Shown here piece by piece: positions 1-64,000 of a stretch of 64,000 nt of DNA. The position numbers and the translations under genes are program-made. The DNA is from Bauldia sp. Lineage in GTDB: Bacteria > Pseudomonadota > Alphaproteobacteria > Rhizobiales > Kaistiaceae. The notes beneath the pieces were generated by a model, which made no database searches, was not told where the DNA came from, and was given only the letters and a program-made list of their open reading frames with translations. The number at the start of each line of letters is the position of its first letter. Positions within the stretch are counted from its first letter, which is position 1. The stretch is from the NCBI GenBank assembly GCA_020849325.1, contig JADLGL010000082.1:1-64000 (forward strand). Reading direction: 5' to 3'.

Positions 1-242
1 GAGAGATCGAGGCCGAGCCCGGTGGCGCTCCGCGTGAAGCGCGCTTCCACGCCCTGTTCGGTGGTGCGGCTCATGATGCAGCGGTCGAAGGTGACGCCGT
101 CGATGAGGCTCACCTGGATCAGCCACGGGCCGATCTCGACGCCGGTCGCCGGCGCGTCGGTGGCGACATTGGCCGGCGGCGTCTGGGCGATGGCGGCGGT
201 GGTGGAAAGCGCTACGGCAGCCAGGAGAAACGGAACACGCAT
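1..242 (-). CDS. Secreted hypothetical protein, C-terminus outside window
   Basis: The minus-strand frame opens with ATG at 242 and runs off the left edge, so only about 80 residues are visible. They begin with a typical Sec signal peptide (MRVPFLLAAVALSTTAAIAQ) with a likely cut after AIAQ. The mature part contains the stretch GPWLIQVSLIDGVTFDRC. I do not recognise the family. The plus-strand ORF at 22-306 is its antisense shadow. Start choice rests on the signal peptide alone. Confidence 0.6.
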   Translation of the reverse strand, partial: MRVPFLLAAVALSTTAAIAQTPPANVATDAPATGVEIGPWLIQVSLIDGVTFDRCIMSRTTEQGVEARFTRSATGLGLDL

Positions 243-389
243 CGGGCGACTCCCGTGTCGGTGGATCGGTAGCGGACCAACGCCGGGGTGTGACGCGGGT
301 TCCTAGAGCATGATCCGAAGGAGGGGCTGCCGGTTCTTCGATGAAGATCAGGCTCCATCAAGGACAAAGGCGACGAGCGTGTTCCGACT

Positions 390-1259
390 TCAACGGGTCA
401 CGCTCTGGCCGCGGAAGACGAGGGTCAGCCAGCCGTCGCGGACGATCGAGCGCTGGAGGCGCAAACCGCGCGAGCGGTAGCGGGCGATGATGAAGCGCCG
501 CTGCTGCGGGATGAGGCCCGAGAGCACCACCGTGCCGCCGGAGGCGAGCCGGCGCGCGACGTCCGTGGCGAGCGCGCCGAGCGGGCCGGCGAGGATGTTG
601 GCGACGATGAGATCGAACCTGCCGTCGCGGAGGAGCGGGTGGCGGAAGCCTGCCGCAGTCACCGCTTCGACCGAGCCGCCGACGTGGTTGAGGCGCGCAT
701 TGGAGTTGGCGATCCGCACCGCGACGGGATCGATGTCGCTCGCCAGCACCGGAACGCCCCAGGCTTTCGCCATCGCGATCGCCAGCACGCCCGAACCCGT
801 GCCGAGGTCGAGCGGCGCGCGGAAGCGGCGCGTGCGGCCGAGCCGGTCCAGGACTTCGAGGCAGCCGGCGGTCGTGCCGTGGTGGCCGGTGCCGAACGCC
901 TGCGCCGCCTCGATCTCGACGCCGATTTCGTTGGCGCGGCGCTTTCCGCGGTCGTGGCTGCCGTGGACGAGGAAGCGGCCGGCGCGGACCGGCGGCAGGC
1001 CGCGGAGGCTCTCGGCGACCCAGTCGACATTGGGGAGCTCGCCGATCTCGACCTCGAGCCCGTGACTGAGGGCGACGCCGAAGACGGCATCGGCGAGGTC
1101 CGGGCGCTCGCCGTCCCAGTAGGCCGAGACCGGCCAGCCGTCCGGCTCCTCGAACCAGGAGACGGCGACGTCCTCGCCGGCGGCGGCTTCGATCGCATCG
1201 GCGACGAGCCGGGCGGCTTCGGCGCTCGGGGCGGGCATGATGGCGCGGTATTGGGCCAT
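390..1259 (-). CDS. prmA: Ribosomal protein L11 methyltransferase
   Basis: PrmA trimethylates ribosomal protein L11 in the cytoplasm using S-adenosylmethionine. The 289-residue product has an N-terminal substrate-recognition part (about 1-120) and a Rossmann methyltransferase domain. Its SAM motif DLGTGSGVLAIAMAK follows the family signature AFGTGHHGTT, and VANILAGPL serves as the catalytic-loop motif (most homologues have NILA). Length matches the family. The ORF track starts at 1295, but ATG 1259 (MAQYRAIM) has a CGGAG Shine-Dalgarno seven bases upstream and is preferred. It is transcribed alone here, with a dispersed repeat upstream. Confidence 0.95.
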   Translation of the reverse strand: MAQYRAIMPAPSAEAARLVADAIEAAAGEDVAVSWFEEPDGWPVSAYWDGERPDLADAVFGVALSHGLEVEIGELPNVDWVAESLRGLPPVRAGRFLVHGSHDRGKRRANEIGVEIEAAQAFGTGHHGTTAGCLEVLDRLGRTRRFRAPLDLGTGSGVLAIAMAKAWGVPVLASDIDPVAVRIANSNARLNHVGGSVEAVTAAGFRHPLLRDGRFDLIVANILAGPLGALATDVARRLASGGTVVLSGLIPQQRRFIIARYRSRGLRLQRSIVRDGWLTLVFRGQSVTR

Positions 1260-1394
1260 GTCGAAACTCCGCCGGCGCGGCCGGCCGGCGGGCATCTTCT
1301 AGATCATGAATCCGAGCGGGCGATACGGGGTTCTTCGAAGAGACGGCGCTTCGGAGGGACGCCTCTCTTCGTCGCGCGATTCAACTAGAAGCTG

Positions 1395-1555
1395 AACCTC
1401 TCCCCTGTGGTCCCTGCGGGAGGTCGAACCGGCGCTTCGCCGGTTCGGGTGGGGGTGAGTAGCACGCGAGGCGCCGGCATCGAGGCCGCGACCCCTCCGA
1501 AGGCGGCGGCGCTCCGCGTGCCGCCTTCCGCCTCCCGGCAAAGGGGAGGCTCACG
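1395..1555. repeat. Dispersed intergenic repeat, copy A
   Basis: The 333-base gap between prmA and the ArsR gene holds no credible gene. It holds a GC-rich element that opens with CCTCTCCCCTGTGG and closes with CAAAGGGGAGG, so its ends are roughly inverted. Internal hairpins include CCGGCGCTTCGCCGG. Related elements with the same CTCCCC/GGGGAG termini lie at about 6540, 10690 and 63105. It resembles the mobile palindromic repeats common between Rhizobiales genes. Boundaries are approximate. Confidence 0.6.
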
Positions 1556-1592
1556 ATGACGGATGATCGCCACCGCCCAGCCCATCGGATTC

Positions 1593-1925
1593 CTACCGCG
1601 GCGTGGTCCCCCGTTTCCCACGCGCGATCTCGGTCGCGAGTGCGTCGAAGCGGTGGGTCCAGAAGGCGCGGAAGCGGTCGAGCCAGGCGTCGACTTCGGC
1701 GAGCGGAGCGGGGTCGATGGCATAGAGCCGGCGGGCGCCGGCCGGACGGACGGTGGCGAAGCCGGATTCGCGCAGCACCTTCAGGTGCTGGCTCACCGCC
1801 GCCTGGGTGATGCCGAACTCCCGCCCGACGACTTCGACGACCTCGCCAGAGGCGTGCTCCCGCTCCGCGAGGAGTTCGAGGATGCGCCGCCGGACGGGGT
1901 CGCCGAGGACGTCGAAGGCGTGCAT
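1593..1925 (-). CDS. ArsR-family winged-helix transcriptional regulator
   Basis: A 110-residue ArsR/SmtB-type repressor. Residues about 1-80 form the wHTH (MHAFDVLGDPVRRRILELL, then the recognition helix ITQAAVSQHLKVLRESG). The C-terminal extension has a DxWxxRFxxFW pattern found in regulators paired with SRPBCC/AHSA1 proteins. No metal-binding CxC motif is seen, so it is not an obvious metal sensor. Its ATG directly follows the TGA of the upstream SRPBCC gene (TGAATG), so the two are cotranscribed and probably coupled. It likely binds the palindrome in the operon promoter. Confidence 0.92.
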   Translation of the reverse strand: MHAFDVLGDPVRRRILELLAEREHASGEVVEVVGREFGITQAAVSQHLKVLRESGFATVRPAGARRLYAIDPAPLAEVDAWLDRFRAFWTHRFDALATEIARGKRGTTPR

Positions 1926-2570
1926 TCAGCCCCCGGGCGCCGCTTCGCCGGTGTAGAATTTCCGGCTGTTCTCGGCCGAGGCAAACGCTTCGTCGCGCGC
2001 GGTGCCCGCGGCGATGTCGGCGCGGCCCCACGCTTCGCTCGCCTCGCGGATATAGGCGAGGCCCTCGGGCGATGCCGGCCACTCCGCCGCGGCCTGACCC
2101 GGCCGCGCGGCGTCGGGGTTGGCGAGATGGAGGCCAAAACCCATGAAGGCGAGGTCCCAGCCGATGCCGACGGCGCCGGCTCCATACTGCGGCCACATCG
2201 GGTTGAGCTCGGCGCTGTGCTCCAGCGTCAGGCGTGTGCCGTTGCCCTCGGGCGCGAGGGTCAGCACCACCCAGGAGACGCCGCCGCCGAACTCCCAGGT
2301 TGCGGCGATGCGGCGGTGCGGATCGCACGCGGTGATCGTGCCGCCGGCATTGCCGGTGAACTGGTAGCGGCCGCCGAGTTTCAGGTCGCCGGTCACCGGC
2401 AGGAAGGAACGCGCCAGGCGCTCCGGTCGGGTGAGGGCGTCCCAGAGATCCGGGGCGTCCGTATCGTATACGCGGGAAAGGACGACCGCCTTGCCGGGCT
2501 TGCCGTCGATCTCGACGTTCTTGACCTCGTGGACCGTGCCGCGCAGGCCGGCAATCAGGGGGGAATTCAC
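1926..2570 (-). CDS. SRPBCC (AHSA1-like) domain protein
   Basis: This 214-residue protein has the Bet v1-like hydrophobic-pocket fold of the activator-of-Hsp90 type. Signature segments are VLSRVYDTDAPDLWDALT near residue 30, FLPVTGDLKLGGRYQF near 57 and the aromatic strand GGVSWVVLTLAPEGNGTRL. The C-terminal 60 residues are longer than the minimal domain. It starts at GTG with GGAG eight bases upstream. It is the first gene of a two-gene operon with the ArsR-type regulator. Such pairs are common in actinobacteria and rhizobia, but the ligand is not known. Confidence 0.9.
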   Translation of the reverse strand: MNSPLIAGLRGTVHEVKNVEIDGKPGKAVVLSRVYDTDAPDLWDALTRPERLARSFLPVTGDLKLGGRYQFTGNAGGTITACDPHRRIAATWEFGGGVSWVVLTLAPEGNGTRLTLEHSAELNPMWPQYGAGAVGIGWDLAFMGFGLHLANPDAARPGQAAAEWPASPEGLAYIREASEAWGRADIAAGTARDEAFASAENSRKFYTGEAAPGG

Positions 2571-2590
2571 GCGCGCGTCTCCGTGTTCAT

Positions 2591-2632
2591 ATCAATGGAC
2601 GCTTATATAAGCATCGACTGATACAATGTCGA
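2591..2632 (-). promoter_or_regulatory. Promoter with overlapping ArsR-type operator
   Basis: On the minus strand a -35 TCGACA (2632-2627) and a -10 TATATA (2609-2604) are separated by 17 bases. The -10 lies inside a perfect 12-base palindrome, GCTTATATAAGC (2601-2612). That palindrome is nested in a second symmetric pair with the same centre, ATCA (2591-2594) and TGAT (2619-2622). The site is 20 bases upstream of the SRPBCC start. It is the likely autorepression operator of the downstream ArsR regulator. Sequence is direct; function is inferred. Confidence 0.7.
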
Positions 2633-2658
2633 GGGTGCGCGTGGGCGGAGCGCCGCCG

Positions 2659-3390
2659 TCACGGGACGACGACGCGGAAGCTCCCCTGGAAGGCGCCCCA
2701 TGGATTGGTCGAGATGCCGTTGCGGACCATGCCCTGGTAGGCCGACTGGCCGGCAGCGATCTCGATGGTGACGAGGCCGCCGGTGGTGGAGATCGCGCCG
2801 GCATGAACGCCCGCGGCGCAGATCGAGGAATCGTCGGTGTAAGGGCCGGCGCCCCACACGGCGGCCGGCGTCGCGTCGCCGAGGGCGGGGCAGATGAAGC
2901 CGTAGCGCGTGCCGTTGTTGCCGCGGAGCGTGCGGGCGTTGTCGCCCCAGGTGATCCGCTCGGTGGTCGCGGCCGGAGGCGTGCGGACCGGGCAGCCGAA
3001 CTCCATGCATTCGGCGAGGAAATCGCGGATGTCCGAGCCGAGATTGGGGCGGCTCGTATTGACGTTGATGACGACGAGGACGCGCTTCGCGCCGGGGGCA
3101 TCCACCTCGGGGGTGTCGTCGTCGGCGACGCAATAGACCCAGAGGTTGAGGTCGTCGGCGCCGGCTTCGACGTACCAGGTGTCTTCGCCGGTCACGATGC
3201 CGCCGAGACCGAAGCCGGAAATGGCGGCGTTCACGGCGGTGCGGGCATCGGCGAGGCACGCGGCGGGCGAGACGGCGGACCAGCGGAAATTGTTGTAGGT
3301 CTCGACCGCCTGCTGCGCCGACGCGCCGCCGGACGACGCCCCGAAGGCGAGCGCGGCGACGAGCGCCAGGGCTGCGGATCTCAAGGACAT
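2659..3390 (-). CDS. Secreted LCCL-domain protein
   Basis: 243 residues with a signal peptide (MSLRSAALALVAALAFGASSGGASAQ). A central region of about 130 residues of unknown fold contains two cysteines in an ECMEFGCP segment. The C-terminal part (about 155-240) looks like an LCCL module: VWGAGPYTDDSSICAAGVHA, then GGLVTIEIAAGQSAYQGM and NGISTNPWGAFQGSF. LCCL is a small extracellular module best known from Limulus factor C and cochlin and is scattered in proteobacterial secreted proteins. ATG 3390 is chosen because it begins the signal peptide; the ORF track extends 97 residues too far upstream. Ligand unknown. Confidence 0.8.
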   Translation of the reverse strand: MSLRSAALALVAALAFGASSGGASAQQAVETYNNFRWSAVSPAACLADARTAVNAAISGFGLGGIVTGEDTWYVEAGADDLNLWVYCVADDDTPEVDAPGAKRVLVVINVNTSRPNLGSDIRDFLAECMEFGCPVRTPPAATTERITWGDNARTLRGNNGTRYGFICPALGDATPAAVWGAGPYTDDSSICAAGVHAGAISTTGGLVTIEIAAGQSAYQGMVRNGISTNPWGAFQGSFRVVVP

Positions 3391-3567
3391 TTCGGATACC
3401 CCCCCGCCACGCACCCGGTTCGCCCGCGCGCCGGACCGTGGATGCTCCGGACCATAAACGGGGCGGCAACGCCTTGACAAATAGATTGGCGAGGCAACGG
3501 AATCCGCCCCTCGACCGTTGACGAGGCGACGCCGTCGCCCGCTTGTTCCTGCGTTTCGGAGGCTCGC

Positions 3568-4509
3568 ATGCCTGCGCGTGCTTACTGGTCGGGGCAGATT
3601 CGTCTCGCCCTCGTGTCGATCCCGGTGCAGCTGTTCTCGGCGACCAAGACCGCCGCGCGGGTGTCGTTCAACCAGATCCACCGCGATAGCGGGAAGCGCA
3701 TCCGCTACGACAAGGTGGTGCCCGGCGTCGGCTCGGTGGAGCCCGACCAGATCATCAAGGGCTACGAGATCGAGAAGGGCAAATACGTCCTGTTCGAGGA
3801 CGACGAGATCGAGAACCTCAAGATGGAGGCGAAGCGGACGATCGACCTCGTCCAGTTCGTCGACGAGGACGAGATCGACCCGGTCTATTTCGACAAGCCG
3901 CTCTACGTCGCGCCCGATGACGACGACGTTGCCGGCGAGGCCTATGTCGTCATCCGCGATGCGCTGAAGAAGACCGGCAAGGTGGGGCTCGGCCAGATGG
4001 TCGTCCGCGGCAAGGCGAGCGTCGTGGCGCTGAAGCCATACGGGAAAGGCCTCATCATCGAGACGCTCCGCTACGAGGACGAGATCGCGAAGGCCGACCA
4101 GTTCTACGACAGCGTGCCGAACGTGAAGCCCGACGAGGAACTCACCGGCATGGCCGAGGACCTCATCAAGCGGAAGGCAAAGCCGTTCGATCCGAAGGCG
4201 TTCAAGGACCCGTACGACGCGAAGCTGCGCGAGCTGATCCAGGCCAAGATCGACGAACGGCCGCTCGAGGAGGTCGACGAGCCGGAGGTCGGCGCGCAGG
4301 TCATCAACCTCATGGACGCCCTCAAGCGCTCGATGGAGAGCGCCGGCGCCGCGAACCGGAAGCCGAAGAAGGCCGCCGCCAAGTCGGCCGAGCCGGCCGA
4401 GGAGAAGAGCGAGCAGGCCGCTCCGAAGCGCGCCGGGAAGGCCAAGGCGCCCGCGAAAGCCGCTGCGGAGGAGAAGAAGCCCGCCGCGAAGAGCCGCAAG
4501 GCGGCGTAG
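3568..4509 (+). CDS. ku: Non-homologous end joining protein Ku
   Basis: Homodimeric bacterial Ku binds DNA double-strand ends and recruits LigD. The product starts with the family hallmark AYWSGQIRLALVSIPVQL and continues through the beta-barrel core (RVSFNQIHRDSGKRIRYDKVV, VYFDKPLYVAP). It ends in a tail of about 60 residues made almost only of Lys, Ala, Glu and Pro. Such basic tails are known in Ku proteins to modulate DNA threading and LigD stimulation. ATG 3568 has GGAGG a few bases upstream. It is codirectional with ligD 245 bases downstream. A TTGACA hexamer at 3474 has no matching -10. Confidence 0.97.
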   Translation: MPARAYWSGQIRLALVSIPVQLFSATKTAARVSFNQIHRDSGKRIRYDKVVPGVGSVEPDQIIKGYEIEKGKYVLFEDDEIENLKMEAKRTIDLVQFVDEDEIDPVYFDKPLYVAPDDDDVAGEAYVVIRDALKKTGKVGLGQMVVRGKASVVALKPYGKGLIIETLRYEDEIAKADQFYDSVPNVKPDEELTGMAEDLIKRKAKPFDPKAFKDPYDAKLRELIQAKIDERPLEEVDEPEVGAQVINLMDALKRSMESAGAANRKPKKAAAKSAEPAEEKSEQAAPKRAGKAKAPAKAAAEEKKPAAKSRKAA

Positions 4510-4754
4510 GACCGGTCGACCTCACCATTTCAGACTGTCGTCCGGGGCCGTGCAGCGGAACCCGGGACCTTTTCGCCTGGCACGGCCGGGGTTCCACGCC
4601 GGCCTGTGCGCCGCCGTGCCATGAGAACAAGGTTTCGGCTCTCCGCTTCGCTCCGGCCGGAACGAGGACTTTTGTTGGACGAGGAGTACGTGCCCCATCG
4701 GCAGGTGCCGAACGCCGCTCCGCAGCGTTATCGTAGCGCGACCGCGGAGCTGAC
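4510..4754. repeat. ku-ligD spacer with dispersed repeat family 2, copy 1
   Basis: No gene is seen in this 245-base spacer. A segment at about 4613-4665 recurs almost unchanged at 36026-36078, downstream of metG. Thirty bases (4636-4665 and 36049-36078) are identical, including TCTCCGCTTCGCTCCGGCCG. Upstream lie GC-rich inverted segments around CACGGCCGGGGTTCC. The spacer ends with CGGAG five bases before the ligD start. Confidence 0.6.
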
Positions 4755-7664
4755 ATGGCCGACGATCTCCTCAAAACCTACCGCGAGAAGCGGAACTTCA
4801 GGAAGACCGCCGAGCCCGGCGGTGGCGCGCAGAAGCGGAAGGCCGGTGGCAACCGCTATCTCATCCAGAAGCACGCGGCGACGCGGCTTCATTTCGACCT
4901 CCGGCTCGAGAAGGACGGCGTCCTGAAAAGCTGGGCGGTGACGCGCGGCCCGAGCCTCGACCCCGCCGACAAGCGCCTCGCCGTCCGCACCGAAGACCAT
5001 CCGCTCGACTATGGCGACTTCGAGGGCACGATCCCGAAGGGCGAGTATGGCGGCGGCACGGTGATGCTGTGGGACGAGGGCACCTGGGAACCGCTGCCGG
5101 GCGAGGACAAGCTCGATGAGGGGAAGCTGAAATTCCGCCTCGACGGCGCGCGCCTCAAGGGCAACTGGATGCTCGTCCGCCTCAAGAACAACAGGGACAA
5201 GAAAAGCCGGGCGGAAAACTGGCTCCTCTTCAAGGAGCGCGACGGTTTTGCCTCCACCGAGGGCGTCCCCATCGTCGAGCGGGCGATGACGTCGGTCCGG
5301 TCAGGGCGGACGATGGAGGAGATCGCCGAAGGCAACGACGAGTGGACCCGCGCCGGGCGGCGGACGAAGGAGCCGGCCGCCGACGCCGCCGCGAAGAAGG
5401 CGGCGCGGGCACCGGACGCCTCCATCGCGATGCCGAAATTCGTCGATCCGATGATGGCGACGCTCGTCGATGCCGCGCCTGCCGGCGACGAGTGGGTGCA
5501 CGAGATCAAGTATGACGGCTACCGCGCGATCGCGGCCATGGCCGGCGGCCGCGTGAAGATTTTCACCCGCAACGGCCTCGACTGGACGGACCGATTTGCC
5601 GGCCTCGTGCCGGCGATCGCGGACCTGCCGGCGAAGTCCGCGCTCCTCGACGGCGAGGTGGCGGTGCCGGGCGCGGACGGGCAGACCGACTTCGCGGCGC
5701 TCCAGCAAGCGATGGGGAACGAGGGGCGGGGCAGGGGCCTCGTCTACCACCTCTTCGACCTCCTCGAACTCGACGGCGCGGATCTCCGGAAGCTGCCGCT
5801 CCTCGAACGGAAGGCGAAGCTGGCAGAACTCCTCCGCGGCAGCCCGAAAGCCGGGCCGCTCCTCTATTCCGACCACGTCCTCGGCCACGGCGTCGAGGTC
5901 TACGCCCACGCCGAGAAGATGAAGCTCGAAGGCATCGTCTCGAAGCGGGCGGATTCGATCTACCGCTCCGAGCGATCGAAGGCGTGGCTCAAGGTGAAGA
6001 CCGGCAGCGACGACGAGTTTCTGGTCGTCGGCTGGGAGCCGTCGCCGGTGAAGGGCAAGCACTTCGCGGCGCTGCTTCTGGCGACCCGCGAGGGCCGGAA
6101 GCTGGTGTATCGCGGCAAAGTCGGCTCGGGGTTCGGCGCGCGGGAGCAGGAGCAACTGTGGCCCGAGATCGAGAAGCGGGCGGTGAAGGATGCGCCCGTC
6201 GAGGTGCCGAAGGAGTTCGTCCGCAACGCGAAATTCGTGAAGCCGGAGCTGGTGGTGACGGTCGCCTATCGCGGCATCTCGTCGGACGACCTGTTGCGCC
6301 AGGCGAGCTTCAAGGGGCTGCGGCGGGACAAGGGCGCGAAGGAGGTGGATGCGCTCGACGAGGCGATGCCGGTTCGGGAGGTGGAAGGCGGGGAGGTGGA
6401 GGGCGGGGACTCCGGAATTGAACCGCGTGGGAAGCCCGCACGGTCCAGGCGTGGCGCGAAAGCCGCCCCGCGGGTTGGGGTTGGGGCGGAGAGAGCCGTG
6501 GAGACCGAGATGGTGGCAAAGCCGAAACGGAGATCCAGCTCCCCCCTTGTGGGGGAGCCGGCTTCGCGAGGCGGAGCCGACGCGAAACCGGAGGGGGAAG
6601 GGCCGCGCCGCAAATCCGGGGCGGGGGAGGAGGACAGTCCCCACCCCAACCCGTCGCGCGCCGCGCGCCGCGTTGGACCTCCGCACAAGGGTGAGGTCGA
6701 AGAGACGGCCGAAGCGGAGCACGCCAGGCAGGCCTCCGCGCCTCCCAAGCGAAAGCTCAGCATCATCACCATCGAGCGGGACAAGGACGCGAACGCGATC
6801 CAGATCGAGGGGGTGAAGGTCACCAACCCCAACCGCATCCTCTTCCCCGACAAAAAGATCACGAAGCGGCAGCTGATCGAGTACCAGCTCGCGATCGCGG
6901 ACCGCATCCTGCCGCACATCGCCGGCCGGCCGCTCAGCCTCGTGCGCTGCCCGCGCGGCGCCGGGGAGGACTGTTTCTACCAGAAGCACGCCAGCGAGGG
7001 TTTCCCGACCGAGTTCAGGCCGATCGAGATCGCCGAACGCGACGGGACCGACACCTACCTCTACATCGAAGACAGACAGGGCCTCGTCGCCGCCGTGCAG
7101 ATGGGCGCGCTCGAGCTCCACGTCTGGGGCAGCCACGTGAAGACGCTGGAGAAGCCCGACCGCCTCGTCTTCGATTTCGACCCCGACGAGGCCATCCCGT
7201 TCCAGGCAGTGAAGGACGGCGCGCTCGAGATGCGCGACCGGCTGAAGGCGCTGAAGCTCGACTCCTTCTGCATGACGACCGGTGGCAAGGGCCTCCACGT
7301 CGTCGTCCCGCTGATGCCAAAGCACGGCTGGGACCACATCCGCGGCTTTGCCGAGGCGATGGCGCGGATCATGGCGCAGGAGGACCCGAAGCGTTACCTC
7401 GCCGTGATGTCGAAGAAGGAACGGAAAGGCCGCATCTTCATCGACTACCTCCGCAACGGGAGAGGCGCGACCGCCATCGGCCCGTACTCGACCCGTGCGC
7501 GGAAGGGCGCGCCGATCGCGTGGCCGGTGACCTGGAAGGCGCTCGACACGCTGGAGAACGCGCACCCGGTGACGGTGGATGGGTATGCCGAGCGGCTCAG
7601 GGAGGAGAGGGGGGATCCGTGGCTGGGGTATTTCGAGGTGCGGCAGGTGTTGCCGTTGGGGTAA
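4755..7664 (+). CDS. ligD: Multifunctional NHEJ DNA ligase LigD
   Basis: 969 residues in the order phosphoesterase, ATP-dependent ligase, polymerase/primase. The phosphoesterase (about 35-160) has its metal and phosphate ligands at H40, H46, D48, R50 and H82 in KHAATRLHFDLRLEKDG and EDHPLDYGDFEG. The ligase has nucleotidyl-acceptor Lys252 in HEIKYDGYRA. The polymerase begins near 685 (TNPNRILFPDKKITKRQL) and has catalytic FDFDPD near 806. Together with Ku it ends-processes, fills and seals double-strand breaks. The linker at about 594-655 is abnormal: it is an in-frame copy of the dispersed intergenic repeat. GGAG lies five bases before the ATG. Confidence 0.97.
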   Translation: MADDLLKTYREKRNFRKTAEPGGGAQKRKAGGNRYLIQKHAATRLHFDLRLEKDGVLKSWAVTRGPSLDPADKRLAVRTEDHPLDYGDFEGTIPKGEYGGGTVMLWDEGTWEPLPGEDKLDEGKLKFRLDGARLKGNWMLVRLKNNRDKKSRAENWLLFKERDGFASTEGVPIVERAMTSVRSGRTMEEIAEGNDEWTRAGRRTKEPAADAAAKKAARAPDASIAMPKFVDPMMATLVDAAPAGDEWVHEIKYDGYRAIAAMAGGRVKIFTRNGLDWTDRFAGLVPAIADLPAKSALLDGEVAVPGADGQTDFAALQQAMGNEGRGRGLVYHLFDLLELDGADLRKLPLLERKAKLAELLRGSPKAGPLLYSDHVLGHGVEVYAHAEKMKLEGIVSKRADSIYRSERSKAWLKVKTGSDDEFLVVGWEPSPVKGKHFAALLLATREGRKLVYRGKVGSGFGAREQEQLWPEIEKRAVKDAPVEVPKEFVRNAKFVKPELVVTVAYRGISSDDLLRQASFKGLRRDKGAKEVDALDEAMPVREVEGGEVEGGDSGIEPRGKPARSRRGAKAAPRVGVGAERAVETEMVAKPKRRSSSPLVGEPASRGGADAKPEGEGPRRKSGAGEEDSPHPNPSRAARRVGPPHKGEVEETAEAEHARQASAPPKRKLSIITIERDKDANAIQIEGVKVTNPNRILFPDKKITKRQLIEYQLAIADRILPHIAGRPLSLVRCPRGAGEDCFYQKHASEGFPTEFRPIEIAERDGTDTYLYIEDRQGLVAAVQMGALELHVWGSHVKTLEKPDRLVFDFDPDEAIPFQAVKDGALEMRDRLKALKLDSFCMTTGGKGLHVVVPLMPKHGWDHIRGFAEAMARIMAQEDPKRYLAVMSKKERKGRIFIDYLRNGRGATAIGPYSTRARKGAPIAWPVTWKALDTLENAHPVTVDGYAERLREERGDPWLGYFEVRQVLPLG
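6538..6700. repeat. Dispersed repeat copy B inside ligD
   Basis: The DNA opens with CTCCCCCCTTGTGGGGGAG, contains CCCCACCCCAACCC, and ends near GCACAAGGGTGAGG, the same layout as the intergenic copies. Here it is read as protein (SSSPLVGEPASRGGADAKPE and onward) between the ligase and polymerase domains without breaking the frame. Ends are approximate. Confidence 0.6.
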
Positions 7665-7730
7665 GGCGGGTGCAGAACCATCTGGTGTTCCGTGCTGGTG
7701 GCCGCACCAGAGCCTTCGTTGGTGTCCAGA

Positions 7731-8426
7731 ATGCCGCTGATTGAGTATGAGATAGTCACAGCCGACATTGTTATGAATCAAGTTTTCCACCGACCGATCT
7801 TCGACTGGGAGAGGGCGGCCCGGAAATTCTTTGCGACGGTTTACGATGCAATTAGCCCCAAGTATCCCATCTCGGCGCGTGAGCTATCCCTAAGCCAGAG
7901 CATCGTACTTAGCGATGTATCGTCGCGATACAGCATTTTTGGCGGAAATAGTTCGGTCTATCTTAATCCGGACAAAGTCGGAGCGAACTTCGTTGGTATT
8001 CAGTCGCGCGATATTGAGACAGCGATGGATATACAAACCGCGGTTCAGGAACGCTTCGACAGCGAATTTCCGGAGTGTATGGTGAGATCAGTCGAATATC
8101 GTTGGGTAGGCCATGTGAGGTTAAGAGATCGCGCGGTTGGCGATTATCTCGCGACCTTCGCCCCACAGCTTTCCGGCAGGCCCGAGATTACTGATTTCGC
8201 GTACAAGCCTGGGATCAGGTTTAGACTGTCGCGTGCGCAACCTACGGCCGAGTTCGAGCTTACAGCAGAGAGGAGCTTGGCGTTCGACGACGCACTGTTC
8301 ATATCGCGAGCTATAAGTCTCGGGCTTCCCGACGGGCCTGGAACCTTCGCCAAGCGCTTAGCACTCCTTGTCGAGTTTGATGAAATCGGTCTGCGCTGCG
8401 CCAATCTCACATCGAGTCGAACATGA
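7731..8426 (+). CDS. Hypothetical protein upstream of Xre/RES pair
   Basis: 231 residues from ATG 7731 (MPLIEYEIVTADIVMNQVF); the track start GTG 7692 adds 13 residues with a less convincing sequence. I cannot assign a family. It has no signal peptide or membrane segment and looks like an alpha/beta cytoplasmic protein. A weak resemblance in layout to TIGR04255-type proteins was considered but not established. The last four bases overlap the antitoxin start (ATGA), so it is part of the same transcript. GC content and codon use are clearly lower than in ligD, indicating recent acquisition. Confidence 0.7.
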   Translation: MPLIEYEIVTADIVMNQVFHRPIFDWERAARKFFATVYDAISPKYPISARELSLSQSIVLSDVSSRYSIFGGNSSVYLNPDKVGANFVGIQSRDIETAMDIQTAVQERFDSEFPECMVRSVEYRWVGHVRLRDRAVGDYLATFAPQLSGRPEITDFAYKPGIRFRLSRAQPTAEFELTAERSLAFDDALFISRAISLGLPDGPGTFAKRLALLVEFDEIGLRCANLTSSRT

Positions 8427-8983
8427 TCGGGGTAGCTGCGCCTACGTTTGATGATTTGCGACGCTCTCGCATCAGCCAGTTGCAGTCCAGGCTGGAGCAA
8501 TCAGCAGTCCCGCGGTTCGATGCTCTGCTCCCCCCGAAAATTGGTAAGAACGTTGGAGAAGACGTAGATTATCGGGTAGCTCAGTCTGAGCCTCGACGAG
8601 GCTCCTGGTCGCTTTTTAGTGTCCCGCGCACGCCCTCGGCAAATATTCGGGCCTTTCTGAACACCGCGAACCGGTGGGGCCTCTCAAGGGGTGAGCAAGA
8701 GGTGCTGCTTGGCTATTCTGGTGCCCCGTTAGACGCGGCAAGGGTCTTGGACGGCCGCGCCGCTATGCTTGGACAAGACGCAAAGGACAGGGTCACTTAC
8801 GTTCTTGCTATATCATTGGCAATCGCGCGTGTTCTGCGGGATGGAGAAGCGGCCGAGCGCGGTTGGTTGCGATCAGCCCGCACCTCTTTTGAGGGAAAGT
8901 CTGCACTCCAGTTGATGCTCTCCGGAAGAATGGAGGACCTGCTGCGTGTCCGACAGATGGCCAAAGATGAATGGGGTCCGTGA
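8423..8983 (+). CDS. Xre/MbcA/ParS-type antitoxin (DUF2384)
   Basis: 186 residues. After an extended N-terminus of about 70 residues comes an Xre-like HTH (ANRWGLSRGEQEVLLGYSGA). The C-terminal toxin-binding domain reads WLRSARTSFEGKSALQLML followed by SGRMEDLLRVRQM, which fits the W-x-pn-x-F-GksPl-x-l-l-x-G pattern of the MbcA/ParS/Xre family. These antitoxins bind and block RES toxins and repress their own operon. It overlaps the upstream gene by four bases, and its TGA abuts the toxin GTG. The assignment is by motif reading only. Confidence 0.85.
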   Translation: MIGVAAPTFDDLRRSRISQLQSRLEQSAVPRFDALLPPKIGKNVGEDVDYRVAQSEPRRGSWSLFSVPRTPSANIRAFLNTANRWGLSRGEQEVLLGYSGAPLDAARVLDGRAAMLGQDAKDRVTYVLAISLAIARVLRDGEAAERGWLRSARTSFEGKSALQLMLSGRMEDLLRVRQMAKDEWGP

Positions 8984-9565
8984 GTGGGCATTGGACAGTT
9001 CGATGTGCTTAGAGTGTCGTTTCCACCGCGAGATGTGAGACAAGAGTTAGAGGATCGGGGCGTTGACGATGAAGCAATATCCGAAATTCTACCCGAACTA
9101 GCGAGAGAGCTATCGAATGTTAACAATTTGAATGCTTTGATCGATTATTGTTTTGATCATCCCTCGGCTGGTCGATTTAGTGACGGTACCTTCGGTGTAT
9201 TTTACTCAGCACTAGAGGAGGAGACAGCGATTGCTGAGAAACGGTATCATGCCTCAGCAAAGGCGGCAGAGGATGGCTTGTCGAGGACATTTGTATTGAT
9301 GCGATGCTTCTTCGACGGTGAGTACGAAGAGCTTGTCGGCCAGGAAGAGATATCGCCGTACTTAGTGGCTGACGATGGGTATCCGGCGTGTTGCGAGCGA
9401 GCACGGGAGTCTATCGCTCGCGGAGTACAATGCTTCCTCACCGGTTCAGCGAGGCGACCGGGAGGTGTTTGTTCCCCAGTCTTTGTTCGCTCCTCGCTGA
9501 CAGGACCAGTCATTTTGCGTCAAGTCGTGCTGGTTCGCCAGGACGGCGGCTGGATGCTGATCTGA
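8984..9565 (+). CDS. RES-domain toxin
   Basis: 193 residues beginning at GTG 8984, directly after the antitoxin stop (TGAGTG). The family is named after conserved Arg, Glu and Ser. Candidates here are Arg in GRFSDGTFGVFY, Glu in ALEEETAIAEKRYH and Ser in CSPVFVRSS. Characterised RES toxins degrade NAD+ and arrest growth until neutralised by the Xre partner. The stretch between the Glu and Ser motifs is diverged. The 3' end overlaps the convergent alcohol dehydrogenase by 56 bases, which marks the right junction of the acquired segment. Confidence 0.82.
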   Translation: MGIGQFDVLRVSFPPRDVRQELEDRGVDDEAISEILPELARELSNVNNLNALIDYCFDHPSAGRFSDGTFGVFYSALEEETAIAEKRYHASAKAAEDGLSRTFVLMRCFFDGEYEELVGQEEISPYLVADDGYPACCERARESIARGVQCFLTGSARRPGGVCSPVFVRSSLTGPVILRQVVLVRQDGGWMLI

Positions 9566-10523
9566 GCCCGGTTGTGGGGCAGTCGATCACCAGCTTTCCT
9601 CTGACTCTTGTGGTCTCCAGCGCCCGTATCGCCTCCGGCACCTCGCCAAACCCGTACCGCCGCTCGATCGCCGGCCGCAGCTTCCCTGCCTCGGCCAGCG
9701 CCCCGATCTCCGCGAGGTTCGCCGCGGTCGACTTTGCGTTGATCTGCCGGATCGCCTTGCCGCCGCGGAGGCCGACGCCGATCAGTTTGCCCATCGAGGA
9801 GAAGCCTGTGACGGCGCAGGCGCCGCCGGGGGCGAGGGCGCGGCGGAGCTCGCGCACGGAGCGGTTGCCGACGGCGTCGAGGATGCGGTCGAAGGGGCCG
9901 GCTTTGGTGAAATCGGTCCTGGTGTAGTCGATGACGGCGTCGGCGCCGAGGGCGCGGACGAAGTCGAGATTGCGGGTGGAGGTGACGCCGGTGACGTGCG
10001 CGCCGAAGGCTTTCGCGAGCTGGACGGCGAAATGGCCGACGCCGCCCGAGGCGCCGTTGACGAGGACGCGGCTGCCGGGGCGGACCGGGCCGTGGTGGCG
10101 GAAGCCTTCGAGGGCGGTGACGCCGGCCATCGGCAGCGCGGCGGCGTCATCGAAGGAAACGGATGCCGGCTTCCGGGCGAGCACCGAGACCGGGACGACG
10201 ACGTATTCGGCGTAGCATCCGAAATTGTGGTCGAGCGTGTTGCCGAACACCGCGTCGCCCACCGCGTAACCGGTGACGCCGGGGCCGAGCGCCTCGATCG
10301 TGCCGGCGACGTCACCGCCGATGATGGTGTTCTTCGGCCTGAAGAGGCCGAGCGTCAGGCGGGAGAAGGCGGGCGTCGCGCGGAGGACGTGCCAGTCGGC
10401 TGCGTTCGCGGACGCCGCCACCATCTTCACCAGCACCGCGCCGGGGCCGGGGACGGGCTTCGGCACGTCCCGCAGCTGCATCACTTCCGGACCGCCATAA
10501 CGCTCCGACACCCACGCCTTCAT
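9510..10523 (-). CDS. Zinc-independent alcohol dehydrogenase / quinone oxidoreductase family
   Basis: A 337-residue medium-chain dehydrogenase of the NAD(P)-dependent quinone-oxidoreductase type. It has the GroES-like N-terminal domain (MKAWVSERYGGPEVMQLRDV, then GGDVAGTIEALGPGV) and a Rossmann domain with NGASGGVGHFAVQLAKAFGA. No zinc-binding cysteine cluster is seen. ATG 10523 is preferred over 10535 because GGAG is six bases upstream of it. The protein should end near RGKLVID; here 23 more residues (CPTTGLRSASSRR and onward) are read into the end of the RES gene, suggesting that the native stop was lost at the island junction. Confidence 0.88.
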   Translation of the reverse strand: MKAWVSERYGGPEVMQLRDVPKPVPGPGAVLVKMVAASANAADWHVLRATPAFSRLTLGLFRPKNTIIGGDVAGTIEALGPGVTGYAVGDAVFGNTLDHNFGCYAEYVVVPVSVLARKPASVSFDDAAALPMAGVTALEGFRHHGPVRPGSRVLVNGASGGVGHFAVQLAKAFGAHVTGVTSTRNLDFVRALGADAVIDYTRTDFTKAGPFDRILDAVGNRSVRELRRALAPGGACAVTGFSSMGKLIGVGLRGGKAIRQINAKSTAANLAEIGALAEAGKLRPAIERRYGFGEVPEAIRALETTRVRGKLVIDCPTTGLRSASSRRPGEPARLDAK

Positions 10524-10689
10524 TGCCCGCTCCATGCTGGTCGCGCGGGAGGGTAGCCGGGGAGGGGTGACGGGGGGAAGGCGGGGTTGCTGGGGGCGTG
10601 TCGCCCTGCGCCTGCCACAAACCCAGGCTGACGCCTCCGGGAATGACGGGCGATAGGTCGACCCACGTTTGTCTCCGGTGCGCATTTGC

Positions 10690-10880
10690 GTCGGGCCCTT
10701 CTCCCCGCGGGGCGGGGAGAAGGCTTCAGCCCTTGTCGAGGCGTAGCCGAGCTAGGGCTGGAGGATGAGGGGGTCTCTCGATCCGGCGTATGGGGCGCGA
10801 CCCCCTCACCCTCCCTTGCTAGCCTCGCCTGCGGCTCGGCAAGCGCGGGAGCCCTCTCCCCGCCCGCGGGGCGAGGGGAC
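10690..10880. repeat. Dispersed intergenic repeat, copy C
   Basis: The 430-base gap between the dehydrogenase and the NTF2-like gene holds no credible CDS. It carries another copy of the repeat family, opening with CTTCTCCCCGCGGGGCGGGG and closing with CTCTCCCCGCCCGCGGGGCG, with CCCCCTCACCCTCCC inside. Both ends can form strong GC hairpins, which could also act as terminators for the flanking convergent and codirectional genes. Confidence 0.6.
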
Positions 10881-10953
10881 TGCGAGCCCGGTCGATGGGA
10901 GGCGATGACCGAGGGCCAGTGGGAGAGAAGAACGGGCCGGCCCCACGTGCCGG

Positions 10954-11352
10954 CTACTCCACGATCTTCCAGTATGAGTCCTTCGCGATCACGAGGCCGT
11001 CCCGGAAGGTGTAGAAGTCGCAGCCATGGACGTGCCTGCGCGTGCCGTCGCGGGTCGTGCCGGTGAGGGTCCACTTCGACATGCCCGTGCCGGCGGCAAG
11101 ATCGACGAAGTGGCGGGCGTCGCCATAGTGGACGTCAGGCAGGCCTTCGAAGCGGGTGGCGAGCGCGGCGCGGACGGCGGGTTTGCCGGTGAAGCGGGCG
11201 CCGAAGGGCTCGCTGCCGCGCGGCATCTCCAGCACGCAGTCCTCGGCGAAGAACGCCATGATGCGGTCGAGGTCGTGGGCGTTGAAGGCGTCGCACAGCG
11301 CCGCGAGGGTCGAGCGGATCTCCGCCTCGCGGGGGTTGTCCGCCCGGATCAC
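10954..11352 (-). CDS. NTF2-like (SnoaL-type) protein
   Basis: 132 residues with the cone-shaped NTF2-like fold: an N-terminal helix pair (EIRSTLAALCDAFNAHDLDRIMAFFAEDCVLEMPRG) and strands ending in FYTFRDGLVIAKDSYWKIVE. The fold hosts both enzymes (steroid isomerase or polyketide cyclase types) and binding proteins, and the active-site pattern does not settle which. Length fits a single domain. It stands between a dehydrogenase and a Lys-rich small protein, with no clear functional link to either. Confidence 0.85.
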   Translation of the reverse strand: MIRADNPREAEIRSTLAALCDAFNAHDLDRIMAFFAEDCVLEMPRGSEPFGARFTGKPAVRAALATRFEGLPDVHYGDARHFVDLAAGTGMSKWTLTGTTRDGTRRHVHGCDFYTFRDGLVIAKDSYWKIVE

Positions 11353-11380
11353 GACAAGTTCCGCCGCGTCGTGCCGCCGG

Positions 11381-11650
11381 CTAGAACGACCCCGCGCCGC
11401 GCTTCGGTTTCGGCGCGGTGGCCTTGGCGGGCTTGGCCGATTTGCCCTTGGCAGCGGGCTTCCTGGCGGCTTTCGTCGCCTCCGCTTCGGCCGCGAGCTT
11501 CGCGTCGCGCTCGAGGCGGAGGGCGCGCAGCCGCTCGGTGTTCCGGTCGGTCTGGATGGCCTTGTCCTGGTAGTCCTTCATCGCGCTCGCGCCCGAGAAG
11601 GCGGCGTCCGTGGCGCGCTTGGCGCGATCGCTCTTGCTGGTGGTGGCCAT
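11381..11650 (-). CDS. Small Lys/Ala-rich basic protein
   Basis: 89 residues from ATG 11650 (MATTSKSDRAKRATDAAF). The first half is a predicted charged helix (TERLRALRLERDAKLAAEAEATKAA). The second half is a Lys/Pro/Ala tail (KPAAKGKSAKPAKATAPKPK) of the type seen in nucleic-acid-binding tails. I know no function. The track start at 11689 adds a less protein-like leader. The family seems to be one of the many small basic proteins of rhizobia. It is followed on the same strand by the NTF2-like gene 28 bases away. Confidence 0.7.
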   Translation of the reverse strand: MATTSKSDRAKRATDAAFSGASAMKDYQDKAIQTDRNTERLRALRLERDAKLAAEAEATKAARKPAAKGKSAKPAKATAPKPKRGAGSF

Positions 11651-12112
11651 CCGAAGCACTCCCGCAGGGTCCGCAGGCTGCTCCTGCAAAACGACTGTAG
11701 CACGTCATAACCCGCCCGCGCGTTGCGCGCGAGCACGACGCCCCCGCCGCGACGCAGGGATGTCGGCCGGCGGGGGAGGAGGAGATATTTGCCCGGTGCA
11801 GAAGCCGGGATCGTCCGGCCTGTCCGCTCACGAGCGCGGCGCATCGGTTTCGCTTCTCGTGTTGCCGCGGGTCGCCGCGAACCGCGCCCACCAACCCGCC
11901 ATGTGACGCAGCGCGCGGGGCTCGAAGGGCGTTGATCGGAGGTGCCATGTCCGTCATTGTCGGCGGGCGTGCGGCCGTGGGGTCTTCCGGCCGCGCGTTG
12001 TGCAGGGGCGAATGCGGAGGAAGCCCGTTTTGTCTGTTCCGGCGCACGAGGGTGCGTGGGCGTTCCGCGAGTGCCCCGAGCGACGGCCGCGCTGCCGGAG
12101 CCGGACCGCCTG
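11651..12112. other. Intergenic region without a supported gene
   Basis: This 462-base gap separates divergent genes. A good Shine-Dalgarno (GGAGG) precedes an ATG at 11947, but the frame that follows is Gly/Arg/Ser-rich and overlaps the start of xdhA, so I do not call it. A palindromic GCGCGTTGCGCGC lies near 11722. Promoters for both neighbours must lie here, but none is clear. Confidence 0.5.
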
Positions 12113-13585
12113 ATGCGCGAGACGGTCCGCTTCGTCCGGAACGGAAGGGTCGTCGAGACGGCGGCGCCGCCGGATCTCACGCTCCTCGGCTGGCTGCGCG
12201 GTTCCGGCTCGACCGGCGCCAAGGACGGCTGCTCCGAGGGCGCCTGCGGTGCCTGCACAATCGCCATCGGGCGGGCTTCGGGCGATGGCGTCACCTATGA
12301 GACCGTCGCCGCGTGCTCGGTGCTCCTCGCGCAGGTCGACGGGGTCGAGATCGTCGCGGTCGAGGACATTGCGGCGGAGGACGGCACGCTCCATCCGGTG
12401 CAGCGGGCGATGCTCGCCGCGCGCGCCGCGCGCTGCGGTTTCTGCGCTCCCGGCGCCACGATGAGCCTCTTTGCGCTCTACCAGAACACCGATGGCGACC
12501 TCTCGGCCGACGCCGCCGGCGCCGCGCTGCAGGGCCATGTCTGCCGCTGCGGGAGCTATCGCGCGATGGTCGCGGCCGCCGTCACGGCGGGCGGCAACCG
12601 GAGCCAGACGCGCCACGATCGCCTCGGGAGCACCACGGCGGCGCTCCTCGCCGATCTCGCCGCCGACGAGGAGCTGCGGAGCGATGCGACCGCCTTCGTG
12701 GCCGCGCCCAGAACCGTCGATGCCGCGGCGCTCCTGTGGGCGGAGCATCGCGATGCGGTGCTCGTCGCCGGCGGCTCGCTCGCGGTACCGGCGCTGGCGC
12801 GGCAGGCGCGGCGGCCGCAGAAGGTGATCCTCCTGGGCCGGGCGGTCGAGCTCGCCGAGATCGAGGATACGGCAGAAACGCTGTCGATCGGCGCCGCGGC
12901 AACGCTTTCGGCGGTGCGGTTCCACCTCGCGGCGATCGACCCGGACCTCGGTGTCCTCGTCGACCGGATCGGCGGGCCGCAGCTCCGGAGCGTCGCCACC
13001 ATCGGCGGCAACCTCGCCGCCGGCGGCCGCGGCGCGGACCTGGCGGCAGCGCTGATCGCGCTCGACGCGGCGATCGTGCTCCGCCAGGGGCTCGCCGAGC
13101 GCATCGTCGCCGCCGACGCGTTCTTCCAGGACGACGGGAAGCAGGATCGCGGCCCCACCGAGCTCGTCGCCCGCATCGTCGTTCCGAAGCCGCGTCCCGG
13201 CGCGACGTTCCGGGCCTTCAAGGTCGCAAAGCGCTACGACCTCGCGCCGGCGACGGTGACGGCGGCGTTCCACTTCGTCATCGACCACGGCCAGATCGCG
13301 ATGGCGCGCATCGCCTATGGCGGGCTGGGGCCCGCGCCGCGGCGGGCGGTGGCGGTCGAGGCCTCGCTCGCCGGCGTCCAGGCGCTCGACCGCTCGGCCT
13401 GGGCGCGGGCGTTCGCGGCGCTCCGCCAGGATTTTGCGCCGCTCTCCGACCAGCGCGGCTCGGCGCGCTACCGGATGGAGACGGGGCAGGCGCTTCTCGG
13501 CAAGGCGCTGATCGAGGCCGGCAGCAATTCCGACCGGCGCACGCGCCTCGCCGGGTTCCGGGACACGGCCGATGTCTTCGGCTGA
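12113..13585 (+). CDS. xdhA: Xanthine dehydrogenase small subunit (2Fe-2S and FAD)
   Basis: 490 residues. The N-terminal plant-type ferredoxin domain has CSEGACGAC; the second 2Fe-2S domain has CGFCAPG and CRCGSYRA. The FAD domain (about 195-480) contains LLWAEHRDAVLVAGGSLAVP and RSVATIGGNLAAGGRGAD. In the family this subunit takes electrons from the Mo centre and passes them to NAD+. ATG 12113 is used (MRETVRFVRNGRVVET); the track start 57 codons upstream lacks protein character. Its 3' end overlaps xdhB by 14 bases. All iron-sulfur cysteines appear present, in contrast to the altered large subunit. Confidence 0.9.
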   Translation: MRETVRFVRNGRVVETAAPPDLTLLGWLRGSGSTGAKDGCSEGACGACTIAIGRASGDGVTYETVAACSVLLAQVDGVEIVAVEDIAAEDGTLHPVQRAMLAARAARCGFCAPGATMSLFALYQNTDGDLSADAAGAALQGHVCRCGSYRAMVAAAVTAGGNRSQTRHDRLGSTTAALLADLAADEELRSDATAFVAAPRTVDAAALLWAEHRDAVLVAGGSLAVPALARQARRPQKVILLGRAVELAEIEDTAETLSIGAAATLSAVRFHLAAIDPDLGVLVDRIGGPQLRSVATIGGNLAAGGRGADLAAALIALDAAIVLRQGLAERIVAADAFFQDDGKQDRGPTELVARIVVPKPRPGATFRAFKVAKRYDLAPATVTAAFHFVIDHGQIAMARIAYGGLGPAPRRAVAVEASLAGVQALDRSAWARAFAALRQDFAPLSDQRGSARYRMETGQALLGKALIEAGSNSDRRTRLAGFRDTADVFG

Positions 13586-15851
13586 GCCCGTGCCAACCGA
13601 TGCCGCCGAGCTTCGCCGCCTCCGCGCCGAGGCGCGCCACGTGACGGGGAAGGCGACGTTCGCGGGTGATCGCGACGATCCGCCGGGGACGCTGCACCTT
13701 GCCATCGGCCGCGCCCCCATGTCGGCCGGGCGGATCAGCCGGCTCGACCTCGACGAGGCGCGGAAGGCCGCCGGCGTCCTCGCGGTCCTCACGGCCGAGG
13801 ACATCCCGGCGCGCCGCTTCTGGAACGCCGCCGGCGACCTGCCGCTGATCGCCTCGGGCGAGGTCGGCTTCCACGGCGAGGTGGTGTTCCTGGTCGTTGC
13901 CGGGACGCGCGAAGCGGCGCGGCGCGCGGCGCTCCTCGGCCGCGTCGGCGCCTCGCCGGCGATCCCGCTCACCGACCTCGACGACGCGCTCGCCCATGAC
14001 GCGACGCTCCAGCGCGACCAGGTGCTGTCGCGCGGCGACGCGCCGGCCGAGATCCAGCGCTGCGATCGCCGGCTGATCGGGCAGCTCCGGGTCGGCGGGC
14101 CGGCCCATTTCGATGCCGAACCGCACACGGCCGTGGCGATCCCGACCGAGGACGGCGGCCTTCTCGTCCGCGCCTCCACCGAGGACGCGCCGGCGATCCG
14201 CCGCGCGGTCGCGGCTACGCTCGATCTCGACATGGCGGCGATCACCGTCGAGACCGGGCGTATCGCCGGCGGCGCCGGCAGCCGGCGGGCGAATTCGGTG
14301 CAATGGGCGACGCTTGCCGCGCTCGCCGCGTTCCGGACCGGGCAGCCGTGCCGCCTCCAGCTCGACCGGAGCGACGACCTCGCGACGAACGGCGGCCGTC
14401 CGGATTTCCGCATCAGCTACGCCGTCGGCTTCACCGACACGGGTCTGGTGAAGGGCGTCGACCTCGTGTTCGCCGGCGGCTGCGGGCGGGGGATCGACGG
14501 CGGTCCGGCGATGATCGACCGGGCGATGCTGAACGCCGACAACGCCTATTTCTACCCGTCCTTCCGCATCGTCGGCCGGAGCATGCGGGCGAACAACGCG
14601 CCTGCCGGCTTCTACCGCGGCGCCGGGGCCGAAGGGGTGCTGGCGGCCGAACGGATCATGGACCATATCGCGGTGTCGCTCGGCGTGGACCCGCTCGACG
14701 TCCGCAAAGCCAGCATCTTCACCGGCGCCAAGGATCGCTCGCTGGCGGGCCTCCAGACCGAGTCGTCGATCCTCGGCCCGCTCCTCAACGAACTCGAGCG
14801 CACCAGCGTCTACCGCAAGCGGCGGAAGGACATCGCCGCGTTCAACCAGTCGAGCCCGATCCTCAAGAAAGGCATCGCGCTCGTGCCGCTGAAATACGGC
14901 GTCGGCTCGGGCGCGGACAACGATGCCGCGGCGGCCGTCGCCGTCGAGGCGGACGGGTCGATCCGCGTTGCCCACAGTGGCGTGGAAGTGGGGCAGGGGC
15001 TCGACCGCCGGGTGCGGCAGGTGGTGGCGAGCGAGTTCGGCCTTGCCATGGACCGCGTCGTCCTTGCCGATCGCGGCGCGCCGCCGGCGTCGGGGCCGTC
15101 GTCGACCGACCAGGTGCTCCTCGCCGCGATCGACGCCTGCCGCACGATCCGTGCCGCGCTCCACGATTTCATCGAGGAGACGATGCATGTCGACCGCGAG
15201 CGCGTCGAATTCCGCGACGGACAGATGAAGCTCGGCCACCGCGCGATGTCGTTCGCCGAGCTCGCGGGTCTCGCGGCTTCGGCGCGGGTGAAGCTGGCGG
15301 CGACGGGCACGCACCGGACGGCGGAGATCGACTGGGACGCCGAGAAGGCCACCGGCCGGCCGTTCCACTATCACACCTACGCCGCCGCCTGCGCCGAGGT
15401 GACGATCGACGTGATGACCGGCGAGCGACGGATCGACCGCGTCGACATCCTCCACGACGTCGGCCGGCCGATCGATCCCGCGGGCGACACGGCGCTGATC
15501 GAGGCCGGCTTCATGCTCGGCGTCGGCTGGCTGACGACGGAGGAGCAGCTCCACGATTCCGCCGCGATGCTGACGACCGGCGACGCGCTCGGCTATTTCG
15601 TGCCGACCATCGCGGACATGCCGGCCGATTTCCGGGTGGCGTTCTTCCAGTCCGGCGGCAACCGCGAGGAGACCGCGTTCCGCTCCGAGGACATCGCCGA
15701 TGCGGCGATCCTGCCGGCGATCGCCGTCTTCTGCGCCATCGCCGATGCGATCGGCAGCCTCCGCCCCGGCACCATGCCGCGCCTCGCGGCGCCAGCGACG
15801 CCGGAAGCGGTCATGCGCGCCATCCGCGCCCTGGCGGACGGTGAGGTGTAG
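13572..15851 (+). CDS. xdhB: Xanthine dehydrogenase large (Mo) subunit-like, divergent
   Basis: 759 residues, aligned end to end with molybdopterin-binding XDH subunits: HVTGKATFAGDRDDPPGTLH at the start, GPAHFDAEP, GFYRGAGAEGVLAAERIMDH, GQGLDRRVRQVVASEFGL and VDILHDVGRPIDPAGD. Two hallmark motifs are lost. The usual GGGFGGKE is AGGAGSRR, and the C-terminal GEPP motif that carries the catalytic glutamate reads ADAA (SEDIADAAILPAIAVF), placing Asp where Glu is expected. The protein is probably a member with changed or no purine activity. No XdhC-like insertion factor is adjacent. The pairing with xdhA by overlap is clear. Confidence 0.85.
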   Translation: MSSAEPVPTDAAELRRLRAEARHVTGKATFAGDRDDPPGTLHLAIGRAPMSAGRISRLDLDEARKAAGVLAVLTAEDIPARRFWNAAGDLPLIASGEVGFHGEVVFLVVAGTREAARRAALLGRVGASPAIPLTDLDDALAHDATLQRDQVLSRGDAPAEIQRCDRRLIGQLRVGGPAHFDAEPHTAVAIPTEDGGLLVRASTEDAPAIRRAVAATLDLDMAAITVETGRIAGGAGSRRANSVQWATLAALAAFRTGQPCRLQLDRSDDLATNGGRPDFRISYAVGFTDTGLVKGVDLVFAGGCGRGIDGGPAMIDRAMLNADNAYFYPSFRIVGRSMRANNAPAGFYRGAGAEGVLAAERIMDHIAVSLGVDPLDVRKASIFTGAKDRSLAGLQTESSILGPLLNELERTSVYRKRRKDIAAFNQSSPILKKGIALVPLKYGVGSGADNDAAAAVAVEADGSIRVAHSGVEVGQGLDRRVRQVVASEFGLAMDRVVLADRGAPPASGPSSTDQVLLAAIDACRTIRAALHDFIEETMHVDRERVEFRDGQMKLGHRAMSFAELAGLAASARVKLAATGTHRTAEIDWDAEKATGRPFHYHTYAAACAEVTIDVMTGERRIDRVDILHDVGRPIDPAGDTALIEAGFMLGVGWLTTEEQLHDSAAMLTTGDALGYFVPTIADMPADFRVAFFQSGGNREETAFRSEDIADAAILPAIAVFCAIADAIGSLRPGTMPRLAAPATPEAVMRAIRALADGEV

Positions 15852-15928
15852 CCGGCCGGCTGCCTGCCACGTGCGCGGAACGTTGGGAGAGGCAGCCAGC
15901 CAGTGGAATCGGTCGAACGACGAAGCGA

Positions 15929-16561
15929 CTACGGACCGGGCGCGGCGCCGGGGCCGGGGATGGTGATGCCGCCGACGCCGCCGGGCGCGGCGGGGGCGCC
16001 GGCTGCTGCGGCGGCGCTGGCGAGGGCGGCGATGATCGAGTCCTTCATGTCGACCGAGTCCGTGTTGACCACGAGGCCCTGCGTCGAGTGGTAGAGGAAG
16101 GCGAGGCGGACCGCGATCCGGTTCACCTCCGTCATGTACGCGTCGAGAATGTCGACGATGAACACCGTCTCGCCGTCGACGGTCGTCGCCGCCGTCACAA
16201 CGGTGCCGACGTCGATGCCGTCGGTCGTGAGGACACGGGCGCCGGTGAGGTCGGGCGCGTTGATGATGATGAACGCCGTCGGCGGGCAGGGGAGGCCGAC
16301 ATAGTCGGCCGGGATCGTGCAGCCGGTGCCGGTGGCGCGGAGCTGTGTCTGGCCGACGGGAACGCCGTTCGGGTTGATGCGGGCGTTGGGGTTGGCGAAG
16401 GGATTCTCGTCGACATTGGCAGCAGCGTCTTCCGGCGTGCCGACGATCACGTCGATGCCGTCATCGTCGTCGGCGGGGCCGATCTGGACGTCGATGGCGA
16501 AGGCCGGCCGGACGAAGAGTGCCGCCGCGAGCGCCGCGGCGATGGCGATGGAGCGGTTCAT
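15929..16561 (-). CDS. Secreted acidic hypothetical protein
   Basis: 210 residues from ATG 16561, with AGGGAG six bases upstream. A signal peptide (MNRSIAIAAALAAALFVRPAFA) precedes an Asp-rich segment (DVQIGPADDDDGIDVIVG). A domain of about 110 residues follows with two cysteines (TGCTIPADYVGLPCPP) and the strand-rich stretch VVTAATTVDGETVFIVDILD. The C-terminal 40 residues are Ala/Gly/Pro-rich. The function is unknown; it is likely periplasmic or secreted. The Asp cluster could bind divalent cations, but nothing else supports that. Confidence 0.75.
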   Translation of the reverse strand: MNRSIAIAAALAAALFVRPAFAIDVQIGPADDDDGIDVIVGTPEDAAANVDENPFANPNARINPNGVPVGQTQLRATGTGCTIPADYVGLPCPPTAFIIINAPDLTGARVLTTDGIDVGTVVTAATTVDGETVFIVDILDAYMTEVNRIAVRLAFLYHSTQGLVVNTDSVDMKDSIIAALASAAAAAGAPAAPGGVGGITIPGPGAAPGP

Positions 16562-16827
16562 GACGAACTCCCTGTTGTCCTGTCCGACGGAACTCTTGTC
16601 CTTGCGGTCCCGGTTGGGCGCGGACGGTGGCGCGCTTCGACCGCCGCTGCAAGAGGCGGCGGCGATCGGGCGGGCATTCCGGCCGACGTTCCCGCCCGTT
16701 CTGGCGCCAACGGCACGGCCGGACCGACACGTCACGATGATTTGACGCCGGGCAGACCCATGGACGACGGCATGACCGCGCTTCGGCCTTCGTCTAGCCT
16801 GAGCGCGACCGACAGGCGGAGAACGAT

Positions 16828-17361
16828 TTGAGCGCGACGGACCGGGACTACGTCATCCGCGATGCGACGAAGGCGGACCTTCCCGCGATCCTCGCGATCC
16901 ACAACGACGTCGTCCTGAACACGACCTCGATCTACGACCGCCACCTCTCGACGCTCGAGCAGCGCGGAGCGTGGTTCGAGGATCGGCGGCGGGCCGGCTT
17001 TCCCATCCTCGCGCTCGAGACCGGCGGCGTGATGGTCGGATACTCCTCCTTCGGCGAATGGCGCTCGCGCTGGGGCTATCGCTTCAGCGTCGAGAACTCG
17101 GTCCATGTCCGCGCCGACTGCCGCGGGCGCGGGTTTGGCAGCGCGCTCATCGAGGCGCTGTTCCCGCTCGCCATCGAGCGGCGCGTGCGCGCGATGGTGG
17201 CGCACATCGACAGCGCAGCCGAAGCCTCGCTCCACGTCCACCGGAAACTCGGCTTCGCCGTCGTCGGAACGTTTCGCGAGGTCGGGCGCATGCACGGCCG
17301 CTGGCTCGACATCGTCGCGATGGAAAAGCTGTTCCCGACCGAACCGGGGGACGGAGAGTAG
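16828..17361 (+). CDS. GNAT acetyltransferase, phosphinothricin-acetyltransferase type
   Basis: 177 residues starting at TTG 16828 with GGCGGAG upstream. The order of motifs fits the Pat/Bar/YncA group: IRDATKADLPAILAIHNDVV, the acceptor-site loop TTSIYDRHLSTLEQRGAWFE, the acetyl-CoA P-loop motif VHVRADCRGRGFGSALIEAL, and the tail LGFAVVGTFREVGRMHGRWL. Members acetylate small amino compounds such as phosphinothricin or methionine sulfoximine, and some act on other amines. The substrate here cannot be told. No operon partner is seen. Confidence 0.9.
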   Translation: MSATDRDYVIRDATKADLPAILAIHNDVVLNTTSIYDRHLSTLEQRGAWFEDRRRAGFPILALETGGVMVGYSSFGEWRSRWGYRFSVENSVHVRADCRGRGFGSALIEALFPLAIERRVRAMVAHIDSAAEASLHVHRKLGFAVVGTFREVGRMHGRWLDIVAMEKLFPTEPGDGE

Positions 17362-17421
17362 AATCGGGCACGCTCCGCACTCAGGCACGACGAGCGGTCG
17401 CTCCGGGAACGATCCGGTGCG

Positions 17422-17658
17422 TCAACCGCCGGTCCAGAACCTCGGCCAGTCCCTGACCGGTTCGGCGGGCGGCAGGCCGACGTCGCGGCGCAGCGACGCC
17501 GGCACCGAACCGGCGTCGAGGTGGACGACGTCTGTCCGCCGCGTCCGCAGGCGGACGAGGAGAGCGACGATCCCGACGGCCACGATGGCGACGCCGACGA
17601 CGGCTCCTGACTGGCCTTCCGGCCGTTCCTTCCGTTCTTCCGAGATGACGATCGACAT
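17422..17658 (-). CDS. Small single-pass membrane protein
   Basis: 78 residues. A charged N-terminus (MSIVISEERKERPEGQ) is followed by one hydrophobic segment, SGAVVGVAIVAVGIVALLVR, and an Arg-rich stop-transfer stretch (LRTRRTD). The C-terminal tail (about 35 residues) ends in RDWPRFWTGG. The profile is protein-like on this strand only. There is no recognised family and the ribosome-binding site is weak, so the call is moderate. Confidence 0.55.
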   Translation of the reverse strand: MSIVISEERKERPEGQSGAVVGVAIVAVGIVALLVRLRTRRTDVVHLDAGSVPASLRRDVGLPPAEPVRDWPRFWTGG

Positions 17659-18049
17659 GGTTGTCCCGCCGCGCGCACGCGTCAGCGGCCTCTTCCTGAA
17701 GGCACCGGGAGCGGAACGCGGAGCGCGGACGGACGAAGGACCGTCGGCGTGCCACGAACCGCAGTTGCGTTGGAGTAGAGGGGAGTCCGAAGCCGGCTCT
17801 AGGGGAGCCGGAATGACGCTCTTACGAGAAGCGTCGCCACGTCATTCGACGATACGTCGAACCCGACCCTGCAAGGTGGTGGGCGTTGCTGCATTTATTC
17901 ATGCTGGCCCCCTTTCCTGCGAGGGTTCTGATCGGACGGGGCTCAGTAGAGCATGACTGCGAGATTCGCCAGTGCTCCACTACGCGAGAGAGCATGCTTT
18001 TCTGTGCTGTGTCCCATCTGCAACGATCGTTGCTTCCGTGGGCCGACGC
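17659..18049. other. Intergenic region, nothing recognised
   Basis: This 391-base gap lies between a small membrane protein and the end of the dpp operon. I see no protein-like frame, RNA gene or clear terminator. Base composition is slightly less GC-rich between about 17860 and 18020. Confidence 0.4.
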
Positions 18050-18885
<836 letters not shown>

Positions 18886-18889
<4 letters not shown>

Positions 18890-19728
18890 GGCGCGGCCGG
18901 CCCGTCGGGGGTGAAGTCGGCAACCACCGGCAGCCGGTCGCCGGTGGCGTTCTCGGGAAGGGCGGCGAGGAGGCCTTTGGTGTAGGGGCTCTTCGGGTTG
19001 GCGAAGAGGTCGAGGACGTTCGCTTCCTCCATCCGCCGGCCCTTGTACTGGACGATCACCCGGTCCGCCGTCTCGGCGACGACGCCCATGTCGTGGGTGA
19101 TGATGATCATGCCCATGCCCTCCTCGGCCTGGAGCTGCATCAGGAGCTCGAGGATCTGCTTCTGGATCGTCACGTCGAGCGCGGTCGTCGGCTCGTCGGC
19201 GATGAGAAGCTTCGGCCGGCAGGAGATCGCCATGGCGATCATCACGCGCTGGCACTGGCCGCCGGACATCTGGTGCGGGAACGACTTCATCCGGTGGATG
19301 GGGTCGGCGATCCGGACTTCCTCGAGGAGCTCCACGATCCGCTTCCGCCGCGCGCCGCGCCGCATGCCGAGGTGGTATTTCAGCACCTCGCCGATCTGGT
19401 AGCCGACGGTGAAGCAGGGATTGAGGCTCGCCATCGGCTCCTGGAAGATCATGGCGATGTCCTTGCCGATGATCTGCCGCCGCTGGCGCGGCGTCATCGC
19501 CAGCATGTCGCGGCCTTCGAAGACGATGCGGTCCGCCTTCACGGTCGCCGACGGCGGCAGGAGGCCCATGATGGCGAGCATCGCCACCGATTTGCCGGAG
19601 CCGCTTTCGCCCACGATCGCGAGCACCTCGCGCTGGTCGACGCGGTACGAGATGCCGTCGAGCGCCACGAACGGTCCGCTCGCGGTCCTGAAGGTGACGG
19701 TGAGGTTGTCTACTTCGAGGAGCGCCAT
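18886..19728 (-). CDS. dppD: Peptide ABC transporter ATP-binding protein (DppD type)
   Basis: 280 residues from ATG 19728. Walker [22 protein letters not shown]-loop [13 protein letters not shown], Walker [15 protein letters not shown] and switch THDMG are intact. The signature is [15 protein letters not shown], with Cys where Met-Arg or a similar pair is usual. The C-terminal oligopeptide extension includes [16 protein letters not shown], but the four-cysteine Fe-S motif known in some DppD proteins is not seen. Five bases separate it from dppC upstream, and it overlaps dppF by four. Confidence 0.95.
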
Positions 19729-19733
19729 GTCGG

Positions 19734-20660
19734 TCAGCTCCGCTTCAGGCGCGGATCGAGCGCGTCTCTGAGGCCGTCGCCGACGAGGTTGACCGCGAAC
19801 ACGGTGATCAGGATGGCAAGGCCGGGGAAGGTGGCGAGCCACCAGTCGGTGAGGATGAATTCGCGGTCGGCCGCCAGCATCGCGCCCCATTCCGGCGTTG
19901 GCGGCTGGGCGCCGACGCCGAGGAAGCCGAGCGCCGCCGCCTCGAGGACGGCGGTGGAGAAGCTGAGCGTCGCCTGCACGATCAGCGGCGCAAAAATGTT
20001 CGGGAGGATCGTCACGAACATCTGGCGGAGATGGCTCGCGCCGGCGACCTGCGCCGACGTGACGTAGTCGCGCGACTTCTCGACCCGCACGGCGGCGCGG
20101 GCGAGGCGGGCGAAATGGGGCTGGAGAACGACCGCGACGGCGATCATCGCGTTCATGAGGCTCGGCCCGAGGATCGCGACGAGGACGAGCGCGAGAAGGA
20201 TCGACGGGAACGACAGGATCACGTCCATCACGCGCATGATGACGATGTCGGTCTTGCCGCCGAAATAGCCGGCGACGAGCCCCAGAAGGACGCCGCCGAG
20301 AAGCGACAGCACCACCACCACCACGCCGATCAGGAGCGAATAGCGTGCTCCGTAGATGAGCCGGGAGAGGACGTCGCGGCCGATGCCGTCGGTGCCGAGG
20401 AGGAACTGCGGGACGCCGCCTTCCTGCCATGCCGGCGGCGTCCGGAAGTGATCGTAGAAGATCTGATCGAAGCCGAATGGGGCGATCAGCGGCGCGAAGA
20501 CGGCGATGAGGATGAGCAGCGCGAAGACGACGAGGCCGATCACCGCGCCGCGGTTCTGGCGGAAGGTGAACCAGAACTCGCCGATCGCTTTCCGGCGCGC
20601 CGGCCAGGGCGACCGGGCGCGCGGTGGCGTGGGGGCGGGCGGTACCGTGGCGTCCGTCAC
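19734..20660 (-). CDS. dppC: Peptide ABC transporter permease (DppC type)
   Basis: 308 residues of the OppC/DppC family. A proline-rich cytoplasmic N-terminus (about 25 residues) precedes the first membrane span (GAVIGLVVFALLILIAVFAP). The family loop GTDGIGRDVLSRLIYGARYSL leads into the core of five more spans. The EAA-loop for the ATPases is near residue 210 (DYVTSAQVAGASHLRQMFV). It forms the inner-membrane pore with DppB, whose gene ends 9 bases before it. Confidence 0.95.
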   Translation of the reverse strand: MTDATVPPAPTPPRARSPWPARRKAIGEFWFTFRQNRGAVIGLVVFALLILIAVFAPLIAPFGFDQIFYDHFRTPPAWQEGGVPQFLLGTDGIGRDVLSRLIYGARYSLLIGVVVVVLSLLGGVLLGLVAGYFGGKTDIVIMRVMDVILSFPSILLALVLVAILGPSLMNAMIAVAVVLQPHFARLARAAVRVEKSRDYVTSAQVAGASHLRQMFVTILPNIFAPLIVQATLSFSTAVLEAAALGFLGVGAQPPTPEWGAMLAADREFILTDWWLATFPGLAILITVFAVNLVGDGLRDALDPRLKRS

Positions 20661-20669
20661 GCGATCACC

Positions 20670-21680
20670 TCAGCTCCGATACCTGATGGCCGGGTTGATC
20701 AGCCCGTAGAGGACGTCGACGATGATGTTGACCACCATCACGACGAGGGCGATCAGGATCAGGCCGCCCTGCACCGCCGGATAGTCGCGCTGCGACAGGG
20801 AATCGAGCATCCATTTGCCGATGCCCGGCCACGAGAAGATGTGCTCGGTGAGGATCGCGCCGGCGAGGAGAAGGCCGGTCTGGAGGCCGATCGTCGTGAC
20901 CACGGGGATGAGGGCATTCCGGAGCGCATGGACGCCGATGACCCGTCGCGGCGGCAGACCCTTCGCGCGGGCCGTGCGGATGTAGTCCTCGCTGAGGACC
21001 TCGAGCATCGCCGAGCGCGTCTGGCGGGCGATCACCGCGAGCGGGATCGTGCCGAGCACGATCGTCGGCAGGATGAGATGGCTCACGGCCGAACTGAACG
21101 CGCCGCGCTGCCCCGAGATGAGGGCGTCGATCGTCATGAAGCCGGTGACGGAATCGAAGAAGTAGCGAAGGCCGATCCGACCATCGATGGGCGTCCAGCC
21201 GAGCGTGGTCGAGAAGATGACGATGAGGAGGAGGCCCCACCAGAAGATCGGCATCGAATAGCCGGCGAGCGCGATGCCCATCGCGCCCTGGTCGAACAGC
21301 GAGCCCCGCTTCACCGCGGCGATGATGCCGGCCGGAATGCCGATGATGACGGCGAAGGTGACGGCAAAGAGGGACAGTTCCACCGTCGCCGGGAAGAGGG
21401 CGAAGAAATCGTGGAGGACCGGGCTCTTGGTGGCGATCGAGGTGCCGAAATCGCCGCCGAGGAGGTGCCAGACATAGTCGAAATACTGGACGATCAGCGG
21501 GCGGTCGAAGCCGAACTGCTCGTTCAGCATCGCGTAGCGCTCGGGGGAGACGCCGCGTTCGCCGGACAGCAGGAGGACCGGATCGCCCTTCAGGAGCCGC
21601 GGGAACAGGAAGGCGATGACCGTGATCCCGAAGAACGTCGGAACGATCAGCGCGAGCCGGGAAAGCAGGAAACGAAACAT
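20670..21680 (-). CDS. dppB: Peptide ABC transporter permease (DppB type)
   Basis: 336 residues starting MFRFLLSRLALIVPTFFGIT, the usual first span of OppB/DppB proteins. Six spans are readable, with a long periplasmic loop between the first and second (GERGVSPERYAMLNEQFGFD). The EAA-loop motif is DYIRTARAKGLPPRRVIGVH. It pairs with DppC. The gene begins 60 bases after dppA. The overlapping 339-aa ORF in another frame is an arginine-rich shadow. Confidence 0.95.
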   Translation of the reverse strand: MFRFLLSRLALIVPTFFGITVIAFLFPRLLKGDPVLLLSGERGVSPERYAMLNEQFGFDRPLIVQYFDYVWHLLGGDFGTSIATKSPVLHDFFALFPATVELSLFAVTFAVIIGIPAGIIAAVKRGSLFDQGAMGIALAGYSMPIFWWGLLLIVIFSTTLGWTPIDGRIGLRYFFDSVTGFMTIDALISGQRGAFSSAVSHLILPTIVLGTIPLAVIARQTRSAMLEVLSEDYIRTARAKGLPPRRVIGVHALRNALIPVVTTIGLQTGLLLAGAILTEHIFSWPGIGKWMLDSLSQRDYPAVQGGLILIALVVMVVNIIVDVLYGLINPAIRYRS

Positions 21681-21740
21681 GCACCGGCCGGGAAGGGCGG
21701 GCGCCGGCGCGACTGGCCGGCGCCCGCCTGGTTCAGGTGG

Positions 21741-23336
21741 CTACTGGACGGTGACCGTCGCGAACTCGTGGATCGCGAACGGGTTCATCACATAGCCCTG
21801 GACGTTGCTGCGGACCGGCATGACGGCCACCGAGTGGGCGATCGGGGCCCACGGCGCTTCGGCGTGGAAGATCTCCTGCGCCTGCATGTAGAGGGCGGCA
21901 CGCTCGTCCTGGTCGGCGACGGTCTTCGCCTGCTGGACGAGTGCGTCGAACTCCGCGTTGCACCACTGGGCCCGGTTGGCGCCGCCGACCGCATCGCAGC
22001 CGAGAAGGACGGCGAGGAAGTTGTCGGGGTCGCCGTTGTCGCCGTTCCAGCCGAGGAGGACGGCACCGTCGCGCGTGACCTCCTGCGAGCGGGCGAGGTA
22101 CTCACCCCACTCGTAGCTCACGATGTTGACCGTGACGCCGACCGCGGCGAAGTCCGCCTGGATCAGCTCCGCCATGCGGCGGGCGTTCGGGTTGTACGGA
22201 CGGCTGACCGGCATCGCCCACACGTTCATCGTGAGGTTGGTGACGCCGGCGGCCTCGAGCATCGCCCGAGCAGCGGTCGGGTTGTATTCCCAGTCCTGGA
22301 TGTTGGTGTTGTAGGACCACATCGTCGGCGGGATCGGGTTGATAGCGGCCTGGCCGAAGCCCTGGTACACCGCCTCGAGGATGGCCGGCTTGTTGATGGC
22401 CATGTTGAGGGCGGTACGGACCTGCGGGTTGTCGAACGGCGCCTGCTGGGTGTTGTAGGCGAGGAAGCCGACGTTGAGGCCTTCCTGCTGCTCCAGCACG
22501 ATGTTCGGGTTCGCCGCCAGCATCGCGATGTCGGCCGGGTTCGGATACGGCATGATATCGCACTCGCCCGCGATCAGCTTCTGGGCGCGGACCGAGGCGT
22601 CGACGGTGATCGAGAAGATGAGGTTCTCGACGCCGGCCGGGGTGCCCCAGTAGTCGTCGAACCGCGCGTAGCGGATCGTGGCGTCCTGCTGGTAGGCGAC
22701 GAACTCGAACGGCCCGGTGCCGATCGGCATCTGGTTGAATTGCACCATGTTGCCGGCCGCCTGAAGCTGGTCGGCGTATTCCTTCGAGACGATCGAGGCG
22801 AAGTCCATGCCCATGTTGGCGATGAACGGAGCCTCGGGCCGGGTGAGGTGGAAGGCGACGGTGAGGTCGTCGACGCGCTCGATGCTGGCGATGAGGTCCG
22901 GCATCGACATGGCGTTGTAGTACTCCCACGAGATGCCGGGCGAGTACTGGTACCAGGGGCTCGACTGATCGCTCTGCCGCGTGAAGGAGAAGATCACGTC
23001 GTCGGCGTTGAGGTCACGCGTCGGCGTGAAATAGCCGGTCGTGTGGAACTTCACGCCCGGCTTGATGTGGAAGGTGTAGGTGAGGCCGTCGTCCGACACG
23101 TCCCAGCTCTCGGCGAGGCCGAGGCCGGGGACGACGGAGGTCGTGCCGGGCTCGAAATGGACCAGGCGGTCATAGACCGGACGGGTGGCATCGAAAGTGG
23201 TGCCGGCCGTGAAGGGGCCGGGATCGAAACCTTCCGGCGAGCCTTCCGAGCAGTACACCAGCGTCTGGGCGAGGGCGCCGCCGGAAATCAGGGTGGCGAA
23301 GGCCGTCGCCGCAAACAGAGCAACTGTTTTTCGCAT
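21741..23336 (-). CDS. dppA: Periplasmic peptide-binding protein (DppA type, SBP family 5)
   Basis: 531 residues from ATG 23336, with a signal peptide (MRKTVALFAATAFATLISGGALAQ). The mature protein shows the family landmarks LVYCSEGSPEGFDPGPFTAG, WDVSDDGLTYTFHIKPGVKFHTT, DDVIFSFTRQSDQSSP and PVRSNVQGYVMNPF. The Cys pair of E. coli DppA also seems present (ECDIMPY; QWCNAEF). Its order A-B-C-D-F matches E. coli dpp. The substrate could be dipeptides, heme or related small molecules; the sequence does not decide. It is the first gene of the five-gene operon. Confidence 0.94.
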   Translation of the reverse strand: MRKTVALFAATAFATLISGGALAQTLVYCSEGSPEGFDPGPFTAGTTFDATRPVYDRLVHFEPGTTSVVPGLGLAESWDVSDDGLTYTFHIKPGVKFHTTGYFTPTRDLNADDVIFSFTRQSDQSSPWYQYSPGISWEYYNAMSMPDLIASIERVDDLTVAFHLTRPEAPFIANMGMDFASIVSKEYADQLQAAGNMVQFNQMPIGTGPFEFVAYQQDATIRYARFDDYWGTPAGVENLIFSITVDASVRAQKLIAGECDIMPYPNPADIAMLAANPNIVLEQQEGLNVGFLAYNTQQAPFDNPQVRTALNMAINKPAILEAVYQGFGQAAINPIPPTMWSYNTNIQDWEYNPTAARAMLEAAGVTNLTMNVWAMPVSRPYNPNARRMAELIQADFAAVGVTVNIVSYEWGEYLARSQEVTRDGAVLLGWNGDNGDPDNFLAVLLGCDAVGGANRAQWCNAEFDALVQQAKTVADQDERAALYMQAQEIFHAEAPWAPIAHSVAVMPVRSNVQGYVMNPFAIHEFATVTVQ

Positions 23337-23641
23337 ACGCGAGTCTCCCCATTTTTGTCTGGCGCACCGAGGCCGGCGCCAGCGTGGTGCGCCACAAAAG
23401 CCCGGATTCCGCCGCAACGCAACAGAGGCGCTCCGGACCGGGGTGGTCGTCCGTGCCACCATGGGGCAGTTTCGGGCGATACCGTTGCGTGGCTACGGGT
23501 CCTGCGCGGAAAGCCGTTCCCCACCCGCCACAATGCCCGTGCCCCTCGCCAGCGCGTGCCCGCGAAGGGGCTTCCGGTGGCCACCGGACGGCAAATCGGC
23601 TAGGCACGCGGCACCGGCGGACGCTTCGGCGATGCGGAGCC
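23337..23641. other. Region between dppA and tRNA-Ser
   Basis: This 305-base stretch separates the dppA start from the tRNA gene on the opposite strand. It should hold promoters for both, but I see no confident -35/-10 pair. No protein-like frame is present. Confidence 0.4.
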
Positions 23642-23731
23642 GGACGGGTGGCCGAGTGGTTTAAGGCAGCGGTCTTGAAAACCGCCGGGCGGGCAACCGT
23701 CCCGTGGGTTCGAATCCCACCCCGTCCGCCA
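23642..23731 (+). tRNA. tRNA-Ser (anticodon UGA)
   Basis: A 90-base class II tRNA. The acceptor stem GGACGGG pairs with CCCGTCC at 23721-23727, followed by a G discriminator and an encoded CCA. The D-arm is GGCCGAGTGGTTTAAGGC, the anticodon loop is CTTGAAA with anticodon TGA, the long variable arm GGGCGGGCAACCGTCCC is typical of serine, and the T-loop is TTCGAAT. It decodes UCA and, by wobble, other UCN codons. Confidence 0.97.
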
Positions 23732-23947
23732 ACCATGAGTTTCTATTCCGTTGGCAATCAGCAATGGCCAGGGGAATTCTGACAAGCGAATACCCTTCTG
23801 CGGCGGGCGCTTCTTTGCCGCCCATAACTTCACTCGATGGCCTTCGCCGCCGCGTTTTCCGATGGCAAGGCCCTCAGCCTTGCACTAACGAGGGCCAGGG
23901 GTGCCGCAACTTCGGCCGCCCGCCAGAGCGAGACGCGTGCCCGCCCC

Positions 23948-24904
23948 ATGCCTTCGCTGCCTTCGCTCGCCATCGTGATCCCGTGCCGTGACTCCGAACG
24001 CTGGCTGCGCCGGGCGATCGACAGCGTGCTGGCGCAGGGCGCCGACTGCGCGGAGCTGATCGTGATCGACGACGGGTCGACCGACCGCAGCCTCGACGTC
24101 GTGCGGTCCTATGGCGAGAGACTGTCGTGGCGGTCGGGTCCCGGCCGCGGCGCGTGCGCGGCCCGGAACGCCGGGCTTGCGCTGGCGACCGCCGACTACG
24201 TGATGTTCCTGGACGCCGACGACTACGTCGAGGGACCGCTTCTCGCCGGTGTCCGGAGAAGCGCGGCAGACGGTCGTCCCGATCTCGTGGTGTCGCGGTG
24301 GACCACCGAGACGAAGGGCGTCAGGACCGATGCCGGTCCGGTACGGACGCCGGCCGAGGCAAAACGGGAGTTCCTCCGCTACAACGTCCAGACGGCGTCG
24401 CTTGCCTTCGAGCGCCGCTTCCTCGACCGCATCGGCGGCTGGAACGACGCCGTGCTCCTTCGCCAGGACGTCGAGGTCGCGCTCCGGGCGCTCCTCCACC
24501 AGCCCCGGATCGCCGTCAACCCGGAGGGTATCGCCGTCTGGGTCAGCCATCCCGGCCACGCCGGGGTCAGCCGGCGCGACGACCGGGCGGCGTGGGCATC
24601 GGTCCTCGGCTGGTACGACGACCATTGCCGGCGGCTCGGCGTCCGGTCCGATCCGGAGTTCGCCGGGGAGTACGCGGCGCGGTACTACCATCTCGCCAGC
24701 CGCTGCTACACCCGCGGCTGGGCCGATCTCGGCGACGAGGCGCTCCGGTCGTCGCGCGCGCTCGGTCTCAGGGGGCACCTCGGCGATCTCCGGCACCGCG
24801 TGCTGAGCCGGGTCTTCGGACTGAGGCGCCGGGTCACGGTTCTGCCGGCCGCCAAGCGGCGGCTGCGCGCGGCAATACGGCGGATACGCCGGGCACAGGC
24901 TTGA
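23948..24904 (+). CDS. Glycosyltransferase family 2 protein
   Basis: 318 residues from ATG 23948 (MPSLPSLAIVIPCRDSERWL); the track start 37 codons upstream has no family similarity. It has the GT-A fold: the nucleotide-sugar loop ELIVIDDGSTDRSLDVV near 35, ARNAGLALATADYVMFLDADD with the DxD metal site near 90, and RIGGWNDAVLLRQDVEVALR as acceptor region. The basic C-terminus (RRLRAAIRRIRRAQA) could contact the membrane surface. It probably adds a sugar to a surface polysaccharide. The next gene is also a glycosyltransferase, 57 bases downstream. Confidence 0.9.
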   Translation: MPSLPSLAIVIPCRDSERWLRRAIDSVLAQGADCAELIVIDDGSTDRSLDVVRSYGERLSWRSGPGRGACAARNAGLALATADYVMFLDADDYVEGPLLAGVRRSAADGRPDLVVSRWTTETKGVRTDAGPVRTPAEAKREFLRYNVQTASLAFERRFLDRIGGWNDAVLLRQDVEVALRALLHQPRIAVNPEGIAVWVSHPGHAGVSRRDDRAAWASVLGWYDDHCRRLGVRSDPEFAGEYAARYYHLASRCYTRGWADLGDEALRSSRALGLRGHLGDLRHRVLSRVFGLRRRVTVLPAAKRRLRAAIRRIRRAQA

Positions 24905-24961
24905 TTCGGGCCTGGCCGAAGCCGCTTCCGCGGCTATGGCCGGGCGGGGGGGAACGCCTTC

Positions 24962-26000
24962 GTGACGACGCGACGCGTGATACGCCTGCAGCCGAGCGGC
25001 GGCCTCGGCAACCGCATGTTCCAGCTGATGTTCGCCGAGACCATCCGTCTCGCGGCGCCCGACGTCCTCGTGACCGGATACGCGCTGCCTGAATGGGGCC
25101 TCGCCGGGCCGGCGGGCGTCCCGAAGCCGGGGCCGTTCGGACTGGTGTGCCGGGGGCACGTCCAGCCCCATGAAGACATCAAGCGGCTCTTCCGGACCCT
25201 GCCGCAGATCGACCTCTACATGACGTCGCTGGCGCTCCGCTGCGTGTATTTTCGTGGTCACCGCGCGCATTTCGACGGCTATTTCCGCAGCGCGGCCGAG
25301 CCCTATCCGGTCGCGGACACCGAGCTTCTGATCAGCATCCGGCTCGGCGACATCCTGCAGCCGACCCACCTCAACTACATGCCGCTGCCGCTCCGCTGGT
25401 ACGAGCAGATCGTCGACGAGACCGGGCTGTCGCCGGCATTTCTCGGCCAGATGGGCGACGATCCCTACAGCGCGGCCCTCCGCCGGCGTTTCCCGCGGGC
25501 CCGGTTCCTGCCGACCGGGGCGGCGGGGCGGGATTTCGCGACCGCTGCGGTCCGCCCGGCACGTGGCGGTCGCGGTCTCGACGTTCTCGTGGCTGGCGAC
25601 GTGGCTCTCCCCACGCGCCGAGACGATCGCACTGCCGGTCGCCGGGCTGTTCCACCCCGCGGCGCGGCCCGACATCGATCTCCTGCCGATCGACGACCAG
25701 CGCTACCGGCTCTACTGGTCGGAGGTCCGGACCTGGGGCGCGACGCCGGAGGAGCTGCGGCGCCTCATCGACGACACCCGGCCGTTCGAGCGCATCACGC
25801 CCGAGGCGCTGGCGGCGAGAATCCCCTCCGTGGGGACCGACGGCACCAGCCTCGTGGCCGATGCCGCCGGCGAGATGCCGACGGATCCGGAGGCGTTTCT
25901 CCCGCTCGGGACGATCCCCGGCCAGGAACCGCCAAAGGAGAAGCCGTCAGCGCTGCTGAGCGCTCTCCGCAACAGGCTGCGCCGCGGCGGATTCTCCTGA
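24962..26000 (+). pseudogene. Frameshifted GT11-like glycosyltransferase
   Basis: The first frame starts at GTG 24962 (RBS GGGGGGAA) and has the GT11 opening GGLGNRMFQLMFAETIR and the donor-site-like ISIRLGDI. It loses coherence after about 25545. The second half continues in the next frame, visible in the ORF at 25563-26000, with the family motif VAVAVSTFSWLATWLSPRAE. One extra base between about 25520 and 25560 (perhaps in CCGCCCGG) explains the break; removing it gives about 345 residues. The break could be real or a sequencing error. GT11 members are alpha-1,2-fucosyltransferases; this assignment is tentative because the sequence is divergent. Confidence 0.7.
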
Positions 26001-26085
26001 GGCGCGACGCTCGGCTCGGTGCGTAGCCGGCGGAACCAAAAGCCCGCGAATCTGTTTCCTCCGAGTAGAGATCATGGAGGTCAAA

Positions 26086-26169
26086 ATGCTTCGTGCAGGT
26101 ATTCTTTGGCTGCTCGGCGTCCCGGTGTTCGTCATCATCCTCCTGGCGGTATTCACGAACATAATCTGA
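26086..26169 (+). CDS. 27-residue membrane protein
   Basis: Too short for the ORF track. An ideal GGAGG lies five bases before ATG 26086. The product MLRAGILWLLGVPVFVIILL plus seven more residues is almost entirely one membrane span with an Arg near the N-terminus and ends in FTNII. Tiny single-span proteins of this look occur across rhizobia without known function. The good ribosome-binding site and the perfect hydrophobic span support it as a real gene. Confidence 0.7.
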   Translation: MLRAGILWLLGVPVFVIILLAVFTNII

Positions 26170-26412
26170 GACTAGAGCCGGGCTTCCGACGCCACGCGAA
26201 CCGAGGCGCCGGGCGCCGGTGTGTGGGCGCCCCTCCATAAGGCACGGATCCGATTGGGGGAACATGCCGCGGCCGCGCTAACCGTAAAATCAGCAAAACT
26301 ACGTACATCTCTCGTTCACCGCAAAAATACACGTTATGTTGTCGCGACTTACCTAATGATGCGCCCGGGATGGCCATCGCAGGCCGAGTGTGTTCAGTCG
26401 CGTGGTGTTCGA
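26170..26412. other. AT-rich upstream region
   Basis: Between about 26275 and 26360 the sequence is distinctly AT-rich for this genome (for example AAAATCAGCAAAACTACGTA). That suggests a promoter region for the coiled-coil gene that follows. No unambiguous hexamers are assigned. Confidence 0.4.
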
Positions 26413-27573
26413 GTGTCAGTAACGACGCAGGAAGTCGCCGCCGCAAAGGCGTTTCTCTCCGAGCTTCCGCTCGGCATCGCCTCCGCTACAGGCATCGCTG
26501 CCGTCAGGACCCTTCTCGCCAGTCACGAAAACCTCGAACTGCTCGTCCGGTCCGCCACCAGCGCCGCCGGCACCGATGGTTCGCCGGTTCCCGGCGACAT
26601 CATGGGCGCGATGACGGCGCGCGTCGCAAAACTCAAGGAAGCGCTCGAGGCCCGCGGGGCCGAGGCGGCTCTCCTCAAGGACCGGAACGCCGCAACCGAG
26701 CTCCGCCTGCAGCAGGCGCTGGAGGAGGTTCGGAAGCGGGACGATACGACCAAGCTCCTCGAGGAGGAGCGGCAGCGGGCCGGAAAGGCGGAGTCCAGCC
26801 TTCGCCGCGCCGAGGAGAGGCTGCGCGATATTGCCGTCGAGACGGGCAATGCCGCCCGGCGGATCACCGAGCTCGAACAGCTGTGCAATGCGGCGGAAGC
26901 GGCGTCCGAGCGCGAAGCGAAGCGCGCGGACGCTGCGGAGGCCGCCGACCGCGGCGCCCGCGAGACCGTCGCCGAACGGGACGCAGCGATCGCGGCGCTC
27001 CGCGCCCGCGCCGCCGAACAGGCGGGTGCCGCGGCGGAGAGCGGCCTTGCACTGGAGCGTCGGCTCGCCGCGCTGGCCACCGTGGTCGGCGAGCGCGATC
27101 AGGAGATCGCGAAGCTCGGAACAGAGCTCGCCGCGGAGCGGGAGCGCACCGACGAACTGATCCGTTCCGGCGAAGCGCAGTCGAGCTACGCCGCCACGCA
27201 GCAGGCGCTCGTCGAATCCCTCCGCCGCGACCTCGAGGAGCGCGGGCGCGAGGCCGCCTCGCTCACGGATCGGGTGGAGACGGCCGGGCGGGCGCTCCGT
27301 GAGGCGCGAGCCCGCACGACCGAACTTCAGGACGCCCTGACGCCCTTCGCCGAAATGGCCGAATCCTACGACCTCGCCGACGCCGCCTGGGTGGTCGATT
27401 CGGGCTGGTGCGAGGATCGGAAGCACCGGATCGTCGTCGCGGATTTCCGCGCCGCCCGGTCCGCCGCACTCGGCGCGCCGACGGCGTCCGGATCGCCGCT
27501 CGCGCCCGATCTCGTCGGCGACAGGGAAGCCGTCGTGCCGACCGGGCCGGTGCGGGAGAAGACGTCGCCCTGA
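26413..27573 (+). CDS. Long coiled-coil protein
   Basis: 386 residues if started at GTG 26413 (VSVTTQEVAAAKAFLSEL), chosen because protein-like composition begins there; the track start is 64 codons upstream. After about 70 residues of small helical domain, residues about 75-315 form a heptad-rich coiled coil of Ala, Glu, Arg and Leu (LEEERQRAGKAESSLRRAEE). A short globular tail has YDLADAAWVVDSGWCEDRKH. There is no signal peptide or membrane span. It could be structural or a scaffold; no partner is evident nearby. Confidence 0.7.
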   Translation: MSVTTQEVAAAKAFLSELPLGIASATGIAAVRTLLASHENLELLVRSATSAAGTDGSPVPGDIMGAMTARVAKLKEALEARGAEAALLKDRNAATELRLQQALEEVRKRDDTTKLLEEERQRAGKAESSLRRAEERLRDIAVETGNAARRITELEQLCNAAEAASEREAKRADAAEAADRGARETVAERDAAIAALRARAAEQAGAAAESGLALERRLAALATVVGERDQEIAKLGTELAAERERTDELIRSGEAQSSYAATQQALVESLRRDLEERGREAASLTDRVETAGRALREARARTTELQDALTPFAEMAESYDLADAAWVVDSGWCEDRKHRIVVADFRAARSAALGAPTASGSPLAPDLVGDREAVVPTGPVREKTSP

Positions 27574-27664
27574 CGCCGGCGGATACGGAGCGCCGCAGCG
27601 CCGGCCGGCCCGGTCGCCGCCCGGCCGCCTCTCCGGATTTGCTGCGGCGCTGGCCCCTGCGATC

Positions 27665-28156
27665 CTACGGAACGCCGGGCACCATCTCCTCGGCCATGTC
27701 GACTTCGACGCCATCGGGATCGACGACCATGCCGACGCTGCAGGCGGTGGCGCCCTCGGAGTGGTCGCAGACCGCCCGCATCATTGCGATCAGCCCTTCG
27801 AGCGAGGGGGCGCCGCAGACCGGGTGGTTGCTGTGGAAGTCCGACGTCCACACCGTGACGACGCCCGCCCAGCGCGCCGGGAAACACCAGGTCGTGCGGT
27901 AGCAGTCCTGACCGTTGCCTTCGACGCGGCAGAGGTCGCGGGCGCAATCGAGCGCGGTGACCGGATCATCGGCGCGGCAGGTCCACGTGCCTTCCTCGGC
28001 CTGGGCGAAGCCGACGCCCGCCGGTCCCGTCTGCGCCAGCGACGGCAGGGCGACGACGAGCGCCAGGAGGAGAGGGAGGGCGAACGACAGCCATGCTCTT
28101 CGCTCGACGCCGCGGGCGACGGCCCGACCCTTCGCAAACCGCACAGGAACTCGCAT
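27665..28156 (-). CDS. Secreted cysteine-rich hypothetical protein
   Basis: 163 residues. A long basic N-region precedes a signal peptide core (AWLSFALPLLLALVVALPSLAQ). The mature part has about eight cysteines (TWTCRADD, LDCARDLCRV, QDCYRTTWCFP, HPVCGAP, AVCDHSEGATAC), suggesting a disulfide-bonded exported protein. I do not recognise the family. It is transcribed divergently from the DUF2188-like gene. Confidence 0.7.
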   Translation of the reverse strand: MRVPVRFAKGRAVARGVERRAWLSFALPLLLALVVALPSLAQTGPAGVGFAQAEEGTWTCRADDPVTALDCARDLCRVEGNGQDCYRTTWCFPARWAGVVTVWTSDFHSNHPVCGAPSLEGLIAMMRAVCDHSEGATACSVGMVVDPDGVEVDMAEEMVPGVP

Positions 28157-28314
28157 TGCAGCACCCTCGTTCTTCCCAGCCTGCCGTCGACGTTAGGGCA
28201 CGGGCGACGCCCATGGAAGGCGCGTGCCGCCTTCCGCGGCGCACCTGTCCCTTCCGGCAGGTGGCCGGACAGCGGTCGCCCGCCGCACAAGAGCGGCAGG
28301 GAGGAACGGGAACG

Positions 28315-28626
28315 ATGCAGCCGTTGGACTATCTGGTTTCGCCCGGCGCGGAAGGCTGGGTGGTGACGGCGAACGGGATCGACTGCGGCGTCGTCGCCGA
28401 CCGGAGCACGGCCCTTCGGCAGGCGCTCCGCTGGGCGCGGCGGACCGGCGAGGAGTACGGCAGGCACGCTCGCGTCCTCGTCGACGACGGCCTCGGGCCC
28501 CGTCAGGCGTGGGAGTGCGCGTCCGCCGTGCCGGCGCTCCGGATCGCCGCCGCGGCGATGCACCGGCCGTCGGCGTATTTTGTCCGCGAACTGGCGGAAT
28601 TCCGCCCTCTTTACATATGCGGCTGA
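28315..28626 (+). CDS. Small DUF2188-like protein
   Basis: 103 residues from ATG 28315, with GGGAGG ten bases upstream. The pattern MQPLDYLVSPGAEGWVVTAN, then RSTALRQALRWARRTGEEYG and ARVLVDDG, follows the DUF2188 layout of a strand pair, a helix and a final strand. The 25-residue tail is extra. The function of the family is unknown. It ends 53 bases before the metal exporter and could be cotranscribed with it. Confidence 0.65.
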   Translation: MQPLDYLVSPGAEGWVVTANGIDCGVVADRSTALRQALRWARRTGEEYGRHARVLVDDGLGPRQAWECASAVPALRIAAAAMHRPSAYFVRELAEFRPLYICG

Positions 28627-28679
28627 CGGGCTGACAACGGCGATGATGTCCCCTCCAGCCGGGACCGTCGGGACGCCGG

Positions 28680-29732
28680 ATGGCCCATACGCACGACGAT
28701 CACGGTCACGATCATGATCACGATGATCACGACCATGACCACCACCACGGTCACGACCATGACCACCATGCTCACGGGCATGCTGCGCGGAGCCATGCCG
28801 GGCACGGTCATGCGGGCCATCATCATGGCATTGGCGCCGAGGCCGGCGACCGCCAGCTCTTTGTGGCCATTGCGATCAATGGCCTTCTGACGCTCGTCCA
28901 GATCGTCGGCGGGATCGTCGCCGGCAGCCTTGCGCTGATCGCCGACGCGATCCACAATCTCTCCGACGCCGTCTCGCTCGTGATCGCGTATTTCGCGCGG
29001 CGCATCGCGCGGCGGCCGTCGAACGACGGCATGACCTTCGGCTATGTCCGCGCCGAGGTGATCGCCGCGCTCATCAACTACACGACGCTGATCGTGATCA
29101 GCGTCTACCTCGTCTACGAGGGGATATGGCGGCTGTTCGACCCGCAGGGCATCGACGGCTGGATCGTCGTCGCGGGCGCCGCCATCGCGCTCGTCATCGA
29201 CGCCTGGACGGCCTGGATCACGTTCCGGATGTCGAAGGACAGCGTGAACATGCGCGCGGCCTTCCTGCACAACCTCGCCGATGCCATGGGTTCGGTCGGC
29301 GTTATCGTCGCCGGAACCGTCATCATCCTCTTCGACTGGCGCATCGCGGACGCGCTCGTCACGCTCGGGATCGCCGGCTACATCCTCTGGCATGTCGGCC
29401 GCGAGATCGGGAGCGTCGTCCGCATCCTGATGCTCGGCACGCCGCCCGGCGTCGAGCCGGCGGCGGTGGCCGACGCGCTCGTCGCGATCGACGGCATCGT
29501 CGAGGCCCACCACATCCATCTGTGGCAGGTCGACGAGCGACGGAATTCGCTCGAAGCCCACCTCGTCCTCCGCCCGGACGCCATGTCCCGCTCCGAGCCG
29601 ATCAAGCGCGCGGCGAAGGCGATGCTCGCGGAGCGGTTTGCCATCGGGCATTCGACGCTCGAGGTCGAATGCGAAGGGGAGGGGTGTGTCGACGCCGAGC
29701 GCATCGGCCACAAGGTGGCGCTCGCGCACTGA
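28680..29732 (+). CDS. Cation diffusion facilitator (Zn/Co type) with His-rich N-terminus
   Basis: 350 residues. The first 55 residues are almost only His, Asp, Gly and Ala (HTHDDHGHDHDHDDHDHDHH), a likely cytoplasmic metal buffer. Six spans follow, with metal-site motifs DAIHNLSD in span 2 and FLHNLADAMG in span 5, as in ZitB/CzcD antiporters. A C-terminal ferredoxin-like regulatory domain starts near residue 250 (EAHHIHLWQVDE). It exports divalent cations against protons across the inner membrane. The metal is most likely zinc by the HxxxD pattern, but that is not proven. Confidence 0.95.
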   Translation: MAHTHDDHGHDHDHDDHDHDHHHGHDHDHHAHGHAARSHAGHGHAGHHHGIGAEAGDRQLFVAIAINGLLTLVQIVGGIVAGSLALIADAIHNLSDAVSLVIAYFARRIARRPSNDGMTFGYVRAEVIAALINYTTLIVISVYLVYEGIWRLFDPQGIDGWIVVAGAAIALVIDAWTAWITFRMSKDSVNMRAAFLHNLADAMGSVGVIVAGTVIILFDWRIADALVTLGIAGYILWHVGREIGSVVRILMLGTPPGVEPAAVADALVAIDGIVEAHHIHLWQVDERRNSLEAHLVLRPDAMSRSEPIKRAAKAMLAERFAIGHSTLEVECEGEGCVDAERIGHKVALAH

Positions 29733-30244
29733 CGCGCCGCCCGGTTTCCGCCGCCGGGTCGACATGTTGAACGAAAGGTAACGATTGTCGTCGAGAATCG
29801 CCCTGTACGACCGGACAGGCGCCGTCCGACGATTCCCGACGCGCCGGGCCGCGGTCGAATGCTGCCGGAAATCCCTGCCGATGCAATGTGTTGCGAGCCA
29901 TCCTACCCGCGGACCGACGGACGCTCGCGGTCTGGCGCGGGCTGCCGACGGCGCTCGCTCGGCCGTGATTTGGGACGCGGCGCGCCGCCATTTTGCCCGA
30001 ATCCTGCGCGACTTCGGCCTTGACCGGCCGTCTTTCGGCTGGCTCTATTCACGAGCCGTTGATCGCGCGTCCGGCGGGGACGGAACGCGCTCATCGATGA
30101 GCCGCGGCGCGGTTCGTATGTGCAATTTGCGTTCGCAGGCTTCGGCCTGACGCGGGGATCGAGGGGGCTCATGCACGCCATGCCGTCATCGGCTTGCGAA
30201 GGCCAGTCCGCCCGGGCGAAACGCCACTGCGACGGTGCCCGAGC
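29733..30244. other. Intergenic region with one doubtful ORF
   Basis: This 512-base gap precedes rlpA. The only candidate is a TTG-started frame at 29785-30150 (121 residues, SSRIALYDRTGAVRRFPTRR), with AAAGG six bases upstream. Its Arg-rich, low-complexity composition argues against a real gene. No RNA gene or terminator is evident beyond GC hairpins. Confidence 0.4.
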
Positions 30245-31315
30245 ATGACGGTCGCCCGATCGCTTCGATCGGTCCTTCCCAAGGCGCTTCGCATTGCGAC
30301 GCTGGCGGGGGCAACGGCCATTCTCGCCGCCTGCAATACCAGCGACCGCGCCGGCACGTACTCATCGACCGGCACGGGCATCACCGCGGCCGGCCCCGTT
30401 CCGCATGGCGGCGGCTACGAGCTCGCCAACCAGCGGCCATACACCATCCGCGGCGTGACCTACGTTCCGACCGAGGACCCCAATTATTCGCGTACCGGCG
30501 TTGCCTCCTGGTACGGCACCGACTTCCATGGCGAACTCACCGCAAATGGCGAGCGCTACGACATGACCTCGCTGACGGCGGCGCACAAGACGCTGCCGCT
30601 GCCGAGCTATGTCCGCGTCACCAATCTCGACAACGGCGCGTCCATCGTCGTTCGCGTCAACGATCGTGGTCCGTTCGTCGACGACCGCATCATCGACATG
30701 TCGGCGCAGGCCGCGAACCTCCTCGGCTTCTATGACCGGGGCACCGCCAATGTCCGGGTCGACTATGTCGGCCGGGCGCCCCTCGAAGGCGACGATACCC
30801 AGATGCTGATGGCGACGTACGCGCCGCCGGGCGGCACGTCGAACACCGCCATCGCCTACAACGAGCAGACCCGCACGGTGACGACGTCGGCCGCGACCGG
30901 CCCGCTCCGCCGGGCGTTCAACCCCTTCCAGAACGGCGCCGCCGCGGCGGTCTTCCAGCCGACCGCGGTGCCTGCCGGACAGGACCCGCTCGCGGCGCTG
31001 ACCGACCTGCCGGTGGCGCAGGGCTACGTGGAGCCGCCGCGGCTGTCGCCGGCGCAGCAGGCGCTCCGCGACATCGCCACCGCGACACCCGCCACGACCG
31101 GAAATGTCCTCGTCCAGGTCGGCGTCTTCGGCGACCGGACCAATGTCGACCGCATCGCCGCGATCCTCGGACGCTATGGGACCGTGTCGATCACGGACAT
31201 CCCGGGTGTCGACAGGATTCTCTGGTCGGTGCGGCTGACGGTGCCGTCGGGCGCCGCGCAGGACGCCGTCGCGGCGGCCGTCCAGGCCGGCGCATCCGGC
31301 GCACACGTTCTCTAG
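30245..31315 (+). CDS. rlpA: RlpA-family septal lytic transglycosylase, lipoprotein
   Basis: 356 residues. A lipoprotein signal ends in the lipobox LAAC, giving lipidated Cys30. The double-psi beta-barrel (about 95-185) has the family sequence ASWYGTDFHGELTANGERYD, AAHKTLPLPSYVRVTNL and VVRVNDRGPFV with the catalytic Asp candidate. A proline- and alanine-rich linker of 100 residues leads to a SPOR domain (VLVQVGVFGDRTNVDRIAAI), which binds denuded septal glycan. RlpA cleaves such glycan strands during daughter-cell separation. It is followed by a D,D-carboxypeptidase gene 44 bases on. Confidence 0.94.
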   Translation: MTVARSLRSVLPKALRIATLAGATAILAACNTSDRAGTYSSTGTGITAAGPVPHGGGYELANQRPYTIRGVTYVPTEDPNYSRTGVASWYGTDFHGELTANGERYDMTSLTAAHKTLPLPSYVRVTNLDNGASIVVRVNDRGPFVDDRIIDMSAQAANLLGFYDRGTANVRVDYVGRAPLEGDDTQMLMATYAPPGGTSNTAIAYNEQTRTVTTSAATGPLRRAFNPFQNGAAAAVFQPTAVPAGQDPLAALTDLPVAQGYVEPPRLSPAQQALRDIATATPATTGNVLVQVGVFGDRTNVDRIAAILGRYGTVSITDIPGVDRILWSVRLTVPSGAAQDAVAAAVQAGASGAHVL

Positions 31316-31359
31316 CTTCGCCGGTTGAAGGCTGCGGCCCGCGGCCATAGCCTCCGGCG

Positions 31360-32538
31360 ATGCGTACGAGAACTACTGCGGGGCTGAAACGGCGCTTCGT
31401 CGTGCTCCTTGTGGCGATGTCGGCGTTCGCCTCCGTCGCGGCGGCGCAGACCGCCCGGCCGTTCACGACCGGGGTCGATCACGCCTTCCTCGTCGACTAC
31501 CAGACGGGCACCGTCCTCTTCCAGAAGGATGCCGACTTCCCCATGCCGCCGGCGAGCATGGCAAAGCTCATGACGATGGCGGTGGTGTTCGGCGCGATCC
31601 GTGCCGGGGAGGCGACGCTCGATGATCGCTTCCGGGTCAGCGAGAACGCGTGGCGGAAGGGGGGCGCCACGTCCGGCGGATCGACGATGTTCGCGGCCGT
31701 CGGCTCTGAGATTCGCCTCGAGGACCTCATCCGCGGCGTCATCGTCCAGTCGGGCAACGACGCCGCGATCGTGATCGCTGAAGGCCTTGCGGGCAGCGAA
31801 GACGCGTTCGCGGTTCGCATGAACGATGAAGCGACGCGGATCGGCCTTGCCGATTCCACGTTCGCCAATGCCACGGGCCTCCCCGACCCGCGCCAGCGCG
31901 TCACGGCGCGCGACCTCGCGCTGCTGGCGGCCTATATCATCCGCGAGTTTCCGGAGTTCTATGCGATCTACAGCGAACGCGAGTTCACCTGGAACGGCAT
32001 CACCCAGCGGAACCGCAATCCGCTCCTTGGCATGAACATCGGCGCCGACGGCATGAAGACCGGCTACACGGAAGAATCCGGCTACGGCCTCGTCGCGTCG
32101 ACGGTACGCGACGGGCGGCGGCTCATTGCGGTCATCAACGGGGCGGACACCGAGGCCGAGCGCGCGGCCGAAGCGCGCGCGCTTCTCGACTGGGGCTACG
32201 ATTCTTTCCGCATGGTGTCGCTGTTCCACGCCGGCGAGATTCTTGCCGAGGCGCCGGTCTTCGGTGGCGACGCGGCCTCGATCGGCCTTCGCATTGTCGA
32301 GGCCATTCCGGTGCTCCTGCCGGTGGAAGGGGCGGGGACCGTGTCGGCGCGCGTCGTCTATTCCGGTCCAATCCCCGCGCCGATCGAGGCCGGGGAGCTG
32401 GTCGGGCGGATCGAGATCCTCGTCGACGACGCCGTGGTGGCGCAGCGGCCGCTCGTCGCCGACCGCGGCGTCGGGGCGGGGACCATGCCGCAGCGCGCCC
32501 TCGACGCGCTCGGCAACCTGTTCGCGGGCGTCAGATGA
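31360..32538 (+). CDS. dacC: D-alanyl-D-alanine carboxypeptidase (PBP5/DacC type)
   Basis: 392 residues with a signal peptide ending near VAAAQ. Penicillin-binding motifs are SMAK (nucleophile Ser66, Lys69), SGN within VQSGNDAAIVIAEG, and KTG in MKTGYTEESGYGL. The C-terminal beta-domain (PBP5_C, about 280-380) ends without a clear amphipathic anchor helix. It trims the fifth D-alanine of peptidoglycan stem peptides in the periplasm. Its stop overlaps the tmk start (ATGA), so it is in one operon with tmk, holB and probably metG. Confidence 0.94.
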   Translation: MRTRTTAGLKRRFVVLLVAMSAFASVAAAQTARPFTTGVDHAFLVDYQTGTVLFQKDADFPMPPASMAKLMTMAVVFGAIRAGEATLDDRFRVSENAWRKGGATSGGSTMFAAVGSEIRLEDLIRGVIVQSGNDAAIVIAEGLAGSEDAFAVRMNDEATRIGLADSTFANATGLPDPRQRVTARDLALLAAYIIREFPEFYAIYSEREFTWNGITQRNRNPLLGMNIGADGMKTGYTEESGYGLVASTVRDGRRLIAVINGADTEAERAAEARALLDWGYDSFRMVSLFHAGEILAEAPVFGGDAASIGLRIVEAIPVLLPVEGAGTVSARVVYSGPIPAPIEAGELVGRIEILVDDAVVAQRPLVADRGVGAGTMPQRALDALGNLFAGVR

Positions 32539-33218
32539 ACCAGAGGCCTGCAACCGCTGCCGAACGCGGCCGCTTCGTAACGTTCGAGGGCGGGGAGGGG
32601 GCCGGGAAGACCACCCAGCTGCTCCGCCTCGCCAAAAACCTCGGCGCCGCCGGGATCAGCGTGACGACGACGCGCGAGCCGGGCGGGACGCCCGCGGCCG
32701 AGGCGATCCGGAAATTCCTCCTGTCCGGGGCGGCGCGGTCGCTCGGCCCCGAGGCCGAGGCGCTCCTTTTCGCAGCCGCGCGGGCCGACCATCTCGACAA
32801 GCTGATCCGTCCGGCGCTGACGCAGGGGAGCTGGGTGCTGTGCGACCGGTTCACGGACTCGACGCGTGCCTACCAGGGCGCGGCCGGCGTCGATCCCGAC
32901 CTCATCGAGGCGCTGGAGCGCATCGCGGTGTGGCCGACCACGCCCGACCTCACCCTCATCCTCGACCTTCCCGTCGAAATCGGCCTCGTGCGGGTGGCAG
33001 CCCGCGCCGCGGCGGCCGAGATACTCCCCGACCGCTTCGAGCGCGATACCGTCGCCGAACACCAGCGCCGGCGGCGCATCTTCCTCGAGATCGCCGCGGC
33101 CGAGCCGGAGCGGTGCGTCGTCCTCGACGCGTCGCGGCCCGAGGGGGAAGTTGCCGAGATCATCTGGCGGACGGTGCGCGAGAGGCTATCGGTGGCCGAG
33201 GCGGCAATCGATGGCTGA
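32535..33218 (+). CDS. tmk: Thymidylate kinase
   Basis: 227 residues. The P-loop is FEGGEGAGKTTQ, the DRX motif is CDRFTDSTRAYQG, and the lid region is AAEILPDRFERDTVAEHQRR. The enzyme phosphorylates dTMP to dTDP for DNA synthesis. It overlaps dacC by four bases and holB by eight. Length and motifs are those of the bacterial family. Confidence 0.97.
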   Translation: MNQRPATAAERGRFVTFEGGEGAGKTTQLLRLAKNLGAAGISVTTTREPGGTPAAEAIRKFLLSGAARSLGPEAEALLFAAARADHLDKLIRPALTQGSWVLCDRFTDSTRAYQGAAGVDPDLIEALERIAVWPTTPDLTLILDLPVEIGLVRVAARAAAAEILPDRFERDTVAEHQRRRRIFLEIAAAEPERCVVLDASRPEGEVAEIIWRTVRERLSVAEAAIDG

Positions 33219-34290
33219 CACCGACGAAATCCCTCCGCTCGATGCGCTCGAAGGCTGGCCGATGTCGGAGCAGCAATCGGCCTGGCTCGGCCGGCCGGGC
33301 GCGGAAGAGACGCTGCTGCGCGCCTATGCCGGCGGGCGGATGCACCACGCCTGGATCCTCGCCGGACCGCGCGGCATCGGCAAGGCGACGCTCGCCTTCC
33401 GCTTCGCCCGCTTCGTCCTCGCCAATCCCGATCCGGCGCCCGCGATGGCAGGCCGCGGCTCGCTCGCCATCGACCCCGCTTCGCGGACGTTCCGGCAGGT
33501 CGCGGCCGGCGCGCACCCGAACCTCCTCGTCCTCCGCCGCCCGTGGGACGACAAGGCGAAGAAGTACCGGACCCAGCTCCTCGTCGACGAAATCCGCCGC
33601 ATCCAGGGCTTTTTCGGCTCGACCGCCGGGGAAGGGGGCTGGCGTATCGCGATCGTCGATACCGCCGACGATCTCAACGACAATGCCGCGAACGCCCTCC
33701 TGAAGACGCTCGAAGAGCCGCCGGCCCGGTCGCTGTTCCTCCTCGTCGCGAGCCGGCCCGGCAAGCTTCTGCCGACCATCCGCTCGCGCTGCCGCCGGCT
33801 CGATCTCGCGCCGCTCGAGACGGACGTCATCGCCGCGGCTCTTCAGGAGGCCAACCCCGGCGCAGAACCGCAGGACGTCCGTCTCGCGGCCGTCCTCGGC
33901 AATGGCAGCCTCCGCACGGCGATCCAGCTGTTCGACGGGGAGGGGGTCGAGACGTTCCGGACCTTCCAGAGCCTCGCCTCGACGCTGCCGGACGTCGACT
34001 TCGCCGGCGTCCACTTCCTCGCCGACCGCATCAGCGCCCGCGGCAAGGAGGATGCGTTCGCCGGTTTCATGGAGGGTCTCGAAGGCTGGCTGTCGCGGCG
34101 GGTCCGTGGCGAGCCGGAGCCGGACGGCGGCCGCATCTCCGACAGCACCGCGGCAGCCTCGCTTGCGGGCTGGGCGGACGTATGGGAAAAGGCCGCGGAT
34201 TCAGCGTTCCAGGCCGAGGAATACAACCTCGACCGGAAACAGGTGGTCCTGCAGATATTCATGGCCCTCGCCCGCGCCGCCCGAATGTGA
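33211..34290 (+). CDS. holB: DNA polymerase III delta-prime subunit
   Basis: 359 residues from ATG 33211; the track start 115 codons upstream lies in tmk. AAA+ clamp-loader features are [20 protein letters not shown] (P-loop), a sensor-like [20 protein letters not shown] and the arginine-finger SRC motif ([10 protein letters not shown]). The zinc-binding cysteines of E. coli HolB are absent, as is usual in alphaproteobacteria. It is part of the clamp-loader complex that opens the beta clamp. The tmk-holB-metG order is conserved in rhizobia. Confidence 0.94.
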
Positions 34291-34357
34291 CGTGTCCGAG
34301 CCCGGAGCTTCCGGGACCCGCATTGCGCCGACATTTCACGTCCGAGGCGAGAGCCCG

Positions 34358-35896
34358 ATGAACCGCCCGAAATTCTACATCACCACTGCCATCGCCTACC
34401 CCAATGGCAGCCCGCATATCGGCCACGCCTACGAAGCGCTGGCGACCGACGCGCTCGCCCGCTTCAAGCGGCTCGACGGCCATGACGTCCACTTCCTCAC
34501 CGGCACCGACGAGCACGGCATCAAGATGGTGCAGACGGCGGCGCGCGAAGGCCTGTCGGCGCGCGAGCTCGCGGACCGGAACGTGCCGAAATTCCGCGAA
34601 ATGGTGGCGGCGCTCGGCTGTTCCAACGACGATTTCATCCGCACCACCGAGCCGCGCCATCACACGGCCTCGCAGGAAATCTGGCGCCGGATGGCGGCCA
34701 ATGGCGACATCTACAAGGACGCCTATTCCGGCTGGTACTCGGTGCGCGACGAGGCCTACTACGACGAAGGCGAGACGGAAGTCCGCCCGGACGGCGTCCG
34801 CTACGGCCCGCAGGGCACGCCCGTCGAATGGGTCGAGGAGGAGAGCTATTTCTTCCGCCTCTCGGCCTACCAGGACCGGCTCCTCGCGCACTACCGCGAC
34901 AACCCCGATTTCATCGGGCCGGCCGAACGGCGGAACGAGGTGGTGAGCTTCGTCGAGGGCGGACTGCGCGACCTTTCGATCTCGCGCACGACCTTCAGCT
35001 GGGGCATCCCGGTGCCGGACGATCCGCGCCATGTGATGTATGTCTGGGTCGACGCGCTGACGAACTACATCACCGGCGTCGGCTTCCCGCACGACGTCCG
35101 GAGGCTCGAGAAATGGTGGCCGGCCGACCTCCACGTCATCGGCAAGGACATCGTGCGCTTCCATGCGGTCTACTGGCCGGCCTTCCTCATGTCGGCCCGG
35201 ATCGCGCCGCCGAAGCGTGTCTTCGCCCACGGTTTCCTGTTCAACCGCGGGGAGAAGATGTCGAAGTCGGTCGGCAACGTCGTCGACCCCTTCGCGCTGA
35301 TCGAGGCGTATGGCCGCGACCAGGTCCGCTATTTCTTCCTCCGCGAGGTGCCGTTCGGGCAGGACGGCAGCTACAGCACGGACGCCATCGTCAACCGCAT
35401 CAACGCGGACCTTGCCAACGATCTCGGCAATCTCGCGCAACGCTCGCTGTCGATGATCGCGAAGAACTGCGAGGGCAGGGCGCCGGCCCCCGGCGCGCTG
35501 ACGGAAGCCGACCGCGCGATCCTCGCCGTCGCCGACGGGCTGCTCGCGACCTGCCGGGCGGCGATGGACGGCCAGCAGATCCACCAGGCGCTTGCCGCGA
35601 TCTGGGGCGTGATCGGCGACGCCAACCGCTATTTCGCCGCCGAGGAGCCATGGAAGCTCAAGGACGATCCGGAGCGGCGGGCGACCGTCCTCTGGGTGAC
35701 GGCCGAGCTCGTCCGCATTTTCGCGATCCTCGTCCAGCCGGTCATGCCCGACGCGGCGGCGCGCTTCCTGACCTTCCTCGGCATTCCGGAGGATCAGCGG
35801 AGTTTTGCTTCGCTTGGGACGCGGCTCGTGGCCGGTACGCCGCTGCCGGCGCCATCCGGCGTGTTTCCGCGCGTGGAGCGGCCGGCGGCCTCGTAG
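34358..35896 (+). CDS. metG: Methionyl-tRNA synthetase
   Basis: 512 residues from ATG 34358. The class I signature is PHIGHAY (residues 19-25) and the second signature is [10 protein letters not shown] near residue 302. The anticodon-binding helical domain has [13 protein letters not shown]. The connective region has no four-cysteine zinc knuckle, and no C-terminal tRNA-binding (Trbp111-like) domain is present. It is therefore the short form usual in alphaproteobacteria. It charges tRNA-Met for initiation and elongation. It follows holB by 67 bases. Confidence 0.97.
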
Positions 35897-36171
35897 CCAC
35901 CAAGCGATCACCGTCGCAATCACAGCCAATCCCGTCGTTCCGCGGCCGCGCAGCGGGTGACGCCAATATGCAGGAACCCATTGTTCCACCGACGGGAATC
36001 GGCCGAGCTGCGGCTTGGTGCGCGCCGTGCCAGGGGAACGAAGGGTTCCGGCTCTCCGCTTCGCTCCGGCCGGAACGACGGATTGCTTCTGGCGTGGTGA
36101 GCTCATGCTGGGCGACCAGCCATGCGCGCCCCGCGTTGACCCTTTGGCCGCCACGTGGCACGCACCGCGGC
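35897..36171. repeat. metG-tatD spacer with dispersed repeat family 2, copy 2
   Basis: No gene is seen in this 275-base spacer. The segment 36026-36078 repeats the one in the ku-ligD spacer (4613-4665), with 30 identical bases at 36049-36078. The two copies share orientation on the plus strand. Confidence 0.6.
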
Positions 36172-36948
36172 ATGCTCGTCGATAGTCACTGCCACCTCGA
36201 TTTCCCCGACTTCGAAGCCGACCGCACTGCCATCATCGACCGCGCGCGTGCCGCCGGCGTGGGGATCATGGTGACGATCTCGACGCGCGTCCGTCAGTTC
36301 GAACGGCTTCGCGCCATCATCGACGCCAATGACGGCATCTATGCCTCGATCGGAACGCACCCGCACAACGCCGCCGAGGAGCTCGACGTCACCACCGACG
36401 ATCTCATCGAATTCACCCGCCACCCGAAGGTCGTGGCCATCGGCGAAGCGGGGCTGGACTACCACTATGACGGCGACCCGGTCGCCCAGGCCGAAGGGCT
36501 CCGCCGCCACATCGCCGCGGCACGGATGACCGGCCTGCCGCTCGTCATCCACGCCCGCGACGCCGACGAGGACATGGCGCGGATCCTGCGGGAAGAGGCA
36601 GGGAAGGGGCCCTTCCCCGCCATTCTCCACTGCTTCTCCTCGGGCCGCGATCTCGCGATGACCGGGGTCGAGCTCGGTTTTCATGTTTCGTTCTCCGGCA
36701 TCATCACGTTCAAGCGGACGGAGGCGCTGCGCGCGATCGCGGCCGAGGTGCCGGCCGATCGGCTCCTCGTCGAAACGGATGCACCGTACCTTGCGCCGAC
36801 GCCGCATCGCGGCGCGCGCAACGAGCCGGCCTATGTTGCCGAAACCGCGAAGGTTCTCGCCGAGATCCGCGGCGTGACGCCGGAAGCGATCGCGGTGCAG
36901 ACGACCGAGAATTTCCACCGGCTGTTCCGGAAAGTACCACGGGCCTGA
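36172..36948 (+). CDS. tatD: TatD-family deoxyribonuclease / metal-dependent hydrolase
   Basis: 258 residues from ATG 36172. Metal ligands of the TIM-barrel are visible: DSHCHLDF, IGEAGLDYHY, LPLVIHARDADEDM, ILHCFSS and LVETDAPYLAP. TatD proteins are 3'-5' exonucleases acting on damaged DNA, and some act as other hydrolases. The track ORF starting in metG is an artefact. The gene is eight bases upstream of the MBL-fold gene. Confidence 0.95.
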   Translation: MLVDSHCHLDFPDFEADRTAIIDRARAAGVGIMVTISTRVRQFERLRAIIDANDGIYASIGTHPHNAAEELDVTTDDLIEFTRHPKVVAIGEAGLDYHYDGDPVAQAEGLRRHIAAARMTGLPLVIHARDADEDMARILREEAGKGPFPAILHCFSSGRDLAMTGVELGFHVSFSGIITFKRTEALRAIAAEVPADRLLVETDAPYLAPTPHRGARNEPAYVAETAKVLAEIRGVTPEAIAVQTTENFHRLFRKVPRA

Positions 36949-36956
36949 GCCGAGAG

Positions 36957-37772
36957 ATGCCCCGTCTTCGCTTCACCATCCTCGGCTGCGGTGCATCGCC
37001 CGGCGTGCCGCGCATCACCGGCGACTGGGGCGCGTGCGATCCGCGCGAGCCAAAAAACCGCCGGACGCGGACTGCGGCGCTGTTCGAGCTGTTCGGCGAC
37101 GCGCCGATGCCGACGCGGCTCGTGGTCGACACCGGACCGGACCTCCGCACGCAGCTCCTGTCGGCCGGCGTCGATGAGCTGCACGGCGTCGTCTACACCC
37201 ACGCGCATGCCGACCACGTCCACGGCATCGACGATCTCCGGGCGTACTGGATCACCGGCGGCGAGCGCCGGACGGTGACGATCTACAGCGACGACGCTAC
37301 CCAGAGCCGCCTCGACGACGGGTTCGGCTACTGTTTCCGCGCGCCGCCCGGAAGCGCCTATCCGCCGTTCCTCCGTCGCTCTCGCATCGTGGCCGGAACG
37401 CCGTTCGAGGTGCCGGGACCCGGCGGGACGATCACGGTGCTGCCGTACGACCAGGCCCATGGCGATATCCGCTCGCTCGGCATCCGCGTCGGGCCCGTGG
37501 CGTATTCGTGCGACTTCAACGACCTGCCGGCCGAGAGCGTGTCGGCCGTCTCGGGCGCCGGGCTCTGGGTGCTCGATGCGCTGCGCCGGGCGCCGCATCC
37601 GGCGCATTGCTCGGTCGCGCAGGCGACGGCGTGGGTCGAGCGCATCCGGCCGAAGCACGCCGTGTTCACGCACATGACCAACGAGCTCGACTACGGCACG
37701 CTGCACCGCGACCTGCCGCCCAACATCGAGCCGGCATATGACGGCATGCGTTTCGAATTCGACGTGGAATAA
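36957..37772 (+). CDS. MBL-fold metallohydrolase (PhnP/lipoate-B type)
   Basis: 271 residues. The opening FTILGCGASPGVPRITGDWG and the zinc motif HAHADHVHGIDDLR are those of the PhnP-like cyclic phosphodiesterase branch, followed by the ligand motifs AYSCDFNDLP and FTHMTNELDY. The partner tatD-MBL order is conserved in rhizobia. The physiological substrate is not known; phn genes are not present nearby. Confidence 0.92.
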   Translation: MPRLRFTILGCGASPGVPRITGDWGACDPREPKNRRTRTAALFELFGDAPMPTRLVVDTGPDLRTQLLSAGVDELHGVVYTHAHADHVHGIDDLRAYWITGGERRTVTIYSDDATQSRLDDGFGYCFRAPPGSAYPPFLRRSRIVAGTPFEVPGPGGTITVLPYDQAHGDIRSLGIRVGPVAYSCDFNDLPAESVSAVSGAGLWVLDALRRAPHPAHCSVAQATAWVERIRPKHAVFTHMTNELDYGTLHRDLPPNIEPAYDGMRFEFDVE

Positions 37773-37896
37773 CGTGAGGCTCCGTTCGGAAGCCGCTGAT
37801 CCGACAACGAAAATAAACTTCGACATGTGACCGCCGACACGATTCTCCGTGGCCATGTTAGTTCCATAATATACCTTATGCGAATCGAGGATGCCG

Positions 37897-38754
37897 ATGT
37901 CTGAGGAGATGAAGCCGTCCCGCGACATCGGCCGGCTGATCGAGATCATGGCCGCCCTCCGCCATCCCGTGACGGGCTGCCCGTGGGACCTCGAGCAGAC
38001 TTTCGCGACCATCGCGCCCTATACGATCGAGGAAGCGTACGAGGTCGCGGATGCGATCGAGCGCGGGGACATGGACGCGCTTCGCGGCGAGCTCGGCGAT
38101 CTCCTGTTCCAGAGCGTCTATCACGCGCGGCTCGCCGAGGAGACCGGTGCGTTCGCGTTCGGCGACGTGGTCGAGGCGATCACCACCAAGATGATCCGCC
38201 GCCATCCCCATGTCTTCGGCGACGCGGTAGCGACGCGCGGGTTCTGGGAGCGCTCGAAGGCCGAGGAGCGGAAGGCCAGGGCCGCGGCGGCGGGCGAGCC
38301 AGTCGGGCTCCTCGACGACGTGCCGGTCACCCTGCCCGGCCTCGCCCGTGCTGTGAAGCTGCAGAAGCGCGCCGCGACCGTCGGCTTCGACTGGACGGAC
38401 CCCGAGACGGTCCTCGACAAGGTCCGCGAGGAGACGGCCGAGATCGCGACGGAAATCGTCGCATCGCCCGTCGACGCGGATCGGGTCGAGGACGAGATTG
38501 GCGATCTTCTTTTCGCCGTCGCCAACCTTGCGCGGCACCTCGAGGTTGATCCCGACGCCGCGCTTCGCCGGACCAACGCCAAGTTCGAACGCCGCTTCCG
38601 CCACATCGAACGCCGCCTCGCCGAACAGGGCCAGCCGATCGCTACGGCCGGCCTGGAGGCGATGGAGGCGCTGTGGATCGAGGCGAAGGGTGCCGAGCGC
38701 GGCGCGTTGACGGCCGGGCTCGGCGAGCCAGCTGCAAGCCGCGACGATAGCTGA
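37897..38754 (+). CDS. mazG: Nucleoside triphosphate pyrophosphohydrolase
   Basis: 285 residues. Two MazG domains are readable. The first has LRHPVTGCPWDLEQT and TIEEAYEVADAIERGD; the second has VREETAEIATEI and VEDEIGDLLFAVANLARHL, with the EExxE...ExxD metal pattern. The enzyme hydrolyses non-canonical and canonical NTPs to NMP and pyrophosphate. ATG 37897 is preferred over 37891 because GAGG is six bases upstream. The 124-base upstream gap is AT-rich. Confidence 0.95.
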   Translation: MSEEMKPSRDIGRLIEIMAALRHPVTGCPWDLEQTFATIAPYTIEEAYEVADAIERGDMDALRGELGDLLFQSVYHARLAEETGAFAFGDVVEAITTKMIRRHPHVFGDAVATRGFWERSKAEERKARAAAAGEPVGLLDDVPVTLPGLARAVKLQKRAATVGFDWTDPETVLDKVREETAEIATEIVASPVDADRVEDEIGDLLFAVANLARHLEVDPDAALRRTNAKFERRFRHIERRLAEQGQPIATAGLEAMEALWIEAKGAERGALTAGLGEPAASRDDS

Positions 38755-38828
38755 CGGCCCGACCTCGCATTCGCCTCCCCTCGGTTGGCCCACGTCCATA
38801 TTGCGGACGGTCGTCAAACTCGGCTATT

Positions 38829-38845
38829 GTATGTAATATAACTAC
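38829..38845 (+). promoter_or_regulatory. Putative autoregulatory dyad of the Phd/VapC operon
   Basis: An AT-rich 17-base imperfect palindrome with the pattern GTAnnTAnnnTAnnTAC overlaps a TAATAT hexamer that could be a -10. Seventeen bases upstream is TCGTCA, a fair -35. It lies 14 bases before the antitoxin ATG. Phd-family antitoxins repress their operons at such sites. Function is inferred. Confidence 0.45.
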
Positions 38846-38858
38846 TCGGAGTGCTGTC

Positions 38859-39104
38859 ATGGAAGAAGCGGTTTCGGCAGCGGACGCCAACCGTCGATTC
38901 TCGCGCATCCTCCGCGGCGTGCGCGAGGGGCATAGCTATGTCGTGACGAGCCATGGACGGCCCGTTGCGCGCATCGTTCCCGCCGACGAGGGGGAAGGCG
39001 TGGTTTCCGGCGCACGCGCCTCACTGCTGTCGCGCCTCGGACGCCAGCCTGTCTTCGATGCCGGGCGCTGGACACGCGACGAACTCTATGAGGACGACCG
39101 TTGA
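38859..39104 (+). CDS. Phd/YefM-family antitoxin
   Basis: 81 residues. The N-terminal DNA-binding fold reads SAADANRRFSRILRGVREGH and SYVVTSHGRPVARIVP, as in Phd/YefM proteins. The C-terminal 30 residues (FDAGRWTRDELYEDDR) are the likely toxin-binding tail. GGAG lies nine bases before the ATG. Its stop overlaps the toxin start (TTGA). Confidence 0.92.
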   Translation: MEEAVSAADANRRFSRILRGVREGHSYVVTSHGRPVARIVPADEGEGVVSGARASLLSRLGRQPVFDAGRWTRDELYEDDR

Positions 39105-39559
39105 AGGTCGCTCTCGACACGAACATCCTTGCCTATGCGGAGGGCATGAACGGCGTCGAGAAACGGGACATTGCTCTCGAGCTGGTGCGCCGGCTGCCGC
39201 AGCAGGCGACCGTCATTCCCGTTCAGGTTCTGGGCGAGCTTTTCAATGTTCTGACGCGCAAGGGCGGTAGGTCGCGAACCGACGCTCGCGAGTCGCAGCT
39301 GGGCTGGCGGGATGCCTTTCCGGTCATCGAGACCGCGCCGGATGTCATGCTGACTGCCGCCGACCTCTCAACCGCTCACCAGTTCGGCATCTGGGATGCG
39401 GTCATTCTCTCGGTCGCGTCGCACGCCGGCTGTCGGCTGCTTCTGTCTGAAGACCTTCAAGACAGTTTCACATGGGGCGGTGTGACGATCGTGAATCCCT
39501 TCGCCTTTCCCCGGCATGACCTGCTCGAATCGCTGTTGGTCATCGGCGACGACGGCTAG
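39101..39559 (+). CDS. vapC: PIN-domain toxin (VapC-like)
   Basis: 152 residues starting at TTG 39101. PIN acidic residues are in VALDTNILAYAE (first Asp), VLGELFNVL (Glu) and GIWDAVILSVA (Asp), with a final acidic site in LLSEDLQDSF. VapC toxins are RNases, usually cutting tRNA or rRNA. The frame ends four bases into the convergent hflX gene: the two stops share the sequence CTAG. Confidence 0.9.
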   Translation: MKVALDTNILAYAEGMNGVEKRDIALELVRRLPQQATVIPVQVLGELFNVLTRKGGRSRTDARESQLGWRDAFPVIETAPDVMLTAADLSTAHQFGIWDAVILSVASHAGCRLLLSEDLQDSFTWGGVTIVNPFAFPRHDLLESLLVIGDDG

Positions 39560-40914
39560 TGCCGCGTCTCCGGCGTGGCGGACGGGAAGCGCTTCCGGAA
39601 GGCCGTGACGGACCGGGCGGCGACGCGGACGCGGAGGTCGCTCGATCCGTCGTCGCGATCGGCGCGGTCGAGCACCTCTCCCAGTTCGTAGAGGAAATGG
39701 AGGTCTGCGAGGTCGGCGCCTTCGAGGTGCACGGCGAACACATCGCGGCCGGCGTGGAGGTGCTCTTCGATGAGGGCGAGGAGTTCGGGAATCCCCTCCC
39801 CGGTCAGCGCGGATACGCCGATCGTGGCGAGCGAGGTGCCACCCGTCGTTGCCTTCACGGCCTCGAGCGTTGCCGGCGGACGGAGGAGGTCGATCTTGTT
39901 CCAGACCTCGATGATCCGGGTCGGATCGGTCGGGTCGACGCCGAGCTGTTCGAGGACGCTGGCGACGTCGGCCGCCTGCACCTTGGTGTCGGGATGGGCG
40001 ATGTCGCGGACGTGGAGGATCACGTCGGCCTCGATGACCTCTTCCAGCGTCGCGCGGAAGGCGGCTACGAGGTGGGTCGGCAGCTCCGAGATGAAGCCCA
40101 CGGTGTCGGAGACGAGGATTTCCGTGCCGTGCGGCAGGCGCGAGCGGCGGAGCGTCGGGTCGAGTGTCGCGAAGAGGAGATCCTCGGCGCGGGTGCCGGC
40201 ATTGGTCAGCGCATTGAAGAGCGTCGATTTTCCGGCGTTGGTGTAGCCGACGAGCGCCACTACCGGCCGGTCGAGCCGCTTCCGGTTGGTCCGCTGCAGC
40301 CGGCGGCTCCGGGCGACGCCTTCGAGCTCGTGCTCGATGCGCGCGATACGTTCGTCGATCTGCCGGCGGTCGGCTTCGATCTGCGTCTCGCCGGGGCCGC
40401 CGAGGAAGCCGAAGCCGCCGCGCTGACGCTCGAGGTGGGTCCACGACCGCACGAGGCGGCTGCGCTGGTAGTTGAGGTGCGCGAGCTCCACCTGCAGCCG
40501 GCCTTCGGCCGTCTGGGCACGCTCGCCGAAGATCTCGAGGATGAGACCGGTGCGGTCGATGACCTTGGTCTTCCACTCCTTTTCGAGATTGCGCTGCTGG
40601 ACGGGCGAAAGGACGTGGTCGACCACCACGAGGCCCACCTCGTCGGCGGCCACCCTGCCCCTGATCTCGTCCACCTTGCCGGTGCCGAACAGCGTCGCCG
40701 GCCGGTACCCCGAAAGTGGCACAGCTGCGCCTTCGACGACATCGAGGCTGATGGCCGCGGCAAGGCCCACCGCCTCCTCGACCCGGCCTTCCAGCGGCCG
40801 CACCGGCTCGGCGTCGGTGGCGGCGCCGTGCCCGGAGCCGCGGAGATACGGCACGAAGACGAGCGTCCGCGTCCCGCGCGAGACGTCGCCGTGCTGCGTT
40901 CCCTGCCCCGTCAA
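39556..40914 (-). CDS. hflX: GTPase HflX
   Basis: 452 residues starting at TTG 40914, overlapping the hfq stop. The N-terminal HflX domain contains [17 protein letters not shown] and the glycine-rich [19 protein letters not shown]. The GTPase domain has G1 [15 protein letters not shown]3 DTVGFI and G4 NKID. HflX binds the 50S subunit, splits stalled ribosomes and is co-regulated with hfq in many proteobacteria. It is the last gene of the large minus-strand cluster. Confidence 0.96.
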
Positions 40915-41162
40915 GTGCCGGCCGGCTCCTCGTCGTCGGGCTCGAACAGCTGCAGCGGCGTCGCCGGCATGATCGTCGAGATGGCGTGCTTGTAGACGAG
41001 CTGCGAATGGCCATCCCGTCGCAGCAGCACGCAGAAATTGTCGAACCAGGTCACCACGCCCTGAAGCTTGACGCCGTTGACGAGGAACACCGTCAGCGGG
41101 GTCTTGTGCTTGCGGACATAGTTGAGGAACGTATCCTGGAGGTTCTGAGTACGCTCCGCCAT
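40911..41162 (-). CDS. hfq: RNA chaperone Hfq
   Basis: 83 residues from ATG 41162 ([18 protein letters not shown]), the canonical alphaproteobacterial start; the track's 10-residue extension is rejected. Sm1 has [20 protein letters not shown] and Sm2 has [10 protein letters not shown]. The acidic tail DDEEPAGT is short. Hfq hexamers pair small RNAs with mRNAs. The stop overlaps the hflX TTG start, and dat lies 104 bases upstream. Confidence 0.98.
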
Positions 41163-41266
41163 TCCGGTTGCTCTTTTCTGGTTGTTATTCAATGATTTGG
41201 CGTGAGTGCCTCACGGCGGCCGACCCAGCGGGATCATGCCCGAGCAATCGGTAGCCGCTGGAAGAC

Positions 41267-42163
41267 TTAGCCGATCCCGGAACCCTGCGCCACTGGCCCG
41301 CCCCACGCGGGCGCGACCCTCGTGCGGGCGATCAGAGCGGCGCGGAGGGTGGCCGCGGTAGCGCCGGGGCCGCCATTGCCGACGGGCGCGCCGTCGATCG
41401 ACAGTACCGGCGTCACGAGGGACGTCGCCGAGGTGATGAAAGCCTCGCGGGCGGCGAGCGCCTCGGCGACCGAGAAACGACGTTCGACGAGGGTCAGCCC
41501 CTGCGTCGCCGCGACCTCGAGCAGCACCGCGCGGGTGACGCCGCGGAGGATCATGGCCGTGGTCGGCGCAGTGACGAGTTCGCCCGCCGCGGTCACGATC
41601 CAGGCATTGCTCGACGAGCCTTCGTTGACGAGGCCGTCGGCACCGACGAACCACGCCTCGTTCGCGCCGGCCTCCCGCGCCGCCTGCCTGGCGAGGACGT
41701 TCGGCAGCAGCGACACGGTCTTGATGTCGACCCGCGCCCAGCGCGTCTCGGGCACGGTGACGACGGTAATCCCGGCCTCGCCCTTGATCTTCACTGCCGG
41801 CTTAGACCGCCGCGCCGTGACGACCAATGTCGGCCGCACCGACGGCACCGGGAAGGCGTGGTCACGCGGGGCGACGCCGCGCGTGACCTGCACGTAGGCG
41901 AGGCCGTCGCGAACGTGGTTCCGGCGCACGACCTCGCGGATCACGACGCCGAGCGCCGAAACGGTCATCGGCGTGGCGATCCGGAGTTCGCCCAGCGAGC
42001 GCCCCAGCCGGGCGAGATGGCGCTCGTCCTCGACGAGCCGCCCTCCCCGCACCTCGATGACATCGTAGACGGCGTCGGCGAACTGGAAGCCGCGATCCTC
42101 GATGTGGACGGCCGCTTCCGCGAGCGGGAGGTAGCGGCCGTTGACGTAGGCGATGCGGGACAT
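41267..42163 (-). CDS. dat: D-amino acid aminotransferase (class IV)
   Basis: 298 residues. The PLP lysine lies in VDIKTVSLLPNVLARQAA; phosphate and cofactor residues are in EGSSSNAWIV and TSATSLVTPV. The N-terminal FQFADAVYDVIEVRGGR is typical of D-alanine aminotransferases rather than IlvE. The enzyme makes D-glutamate from D-alanine and 2-oxoglutarate, a cell-wall precursor. A dat gene at this place between trkA and hfq is known in rhizobia. Confidence 0.92.
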   Translation of the reverse strand: MSRIAYVNGRYLPLAEAAVHIEDRGFQFADAVYDVIEVRGGRLVEDERHLARLGRSLGELRIATPMTVSALGVVIREVVRRNHVRDGLAYVQVTRGVAPRDHAFPVPSVRPTLVVTARRSKPAVKIKGEAGITVVTVPETRWARVDIKTVSLLPNVLARQAAREAGANEAWFVGADGLVNEGSSSNAWIVTAAGELVTAPTTAMILRGVTRAVLLEVAATQGLTLVERRFSVAEALAAREAFITSATSLVTPVLSIDGAPVGNGGPGATAATLRAALIARTRVAPAWGGPVAQGSGIG

Positions 42164-42205
42164 GGGGGTTGCTCGGCAGATGGCGACGACGGCGCGCCGG
42201 CGCCG

Positions 42206-43582
42206 CTAGAAGAATTCGAGGCTCACGCGGAACATCTGCTCGACGGCGCGGACCCGCTCGGCGGCGGCATAGAGGATGACGCGATCCTTTGCCTGCACCA
42301 TGAGCCCGCCCTTCGGCATCAGCACCTTGCCGCCGCGATAGATCGCGCCGATGCGGATGCCTTCCGGCAAATCGAGGTCGCGGAGCGGGCGGCCGACGAG
42401 CGGCGACGTTTCCAGCGCTTCCGCCTCGAGCACCTCCGCCTCGCCATTGCCGATCGAGTAGACCGCGCGGATACGGCCGCGGCGGACGTGCTGGAGGACG
42501 CGCGACACGGTGACCGCGCGCGGGTTCACGACGGCGTCGATGTCGAGCCGCGGCGTCAGCCCGCCGAAGGACGGGTCGTTGACGAGGGTCATCGTCCGCT
42601 TCGCGCCGAGGCGTTTCGCCATCACGCAGGCGAGGAGGTTGATCTTGTCGTCATTGGTGACCGCGACGAGCGTATCGGTCTCCTCTATGTCGGCCTCGCG
42701 GAGAATCTCGCGGTTGAGGGCGCTGCCGTTGAGAACGATCGTGGAGCGGAGGTCTTCGGCGATCGCGATTGCCCGTTCCCGCACCGGCTCGATCACCTTC
42801 ACCCGCGTCCGCGCGCCCCGCTTTTCGAGCGCGGAAGCGACGTAGAAGCCGATGTTGCCGCCGCCGGCGATGACGACGCGCTTCGCCTCCTGCTCCTCAT
42901 GGCCGAACACCGACAGCGTGCGGCGGACGTGCTCGGCGTTGGCAACCACGTAGACGAGGTCGCCGGCAAGCATGAAATCCTCGGAATGCGGGACGCGCAG
43001 CACGCCGTTCCGGAAGATGCCCACCACGACGGCTTCGAGGTCGGGGAAAAGCTCGGACAGCTGGTCGAGCGGCGTATCGACGACCGGGCAATCCTGCCGG
43101 CATTCGACGCCGATCACGGCGACCTTGTCGTCGGCGAAGCGGACGATGTCGTCGGCGCCCGGCAGTCCGAGCCGGCGGACCACCATTTCGCCCACCTCGA
43201 CCTCGGGCGAGATGATCACGTCGATCGGCAGGTTCTCGTTCGAGAAGAGGTCGCTCCAGTGCGCCTCCCGATAGGCGGGCGAGCGGATGCGGGCGATCTT
43301 GGTCGGCACGCTGAACAGCGAGTGCGCGACCTGGCAGGCGATCATGTTCACTTCGTCGTTGAGCGTGACGGCGACGATCATGTCGGCGCCCTCCGCACCC
43401 GCTTCGGCGAGGACGTCGGGATGGGCGCCATTGCCGACGATGGCGCGCACGTCCAGCGTGTCGCGCACCGCGTGGACGAGCTGGACCTGGGTGTCGATCA
43501 CCGAGACGTCGTGCTGCTCGGCGGCAAGACGCTCCGCGATGCCGTAGCCGACCTGGCCGGCGCCGCAGATGACTACGCGCAT
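42206..43582 (-). CDS. trkA: Trk potassium uptake regulatory protein TrkA
   Basis: 458 residues with two RCK modules. The first NAD-binding motif is VVICGAGQVGYGIAERLA and the second is RVVIAGGGNIGFYVASALEK. Each is followed by a TrkA_C domain (EVGEMVVRRLGLPGADDIV; VGRPLRDLDLPEGIRIGAIY). The protein binds the cytoplasmic face of TrkH/TrkG and gates K+ uptake with NAD(H) or ATP. No TrkH gene is in the window. It is 24 bases from ntrX. Confidence 0.96.
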   Translation of the reverse strand: MRVVICGAGQVGYGIAERLAAEQHDVSVIDTQVQLVHAVRDTLDVRAIVGNGAHPDVLAEAGAEGADMIVAVTLNDEVNMIACQVAHSLFSVPTKIARIRSPAYREAHWSDLFSNENLPIDVIISPEVEVGEMVVRRLGLPGADDIVRFADDKVAVIGVECRQDCPVVDTPLDQLSELFPDLEAVVVGIFRNGVLRVPHSEDFMLAGDLVYVVANAEHVRRTLSVFGHEEQEAKRVVIAGGGNIGFYVASALEKRGARTRVKVIEPVRERAIAIAEDLRSTIVLNGSALNREILREADIEETDTLVAVTNDDKINLLACVMAKRLGAKRTMTLVNDPSFGGLTPRLDIDAVVNPRAVTVSRVLQHVRRGRIRAVYSIGNGEAEVLEAEALETSPLVGRPLRDLDLPEGIRIGAIYRGGKVLMPKGGLMVQAKDRVILYAAAERVRAVEQMFRVSLEFF

Positions 43583-43606
43583 GTCAGTGCCTGTCCCGTC
43601 GCCTGG

Positions 43607-44974
43607 TCAATCGATGCTGAGCGACTTCAGCTTCCGGTGGAGCGCCGAGCGCTCCATGCCGACGAACTCTGCGGTCCGCGAAATGTTGCCGCCGAATCGC
43701 GCCAGCTGGGCCGAAAGGTACTCCCGTTCGAAGATCTCCCGCGCTTCGCGGAGCGGCAGCGCCATCAGGTGCTCGCCGCCCTTCTTGCCGGGCGTTGCCG
43801 GCAGCATGTCCCCCACCTCGGCCGGCAGCATGTCGGCGGTGATGACATCGGCGGCGCCGCCGCGCGCGAGGATCAGGAGCCGCTCGACATTGTTGCGGAG
43901 CTGGCGGACGTTGCCGGGCCAGTCATGCGCCTGGAGGACAGCCATCGCGTCGGGCGCCACCTGGCGCGGCGGCAGGCCGGTCTGCCGCGAGATCTGCGCC
44001 ACGAAATGCTCGATCAGCGCCGGGATGTCCTCCCGGCGATCGGCGAGCGGCGGGATCTCGACGCCGACCACCGCGAGGCGGTGGTAAAGCTCGTCGCGAA
44101 GCGCGCCATTGGCGATCTCGGCTTTCAGGTTCCGCGCCGTCGAGGAGATGATCCGGACGTCGACGGTGACCTTGGAGGCCCCGCCGAGGCGCTGGAAGCT
44201 CTGCTCGACGAGGACGCGGAGCATCTTGCCCTGCGTCTCCCGCGGCATGTCGGCGATCTCGTCGAAATAGAGGGTGCCGCCATCGGCCTCCTCGAGCGCG
44301 CCGACTTTTCGCGTGCCGGTGCCGTTCATCTCGGTTCCGAACAGTTCGTGCTCCATCCGGTCGGCGACGATGGTCGCGGAATGGAGGAGCGCGAACGGCC
44401 CGGAGCTCCGTGCCGAATAGGAGTGGATGAGACGCGCCACGAGTTCTTTCCCCGAGCCCGACGGGCCGGAGATGAGGACGCGGCTGTTGGTTTTGGCGAT
44501 CTTCTCGACCTGCTGGCGGAGCTGGTTCACGGCCGGCGACGAGCCGACGAGGCCGAGCGTGTCGCCGAGCCGTTCCTGCAGTTCCCGGAGCTGGCGGCGG
44601 ACGCGGTAGGATTCGAGCGCGAGTTTCGCGACGAGGATCAGCCGGTCGGCCTTGAACGGCTTCTCGATGTAGTCGTAGGCGCCGCGCTTGATCGCCGAGA
44701 CGGCGGTCTCGACGTTGCCGTGACCGGAAATCATCACGATCGGGATGTCGTCGTAGCGGCGGCGGATCTCGTCGAGGAGAGCGAGCCCGTCCATCCGGCT
44801 GCCCTGGAGCCAGATGTCGAGGAAGACCAGCGACGGGCGCCGCTTGCCGATCTCGGCGAGCGCCTGATCGGCATCGCCGGCGACGCGCGTGCCGTGCCCC
44901 TCATCCTGGAGGATGCCCGCTACGAGCTCGCGGATGTCGGCTTCGTCGTCGACGATCAGAATGTCAGACGTCAT
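43607..44974 (-). CDS. ntrX: Response regulator NtrX, lacking GAFTGA
   Basis: 455 residues: REC domain (phospho-Asp in LVFLDIWLQGSRMDG), AAA+ domain (Walker A SGPSGSGKELVARLI; Walker B GGTLYFDEIADMP), and C-terminal Fis HTH (LARFGGNISRTAEFVGMERS). The L1 loop that contacts sigma-54 (GAFTGA) is absent; the place reads MNGTGTRKVGALEEADGG. Alphaproteobacterial NtrX proteins are known to lack it and to act without sigma-54. It is the partner of NtrY, three bases upstream, and responds to nitrogen, redox or envelope signals in different genera. Confidence 0.96.
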   Translation of the reverse strand: MTSDILIVDDEADIRELVAGILQDEGHGTRVAGDADQALAEIGKRRPSLVFLDIWLQGSRMDGLALLDEIRRRYDDIPIVMISGHGNVETAVSAIKRGAYDYIEKPFKADRLILVAKLALESYRVRRQLRELQERLGDTLGLVGSSPAVNQLRQQVEKIAKTNSRVLISGPSGSGKELVARLIHSYSARSSGPFALLHSATIVADRMEHELFGTEMNGTGTRKVGALEEADGGTLYFDEIADMPRETQGKMLRVLVEQSFQRLGGASKVTVDVRIISSTARNLKAEIANGALRDELYHRLAVVGVEIPPLADRREDIPALIEHFVAQISRQTGLPPRQVAPDAMAVLQAHDWPGNVRQLRNNVERLLILARGGAADVITADMLPAEVGDMLPATPGKKGGEHLMALPLREAREIFEREYLSAQLARFGGNISRTAEFVGMERSALHRKLKSLSID

Positions 44975-44977
44975 GAC

Positions 44978-47341
44978 TCACTCGGCAACGGGGGCTAGGG
45001 CGTCGTTGTCGGCGGCCGCAATGGCCGCCCGTGGGGAAAGTCTGGCTACCGCCTCGCCGGGCGAGGCGTCCTTGGACCCATCAAGTTCGGGGAAAGTAAG
45101 GCGGATCATGGCGCCGCGGCCGCCACCGGCAACGGCGGGCGCATCGAGGAGATCGATGCGGCCGGCATGGTCTTCGACGATTTTCTTCACGATGGCCAGT
45201 CCCAGGCCGGTGCCCTTCTCGCGCGTCGTCATGTAGGGCTCGAGCATCAGCTGACGGTTCTCCCGCGGCAGGCCGACGCCGTTGTCGATCACGTCGAGCA
45301 CGATCGACCGGTCGACGATCCCGGCGCGCACCTCGATCCGTCCCTTGTCGGTCCGGTCCGGTACGGCGGTGATGGCCTCCGTCGCGTTCTTGATGAGGTT
45401 CGTCAGCACCTGGGCGATGAGCCGCTCGTCGAACCGGCCGACCAGCGGATGCTCCGCCATCTGGAGCCTGATCTCGATGTCGGGGTAGCCGGTCTGCATC
45501 ATGAAGACGGCCTCGCGCAGCGACTTCCGGAGGTCGTGCGGAGCGAGCGCGGGCTTCGGCATGCGGGCGAAGGACGAGAACTCGTCGACCATGCGGCCGA
45601 TGTCGCCGACCTGCCGGATGATCGTGTCGATGCACTGGTCGAAGATATCGCGGTCGTCGACGACGGTCCGCCCGAATTTTCGCCGCAGGCGCTCGGCCGA
45701 GAGCTGGATCGGCGTCAGCGGGTTCTTGATCTCGTGCGCGATGCGGCGGGCGACGTCGGCCCAGACGGCGGTGCGCTGGGCAGTGACGAGGTCGGTGATG
45801 TCGTCGAGCGTGACGACGTAGCCGCTCGCAGCCGTCGCGCCTTCGTTGGTGACGCGGACATTGATCGTGCGCGAGCGGCCGCCGCGGGCGAGCCCGATCT
45901 GCGTCTGGTGCTCGCGCTCGCGGTCGCGCGCGCCGAACGCTGCGGCAATGGCGGGCGCGAGTTCGGGCACCAGCGTGCCGACGGGCGCGCCGATGGCGGT
46001 GGCGACGTCGAGGTCGAGGAGTCGCAGCGCCATGCGGTTGAGGATGGTCACCCTCCCCTCGCCGTCGACGCCGACGACGCCCGCCGTGACGCCCGAAAGC
46101 ACCGCCTCCATGAAGCGGCGGCGGGTATCGATCTGCTCGTTCGCCTCGAGGAGATCGCTCCGCTGGCCGCGAAGCTGCGCGGTCATCTTGTTGAAGGACG
46201 AACTGAGCGCCGCGAGATCGCCATCACGCCGGTCGACCGGAACGCCGACGTCGAGATCGCCGCTCGCGACATGATCGGACGCGGCGATGAGGCGGCCGAT
46301 CGGCGAGACGAGGCGGTTGGCGACGGCGAGGCCGAGCCAGATCGCGGTCGCCAGAACGATGAGCGCGACGCCGAAATAGATGAGGCCGAACACCGCCTGC
46401 ATGCCCGAGCGGATCGCCATCAGGCCCGCGAACTCGACGGCGTTGTCGGCCGCGAGGTTCACGTAGTTGAGGGCAAGCGGATCGAAGCGGACGACGATGT
46501 AGAGGTAGAGGCCGCCCTCGAAGACGTCGTCGAAGTTGGCGAGCTTCACGATGCCGCCGGCGAAGGCGACGATCGTCCCGTCAGCGTCCTCGATCGGCTT
46601 CGGCGGGATGATCGCGGCGCGGAGCTGGTTCGTCGCGGCCTCCGTCAGAGCCGCCGGAGGCGGACGGGGCAGCGATTGCTGGGTGCTGTAGGTGGCCTGG
46701 AGGATCGGGTCGCCGGCCTGCGAAACGAGGAATACGCCCGGCACCCCGTAGGCATCGGGCAGCGCGTCGAGGAAGTCCTGGAACGGCTCGCTGCTGAAGA
46801 CGCTGAGGAGCCCGCGATTGGCGTCGATGTCGGCTTTCATCGCGTCGATGACGGTGACGAGCGAATTCAGCTGGGTCGCGTTGTAGGTCTCGGCGACCAT
46901 CGTCGAGTTCTCGACGATCGCCTGCGTCCGGGACGAGAACCAGTGATCGACGCCCTGGGCGAAGGTGACGTTCGCGACCACTGCGACCAGGAGCGCCGGC
47001 GTGACCGCGACGATCGCGAACAGCGCGACGATGCGGATGTGAAGCCGCGCCGCCGCCTCGCCGCGCCGTCTCGCCATCCACAGGCGCGCGATCTCGATCC
47101 CGACCGCGCCGAGGAGGCAGACGAGGAGAATGCCGTTGATGACGAGCGCGAGCGTGACCGTGCCCGGCGTCGGCTCGATCGCAGTGAGGCCGAGGAAGAT
47201 GAAGAACGTCGCCGACGCGGCAAGCAGAGCGAGAACGGCGGAGGCATAGCCGAACAGGCGCACCCAGCGGTGCCCGGCCACGCCGCGCGCCGAGGGCGGC
47301 AATGGGACCGAGTCGCCGGAGACTGGTGCCGTAGTCGTCAA
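44978..47341 (-). CDS. ntrY: Sensor histidine kinase NtrY
   Basis: 787 residues if started at TTG 47341, which has CGGACAGGA just upstream and precedes the first protein-like sequence; the track ATG at 47500 adds 53 unlikely residues. Three N-terminal spans (YASAVLALLAASATFFIFLG and following) and a periplasmic domain (about 150-300) lead to a further span, HAMP, a PAS domain, and HisKA with phospho-His in [20 protein letters not shown]. The catalytic domain has NLIKNATEAI and GTGLGLAIVKKIVEDH. It phosphorylates NtrX. Confidence 0.94.
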   Translation of the reverse strand: MTTTAPVSGDSVPLPPSARGVAGHRWVRLFGYASAVLALLAASATFFIFLGLTAIEPTPGTVTLALVINGILLVCLLGAVGIEIARLWMARRRGEAAARLHIRIVALFAIVAVTPALLVAVVANVTFAQGVDHWFSSRTQAIVENSTMVAETYNATQLNSLVTVIDAMKADIDANRGLLSVFSSEPFQDFLDALPDAYGVPGVFLVSQAGDPILQATYSTQQSLPRPPPAALTEAATNQLRAAIIPPKPIEDADGTIVAFAGGIVKLANFDDVFEGGLYLYIVVRFDPLALNYVNLAADNAVEFAGLMAIRSGMQAVFGLIYFGVALIVLATAIWLGLAVANRLVSPIGRLIAASDHVASGDLDVGVPVDRRDGDLAALSSSFNKMTAQLRGQRSDLLEANEQIDTRRRFMEAVLSGVTAGVVGVDGEGRVTILNRMALRLLDLDVATAIGAPVGTLVPELAPAIAAAFGARDREREHQTQIGLARGGRSRTINVRVTNEGATAASGYVVTLDDITDLVTAQRTAVWADVARRIAHEIKNPLTPIQLSAERLRRKFGRTVVDDRDIFDQCIDTIIRQVGDIGRMVDEFSSFARMPKPALAPHDLRKSLREAVFMMQTGYPDIEIRLQMAEHPLVGRFDERLIAQVLTNLIKNATEAITAVPDRTDKGRIEVRAGIVDRSIVLDVIDNGVGLPRENRQLMLEPYMTTREKGTGLGLAIVKKIVEDHAGRIDLLDAPAVAGGGRGAMIRLTFPELDGSKDASPGEAVARLSPRAAIAAADNDALAPVAE

Positions 47342-47513
47342 ATGTCCTGTCCGAAAGCCTAGCGAACCCGCGGCCTTCGCGTGGTCGCCGACATCTGGGC
47401 GGTGGGGATTCCACCAGCAATGTGGCGAGAATGCAACAGGTTTGGCGTGCGGGCCGGCAACCGTACCGGAGAGGCGGCTGGCTGCGGATGGAACGGGCAC
47501 AGCCGGCCGGCGT

Positions 47514-48101
47514 CTATGGAGCGGTGAGCTCCCGAGACAGAAGGCTCACTGTCTGATTGAGGCCGATACCGTCCATTCTTCGCAGCAGTTCGGCTGCCGT
47601 GAGTTCGGGCTTCTGAAACCGCTCCCTCATGGCCCTGATTGCGATCACCGCTCGTTGCTGGTGGCCGGCGATCACGCCGGCGAGGAACTCATCCGTCGTC
47701 GAAACACCGATATGCAACGGCTGGAGGGCGGCCGGCGGGAAGTGCCGAACGTTCTCCGTGACGATCACGTTTGATCCGCTCGCATTCGCGGCTGCCAGGA
47801 CGTGGCGGTCGCCATCATCCGGAAGAACTATCGAGGAAGAGAGGACTCGCCCCCGCTCGACGACGGCATCCGGAAAGGCCCGGCGGATTGCGTTCAACGC
47901 ACGCGCCGCCTTCGGCAACGCTTCAGGATCACCCTTCCTGTCGAGGATCGTCGCCACGGCGCGTTCTATCTCGACGAGCGTCTGCGGGGACCATCGGGGA
48001 CGAAACATTCCCGCGGCAGCAAGACTCAGGACCAGGTTTCTCGGAAGTGCGCCGGCCAGAACGCAGGCGTCGATCGTCGCGGTGTAGGGAATCGCCCGCA
48101 C
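47514..48101 (-). CDS. PIN-domain toxin within ntr cluster
   Basis: 195 residues, a PIN_3-type ribonuclease-like toxin. Acidic residues lie in TATIDACVLAGALPR, QTLVEIERAV, and PDDGDRHVLAAANASG, with NVIVTENVRHFP as the C-terminal core motif. A helical extension of about 65 residues follows (QQRAVIAIRAMRERF). It is 15 bases downstream of its HTH partner gene. It sits between ntrC and ntrY on the same strand, where rhizobia normally have no gene. Confidence 0.85.
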   Translation of the reverse strand: MRAIPYTATIDACVLAGALPRNLVLSLAAAGMFRPRWSPQTLVEIERAVATILDRKGDPEALPKAARALNAIRRAFPDAVVERGRVLSSSIVLPDDGDRHVLAAANASGSNVIVTENVRHFPPAALQPLHIGVSTTDEFLAGVIAGHQQRAVIAIRAMRERFQKPELTAAELLRRMDGIGLNQTVSLLSRELTAP

Positions 48102-48116
48102 CGCCGGTCCGATCGC

Positions 48117-48572
48117 CTAGACGAGATCCGCGTCGATGGCCGCCAGCTCCGCCAGCGCCGCTGCCCGGTCGGCGTCCCGCTCGGTCCGATAGTCGAGAGC
48201 CGCCTCGGCGCTGATCCGCCGGTGCCGACCGACGGTCTCGTACTTCATCTTTCCCTGATCGAGGAGCTTGATGAGGTGCGGTCGAGAAACGTTCAGGAGG
48301 TCGGCTGCCTGCTGGGTCGTGAGCATGTGCCGCTTCGGCACGAGCGTGACCGCCCGCCCGCTGCCGACATGCTGCAGCAAATCGAGGAGTGCTTTCGCCA
48401 CGCCGGGTGCAAGCACTACGTCGGCCTGCCGACCCCTTTCGGCCACCAGCCGGAATCTGGTCGGCTCGTCCGGCATGATCTCGTCGGCCAGGATCATCCT
48501 CAGGCGATTTGCGCTCTCGATCTCGACGTCGGAAGGCATCCGATCATCGAAGACATGCGTTCTCGCGGCCAT
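48117..48572 (-). CDS. Excisionase-type HTH antitoxin
   Basis: 151 residues from ATG 48572, which has GGGGAG directly upstream; the longer track start is not needed. Residues about 85-130 form a MerR/excisionase-like HTH (LTTQQAADLLNVSRPHLIKL, then GRHRRISAEAALDYR). The N-terminal 80 residues and the acidic C-terminal helix (DADRAAALAELAAIDADLV) may bind the toxin. HTH/PIN_3 pairs of this kind are known toxin-antitoxin modules. Inverted repeats lie in its upstream region. Confidence 0.85.
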   Translation of the reverse strand: MAARTHVFDDRMPSDVEIESANRLRMILADEIMPDEPTRFRLVAERGRQADVVLAPGVAKALLDLLQHVGSGRAVTLVPKRHMLTTQQAADLLNVSRPHLIKLLDQGKMKYETVGRHRRISAEAALDYRTERDADRAAALAELAAIDADLV

Positions 48573-48600
48573 GCTCCCCTTCTCCGGTGCCCAGCCCGGC

Positions 48601-48634
48601 GAATATAGGATGGCGTTCCGTAAACGCAATATTC
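48601..48634 (-). promoter_or_regulatory. Overlapping inverted repeats upstream of HTH/PIN operon
   Basis: Two inverted repeats overlap in this segment: GCGTT/AACGC (48613-48617 and 48623-48627) and GAATAT/ATATTC (48601-48606 and 48629-48634). Their centres differ by about 2.5 bases. The segment is AT-rich compared with its flanks and lies 29 bases before the antitoxin ATG. It is a plausible autoregulatory operator. Confidence 0.5.
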
Positions 48635-48685
48635 GAAACGCACCGGCTCTGTTCTGTCAGTCGAACCGATTCGCCGAGGGCAGCG

Positions 48686-50131
48686 CTACCGGCTCGAGCG
48701 GATGACCTGGATTTCGAGGTCCTGGATCTTCTTCCGCAGGGTGTTGCGGTTCACGCCGAGGAGTTCTGCCGCCTTGATCTGGTTGCCGCGGGTCGCGGCG
48801 AGCGCGGCGCTGATCAGCGGGTATTCCACCTCACGCAGGATGCGATGGTAGAGGCCGGGCGGCGGCAGGGCGTCGTGGAAGCCGTTGAAGTAGTCCGAGA
48901 GGTGCCGCTCGACGGACCTGCCGAGGGTCTCCTCCTCGCCGGTGCCACCCTCGGGTGCCGGGGGCAGCGGCGGAGTCGTGTCGAGCTCCGCCTCGATGAT
49001 CGCTTCGGTGATCACCTCCTGCGGGTAGAGCGCGGCGAGGCGGCGGATGAGGTTTTCGAGCTCGCGGATGTTGCCCGGCCAGCGGTAGCGCCGGAGGCGG
49101 TCGACGGCGGCGGTCTCGATCTGCTTCGGCGGCAGGCCTTCCTTTTCGCCGAGCGTGAAGAAATGGCGGATCAGGTCGGGGATGTCCTCGGTGCGCTCGC
49201 GGAGAGCCGGTAGCCGGATCGGAACGACGTTGAGGCGGTAGAAGAGGTCCTCGCGGAAGAGGCCCTGGTTGATGAGCGCCCGGAGGTCCTTGTTGGTCGC
49301 CGCGATGATGCGGACGTCGGTCTTGATCGGCGTCCGGCCGCCGACGGTCGTGTATTCGCCCTGCTGCAGCACGCGGAGAAGCCGCGTCTGCGCCTCCATC
49401 GGCATGTCGCCGATCTCGTCGAGGAAGAGCGTGCCGCCGTCGGCCTGCTCGAACCGGCCGGCGCTCCGCGCCTGGGCACCGGTGAAGGCTCCCTTCTCGT
49501 GGCCGAACAGTTCCGCCTCGACGAGATCGCGCGGGATCGCCGCCATGTTGATGGCGACGAACGTCCCCGTCCGGCGCTTGCCGTAATCGTGCAGCGCGCG
49601 GGCGACGAGCTCCTTGCCGGTGCCGGATTCGCCGGCGATCATCACGGTGAGGTCGGTCTGCATCAGGCGGGCGAGGATGCGGTAGATCTCCTGCATCGCC
49701 GGGGAGCGGCCGACGAGCGGGATGTTGTCGTTGACGTCGGGCCCCGCCTCGAGCCGCTTCGACTTCGGGCCGGACAGCGCGCGGCCGACGATGGCGATGA
49801 GCTCCTTGAGGTCGAACGGCTTCGGCAGGTAGTCGTAGGCGCCGCGCTCCGAGGCGCGGATCGCGGTCATGAACGTGTTCTGCGCGCTCATGACGATGAT
49901 CGGCAGGTCCGGCCGGACGCGCTTGATCCGGGGCAGGAGGTCGAACGCGTTCTCGTCGGGCATGACGACGTCCGTGATGACGAGGTCGCCATCGCCCCGG
50001 CTCACCCAGCGCCACAGCGTTGCCGCGTTCGACGTCAGCCGGACTTCGTATCCGGCCCGGGACAGCGCCTGGTTCAGGACGGTCCGGATGGCCGAGTCGT
50101 CGTCGGCGACGACGATGGTTCCGAGGGCCAT
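48686..50131 (-). CDS. ntrC: Nitrogen regulation response regulator NtrC
   Basis: 481 residues from ATG 50131. The REC domain has its phospho-Asp in [18 protein letters not shown]. The AAA+ domain has Walker [19 protein letters not shown], the sigma-54 contact loop GAFTGA and Walker [14 protein letters not shown]. The Fis-type HTH is [20 protein letters not shown]. NtrC~P activates sigma-54 promoters for nitrogen assimilation. It lies five bases after ntrB. Downstream the conserved ntrY neighbour is displaced by the HTH/PIN pair. Confidence 0.97.
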
Positions 50132-50136
50132 GGGCG

Positions 50137-51255
50137 TCAGGTCTCCTCGATGTTCGGGTCGCCGGAGTAGGCCGGCATCAGGACCCGGAAAGTGGTTCGG
50201 CCGGGCTGGGAGTCGCATTCGATGACGCCGCCATGGTCGCCGATGATCTTGGCAACCAAAGCAAGCCCGAGGCCAGTTCCGTTGGGCTTGGTGGTCACGA
50301 ACGGATCGAAGAGATGCGGCAGGATATCGGGCGGGACGCCTGGACCGTTGTCGCGGACGCCGAATTCGAGCGGCAGCGCCACCTTGTTGGAGCTGCCCTG
50401 GACCGAGAAGCGCACGCCCGGCCGGTAGGCGGTCGAGAGCATGATCTCGCCGTGCTTGGCATCGTGGCCGATCGCTTCCGCCGCGTTCTTCACGAGGTTC
50501 AGGAACACCTGGATGAGCTGATCGCGGTTGGCATAGACGGGCGGGAGCGACGGATCATATTCCTCGAGGAACGTGACGTTACGGGCAAAGCCCGACTGGG
50601 CGAGCCGCTTCACGTGCTCGAGCACGACGTGGATGTTGACCGGCTCGCGCTCGATCGGCCGCTCGTCCGAAAACACCTCCATCCGGTCGACCAGTTTCAC
50701 GATCCGGTCGGCCTCGTCGCAGATGAGCCGCGTCAAGGCGCGGTCGTCGTCCTCGACGTTGGTCTCGAGGAGCTGCGCCGCGCCGCGGATGCCGGACAGC
50801 GGGTTCTTGATCTCGTGCGCCAGCATCGAGGCGAGCCCGGTGACGGTACGCGCCGCGCCGCGGTGGGTGAGCTGGCGGTCGATCTTCTCGGCCATGGTCC
50901 GCTCCTGCAGCATCAGGACGACCGAGCCCTCGGCCGGCGAGGCGTAGATGTCGACGATGCGCTCGACACCGGTGCGTGGCGTGCCGATGTCGACGCGATA
51001 TTCGCTGACGGCCGAATCGCGCGTCCGGACCTGCTCGATGAGCGCAAGCAGCGGGCTGCCGAACGGCACGAAGCTGTCGATGTGGCTGCGGCGCAGGACC
51101 GCGGCGGAGGTACGGAAGAAGGTCTCGGCGGCAGAATTCGCCTGGGCGATGCTGCCGTCGGGCGCGATGAGGACGACGGGGTGCGGCAGCGCGTCGAGGA
51201 GCGCTGCCGCAGGGAGGCCCTGGGCGTGGGCAACTCCGGGATCGACGGCGTTCAT
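50137..51255 (-). CDS. ntrB: Nitrogen regulation sensor kinase NtrB
   Basis: 372 residues. A PAS domain ([20 protein letters not shown]) precedes HisKA with the phospho-His in [20 protein letters not shown] and the ATPase domain with [29 protein letters not shown] and [12 protein letters not shown]. No membrane span is present, as expected for the cytosolic, PII-controlled kinase. The ATG overlaps the dusB stop (ATGA). The long track ORF reaching into ispDF is an artefact. Confidence 0.96.
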
Positions 51256-52301
51256 GCCGCCCTCCGGACATCGCGGGGGGTGGCGGCAGCACCGCGGAGG
51301 ACTGCGATCACCTCGGCCGGATCGTCGGAACGGAACAGCCGGGCGCGGAGCGCGGTGTCCCCGCCCCCGCCGGCGGCGATGATGCGGTCGAGATACCAGC
51401 CGAGATGTTTTCGCGCCGCGCGGATTCCGACGCCGGCGCCGTAGTGGGCGAGGAGGCCGGAATAGTGCTCCGCGGCGCGCTCGGCGATTTCCGCCGCGCT
51501 CCGCGGGGCCACCGCCTCGCCGCGCGCCGCGCGGACGATGTCGCCGGGCAGCCAGGGCTGGCCGTAGGCGGCGCGGCCGAGCATGACGCCGTCGGCGCCC
51601 GACGCCGCGAGAGCGGCTTCGGCATCGGCGAGGTTGCCGATGTCGCCATTGACGATCACCGGCAGCGAGGTGGCGGCCTTCACCGCGGCAACCGCCGACC
51701 AGTCGGCGCTTCCGTCGTAGAACTGGCAACGCGTGCGGCCGTGGACGGTGATCATCTGCACGCCGGCCCGCTCGGCCCGAGCCGCGAGATCGGGCGCGTT
51801 GAGCGAGCGTTCGTCCCAGCCGAGACGCATCTTCAGCGTCACCGGTTTCGTCGTCGCTTCGACGGTGGCGATGATGAGCGTCTCGGCGTGGTCGAGGTCG
51901 CGCATCAGCGCGGAGCCGGAATAGCCCGACGTCACCTTCTTGGCCGGGCAGCCCATGTTGATGTCGATGACATCGGCGCCGGCGGCCTCGGCGGCGCGCG
52001 CACCCTCCGCCATCCACCGCGCCTCGCGGCCGGCGAGCTGGATGACGTGCGGGCCGATGCCGGTCGCCTCGCTGCGGAGGGTCGATTCCTCGTCGCCGCG
52101 GGCGAGGAGTTCGCTCGCGATCATCTCCGAGACGACGAGTCCTGCCCCTGCTTCGGCCGCGATGGCCCGGAACGGCCGGTCGCTCACGCCGGACATCGGC
52201 GCGAGGAAGACGCGGTTCGGCAGCTCCACCGGGCCGAGGCGGAGCGGTGTCGCGAGAATTGCGGCAGTTCTGCCTATTTCGTAGGCGTTGTTGTCTATCA
52301 T
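51252..52301 (-). CDS. dusB: tRNA-dihydrouridine synthase
   Basis: 349 residues. FMN TIM-barrel motifs: [18 protein letters not shown], the catalytic Cys in [16 protein letters not shown], and [14 protein letters not shown] and [14 protein letters not shown]. DusB (NifR3) reduces uridine in the tRNA D-loop. In rhizobia dusB heads the ntrBC operon. ATG 52301 lacks a visible Shine-Dalgarno and is directly preceded by a dyad, so the transcript may have a very short structured leader. Confidence 0.95.
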
Positions 52302-52324
52302 TTAGGCACTTTGGCTTGTGCCTA
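52272..52324 (-). promoter_or_regulatory. Paired dyads around the dusB start
   Basis: Two inverted repeats share the pentamer TAGGC/GCCTA. The first is GCCTA-N5-TAGGC (52272-52286), inside the first dusB codons. The second is TAGGCAC-N8-GTGCCTA (52303-52324), just before the ATG. The second resembles the NtrC-binding pattern GCAC-N7-GTGC but with one extra spacer base. It could be an NtrC autorepression site or an mRNA hairpin. The placement suits repression of the promoter just upstream. Confidence 0.55.
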
Positions 52325-52325
52325 T

Positions 52326-52353
52326 ATCTTAACCAGTCATGCCTGAGGAGCAA
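52326..52353 (-). promoter_or_regulatory. Putative dusB-ntrBC promoter
   Basis: On the minus strand TTGCTC (52353-52348) and TAAGAT (52331-52326) are separated by 16 bases. Both are partial matches to sigma-70 hexamers. Transcription would start near 52319, inside the dyad, leaving a leader of about 18 bases. Confidence 0.35.
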
Positions 52354-52429
52354 GCGAAAAAGCGTTGACGCGCCGGGCGGGCTGATGCTTCGCTGGCGCC
52401 GATCCCGCCCCGCGACTGCCTCGAGAGCC

Positions 52430-53611
52430 ATGGCCAACGCCAGACCGACCGTCTTTGCCCTCCTGGTTGCCGCGGGGCGCGGCAGCAGGGCGGGTGGTCC
52501 GGTGCCGAAGCAGTACCAGGCGCTCGCCGGCCGGGCCATCCTCGCCCACACCCTCACCGCATTCCTCGACGAACCGGCGATCGACGCCGTCGCGGTCGTG
52601 ATCCATCCCGACGACGAGGCGCGCTACCGCGCGGCGGTGCCGGATCACGAAAAACTCCGTCCGCCGGTGCTCGGCGGCGGCGAGCGCCAGGAATCGGTGC
52701 GGAACGGCCTCGCCGGTCTCGGCGCGGCGCCGACCGATCTCGTGCTGATCCACGACGCGGTGCGCCCGTTTGCCTCGCGCTCGCTCCTCCGCAGCGTCAT
52801 AGAGGCGCTTGGCGACGAGGATGCCATCCTCCCTGCCCTCCCCGTCACCGACACGCTGAAGCGCGCCGACACCACCGGTCACGTCGAGGCGACCGTGCCG
52901 CGCGCCGGCCTCTACGGCGCGCAGACGCCCCAGGGGTTCCGCTTCGGCCCGATCATGGCGGCGCATGCGCGCGCGGCGGGCTCCCCGGCGTCCTTCACCG
53001 ACGACGCCTCGATCGCCGAATGGGCGGGTGTTCCGGTGCGGATCGTTCCGGGCGAGGCAGCCAACGTGAAACTCACCACCGCGGACGACATCAGAATGGC
53101 GGAAGCGCGCCTCTCCACGACCGAAACCCGTACCGGCACCGGCTACGACGTCCACGCCCTCGGTCCGGGCTCCAGCGTGATGCTGGGGGGCGTCGCGATC
53201 CCGTTCGACCGGAGCCTCGTCGGTCACTCCGATGCCGACGTCGCGCTCCATGCGCTCACCGATGCGGTGCTCGGCGCGATCGCCGACGGCGACATCGGCT
53301 CGCATTTCCCGCCGTCGGACCCGCAGTGGCGCGGTGTGTCGTCCGACCGCTTCCTGGCGCATGCCGTCGCCCGCCTCGCCGCGCGCGGCGGCGCCGTCGT
53401 CCACCTCGACCTCACGCTGATCGCCGAGGCGCCGAAGGTGGGGCCACACCGCGAGGCGATGCGGAACCGGATCGCCGCCATCTGCGGCATCGATCCCGGC
53501 CGCGTGGCGGTGAAGGCGACCACCAACGAGAAGATGGGCTTCATCGGCCGGGGCGAGGGCATCGCAGCGCTGGCCACCGCCACGGTGCGCCTCCCCGCGG
53601 GCGAGCCGTGA
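52430..53611 (+). CDS. ispDF: Bifunctional IspD/IspF isoprenoid enzyme
   Basis: 393 residues. IspD (about 1-225) has the CTP-binding start [22 protein letters not shown] and motifs [12 protein letters not shown] and AQTPQGFRF. IspF (about 230-393) has the zinc motif [30 protein letters not shown] and [16 protein letters not shown]. The fusion performs two steps of the MEP pathway and is typical of alphaproteobacteria. ATG 52430 is the first protein-like start. Its last bases overlap the CinA-like start (GTGA). Confidence 0.97.
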
Positions 53612-54108
53612 CGGACCTCTCGCCGCTCGCCGCCGAAGCCGGCGCGCTCGTCGAGCGCTGCCGGAGCAGAGGCTTTGGCATCGCCACGGCGGAATCCTGC
53701 ACCGGCGGCCTCGTTGCCGGGGCAATCACCGAAATTCCCGGCTCGTCGGCGGTGTTCGACCGCGGCTTCGTCACCTACGCCAATGCCGCGAAGACCGATC
53801 TCCTCGGCGTGCCGGCCGAGCTCATCGACCGCGTTGGCGCCGTCAGCGCCGAGGTGGCGCTCGCGATGGCCGAAGGCGCCCTCGCCCGCTCCCAGGCCGA
53901 GATCGCCGTGGCCGTCACCGGCATCGCCGGGCCGGGCGGCGGCTCCGCCGGGAAACCGGTGGGCCTCGTCTTCTTCTGCGCCACGCGGCGCGACCGGCCG
54001 CCGATCGCAGCCGTCCGGCAATTCGGCGACATCGGGCGCTCCGCGGTGCGGCTCGCGGCATGCCACGAGGCCCTGCGGCTCCTCATGGAGCAGGCCAGCA
54101 TCGCCTGA
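53608..54108 (+). CDS. pncC: CinA-family nicotinamide-nucleotide amidase
   Basis: 166 residues from GTG 53608. It is the stand-alone CinA C-terminal domain with TAESCTGGLVAGAITEIPGS, RGFVTYANAAKTDLLGVP and AVTGIAGPGGGSAGKPVGLV. The domain deamidates NMN to nicotinate mononucleotide. Many such genes follow ispDF in rhizobia. It overlaps ispDF by four bases. Whether it is an active PncC is by family inference. Confidence 0.92.
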   Translation: MTDLSPLAAEAGALVERCRSRGFGIATAESCTGGLVAGAITEIPGSSAVFDRGFVTYANAAKTDLLGVPAELIDRVGAVSAEVALAMAEGALARSQAEIAVAVTGIAGPGGGSAGKPVGLVFFCATRRDRPPIAAVRQFGDIGRSAVRLAACHEALRLLMEQASIA

Positions 54109-54112
54109 GGCG

Positions 54113-54373
54113 TCAGTCGTCCGGTGGCGCGGCGCCGAAGCCGCTGATGTCGAAGGCCGGTTTGGTGGCGAGATAGGTCGTTATCAGGCCGACGAGCCTT
54201 CCCTGAACGTCCTCGATCTCGTCGCTCCGGAAGCCGCCCGCGCGCGCTTCGGCAATCAGCTCCATCGCGATCCGCTCGGCCCGCGCCGCATAGGGCTCGA
54301 TGTCCCCGCCCTCGCCGGGCCGGAGCCTGTCGGCCATCCAGACGTCGATCCAGCGGAGAAGGCGCTTTGACAT
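54113..54373 (-). CDS. DUF768-like small protein
   Basis: 86 residues from ATG 54373 (MSKRLLRWIDVWMADRLRPG). The pattern of an opening WIDVWM helix, a mid helix (RAERIAMELIAEARAGGF) and an acidic EIEDVQGRLVGLITTYL helix resembles the DUF768 proteins abundant in Mesorhizobium. No function is known. It converges on the CinA-like gene with four bases between stops. Confidence 0.7.
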   Translation of the reverse strand: MSKRLLRWIDVWMADRLRPGEGGDIEPYAARAERIAMELIAEARAGGFRSDEIEDVQGRLVGLITTYLATKPAFDISGFGAAPPDD

Positions 54374-54532
54374 GATTCCGTACGCAATCGGCAAACAGCG
54401 GCGTCAGGATACACCCTCGGGCGCCTGCGGCGGCAACCGCCAGGCTCGAACCGAAGGCCCCTCGGACTCGCGCATCGTGGCGCCGGCCGACTACTCTCCC
54501 GCCGCGGCCGGTGCCGCGCTTCGGAGGCAGCG

Positions 54533-56193
54533 TTGAACGTCGCGGATTACGTCGTCGCTTTCCTTGCCGCGATGGGGGTGAAGCACGTCTACGGCTATCC
54601 CGGCTCGCCGCTGGTGCCGCTCCTCGCGGCGTTCGAGCGGCAGGACAAAGTGCGGTTCGTGCTGATGTGGCACGAGAACGCCGCCGCGATGGCCGCCGGC
54701 GCGCATGGGCGGATCACCGGCGATCCTCGGCGTCTGCATCGCGACCTCGGGCCCCGGCGCCCTCAATGCGCTCTGCGGCGTCGTCGATTCCGATCTCGAC
54801 CGCGTACCGGTGCTCGCCCTCACCGGCTCGGTGCCGACGGCGCAGGAGGGGCACTGGGAGTTCCAGGACGTCAGCCAGGCGCAGCTCTACCGCGCCGTGC
54901 TCGCCCACAGCGCCGCCGCGACGCACCCGCACCAGCTCGTGGCGCTCCTGCGAAACTTCGTCGGCATCGCCCGGCAGGAGCAGCGCGCCGTGCACCTGTC
55001 GCTGCCGTCCGACCTCCTCGCGACGGAGATCGCGCCGGACGACCGCGTCTTCCGGCTCGACGCCGCCCACCAGCCGCGCCACCTCCGGCTGATGCCGCCG
55101 CCGATGGCGGCCGTCGAGATCGTCGCGGAGGAGATCGAGACTTATCGGCTGCCGGTCATCGTCATCGGCCGCCGGGCGCTCGGCTGCGGCGTCGCGATCG
55201 AGATGCTCGCCGAGAAGCTCGGCGCGCCGATCATCACCTCGCTCGACGGCAAGGGGATCATCGACGAGTCCCATCCCAACCTTCTCGGCGTCCTCGGTAT
55301 TTTCGGCTTCCCGGCGATGGAGGCGACGCGAAAAATCCTCCGCGAGGCCGATCTCCTCCTCGCGATGGGAATCGACACGATAAAGCCGTTCCTCACCGAC
55401 GAGGTCGACGTCCAGCGCCGGGCGTTCATCCAGTGCGAGCCCGAGGCGGCCTTCCTCACCCACGAGTACCACCGCGACCGAACGCTCGTCGGGCCCGCTC
55501 GACGCCATCGCCGACGCGCTCTGCGAGAACCTCCGCCAGCGCCCGCCGCGCGACGCCGTCACTGCCCTCGCCGCCGAACGCACGGCCTTCCGCCAGACGC
55601 TCGCGGCACCGAAGCTGGCAAAGCCCGGCGACTTCATCCATCCCCGCGATTTCCTCCTCGCCCTCAGCGCCGTCCTCCCCGAGGACGCCGCCCTAGTCTT
55701 CGACACTGGCGCCAACACGCTCTGGACGGCGCAATACCTCGAGTTGACAAGGCGCCAGCGTGTCATCGTCCCGAGCCATCTCGGCACGATGGGCTTCGCT
55801 CTCCCCGCCGCAATCGCCATGCAGCACGCGCGGCCCGGCAAGCCGGTGATCGCCCTCTGCGGCGACGGCGGTTTCCAGATGACGGTGGGCGAACTCGCCG
55901 TCGCCGTTCAGGAGCAGCTGCCGATCGTCGTCATCGTCTTCAACAACGGCGTTTTGCAGAACGTGATGGCGCAGCAGGCCGTGCCCTACGGGACGAAGCT
56001 GGTGAGCCCGGATTTCGTGGCGCTGGCGCGGGCTTATGGGGCGGATGGGGCCGAGGCTGGGGAGAACACGGCTGATGTGTTCGCCGAGGCGCTAGCGCCA
56101 AGGAGGACGCGGCCGTTCCTGATCGATCTGCGGGTAGACCCGGAGGTGCGGTTCTCAATCAGCAAGTGGGAGAATTACACCGCTCGGCTGTAG
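54533..56193 (+). pseudogene. TPP-dependent enzyme (acetolactate synthase-like), two frameshifts
   Basis: The protein starts at TTG 54533 with GGAGG five bases upstream (NVADYVVAFLAAMGVKHVYG) and has the catalytic Glu in HENAAAMAAGAHGR. One extra base near 54720 moves it to the frame of ILGVCIATSGPGALNALCG. A second extra base near 55495, in a GGG run, moves it to the frame of LDAIADALCENLRQ and the TPP motif GDGGFQMTVGELAVAV with its NN. Removing both gives about 552 residues, normal for the family. The gene is thus either decayed or mis-sequenced. The substrate is unknown. Confidence 0.8.
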
Positions 56194-56494
56194 TGCTTCA
56201 TCGTCAGCTCAACAAAACGGAGACTGACCAACGAGCTAAGCAACGCTTGCTTGAGACGGTCCGCACTCCCGCCGCTTAACGCGATCAGCCGGCATCCTTC
56301 TAGTGCCATGGTTGTGGTGTGGCCGCTGACGAACCCCACTTCGCCTCATACGCGGCTTCGTAGCCCCGCTTTCACGGGAAACGGATGGCGCCCAAATCCC
56401 ATGGACAACCGCCAGAAAAGGGGGGCCGGCCTCTTGGCGTCTGCAAGCCACGCTACTATTTAGCCAACTCAACTCAAAAGCGGGGCGTGGCACG
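56194..56494. other. Leader region of the HTH/CHAT cassette
   Basis: This 301-base gap has no credible gene and is less GC-rich than the flanking DNA to its left. It should include the left junction of the acquired segment and the cassette promoter. No transposase remnant or direct repeat is seen. Confidence 0.45.
56434..56462 (+). promoter_or_regulatory. Putative promoter of the HTH/CHAT cassette
   Basis: TTGGCG (56434-56439) and TATTTA (56457-56462) are separated by exactly 17 bases, 32 bases before the first HTH gene. The -35 is a fair match and the -10 a weak one. It is the only promoter-like pair in the leader. Confidence 0.35.
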
Positions 56495-56869
56495 ATGGCC
56501 AACGAAGAGGTGTACCTTAGGGCAATTTTGGCAACGGTTGCTCGTCAAACCTACCCGCCAGACACTTTAGCTCGACTTGTCTCACCGGTTCGGAAGGCGG
56601 GTGACAAGCAGCTAGCAGCCTACAATTTGTGTGATGGCACGCGCAGTCAAACCGACATAGCCAAAGAGCTTAAACTAGACTCTGGTGCATTCAGTCGCAC
56701 AGTCAGCAGATGGATCGAGTTAGGTATCGTAGTTCGGGTCGGACAAAATCGTGACCTTAGACTAGTTCATCTGTATCCTCTCCCAGTCTCTATACGGAAG
56801 GAGCGCTCCCATGACAGACCTGACGAGCGAGCTAATCAAGAAGATGGACATACTGATCCGACTGAATAG
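56495..56869 (+). CDS. Winged-helix protein, cassette gene 1
   Basis: 124 residues. Residues about 35-95 form a winged-helix domain: KQLAAYNLCDGTRSQTDIAK, LDSGAFSRTVSRWIELGIVV, then VRVGQNRDLRLVHLYPL. Proteins with the core "xaYxLsDGxrsxxeIAkxxgvsxxtvSrxwxxwxxxGiv" are widespread in prokaryotes and have no assigned role. The C-terminal 25 residues (RSHDRPDERANQEDGHTDPT) lie in the 59-base overlap with the next gene and are low in structure. It is the first of six coupled genes. Confidence 0.82.
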   Translation: MANEEVYLRAILATVARQTYPPDTLARLVSPVRKAGDKQLAAYNLCDGTRSQTDIAKELKLDSGAFSRTVSRWIELGIVVRVGQNRDLRLVHLYPLPVSIRKERSHDRPDERANQEDGHTDPTE

Positions 56870-57053
56870 TCTTTCAATTGTGAAAGACCTGCCGTCTCAG
56901 AAAGACAAAATACTCATGCTTCGCAGGGCAGGCCTCGGAAACATCGAGATAGCCGAAATGCTTGATACATCAGCGAATACGGTTAGCGTTACTTTGGCTA
57001 AGGCAAAACGCTCGGCAGCACACAAACAGGAGGACGGAACCATTGGAAACTGA
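56811..57053 (+). CDS. Sigma-r4-like HTH protein, cassette gene 2
   Basis: 80 residues. An N-terminal helix (SELIKKMDILIRLNSLSIVK) leads to a sigma-70 region-4-like HTH: SQKDKILMLRRAGLGNIEIA, then EMLDTSANTVSVTLAKAKRS. There is no enzymatic part. AAGGAG lies about eight bases before ATG 56811. The frame overlaps gene 1 by 59 bases and gene 3 by 11 bases. The opening helix pattern recurs in genes 3-5. Confidence 0.8.
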   Translation: MTDLTSELIKKMDILIRLNSLSIVKDLPSQKDKILMLRRAGLGNIEIAEMLDTSANTVSVTLAKAKRSAAHKQEDGTIGN

Positions 57054-57243
57054 GACACTGGCAAAAGAACTTGCTTCTATTAAGCGGTTACTTGTCCTAG
57101 CGCTGCTCAGCAGCGGCCTGACGCAGTCGCAGGTCGGAGGGGCACTCGGTATTGATCGGACAGGGGTCGGCCGGATGTTCCCAAAGGGAACGCTCAGCGG
57201 AATCCGCGGGAAGGCTGACAGGTCGGAACCTACTGATGGATAG
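57043..57243 (+). CDS. Mini-HTH protein, cassette gene 3 (paralogue 1)
   Basis: 66 residues from TTG 57043, set by AGGAGG nine bases upstream; the track start at 56962 lies within gene 2. Sequence: ETETLAKELASIKRLLVLAL, then LSSGLTQSQVGGALGIDRTG and VGRMFPKG. It is the first of three paralogues with the shared core L-x-IKrLL-x-LxLLxxGxxQxqIxxxLGxxxxTvxRMfPkG. The length leaves room for little besides an oligomerising helix and the HTH. It overlaps gene 4 by eight bases. Confidence 0.8.
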   Translation: METETLAKELASIKRLLVLALLSSGLTQSQVGGALGIDRTGVGRMFPKGTLSGIRGKADRSEPTDG

Positions 57244-57448
57244 TCAAAACAAGGAGATGCTCGACGAGTTGCGCTTCATTCGCAAGTTACTCATACTGCA
57301 ATTGCTTGGGCAGGGTGTTAAACAGCGCCAGATCGCGGCAATGCTTGGACTGAGTGAAGCAACTGTCAGCCGCATGATACCTCGCGGGGTGACAAGAGAA
57401 TCGAAGCCCAAAGCCAGCGACAAAGTTGGGAGCAGCGATGAAAACTGA
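57236..57448 (+). CDS. Mini-HTH protein, cassette gene 4 (paralogue 2)
   Basis: 70 residues from ATG 57236. It reads MDSQNKEMLDELRFIRKLLI, LQLLGQGVKQRQIAAMLGLS and EATVSRMIPRG, aligned without gaps to genes 3 and 5. The tail (SKPKASDKVGSSDEN) is charged and flexible. It overlaps gene 3 by eight and gene 5 by eleven bases. The recognition-helix residues differ among paralogues (DRTGVGRM, SEATVSRM, SQPTISRM), so different DNA targets are possible. Confidence 0.8.
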   Translation: MDSQNKEMLDELRFIRKLLILQLLGQGVKQRQIAAMLGLSEATVSRMIPRGVTRESKPKASDKVGSSDEN

Positions 57449-57632
57449 TGCCGTGCTCACGTCTATCGCGGACAACCTGGAGGCGCTCAAGAAACTCCAA
57501 ATCATGTCGTTGCTGCGTGACGGGTATTCGCAGTCGGAAATTGCACTTGCACTGGGTGTGAGCCAGCCCACTATCAGTAGGATGTTCCCAAAGGGCGCAC
57601 TTGGAAAGGAGCGCAACGGTTCCAATGGCTAA
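57438..57632 (+). CDS. Mini-HTH protein, cassette gene 5 (paralogue 3)
   Basis: 64 residues from ATG 57438, with GGGAG five bases upstream. It reads MKTDAVLTSIADNLEALKKL, QIMSLLRDGYSQSEIALALG and VSQPTISRMFPKG, the closest of the three to a textbook HTH. It overlaps gene 4 by eleven bases and the CHAT gene by eight. Confidence 0.8.
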   Translation: MKTDAVLTSIADNLEALKKLQIMSLLRDGYSQSEIALALGVSQPTISRMFPKGALGKERNGSNG

Positions 57633-58701
57633 CCCTGCGCCCGTCATTGACGGCCACGCCAGCTTCGAGGAAATCCTTGAAAGGATGGCAGCTAAGATTG
57701 GGACCTCCGAACTAAGGCGGAGGATATTGTCAGTGATCTATGGCCGGGTGCGGCGCCCTCAGACGGTCGAGCAGATTTGTACCGCCATTGGCTCTAGCTC
57801 TGGCACTGACAAGCAACAAGTCAGAAACCACGTCAACTATCTCGCCAAGAATCACCTTGTTACCAAGGAGAAGGCAGCCGGAAACACTTATGGCTACGGA
57901 AAGATGGATTTTGTATCGGCCAATAAGGCTCGGCTTTTTCGTCTTGCCTCAAGTCCATCGGAACGAAACGCACTTCCAACAAGAAGGAGACCTGCGTCAG
58001 CGTTGATTGCGGCAACAGCCCCCACGCGGGGCCGCGCGTCCGCTATGGGGCGCCCACGGCCGCGAGCGTCTCTTGATATTCTCTACCTGACGGCGTCACC
58101 AGCATCCCAGGAGGCGCTGCGAGCAGACGCTGAGGTTCGTGCAGTGCAAAATGAGGTCCGCGGGGCGAAGTTTAGAGACCGCGTTCGTATCGCTGTTTCG
58201 CCGGCGGCGGACGCAGGTAGCCTTATGCAGGGCCTGAATGATCATCGGCCTCAGGTCGTGCATTTCTCGGGGCATGCTGGTGGGCAAGCACTCTGGATGG
58301 ACGACGGTCGTGTTGATCGTTCGGTAGGATCTGCGTTGAAGTTCGATGTGCTTGCCGAGATTCTGAACGCTACGGACGAACCGCCGGTTCTTCTAGTTCT
58401 GAATGCTTGCGATACGCTGAACGGGGCGACAGCATTGCTCTCGGCGGTGCGGTGCGTGGTTGCCATGTCTGACTCAGTGACAGATTTGGGCGCCACGGTG
58501 TTCGCGACCAAGTTCTACGGTGGGATTGGCGCCGGCCAGTCGGTCCTATCGGCCTTCAATCAGGGGCGAGCGGCCATGAAGGCGGCCACGCTAGCCGACG
58601 CCGATTTGCCAACGCTTTTGTATGGAGACGACCTCGATCCTTCGATGATTGTGCTGGTCAAGCAGCGGCGCTCTTGGAAGGTTGGTTCGTCTTACGAGTA
58701 G
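57625..58701 (+). CDS. Winged-helix/CHAT caspase-like protease
   Basis: 358 residues from ATG 57625, chosen because it reproduces the eight-base overlap used upstream. Residues about 13-105 are a winged helix (LRRRILSVIYGRVRRPQTVE, then VRNHVNYLAKNHLVTKEKAA). An Arg/Pro-rich linker spans 115-148. Residues about 150-335 are a CHAT domain: LDILYLTASPASQEALRADA, VRAVQNEVRG, HRPQVVHFSGHAGG, VLLVLNACDT and VVAMSDSVTDLGATVFATKF. The caspase-like dyad is His217 and Cys262. CHAT proteases include separase relatives and bacterial defence effectors. The DNA-binding fusion suggests that protease action is tied to a DNA or promoter state. Confidence 0.85.
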   Translation: MANPAPVIDGHASFEEILERMAAKIGTSELRRRILSVIYGRVRRPQTVEQICTAIGSSSGTDKQQVRNHVNYLAKNHLVTKEKAAGNTYGYGKMDFVSANKARLFRLASSPSERNALPTRRRPASALIAATAPTRGRASAMGRPRPRASLDILYLTASPASQEALRADAEVRAVQNEVRGAKFRDRVRIAVSPAADAGSLMQGLNDHRPQVVHFSGHAGGQALWMDDGRVDRSVGSALKFDVLAEILNATDEPPVLLVLNACDTLNGATALLSAVRCVVAMSDSVTDLGATVFATKFYGGIGAGQSVLSAFNQGRAAMKAATLADADLPTLLYGDDLDPSMIVLVKQRRSWKVGSSYE

Positions 58702-58711
58702 GTGGGCCCAG

Positions 58712-59239
58712 TTGTCGTTGTCATCGGCGGTTGAAGTTCGGGCCGCCTCCCCCCACAAGCAAACCCTCGTGGCGGGCCTCATGCAGTTCTACCTCCACGA
58801 CTTCTCCACCATCGGGAACAGCGCCTCCCCGCTGTACGTGGTCGATCCCGAGACCGGCGCCTTTCCGCCCTATCCCGGGCTCGAGCGCTACTGGGCCGAT
58901 CCCGGCCACCTCCCCTTCGTGATCCGGACGGCGGGTGAGGTCGCGGGGTTTGCGCTCGTCGACAGGACCTCGCGTGACGGGCGGGAGATCGACTGGGCGA
59001 TGAGCGAGTTCTTCGTGCTGCGGAAATTCCGGCGGTCGGGCGTCGGCGGCGAGGCGGTGCGGCAGATTCTCGGGATGCAGCCGGGGCGGTGGGAGGTTGC
59101 GGTGATGGAGAACAACGTCGCCGCGTGGGAGTTCTGGCCGGGCGCGATCGCCGGTGCGCCGAACGTCACGGGTTTCGAGGCACGGGCGGGTGACGGCACG
59201 ACCTGGAGCGGGCCGATCTGGAGCTTTCGGGCGGTCTGA
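58712..59239 (+). CDS. GNAT-family acetyltransferase
   Basis: 175 residues if started at TTG 58712 (AGGTGG upstream), in the sequence SSAVEVRAASPHKQTLVAGL followed by MQFYLHDFS. Landmarks are LPFVIRTAGEVAGFALVD, the acetyl-CoA motif FFVLRKFRRSGVGGEAVRQI and the tail VAVMENNVAAWEFW. The gene returns to the high-GC composition of the core genome and lies ten bases after the CHAT stop, marking the right edge of the cassette. The start is uncertain; ATG 58781 would cut the first strand. Substrate unknown. Confidence 0.85.
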   Translation: MSLSSAVEVRAASPHKQTLVAGLMQFYLHDFSTIGNSASPLYVVDPETGAFPPYPGLERYWADPGHLPFVIRTAGEVAGFALVDRTSRDGREIDWAMSEFFVLRKFRRSGVGGEAVRQILGMQPGRWEVAVMENNVAAWEFWPGAIAGAPNVTGFEARAGDGTTWSGPIWSFRAV

Positions 59240-59323
59240 GCGCCTGCCCTTTCCCCGCGCTGGACCGCGGTCCCGGCCGCGTGCAGAAGTACCGCGACCG
59301 ATGAAGGGGGACGGAGGACGGCA

Positions 59324-59890
59324 GTGAAGGCGCTTCGCATTCTCGCAGCCGGCATCGCACTGGCGCTGGCCGCGCCGCACTTCGCCGCCGCCCAGGCGCC
59401 GGCGGCGGCGACGCCGGAGATCCAGAACTTCATCTACAAGGGCAAATGGGGTTTCCGGCTGCCGGACGGCTGGCTGGTCAACGCGGAACTCTCCTTCCCC
59501 TACATCGCCAGCAGCCCGACCGCGGCGGCGACGATGGAACAGGGGCTCCGCATCCAGCCGGGCGACATCGCCATCGGCATCTTCCCGCAGGACCTCATGC
59601 CGGCCCTCGGCATCACCTACACGGCCTCGGCCGGGGAGCTCGCGGCGGCCCTCGCCGCCTGGCTCGGCGGGGAGATCGATCTCGTGCCGCTCGAGGGCGC
59701 GGCCGGGCCGGCGGTCTGGACCTCGCTTGTCGGCTCCGCCGCGGTGGCCGAGAATGCCCATCTCGTCGTCTACGAAAGCGGCGGCGCGGCGTTCGCGATG
59801 CTGGTGGTGACGCTCGACTTCGAGGGCACGGCGGCGGAGATCGTCCGCGGGATCATCGCGAGCACCGTCGTCCTCGGCGCGATCCCGTAG
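59324..59890 (+). CDS. Secreted hypothetical protein
   Basis: 188 residues from GTG 59324, with GGAGG six bases upstream. The signal peptide (MKALRILAAGIALALAAPHF) ends near AAAQ. The mature part starts EIQNFIYKGKWGFRLPDGWL and has an alpha/beta look with IAIGIFPQDLMPALGITYTA and a final VVTLDFEGTAAEIVRGIIAS. The arrangement recalls small periplasmic proteins with a PsbP/DUF1795-like fold, but I do not assign it. It is 12 bases upstream of the dehydrogenase. Confidence 0.75.
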   Translation: MKALRILAAGIALALAAPHFAAAQAPAAATPEIQNFIYKGKWGFRLPDGWLVNAELSFPYIASSPTAAATMEQGLRIQPGDIAIGIFPQDLMPALGITYTASAGELAAALAAWLGGEIDLVPLEGAAGPAVWTSLVGSAAVAENAHLVVYESGGAAFAMLVVTLDFEGTAAEIVRGIIASTVVLGAIP

Positions 59891-59902
59891 GCTGCGGGGT
59901 CG

Positions 59903-60871
59903 ATGAAAGCAGCCACCTACGAGCGCTACGGCCCGCCCGAGGCAATCGCCGTCAGCGACGTGCCGGCGCCCGTTCCGAATGCGGGCGAGGTGCTGGTCCG
60001 CGTCCGCGCCGCCGCGGTGAACTCGTGGGACTGGGACCTCCTCACCGGCAACATGCTGGGAAGGACGAGTGGCCTTTTCCGGCCGAAATACCGCATCCTC
60101 GGGGCCGATGTCGCCGGCACCGTCGAGGCGGTCGGCCCCGGCGTCGCGCGCTTCCGGCCGGGCGACGCGGTGATGGGCGACCTCAGCGAGAGCGGCTGGG
60201 GCGGCTTTGCCGAATTCGTCGCCGCGGCGGAGAAATTCCTCGTACCGAAGCCCGATGCGCTTTCCTTCGCGGAGGCGGCGGCCCTGCCGCAGGCCGGCAT
60301 GCTGGCGCTCCAGGCGATGCGGAAAGCGCCGGCGCTCGGGCCGGAGCGGCGGGTGCTCATCAACGGCGCGGGCGGCGGCGTCGGCTCGTTCGCCATCCAG
60401 CTCGCGAAGCGGACCGGCGCCGAGGTGACCGCCGTCGACCACGGCAGCAAGACCGATTTCATGCGAAGCCTCGGTGCCGACCGGACGCTCGACTACACGA
60501 AGGCCAACTACGCACTCGCCGGCCGGCTGCAGGATCTCGTCGTCGAGATGGTCGCGAAGCGCCCCGCGGCGCAGCACGCCCGCGTGCTCCGGCCGGAAGG
60601 CCGCTTCGTCGTGATCGGCGGCAGCGTCCCGGCGCTGATCGGCACGACGACGATCGGCGGCATCATTTCGGCGCTCGGCCGGAAGAAGATCGGCCTTCTG
60701 GTCTACCACCCCAACGCCGCCGACCTCGCGGAGATCGCCGGCCTCGCGGCATCGGGCGCGCTCCGCGTCGCCATAGACACCGTCTATCCGCTCGAACGGA
60801 CGGGCGCGGCGCTCCGCCATGTCGGCGAGGGCAAGGCGATGGGGAAGGTCGTGGTCGAGGTGGCGGGTTAG
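59903..60871 (+). CDS. Zinc-independent alcohol dehydrogenase / quinone oxidoreductase family
   Basis: 322 residues, the second member of this family in the window. GroES-like domain MKAATYERYGPPEAIAVSDV and GADVAGTVEAVGPGVARFRP; Rossmann domain INGAGGGVGSFAIQLAKRTG. No structural zinc cysteines are present. Compared with the 9510-10523 gene it is clearly homologous but not a recent duplicate. The substrate is unknown. A short gap separates it from a secreted protein gene on the same strand. Confidence 0.9.
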   Translation: MKAATYERYGPPEAIAVSDVPAPVPNAGEVLVRVRAAAVNSWDWDLLTGNMLGRTSGLFRPKYRILGADVAGTVEAVGPGVARFRPGDAVMGDLSESGWGGFAEFVAAAEKFLVPKPDALSFAEAAALPQAGMLALQAMRKAPALGPERRVLINGAGGGVGSFAIQLAKRTGAEVTAVDHGSKTDFMRSLGADRTLDYTKANYALAGRLQDLVVEMVAKRPAAQHARVLRPEGRFVVIGGSVPALIGTTTIGGIISALGRKKIGLLVYHPNAADLAEIAGLAASGALRVAIDTVYPLERTGAALRHVGEGKAMGKVVVEVAG

Positions 60872-60926
60872 CTGCCCCTGGCCGCGAAGCGGGCATCATC
60901 CTCCCGCTGTTCGTTGCGCACCACGG

Positions 60927-61754
60927 CTACCAGTTGCGCCTCTGATAGTCGGCCCAGTCGCAGTCGCCATCGGAGTCGATATCGCAATGATCGCCGGTCT
61001 GGCCTTCGAGGTACAGAATCTCGTCTTCCGGTCCGCCGATCCTGCGACTGACATCGAGCTGGAAGCCGATCGCGAACCGCTCGACGGACACGCCCGTCCA
61101 GGCATCTGGCGCTACCGGCACCCCGGGATGGTCGGCGACATGACGATGGTACAGTTCCGAGTGGACGGCATCGTGAGCGATGGTGGATGCGTACCAGGTG
61201 ATGCTGTAGAACGCCGTTTCGTCGGCGACCTCGTACCGCGGCGGGACGGCGTAGGCGACCATGCCGGTGATATCGGCCTGCTGAATGACGCCGATATAGG
61301 TCTGGATCTTATGGAAGGCGTCCGGTGCCAGGCCACGAAGGAGCCCGAGCGCGGCGATCGTCTGCGTCACAAATGCGGATGATCCCCTGATGGCGATCCC
61401 GAAGTACTCCGGCTGCCCTTTCACAGCCGGCTTCGTAGTCCCGGGCAGGGGCGCGACGATGTCCTCGGGCGCGGCAGCCAGATACCGGCTGGCAGCCCAG
61501 CCCGGACTGCGTCCGGCAGTGGCGATCGGGCACCAGTTGCCGCTGCACGTCGCCGTGACGTAAACACCGCATTCGGCCGGCAGAAGCCCGTACCGGACGG
61601 CGAAGTCAGTGCTCGGACCGGAGCGGACATTGAGCTGGCCGGGCGGTGTCACGTCGGTAACGCAATGCTCGATGCCGGGCGTCAGCTGCGCCGGCGCGGG
61701 GCTCGAAATGGCAATGCCGAGTGCGGCCAGAACGACGGCTGCCAAGCTTTTCAC
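60927..61754 (-). CDS. Secreted SH3-domain protein with Asp-rich C-terminal loop
   Basis: 275 residues from GTG 61754. The signal peptide ends near SSPAPAQ. A bacterial SH3 domain (about 30-90) has LNVRSGPSTDFAVRYGLLP, GVYVTATCSGNWCPI and WAASRYLA. A second domain (about 110-255) has a helix with IAHDAVHSELYHRH, and the C-terminus has an EF-hand-like DIDSDGDCDWADYQ. The HDxxH cluster and the Asp loop suggest metal and calcium binding. I do not know the family function. It diverges from the GT gene. Confidence 0.8.
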   Translation of the reverse strand: MKSLAAVVLAALGIAISSPAPAQLTPGIEHCVTDVTPPGQLNVRSGPSTDFAVRYGLLPAECGVYVTATCSGNWCPIATAGRSPGWAASRYLAAAPEDIVAPLPGTTKPAVKGQPEYFGIAIRGSSAFVTQTIAALGLLRGLAPDAFHKIQTYIGVIQQADITGMVAYAVPPRYEVADETAFYSITWYASTIAHDAVHSELYHRHVADHPGVPVAPDAWTGVSVERFAIGFQLDVSRRIGGPEDEILYLEGQTGDHCDIDSDGDCDWADYQRRNW

Positions 61755-61913
61755 ACGTTCCCCTCCGCGGTGTGACGTTCAATTCCTAGGGGATGTTGCG
61801 CTGGTTTGCCATCTTGGCGGGAAGGGTCGTGGCCCGATGCAGCGTTCCCGCGCCCGCCCCGAAACCGTCCTCTTCGCGGTTGCGCTCCAGGCAGCCAGCA
61901 TCGGGTGGACGGC

Positions 61914-63053
61914 ATGAGCCAGCCGGCAGCGCGCATCGCCCGCGGCGTGGTCCGTCGCATCCGGGCTGCGCTCGGCATGCCCGACCTGCCGGGCTTCGAG
62001 GGCCGTATCCGGCGCGCCTATGGCCGCCTGCCCAAGCCGGATGCGGACGCTGCGGACGTGACGCTCATCGTCGGCCGGAAGCGGCACGGGCTCGAATCCT
62101 CCGCCTATATCCGGCTCCTCGGCCCTCTCACCCTCGGCGACAATGCCCGCCGCTTCCGGCTCCGCTTCGCCGACGCCAGCGGCGCTGCGACCGTGCCGGT
62201 CGGCGACCTGGTGATCGTGCAGCGCGAGGTGATGCCGGACGCCGCCGCCGCGGCGGCGCTGCTGGCGCGGGTGCGGAGCGCCGGGGCGCGGCTCGTCGTC
62301 GACCTCGACGACGATTTCCGGCTCCGCGACCAGAACCGCGCCGCGGCCATCGATCTCCTGCTCGGCCATGCCGACCAGGCCTGGTTCTCGACCGCCGTGC
62401 TCGCCGCGGCGCATCGGGATGCCACGGGCGATCGCGCGGAGGTGGTGCCGAACGCGCTCGATCCGCGGCTGTGGGGACCGCCGCGCGCCGCGCACCCGCG
62501 GACCGGCGGCGCTTTTCGCATCCTCTACATGGGCACGCGGACCCATGACGCGGACCTCGCGACGATCCTGCCGGCGCTCGACGCCTTCGCGGCCGAGCGC
62601 CCGGCCATGGAGCTCGTCCTCATCGGGGCGGTCACGGCTGAGCCAGGTCGGGCCTGGTGCCGCGTGCTGCCGATCCCGCCGGCGGCCGTGGAGTACCCAT
62701 CCTTCGTGCGCTGGCTGCAGCGGTCGGGGCCGTTCGACCTCGGCATCGCGCCGCTCGCCGATACGCCGTTCAACGCGGCGAAGTCGGACGTGAAACTCCT
62801 CGACTATTGCGCCCTCGGCCTGCCGTCGCTCCTCGTCGACATGGCGCCGTACCGCGATCCATCGCGGCCCGAGGGACTTGCGCTGCTGGTGCAAAGCGAT
62901 CCCGCGGCGTGGCTGGCTGCCCTCCGCGCCCATCATCCGGCCGAGGCTGCCGCGGGCCGGGCCGGGCGGCTCGACTACGTCTGGAACCAGCGGCCGCTCG
63001 CTGCCATCGCGGAACGGCAGCGGGCGCTGATCGCCGCCCTCCTCCGCCGTTAG
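61914..63053 (+). CDS. Glycosyltransferase (GT4/GT-B-like)
   Basis: 379 residues from ATG 61914 (MSQPAARIARGVVRRIRAAL). It has GT-B character: DLVIVQREVMPD, VVDLDDDFRLRDQNRAA, VVPNALDPRLWG, FRILYMGTRTHDADLATILP, and the donor-site region LGIAPLADTPFNAAKSDVKL with LLDYCALGLPSLLVD. The pattern is that of proteins listed with glycosyltransferase family 4 or group 1. The sugar and acceptor are unknown. It stands alone with a dispersed repeat downstream. Confidence 0.85.
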   Translation: MSQPAARIARGVVRRIRAALGMPDLPGFEGRIRRAYGRLPKPDADAADVTLIVGRKRHGLESSAYIRLLGPLTLGDNARRFRLRFADASGAATVPVGDLVIVQREVMPDAAAAAALLARVRSAGARLVVDLDDDFRLRDQNRAAAIDLLLGHADQAWFSTAVLAAAHRDATGDRAEVVPNALDPRLWGPPRAAHPRTGGAFRILYMGTRTHDADLATILPALDAFAAERPAMELVLIGAVTAEPGRAWCRVLPIPPAAVEYPSFVRWLQRSGPFDLGIAPLADTPFNAAKSDVKLLDYCALGLPSLLVDMAPYRDPSRPEGLALLVQSDPAAWLAALRAHHPAEAAAGRAGRLDYVWNQRPLAAIAERQRALIAALLRR

Positions 63054-63104
63054 TGGTTTGACGCGTTCGGAAGTTTCCGTGTCGGCGTCGCCCGACCTCG
63101 GCAC

Positions 63105-63295
63105 TCGTGCCTTGAGTCCCTCGACCCGTCGGGGAGAGGGCTTCCGAGCTTGGCGAACCGAAGGTTCGCTTGGCGAAGAAGGGTGACGGGCAACGCCCGC
63201 AGAAACTCACCACCCAGGCCCTCTCACCCTTCTCGCGAAGGTTCGGCTTCGCCTCACCAAGCTGCGAAGGCCTCTCCCCAACGGGTAGAGGCGAA
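63105..63295. repeat. Dispersed intergenic repeat, copy D
   Basis: The 354-base gap after the GT gene carries another copy of the repeat family, opening with CCCGTCGGGGAGAGGGCTTC and closing with GGCCTCTCCCCAACGGGTAG, so the two ends are inverted copies. Inside are GCCCTCTCACCCTTCTC and short stem-loops such as CGAACCGAAGGTTCG. No CDS is present. Confidence 0.6.
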
Positions 63296-63407
63296 TGAGC
63301 GGTCGATCCGGGAACGATCCGTGCGCCAAACCACCGGGCCCCGGCGTTCGGCGTGCCGGCGCGGGCGTGTTATCGTGGTTCGTCGCTCGCCGCGCGGGAG
63401 GATGGCA

Positions 63408-64000
63408 ATGCAGCTGAAACGCCTTGCCGCGCTCGCGGCGTTGCTGCCGCTGGCGACGGGCGCGGCGGCGCAGGGATCGGACGCTCTCCTCCGGCTCACC
63501 GATGCGATCACGGTGTGCGATCTCGTCGACGACTTCGAGGTGGAGGAGAACGCCGGCCCGGACCTCGAGGATTGCGTCGATGCGAGCCGGGCGCTGTTCG
63601 AGGCGGCGGGCGTTCTCACCATCGCGGAGCAGGAGCGCCTCGGGCTCGGCTTCGTGGATGTGATCCGCGCCGCCCCGCCGGCCGCGACCTTCGACGAACT
63701 CGCCCCGGCCGTCGATCTCCTCGCCGACATTTTTCGGACGATGAGCTACCGCCAGTGCTGGCCCGGCCGCTCGCCGCCGACGCTCGCCGAGTGCACCGCC
63801 GCGATCCGCATCATGACGATCGCCGCGCAGGCGCTGCCTCCCGAAGCGGCCGGGACCGTCGCGATCGACATCTGCCTGGGCTCACAGGGTCGCCCGGAGT
63901 TCCAGCCTGCGGTGTTCGCGGTGGTGGACGAACTCGTCGGCCGCGCGGCGGCGGGCGGCGATCCGGTGATGCGCGGCCCGATCGACGCGGTGGCGGAACT
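63408..64000 (+). CDS. Secreted hypothetical protein, 3' end outside window
   Basis: The frame from ATG 63408 (GGGAGG six bases upstream) stays open to the window edge, giving at least 197 residues. A signal peptide (MQLKRLAALAALLPLATGAA) is followed by a helical, acidic sequence with cysteines spaced as TVCDLVDDF, LEDCVDASR, YRQCWPG, LAECTAA and DICLGSQG. The paired cysteines suggest disulfides in the periplasm. The family is unknown. ATG 63402 is rejected because it touches the ribosome-binding site. Confidence 0.65.
   Translation, partial: MQLKRLAALAALLPLATGAAAQGSDALLRLTDAITVCDLVDDFEVEENAGPDLEDCVDASRALFEAAGVLTIAEQERLGLGFVDVIRAAPPAATFDELAPAVDLLADIFRTMSYRQCWPGRSPPTLAECTAAIRIMTIAAQALPPEAAGTVAIDICLGSQGRPEFQPAVFAVVDELVGRAAAGGDPVMRGPIDAVAE

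Follow-up and report, generated by a model that had tools for sequence, protein, structure and literature searches.

The window, that is, the whole 64,000-nucleotide stretch of Bauldia sp. DNA analyzed here, harbors a six-gene operon on the forward strand (56495–58701), in which all the genes overlap and the last codes for a protein combining a winged helix-turn-helix (HTH) module with a CHAT domain (wHTH-CHAT; Table 1). The other five genes match HTH families only, namely MarR_2 for ORF1, sigma-70 region 4 for ORF2 and HTH_23 for H4. A preliminary description had considered the last gene singly; the gene itself stands, with the reading frame that it was given, but the conserved unit is the entire six-gene cassette. 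The operon constitutes a ~2.2-kb stretch of low GC (~0.53 as against ~0.70), which points to horizontal transfer. A search upstream of ORF1 found no common operator, palindrome or promoter. Beside the island, a gene for a TPP-dependent (acetolactate-synthase-like) enzyme extends across three reading frames (54533–56193) and is frameshifted or mis-sequenced.

Table 1. Features of the operon and of its last gene, in window coordinates
Feature	Position	Strand	Remarks
Low-GC island, approximate limits	56300..58701	.	GC 0.49-0.61 vs about 0.70 outside
ORF1, 124 aa, MarR-like winged helix, first gene	56495..56869	+	MarR_2 E 1.4e-6, above cut-off
ORF2, 80 aa, sigma-70 region-4-like HTH	56811..57053	+	Sigma70_r4_2 E 1.5e-5, just under Pfam cut-off
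H3, 66 aa, small HTH, TTG start	57043..57243	+	Paralog of H4 and H5; slot clade 96/91
H4, 70 aa, small HTH	57236..57448	+	HTH_23 32.3 bits, above cut-off, obtained with a longer start; slot clade 97/93
H5, 64 aa, small HTH	57438..57632	+	Paralog of H3 and H4; overlaps CHAT gene by 8 nt
wHTH-CHAT gene (predicted protease), 358 aa	57625..58701	+	ATG 57625, stop 58699-58701; last gene of operon
Winged-helix module, residues ~14-115	57664..57969	+	Model m7b02eb3cfca0, ArsR/MarR-like fold
Linker motif PTRRRP, residues 118-123	57976..57993	+	Kept in sister loci and G695
CHAT domain, residues 147-345	58063..58659	+	Foldseek/VIA match to 8tl0, Z 25.7
Catalytic-position His217 codon (HFSGH)	58273..58275	+	Invariant in 38 sequences
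Catalytic-position Cys262 codon (LNAC)	58408..58410	+	Invariant in 38 sequences

The five HTH genes recur as a set in the related loci described below, except that L021 has no H3. ORF1 of the window is 45–57% identical to its counterparts in four sister loci, and ORF2 is kept in all of them at 38–41% identity. H3, H4 and H5 are paralogs: within their own genome H4 matches H5 at E 1.1e-7 and H3 at 7.3e-7, and nearly all proteins of the three kinds share the motif RM[FIL]P[KR]G. In a tree of 20 such proteins, members of different slots stay apart, with the H3 and H4 groups supported (Table 1) and that of H5 weak (44/0). The three paralogs are maintained as separate slots across loci.

A CHAT domain behind a winged helix

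The C-terminal part of the last protein belongs to the CHAT family by both its profile and its fold. In a Pfam scan it scores 44 bits against PF12770, above the curated cut-off of 24 (E 2.4e-11), and phmmer matches the protein to the SAVED-CHAT structure 8tl0 at E 3.6e-11, with the alignment pairing His217 and Cys262 with the His and Cys of the 8tl0 chain (index 355 and 402). Both residues are unchanged in 38/38 aligned CHAT relatives. An AlphaFold2 model of the protein, computed with 31 sequences in the input, has a mean pLDDT of 87; its CHAT domain superposes on 8tl0 with a Z of 25.7 and an rmsd of 2.4 Å over 196 residues, and on caspases, gingipain and C11 peptidases with Z ~14 (Foldseek, VIA-align). 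In the model, His217 follows strand 211–215 and Cys262 follows strand 256–260, the positions of the dyad in the caspase fold. Proteolytic activity is a prediction for this domain.

At the N-terminus, Pfam yields only a weak HTH_20 match (23.6 bits, under the cut-off of 27). Modelled alone, this module attains a pLDDT of 84 as an ArsR/MarR-like winged helix and resembles PagR, CzrA and ArsR at Z 9.3–9.6 over 86–89 residues, values of around 9 denoting moderate likeness, with a Foldseek E of 8e-3 at best. The module is retained in the wHTH-CHAT proteins of the sister loci. On the strength of the model we assign it a winged-helix fold, for which DNA binding is predicted, and the whole protein probably unites a caspase-like protease with a DNA-binding domain. 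These results agree with the preliminary description in its identification of a CHAT domain with an intact His/Cys dyad, and of a winged helix on the same chain; the structure prediction that it had proposed as a check returns a CHAT fold with the two residues at caspase-like strand ends. The architecture is also as unusual as had been surmised, the other CHAT relatives that we found having a coiled coil or other N-termini.

A domain of this kind might conceivably be catalytically idle and serve as a scaffold within an ordinary transcription factor, since among the caspase domains at the effector position of vWA-MoxR systems about 70% are inactive (PMC7159879). The invariance of the His and the Cys in all wHTH-CHAT copies argues against such a role, to which we give very little credence.

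Sister loci, insertion at lepA and a change of effector

A class-wide search recovered a single relative of full length, G272, in which the complete operon occurs in unchanged order. The alignment of the window protein with that of G272, used as a query, retrieved five loci at 38–48% identity to the window protein: those of a Rhodoplanes piscinae MAG (L019), Methyloceanibacter marginalis (L020), a Nitrospinaceae MAG (L021), the G272 copy again (L022) and HGW-Alphaproteobacteria-11 (L023). Single-protein scans of genomes and viral sequences with P0001 gave no matches. The CHAT loci (n = 6) hence come from Alphaproteobacteria and one Nitrospinaceae MAG, the contig of which is 3.9 kb long and carries little else, so that a binning error could account for its placement in Nitrospinota. 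The HTH array lies upstream of the CHAT gene in all sister loci with gene order conserved, L021 being without H3, and the overlap of H5 with the CHAT gene is exactly 8 nt in 6/6 CHAT loci. ORF1 of the Methyloceanibacter cassette (L020 4831–5153) is frameshifted. No viral sequences were retrieved with alignments of ORF1, ORF2 and wHTH-CHAT as queries, and phage and plasmid searches returned nothing cassette-like.

In the tree of CHAT domains, the six wHTH-CHAT proteins and one shortened relative form a clade (99/94), the adjacent branches of which are coiled-coil CHAT proteins. The shortened relative, from a Rhodospirillaceae MAG (L025 5751–6684), has a CHAT domain with a TKRNP linker and neither winged helix nor HTH array; it is a decayed or rearranged copy. 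The coiled-coil CHAT genes have neighborhoods of their own: on an Agrobacterium Ti plasmid (L004 868–8525) one clusters with a winged-helix gene, two more CHAT genes, TIR genes and a caspase gene, and on a Sphingomonas plasmid (L005 1489–5396) caspase, S8 peptidase, coiled-coil CHAT and TIR genes are adjacent.

Three cassettes of the family, those of L019, L020 and a further locus, G695, lie tail to tail with lepA, either directly at its 3′ end or no more than about 80 bp away. On the far side of the cassette the lepA 3′ end is repeated over 79 bp (87%) in L019 and 135 bp (93%) in L020, and these repeats resemble the outcome of site-specific integration. No bracketing repeat was found at G695 or around the window copy, which is located away from lepA and for which relatives offered only distant homologs of the flanks, so that no empty site was defined. 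No integrase was seen within the 2.2–2.5-kb units. Going by composition and context, we regard the cassette as a compact unit that has apparently moved horizontally.

G695, found by profile searches with ORF1 and ORF2, comes from the same taxonomic order but a different family. There, a protein of 307 aa comes after ORF1, ORF2, H3, H4 and H5; its first 127 residues match the window winged helix (29% identity, E 5e-18), the rest being a non-CHAT domain with invariant WGGEQxD, KGP and NGDQ motifs. Since the same array and winged helix here precede a non-CHAT domain, the effector position appears to be exchangeable, with one case known. The second effector domain, for which Pfam, NCBIfam and PADLOC gave no match and the PDB no convincing relative, may be nuclease-like, a reading suggested by its motif (WGGExxD...KG...NGDQ) only. 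It occurs additionally in Gordonia and Rhodococcus plasmids and in one faecal phage contig. In several larger proteins it is C-terminal (L123 6995–7918, minus strand; L124 1919–2953; L125 1943–2959; L127 1501–1968); a match on a viral contig (L126) was rejected as fortuitous, being short and in an unrelated protein.

The same locus throws light on the linker of the window protein. Its PT[KR]RRP motif, followed by a low-confidence stretch (residues 127–139, pLDDT <50 in the AlphaFold2 model), had been put forward as a cleavage or activation site. The Arg/Pro motif is indeed present, but the N-terminal homology extends through LPT[KR]xRP even in G695 (LPTKERP), the protein of which is without CHAT; because the motif survives where there is no protease, it probably marks the C-terminal boundary of the winged-helix module rather than a site of CHAT self-cleavage. 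This bears equally on the idea of a LexA/CI-like repressor, in which the protease would cut its own linker after the winged helix and so derepress the operon. The layout of DNA-binding domain, linker and protease is the same and the basic linker motif is conserved; nevertheless, the motif occurs in the CHAT-less G695 protein, and the CHAT proteases known to us act in trans, which together make autoproteolysis of this kind very improbable.

Proposed function and comparison with known systems

The cassette looks like a modular bacterial conflict system of an undescribed type, probably directed against phages. More specifically, we tentatively favor a horizontally transferred system for defense, most likely anti-phage (or anti-element), on account of: (i) the conservation of gene order and overlaps in six CHAT loci; (ii) the persistence of three HTH paralogs as separate slots; (iii) the swap of effectors after a shared winged helix, as seen in G695 and as is characteristic of conflict systems; (iv) the occurrence as low-GC islands in high-GC genomes, with repeat-bracketed insertion at lepA; (v) the intact dyad in a CHAT fold; (vi) the plasmid-borne neighbors (TIR, caspase and peptidase genes) of the related coiled-coil CHAT genes. 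Briefly, we envisage the following mechanism. The winged helix would act in concert with the small HTH proteins on DNA, be it the promoter of the cassette itself and/or invading DNA, and together they would keep the effector inactive or bring it to its site. Infection or foreign DNA might then disturb this DNA-bound state and activate the effector, upon which the CHAT domain would cleave one or a few proteins in trans, possibly the HTH proteins themselves and possibly a host or phage protein, with arrested growth, death or a switch in transcription as the outcome.

Set against this proposal, the cassette contains no known defense gene and no sensor domain other than the HTHs, and no operator was found upstream. 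Its proteins lack a strong match to the core models of known anti-phage systems in PADLOC 2.0.0, the best being chat at E 4.8e-5 on a fragment, with Csa3 and PDC-M05A weak. Further, the family comprises seven loci (six CHAT loci and G695), several of them from MAGs, with one effector swap, and it was not seen in phages or plasmids.

Two other readings, both of which we rank below defense, draw on the same gene set. The first is a protease-controlled transcriptional switch, in which a signal on the winged helix activates the CHAT domain, one or more HTH proteins are cleaved and transcription of the cassette or the host changes. All partners of the protease are HTH proteins, ORF2 being sigma region-4-like, and precedents exist in CapP-CapH (PMC13373217) and Csx29 (PMC10028731); yet G695 keeps the full array with an effector devoid of a recognizable protease, so CHAT cleavage cannot be all that the function of the array depends on, and we consider this switch unlikely. 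The second, to which we give slightly less weight still, is an addiction module of the toxin–antitoxin type, with the HTH proteins as antitoxins and autorepressors and the wHTH-effector as the toxin, the two together safeguarding a small mobile element both at lepA and at its other sites. This would fit the arrangement of small HTH genes ahead of an effector, the overlaps, through which translation could be coupled, the mobility and the swappable effector; on the other hand, five HTH partners in distinct conserved slots exceed the usual antitoxin, and the DNA-binding domain is on the effector itself.

Extending the defense proposal, the cassette might typify a new class of mobile immune cassettes, in which DNA is recognized or marked by an ordered HTH array, which then passes the task to an interchangeable effector coupled to a wHTH (CHAT, or the WGGExxD...KG...NGDQ domain, maybe a nuclease), the whole being a ~2.5-kb unit able to insert at the lepA 3′ end without an integrase of its own. 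We hold this broader generalization to be possible, if doubtful. Were it true, a caspase-like protease would be linked directly to DNA binding, and a conflict system would have five HTH proteins as its conserved part and an exchangeable effector; it would also raise the questions of by what means a cassette of this size travels and for what reason the three HTH paralogs have to stay apart. Caspase-like effectors and exchangeable effectors are in themselves known kinds in conflict systems (PMC7159879), and the licence-limited literature searched contained no description of five HTH proteins in an array with a swappable effector coupled to a wHTH.

Among known systems, the LexA/CI-type repressors differ in that their S24 serine/lysine peptidase fold is absent from the window protein, the C-terminal domain of which is CHAT. 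With regard to gasdermin-activating CHAT proteases, the operon has no gasdermin gene, its other genes coding for HTH proteins. The closest CHAT domains (39–48% identity) are those of the coiled-coil proteins of Agrobacterium, Rhodococcus and others (L003, L004, L024, L027), which instead possess an N-terminal coiled coil and are encoded by single genes with no HTH array. SAVED-CHAT (PDB 8tl0), a filament-forming CHAT protease, shares the CHAT domain with aligned His and Cys; however, the window protein has a winged helix in place of the SAVED ligand-binding domain (no SAVED match in the Pfam scan), and its operon adds five HTH genes, with neither a cyclase nor a CRISPR partner. Craspase, in which the TPR-CHAT protein Csx29 is associated with Csx30 and CASP-sigma and cleaves a sigma-factor inhibitor (PMC10028731), likewise ties a CHAT protease to transcription-factor partners, whereas the window protein lacks TPRs (Pfam scan, model) and bears a DNA-binding domain on the protease itself, and no Cas7-11 or Csx30 is found among the operon genes. 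Finally, the immune-operon regulators CapP-CapH combine a protease with a DNA-binding protein in a phage-defense setting, with CapP cleaving the DNA-binding repressor CapH on binding ssDNA (PMC13373217); in the present cassette, by contrast, the predicted protease is of the caspase fold, carries its own winged helix and is accompanied by five HTH partners.
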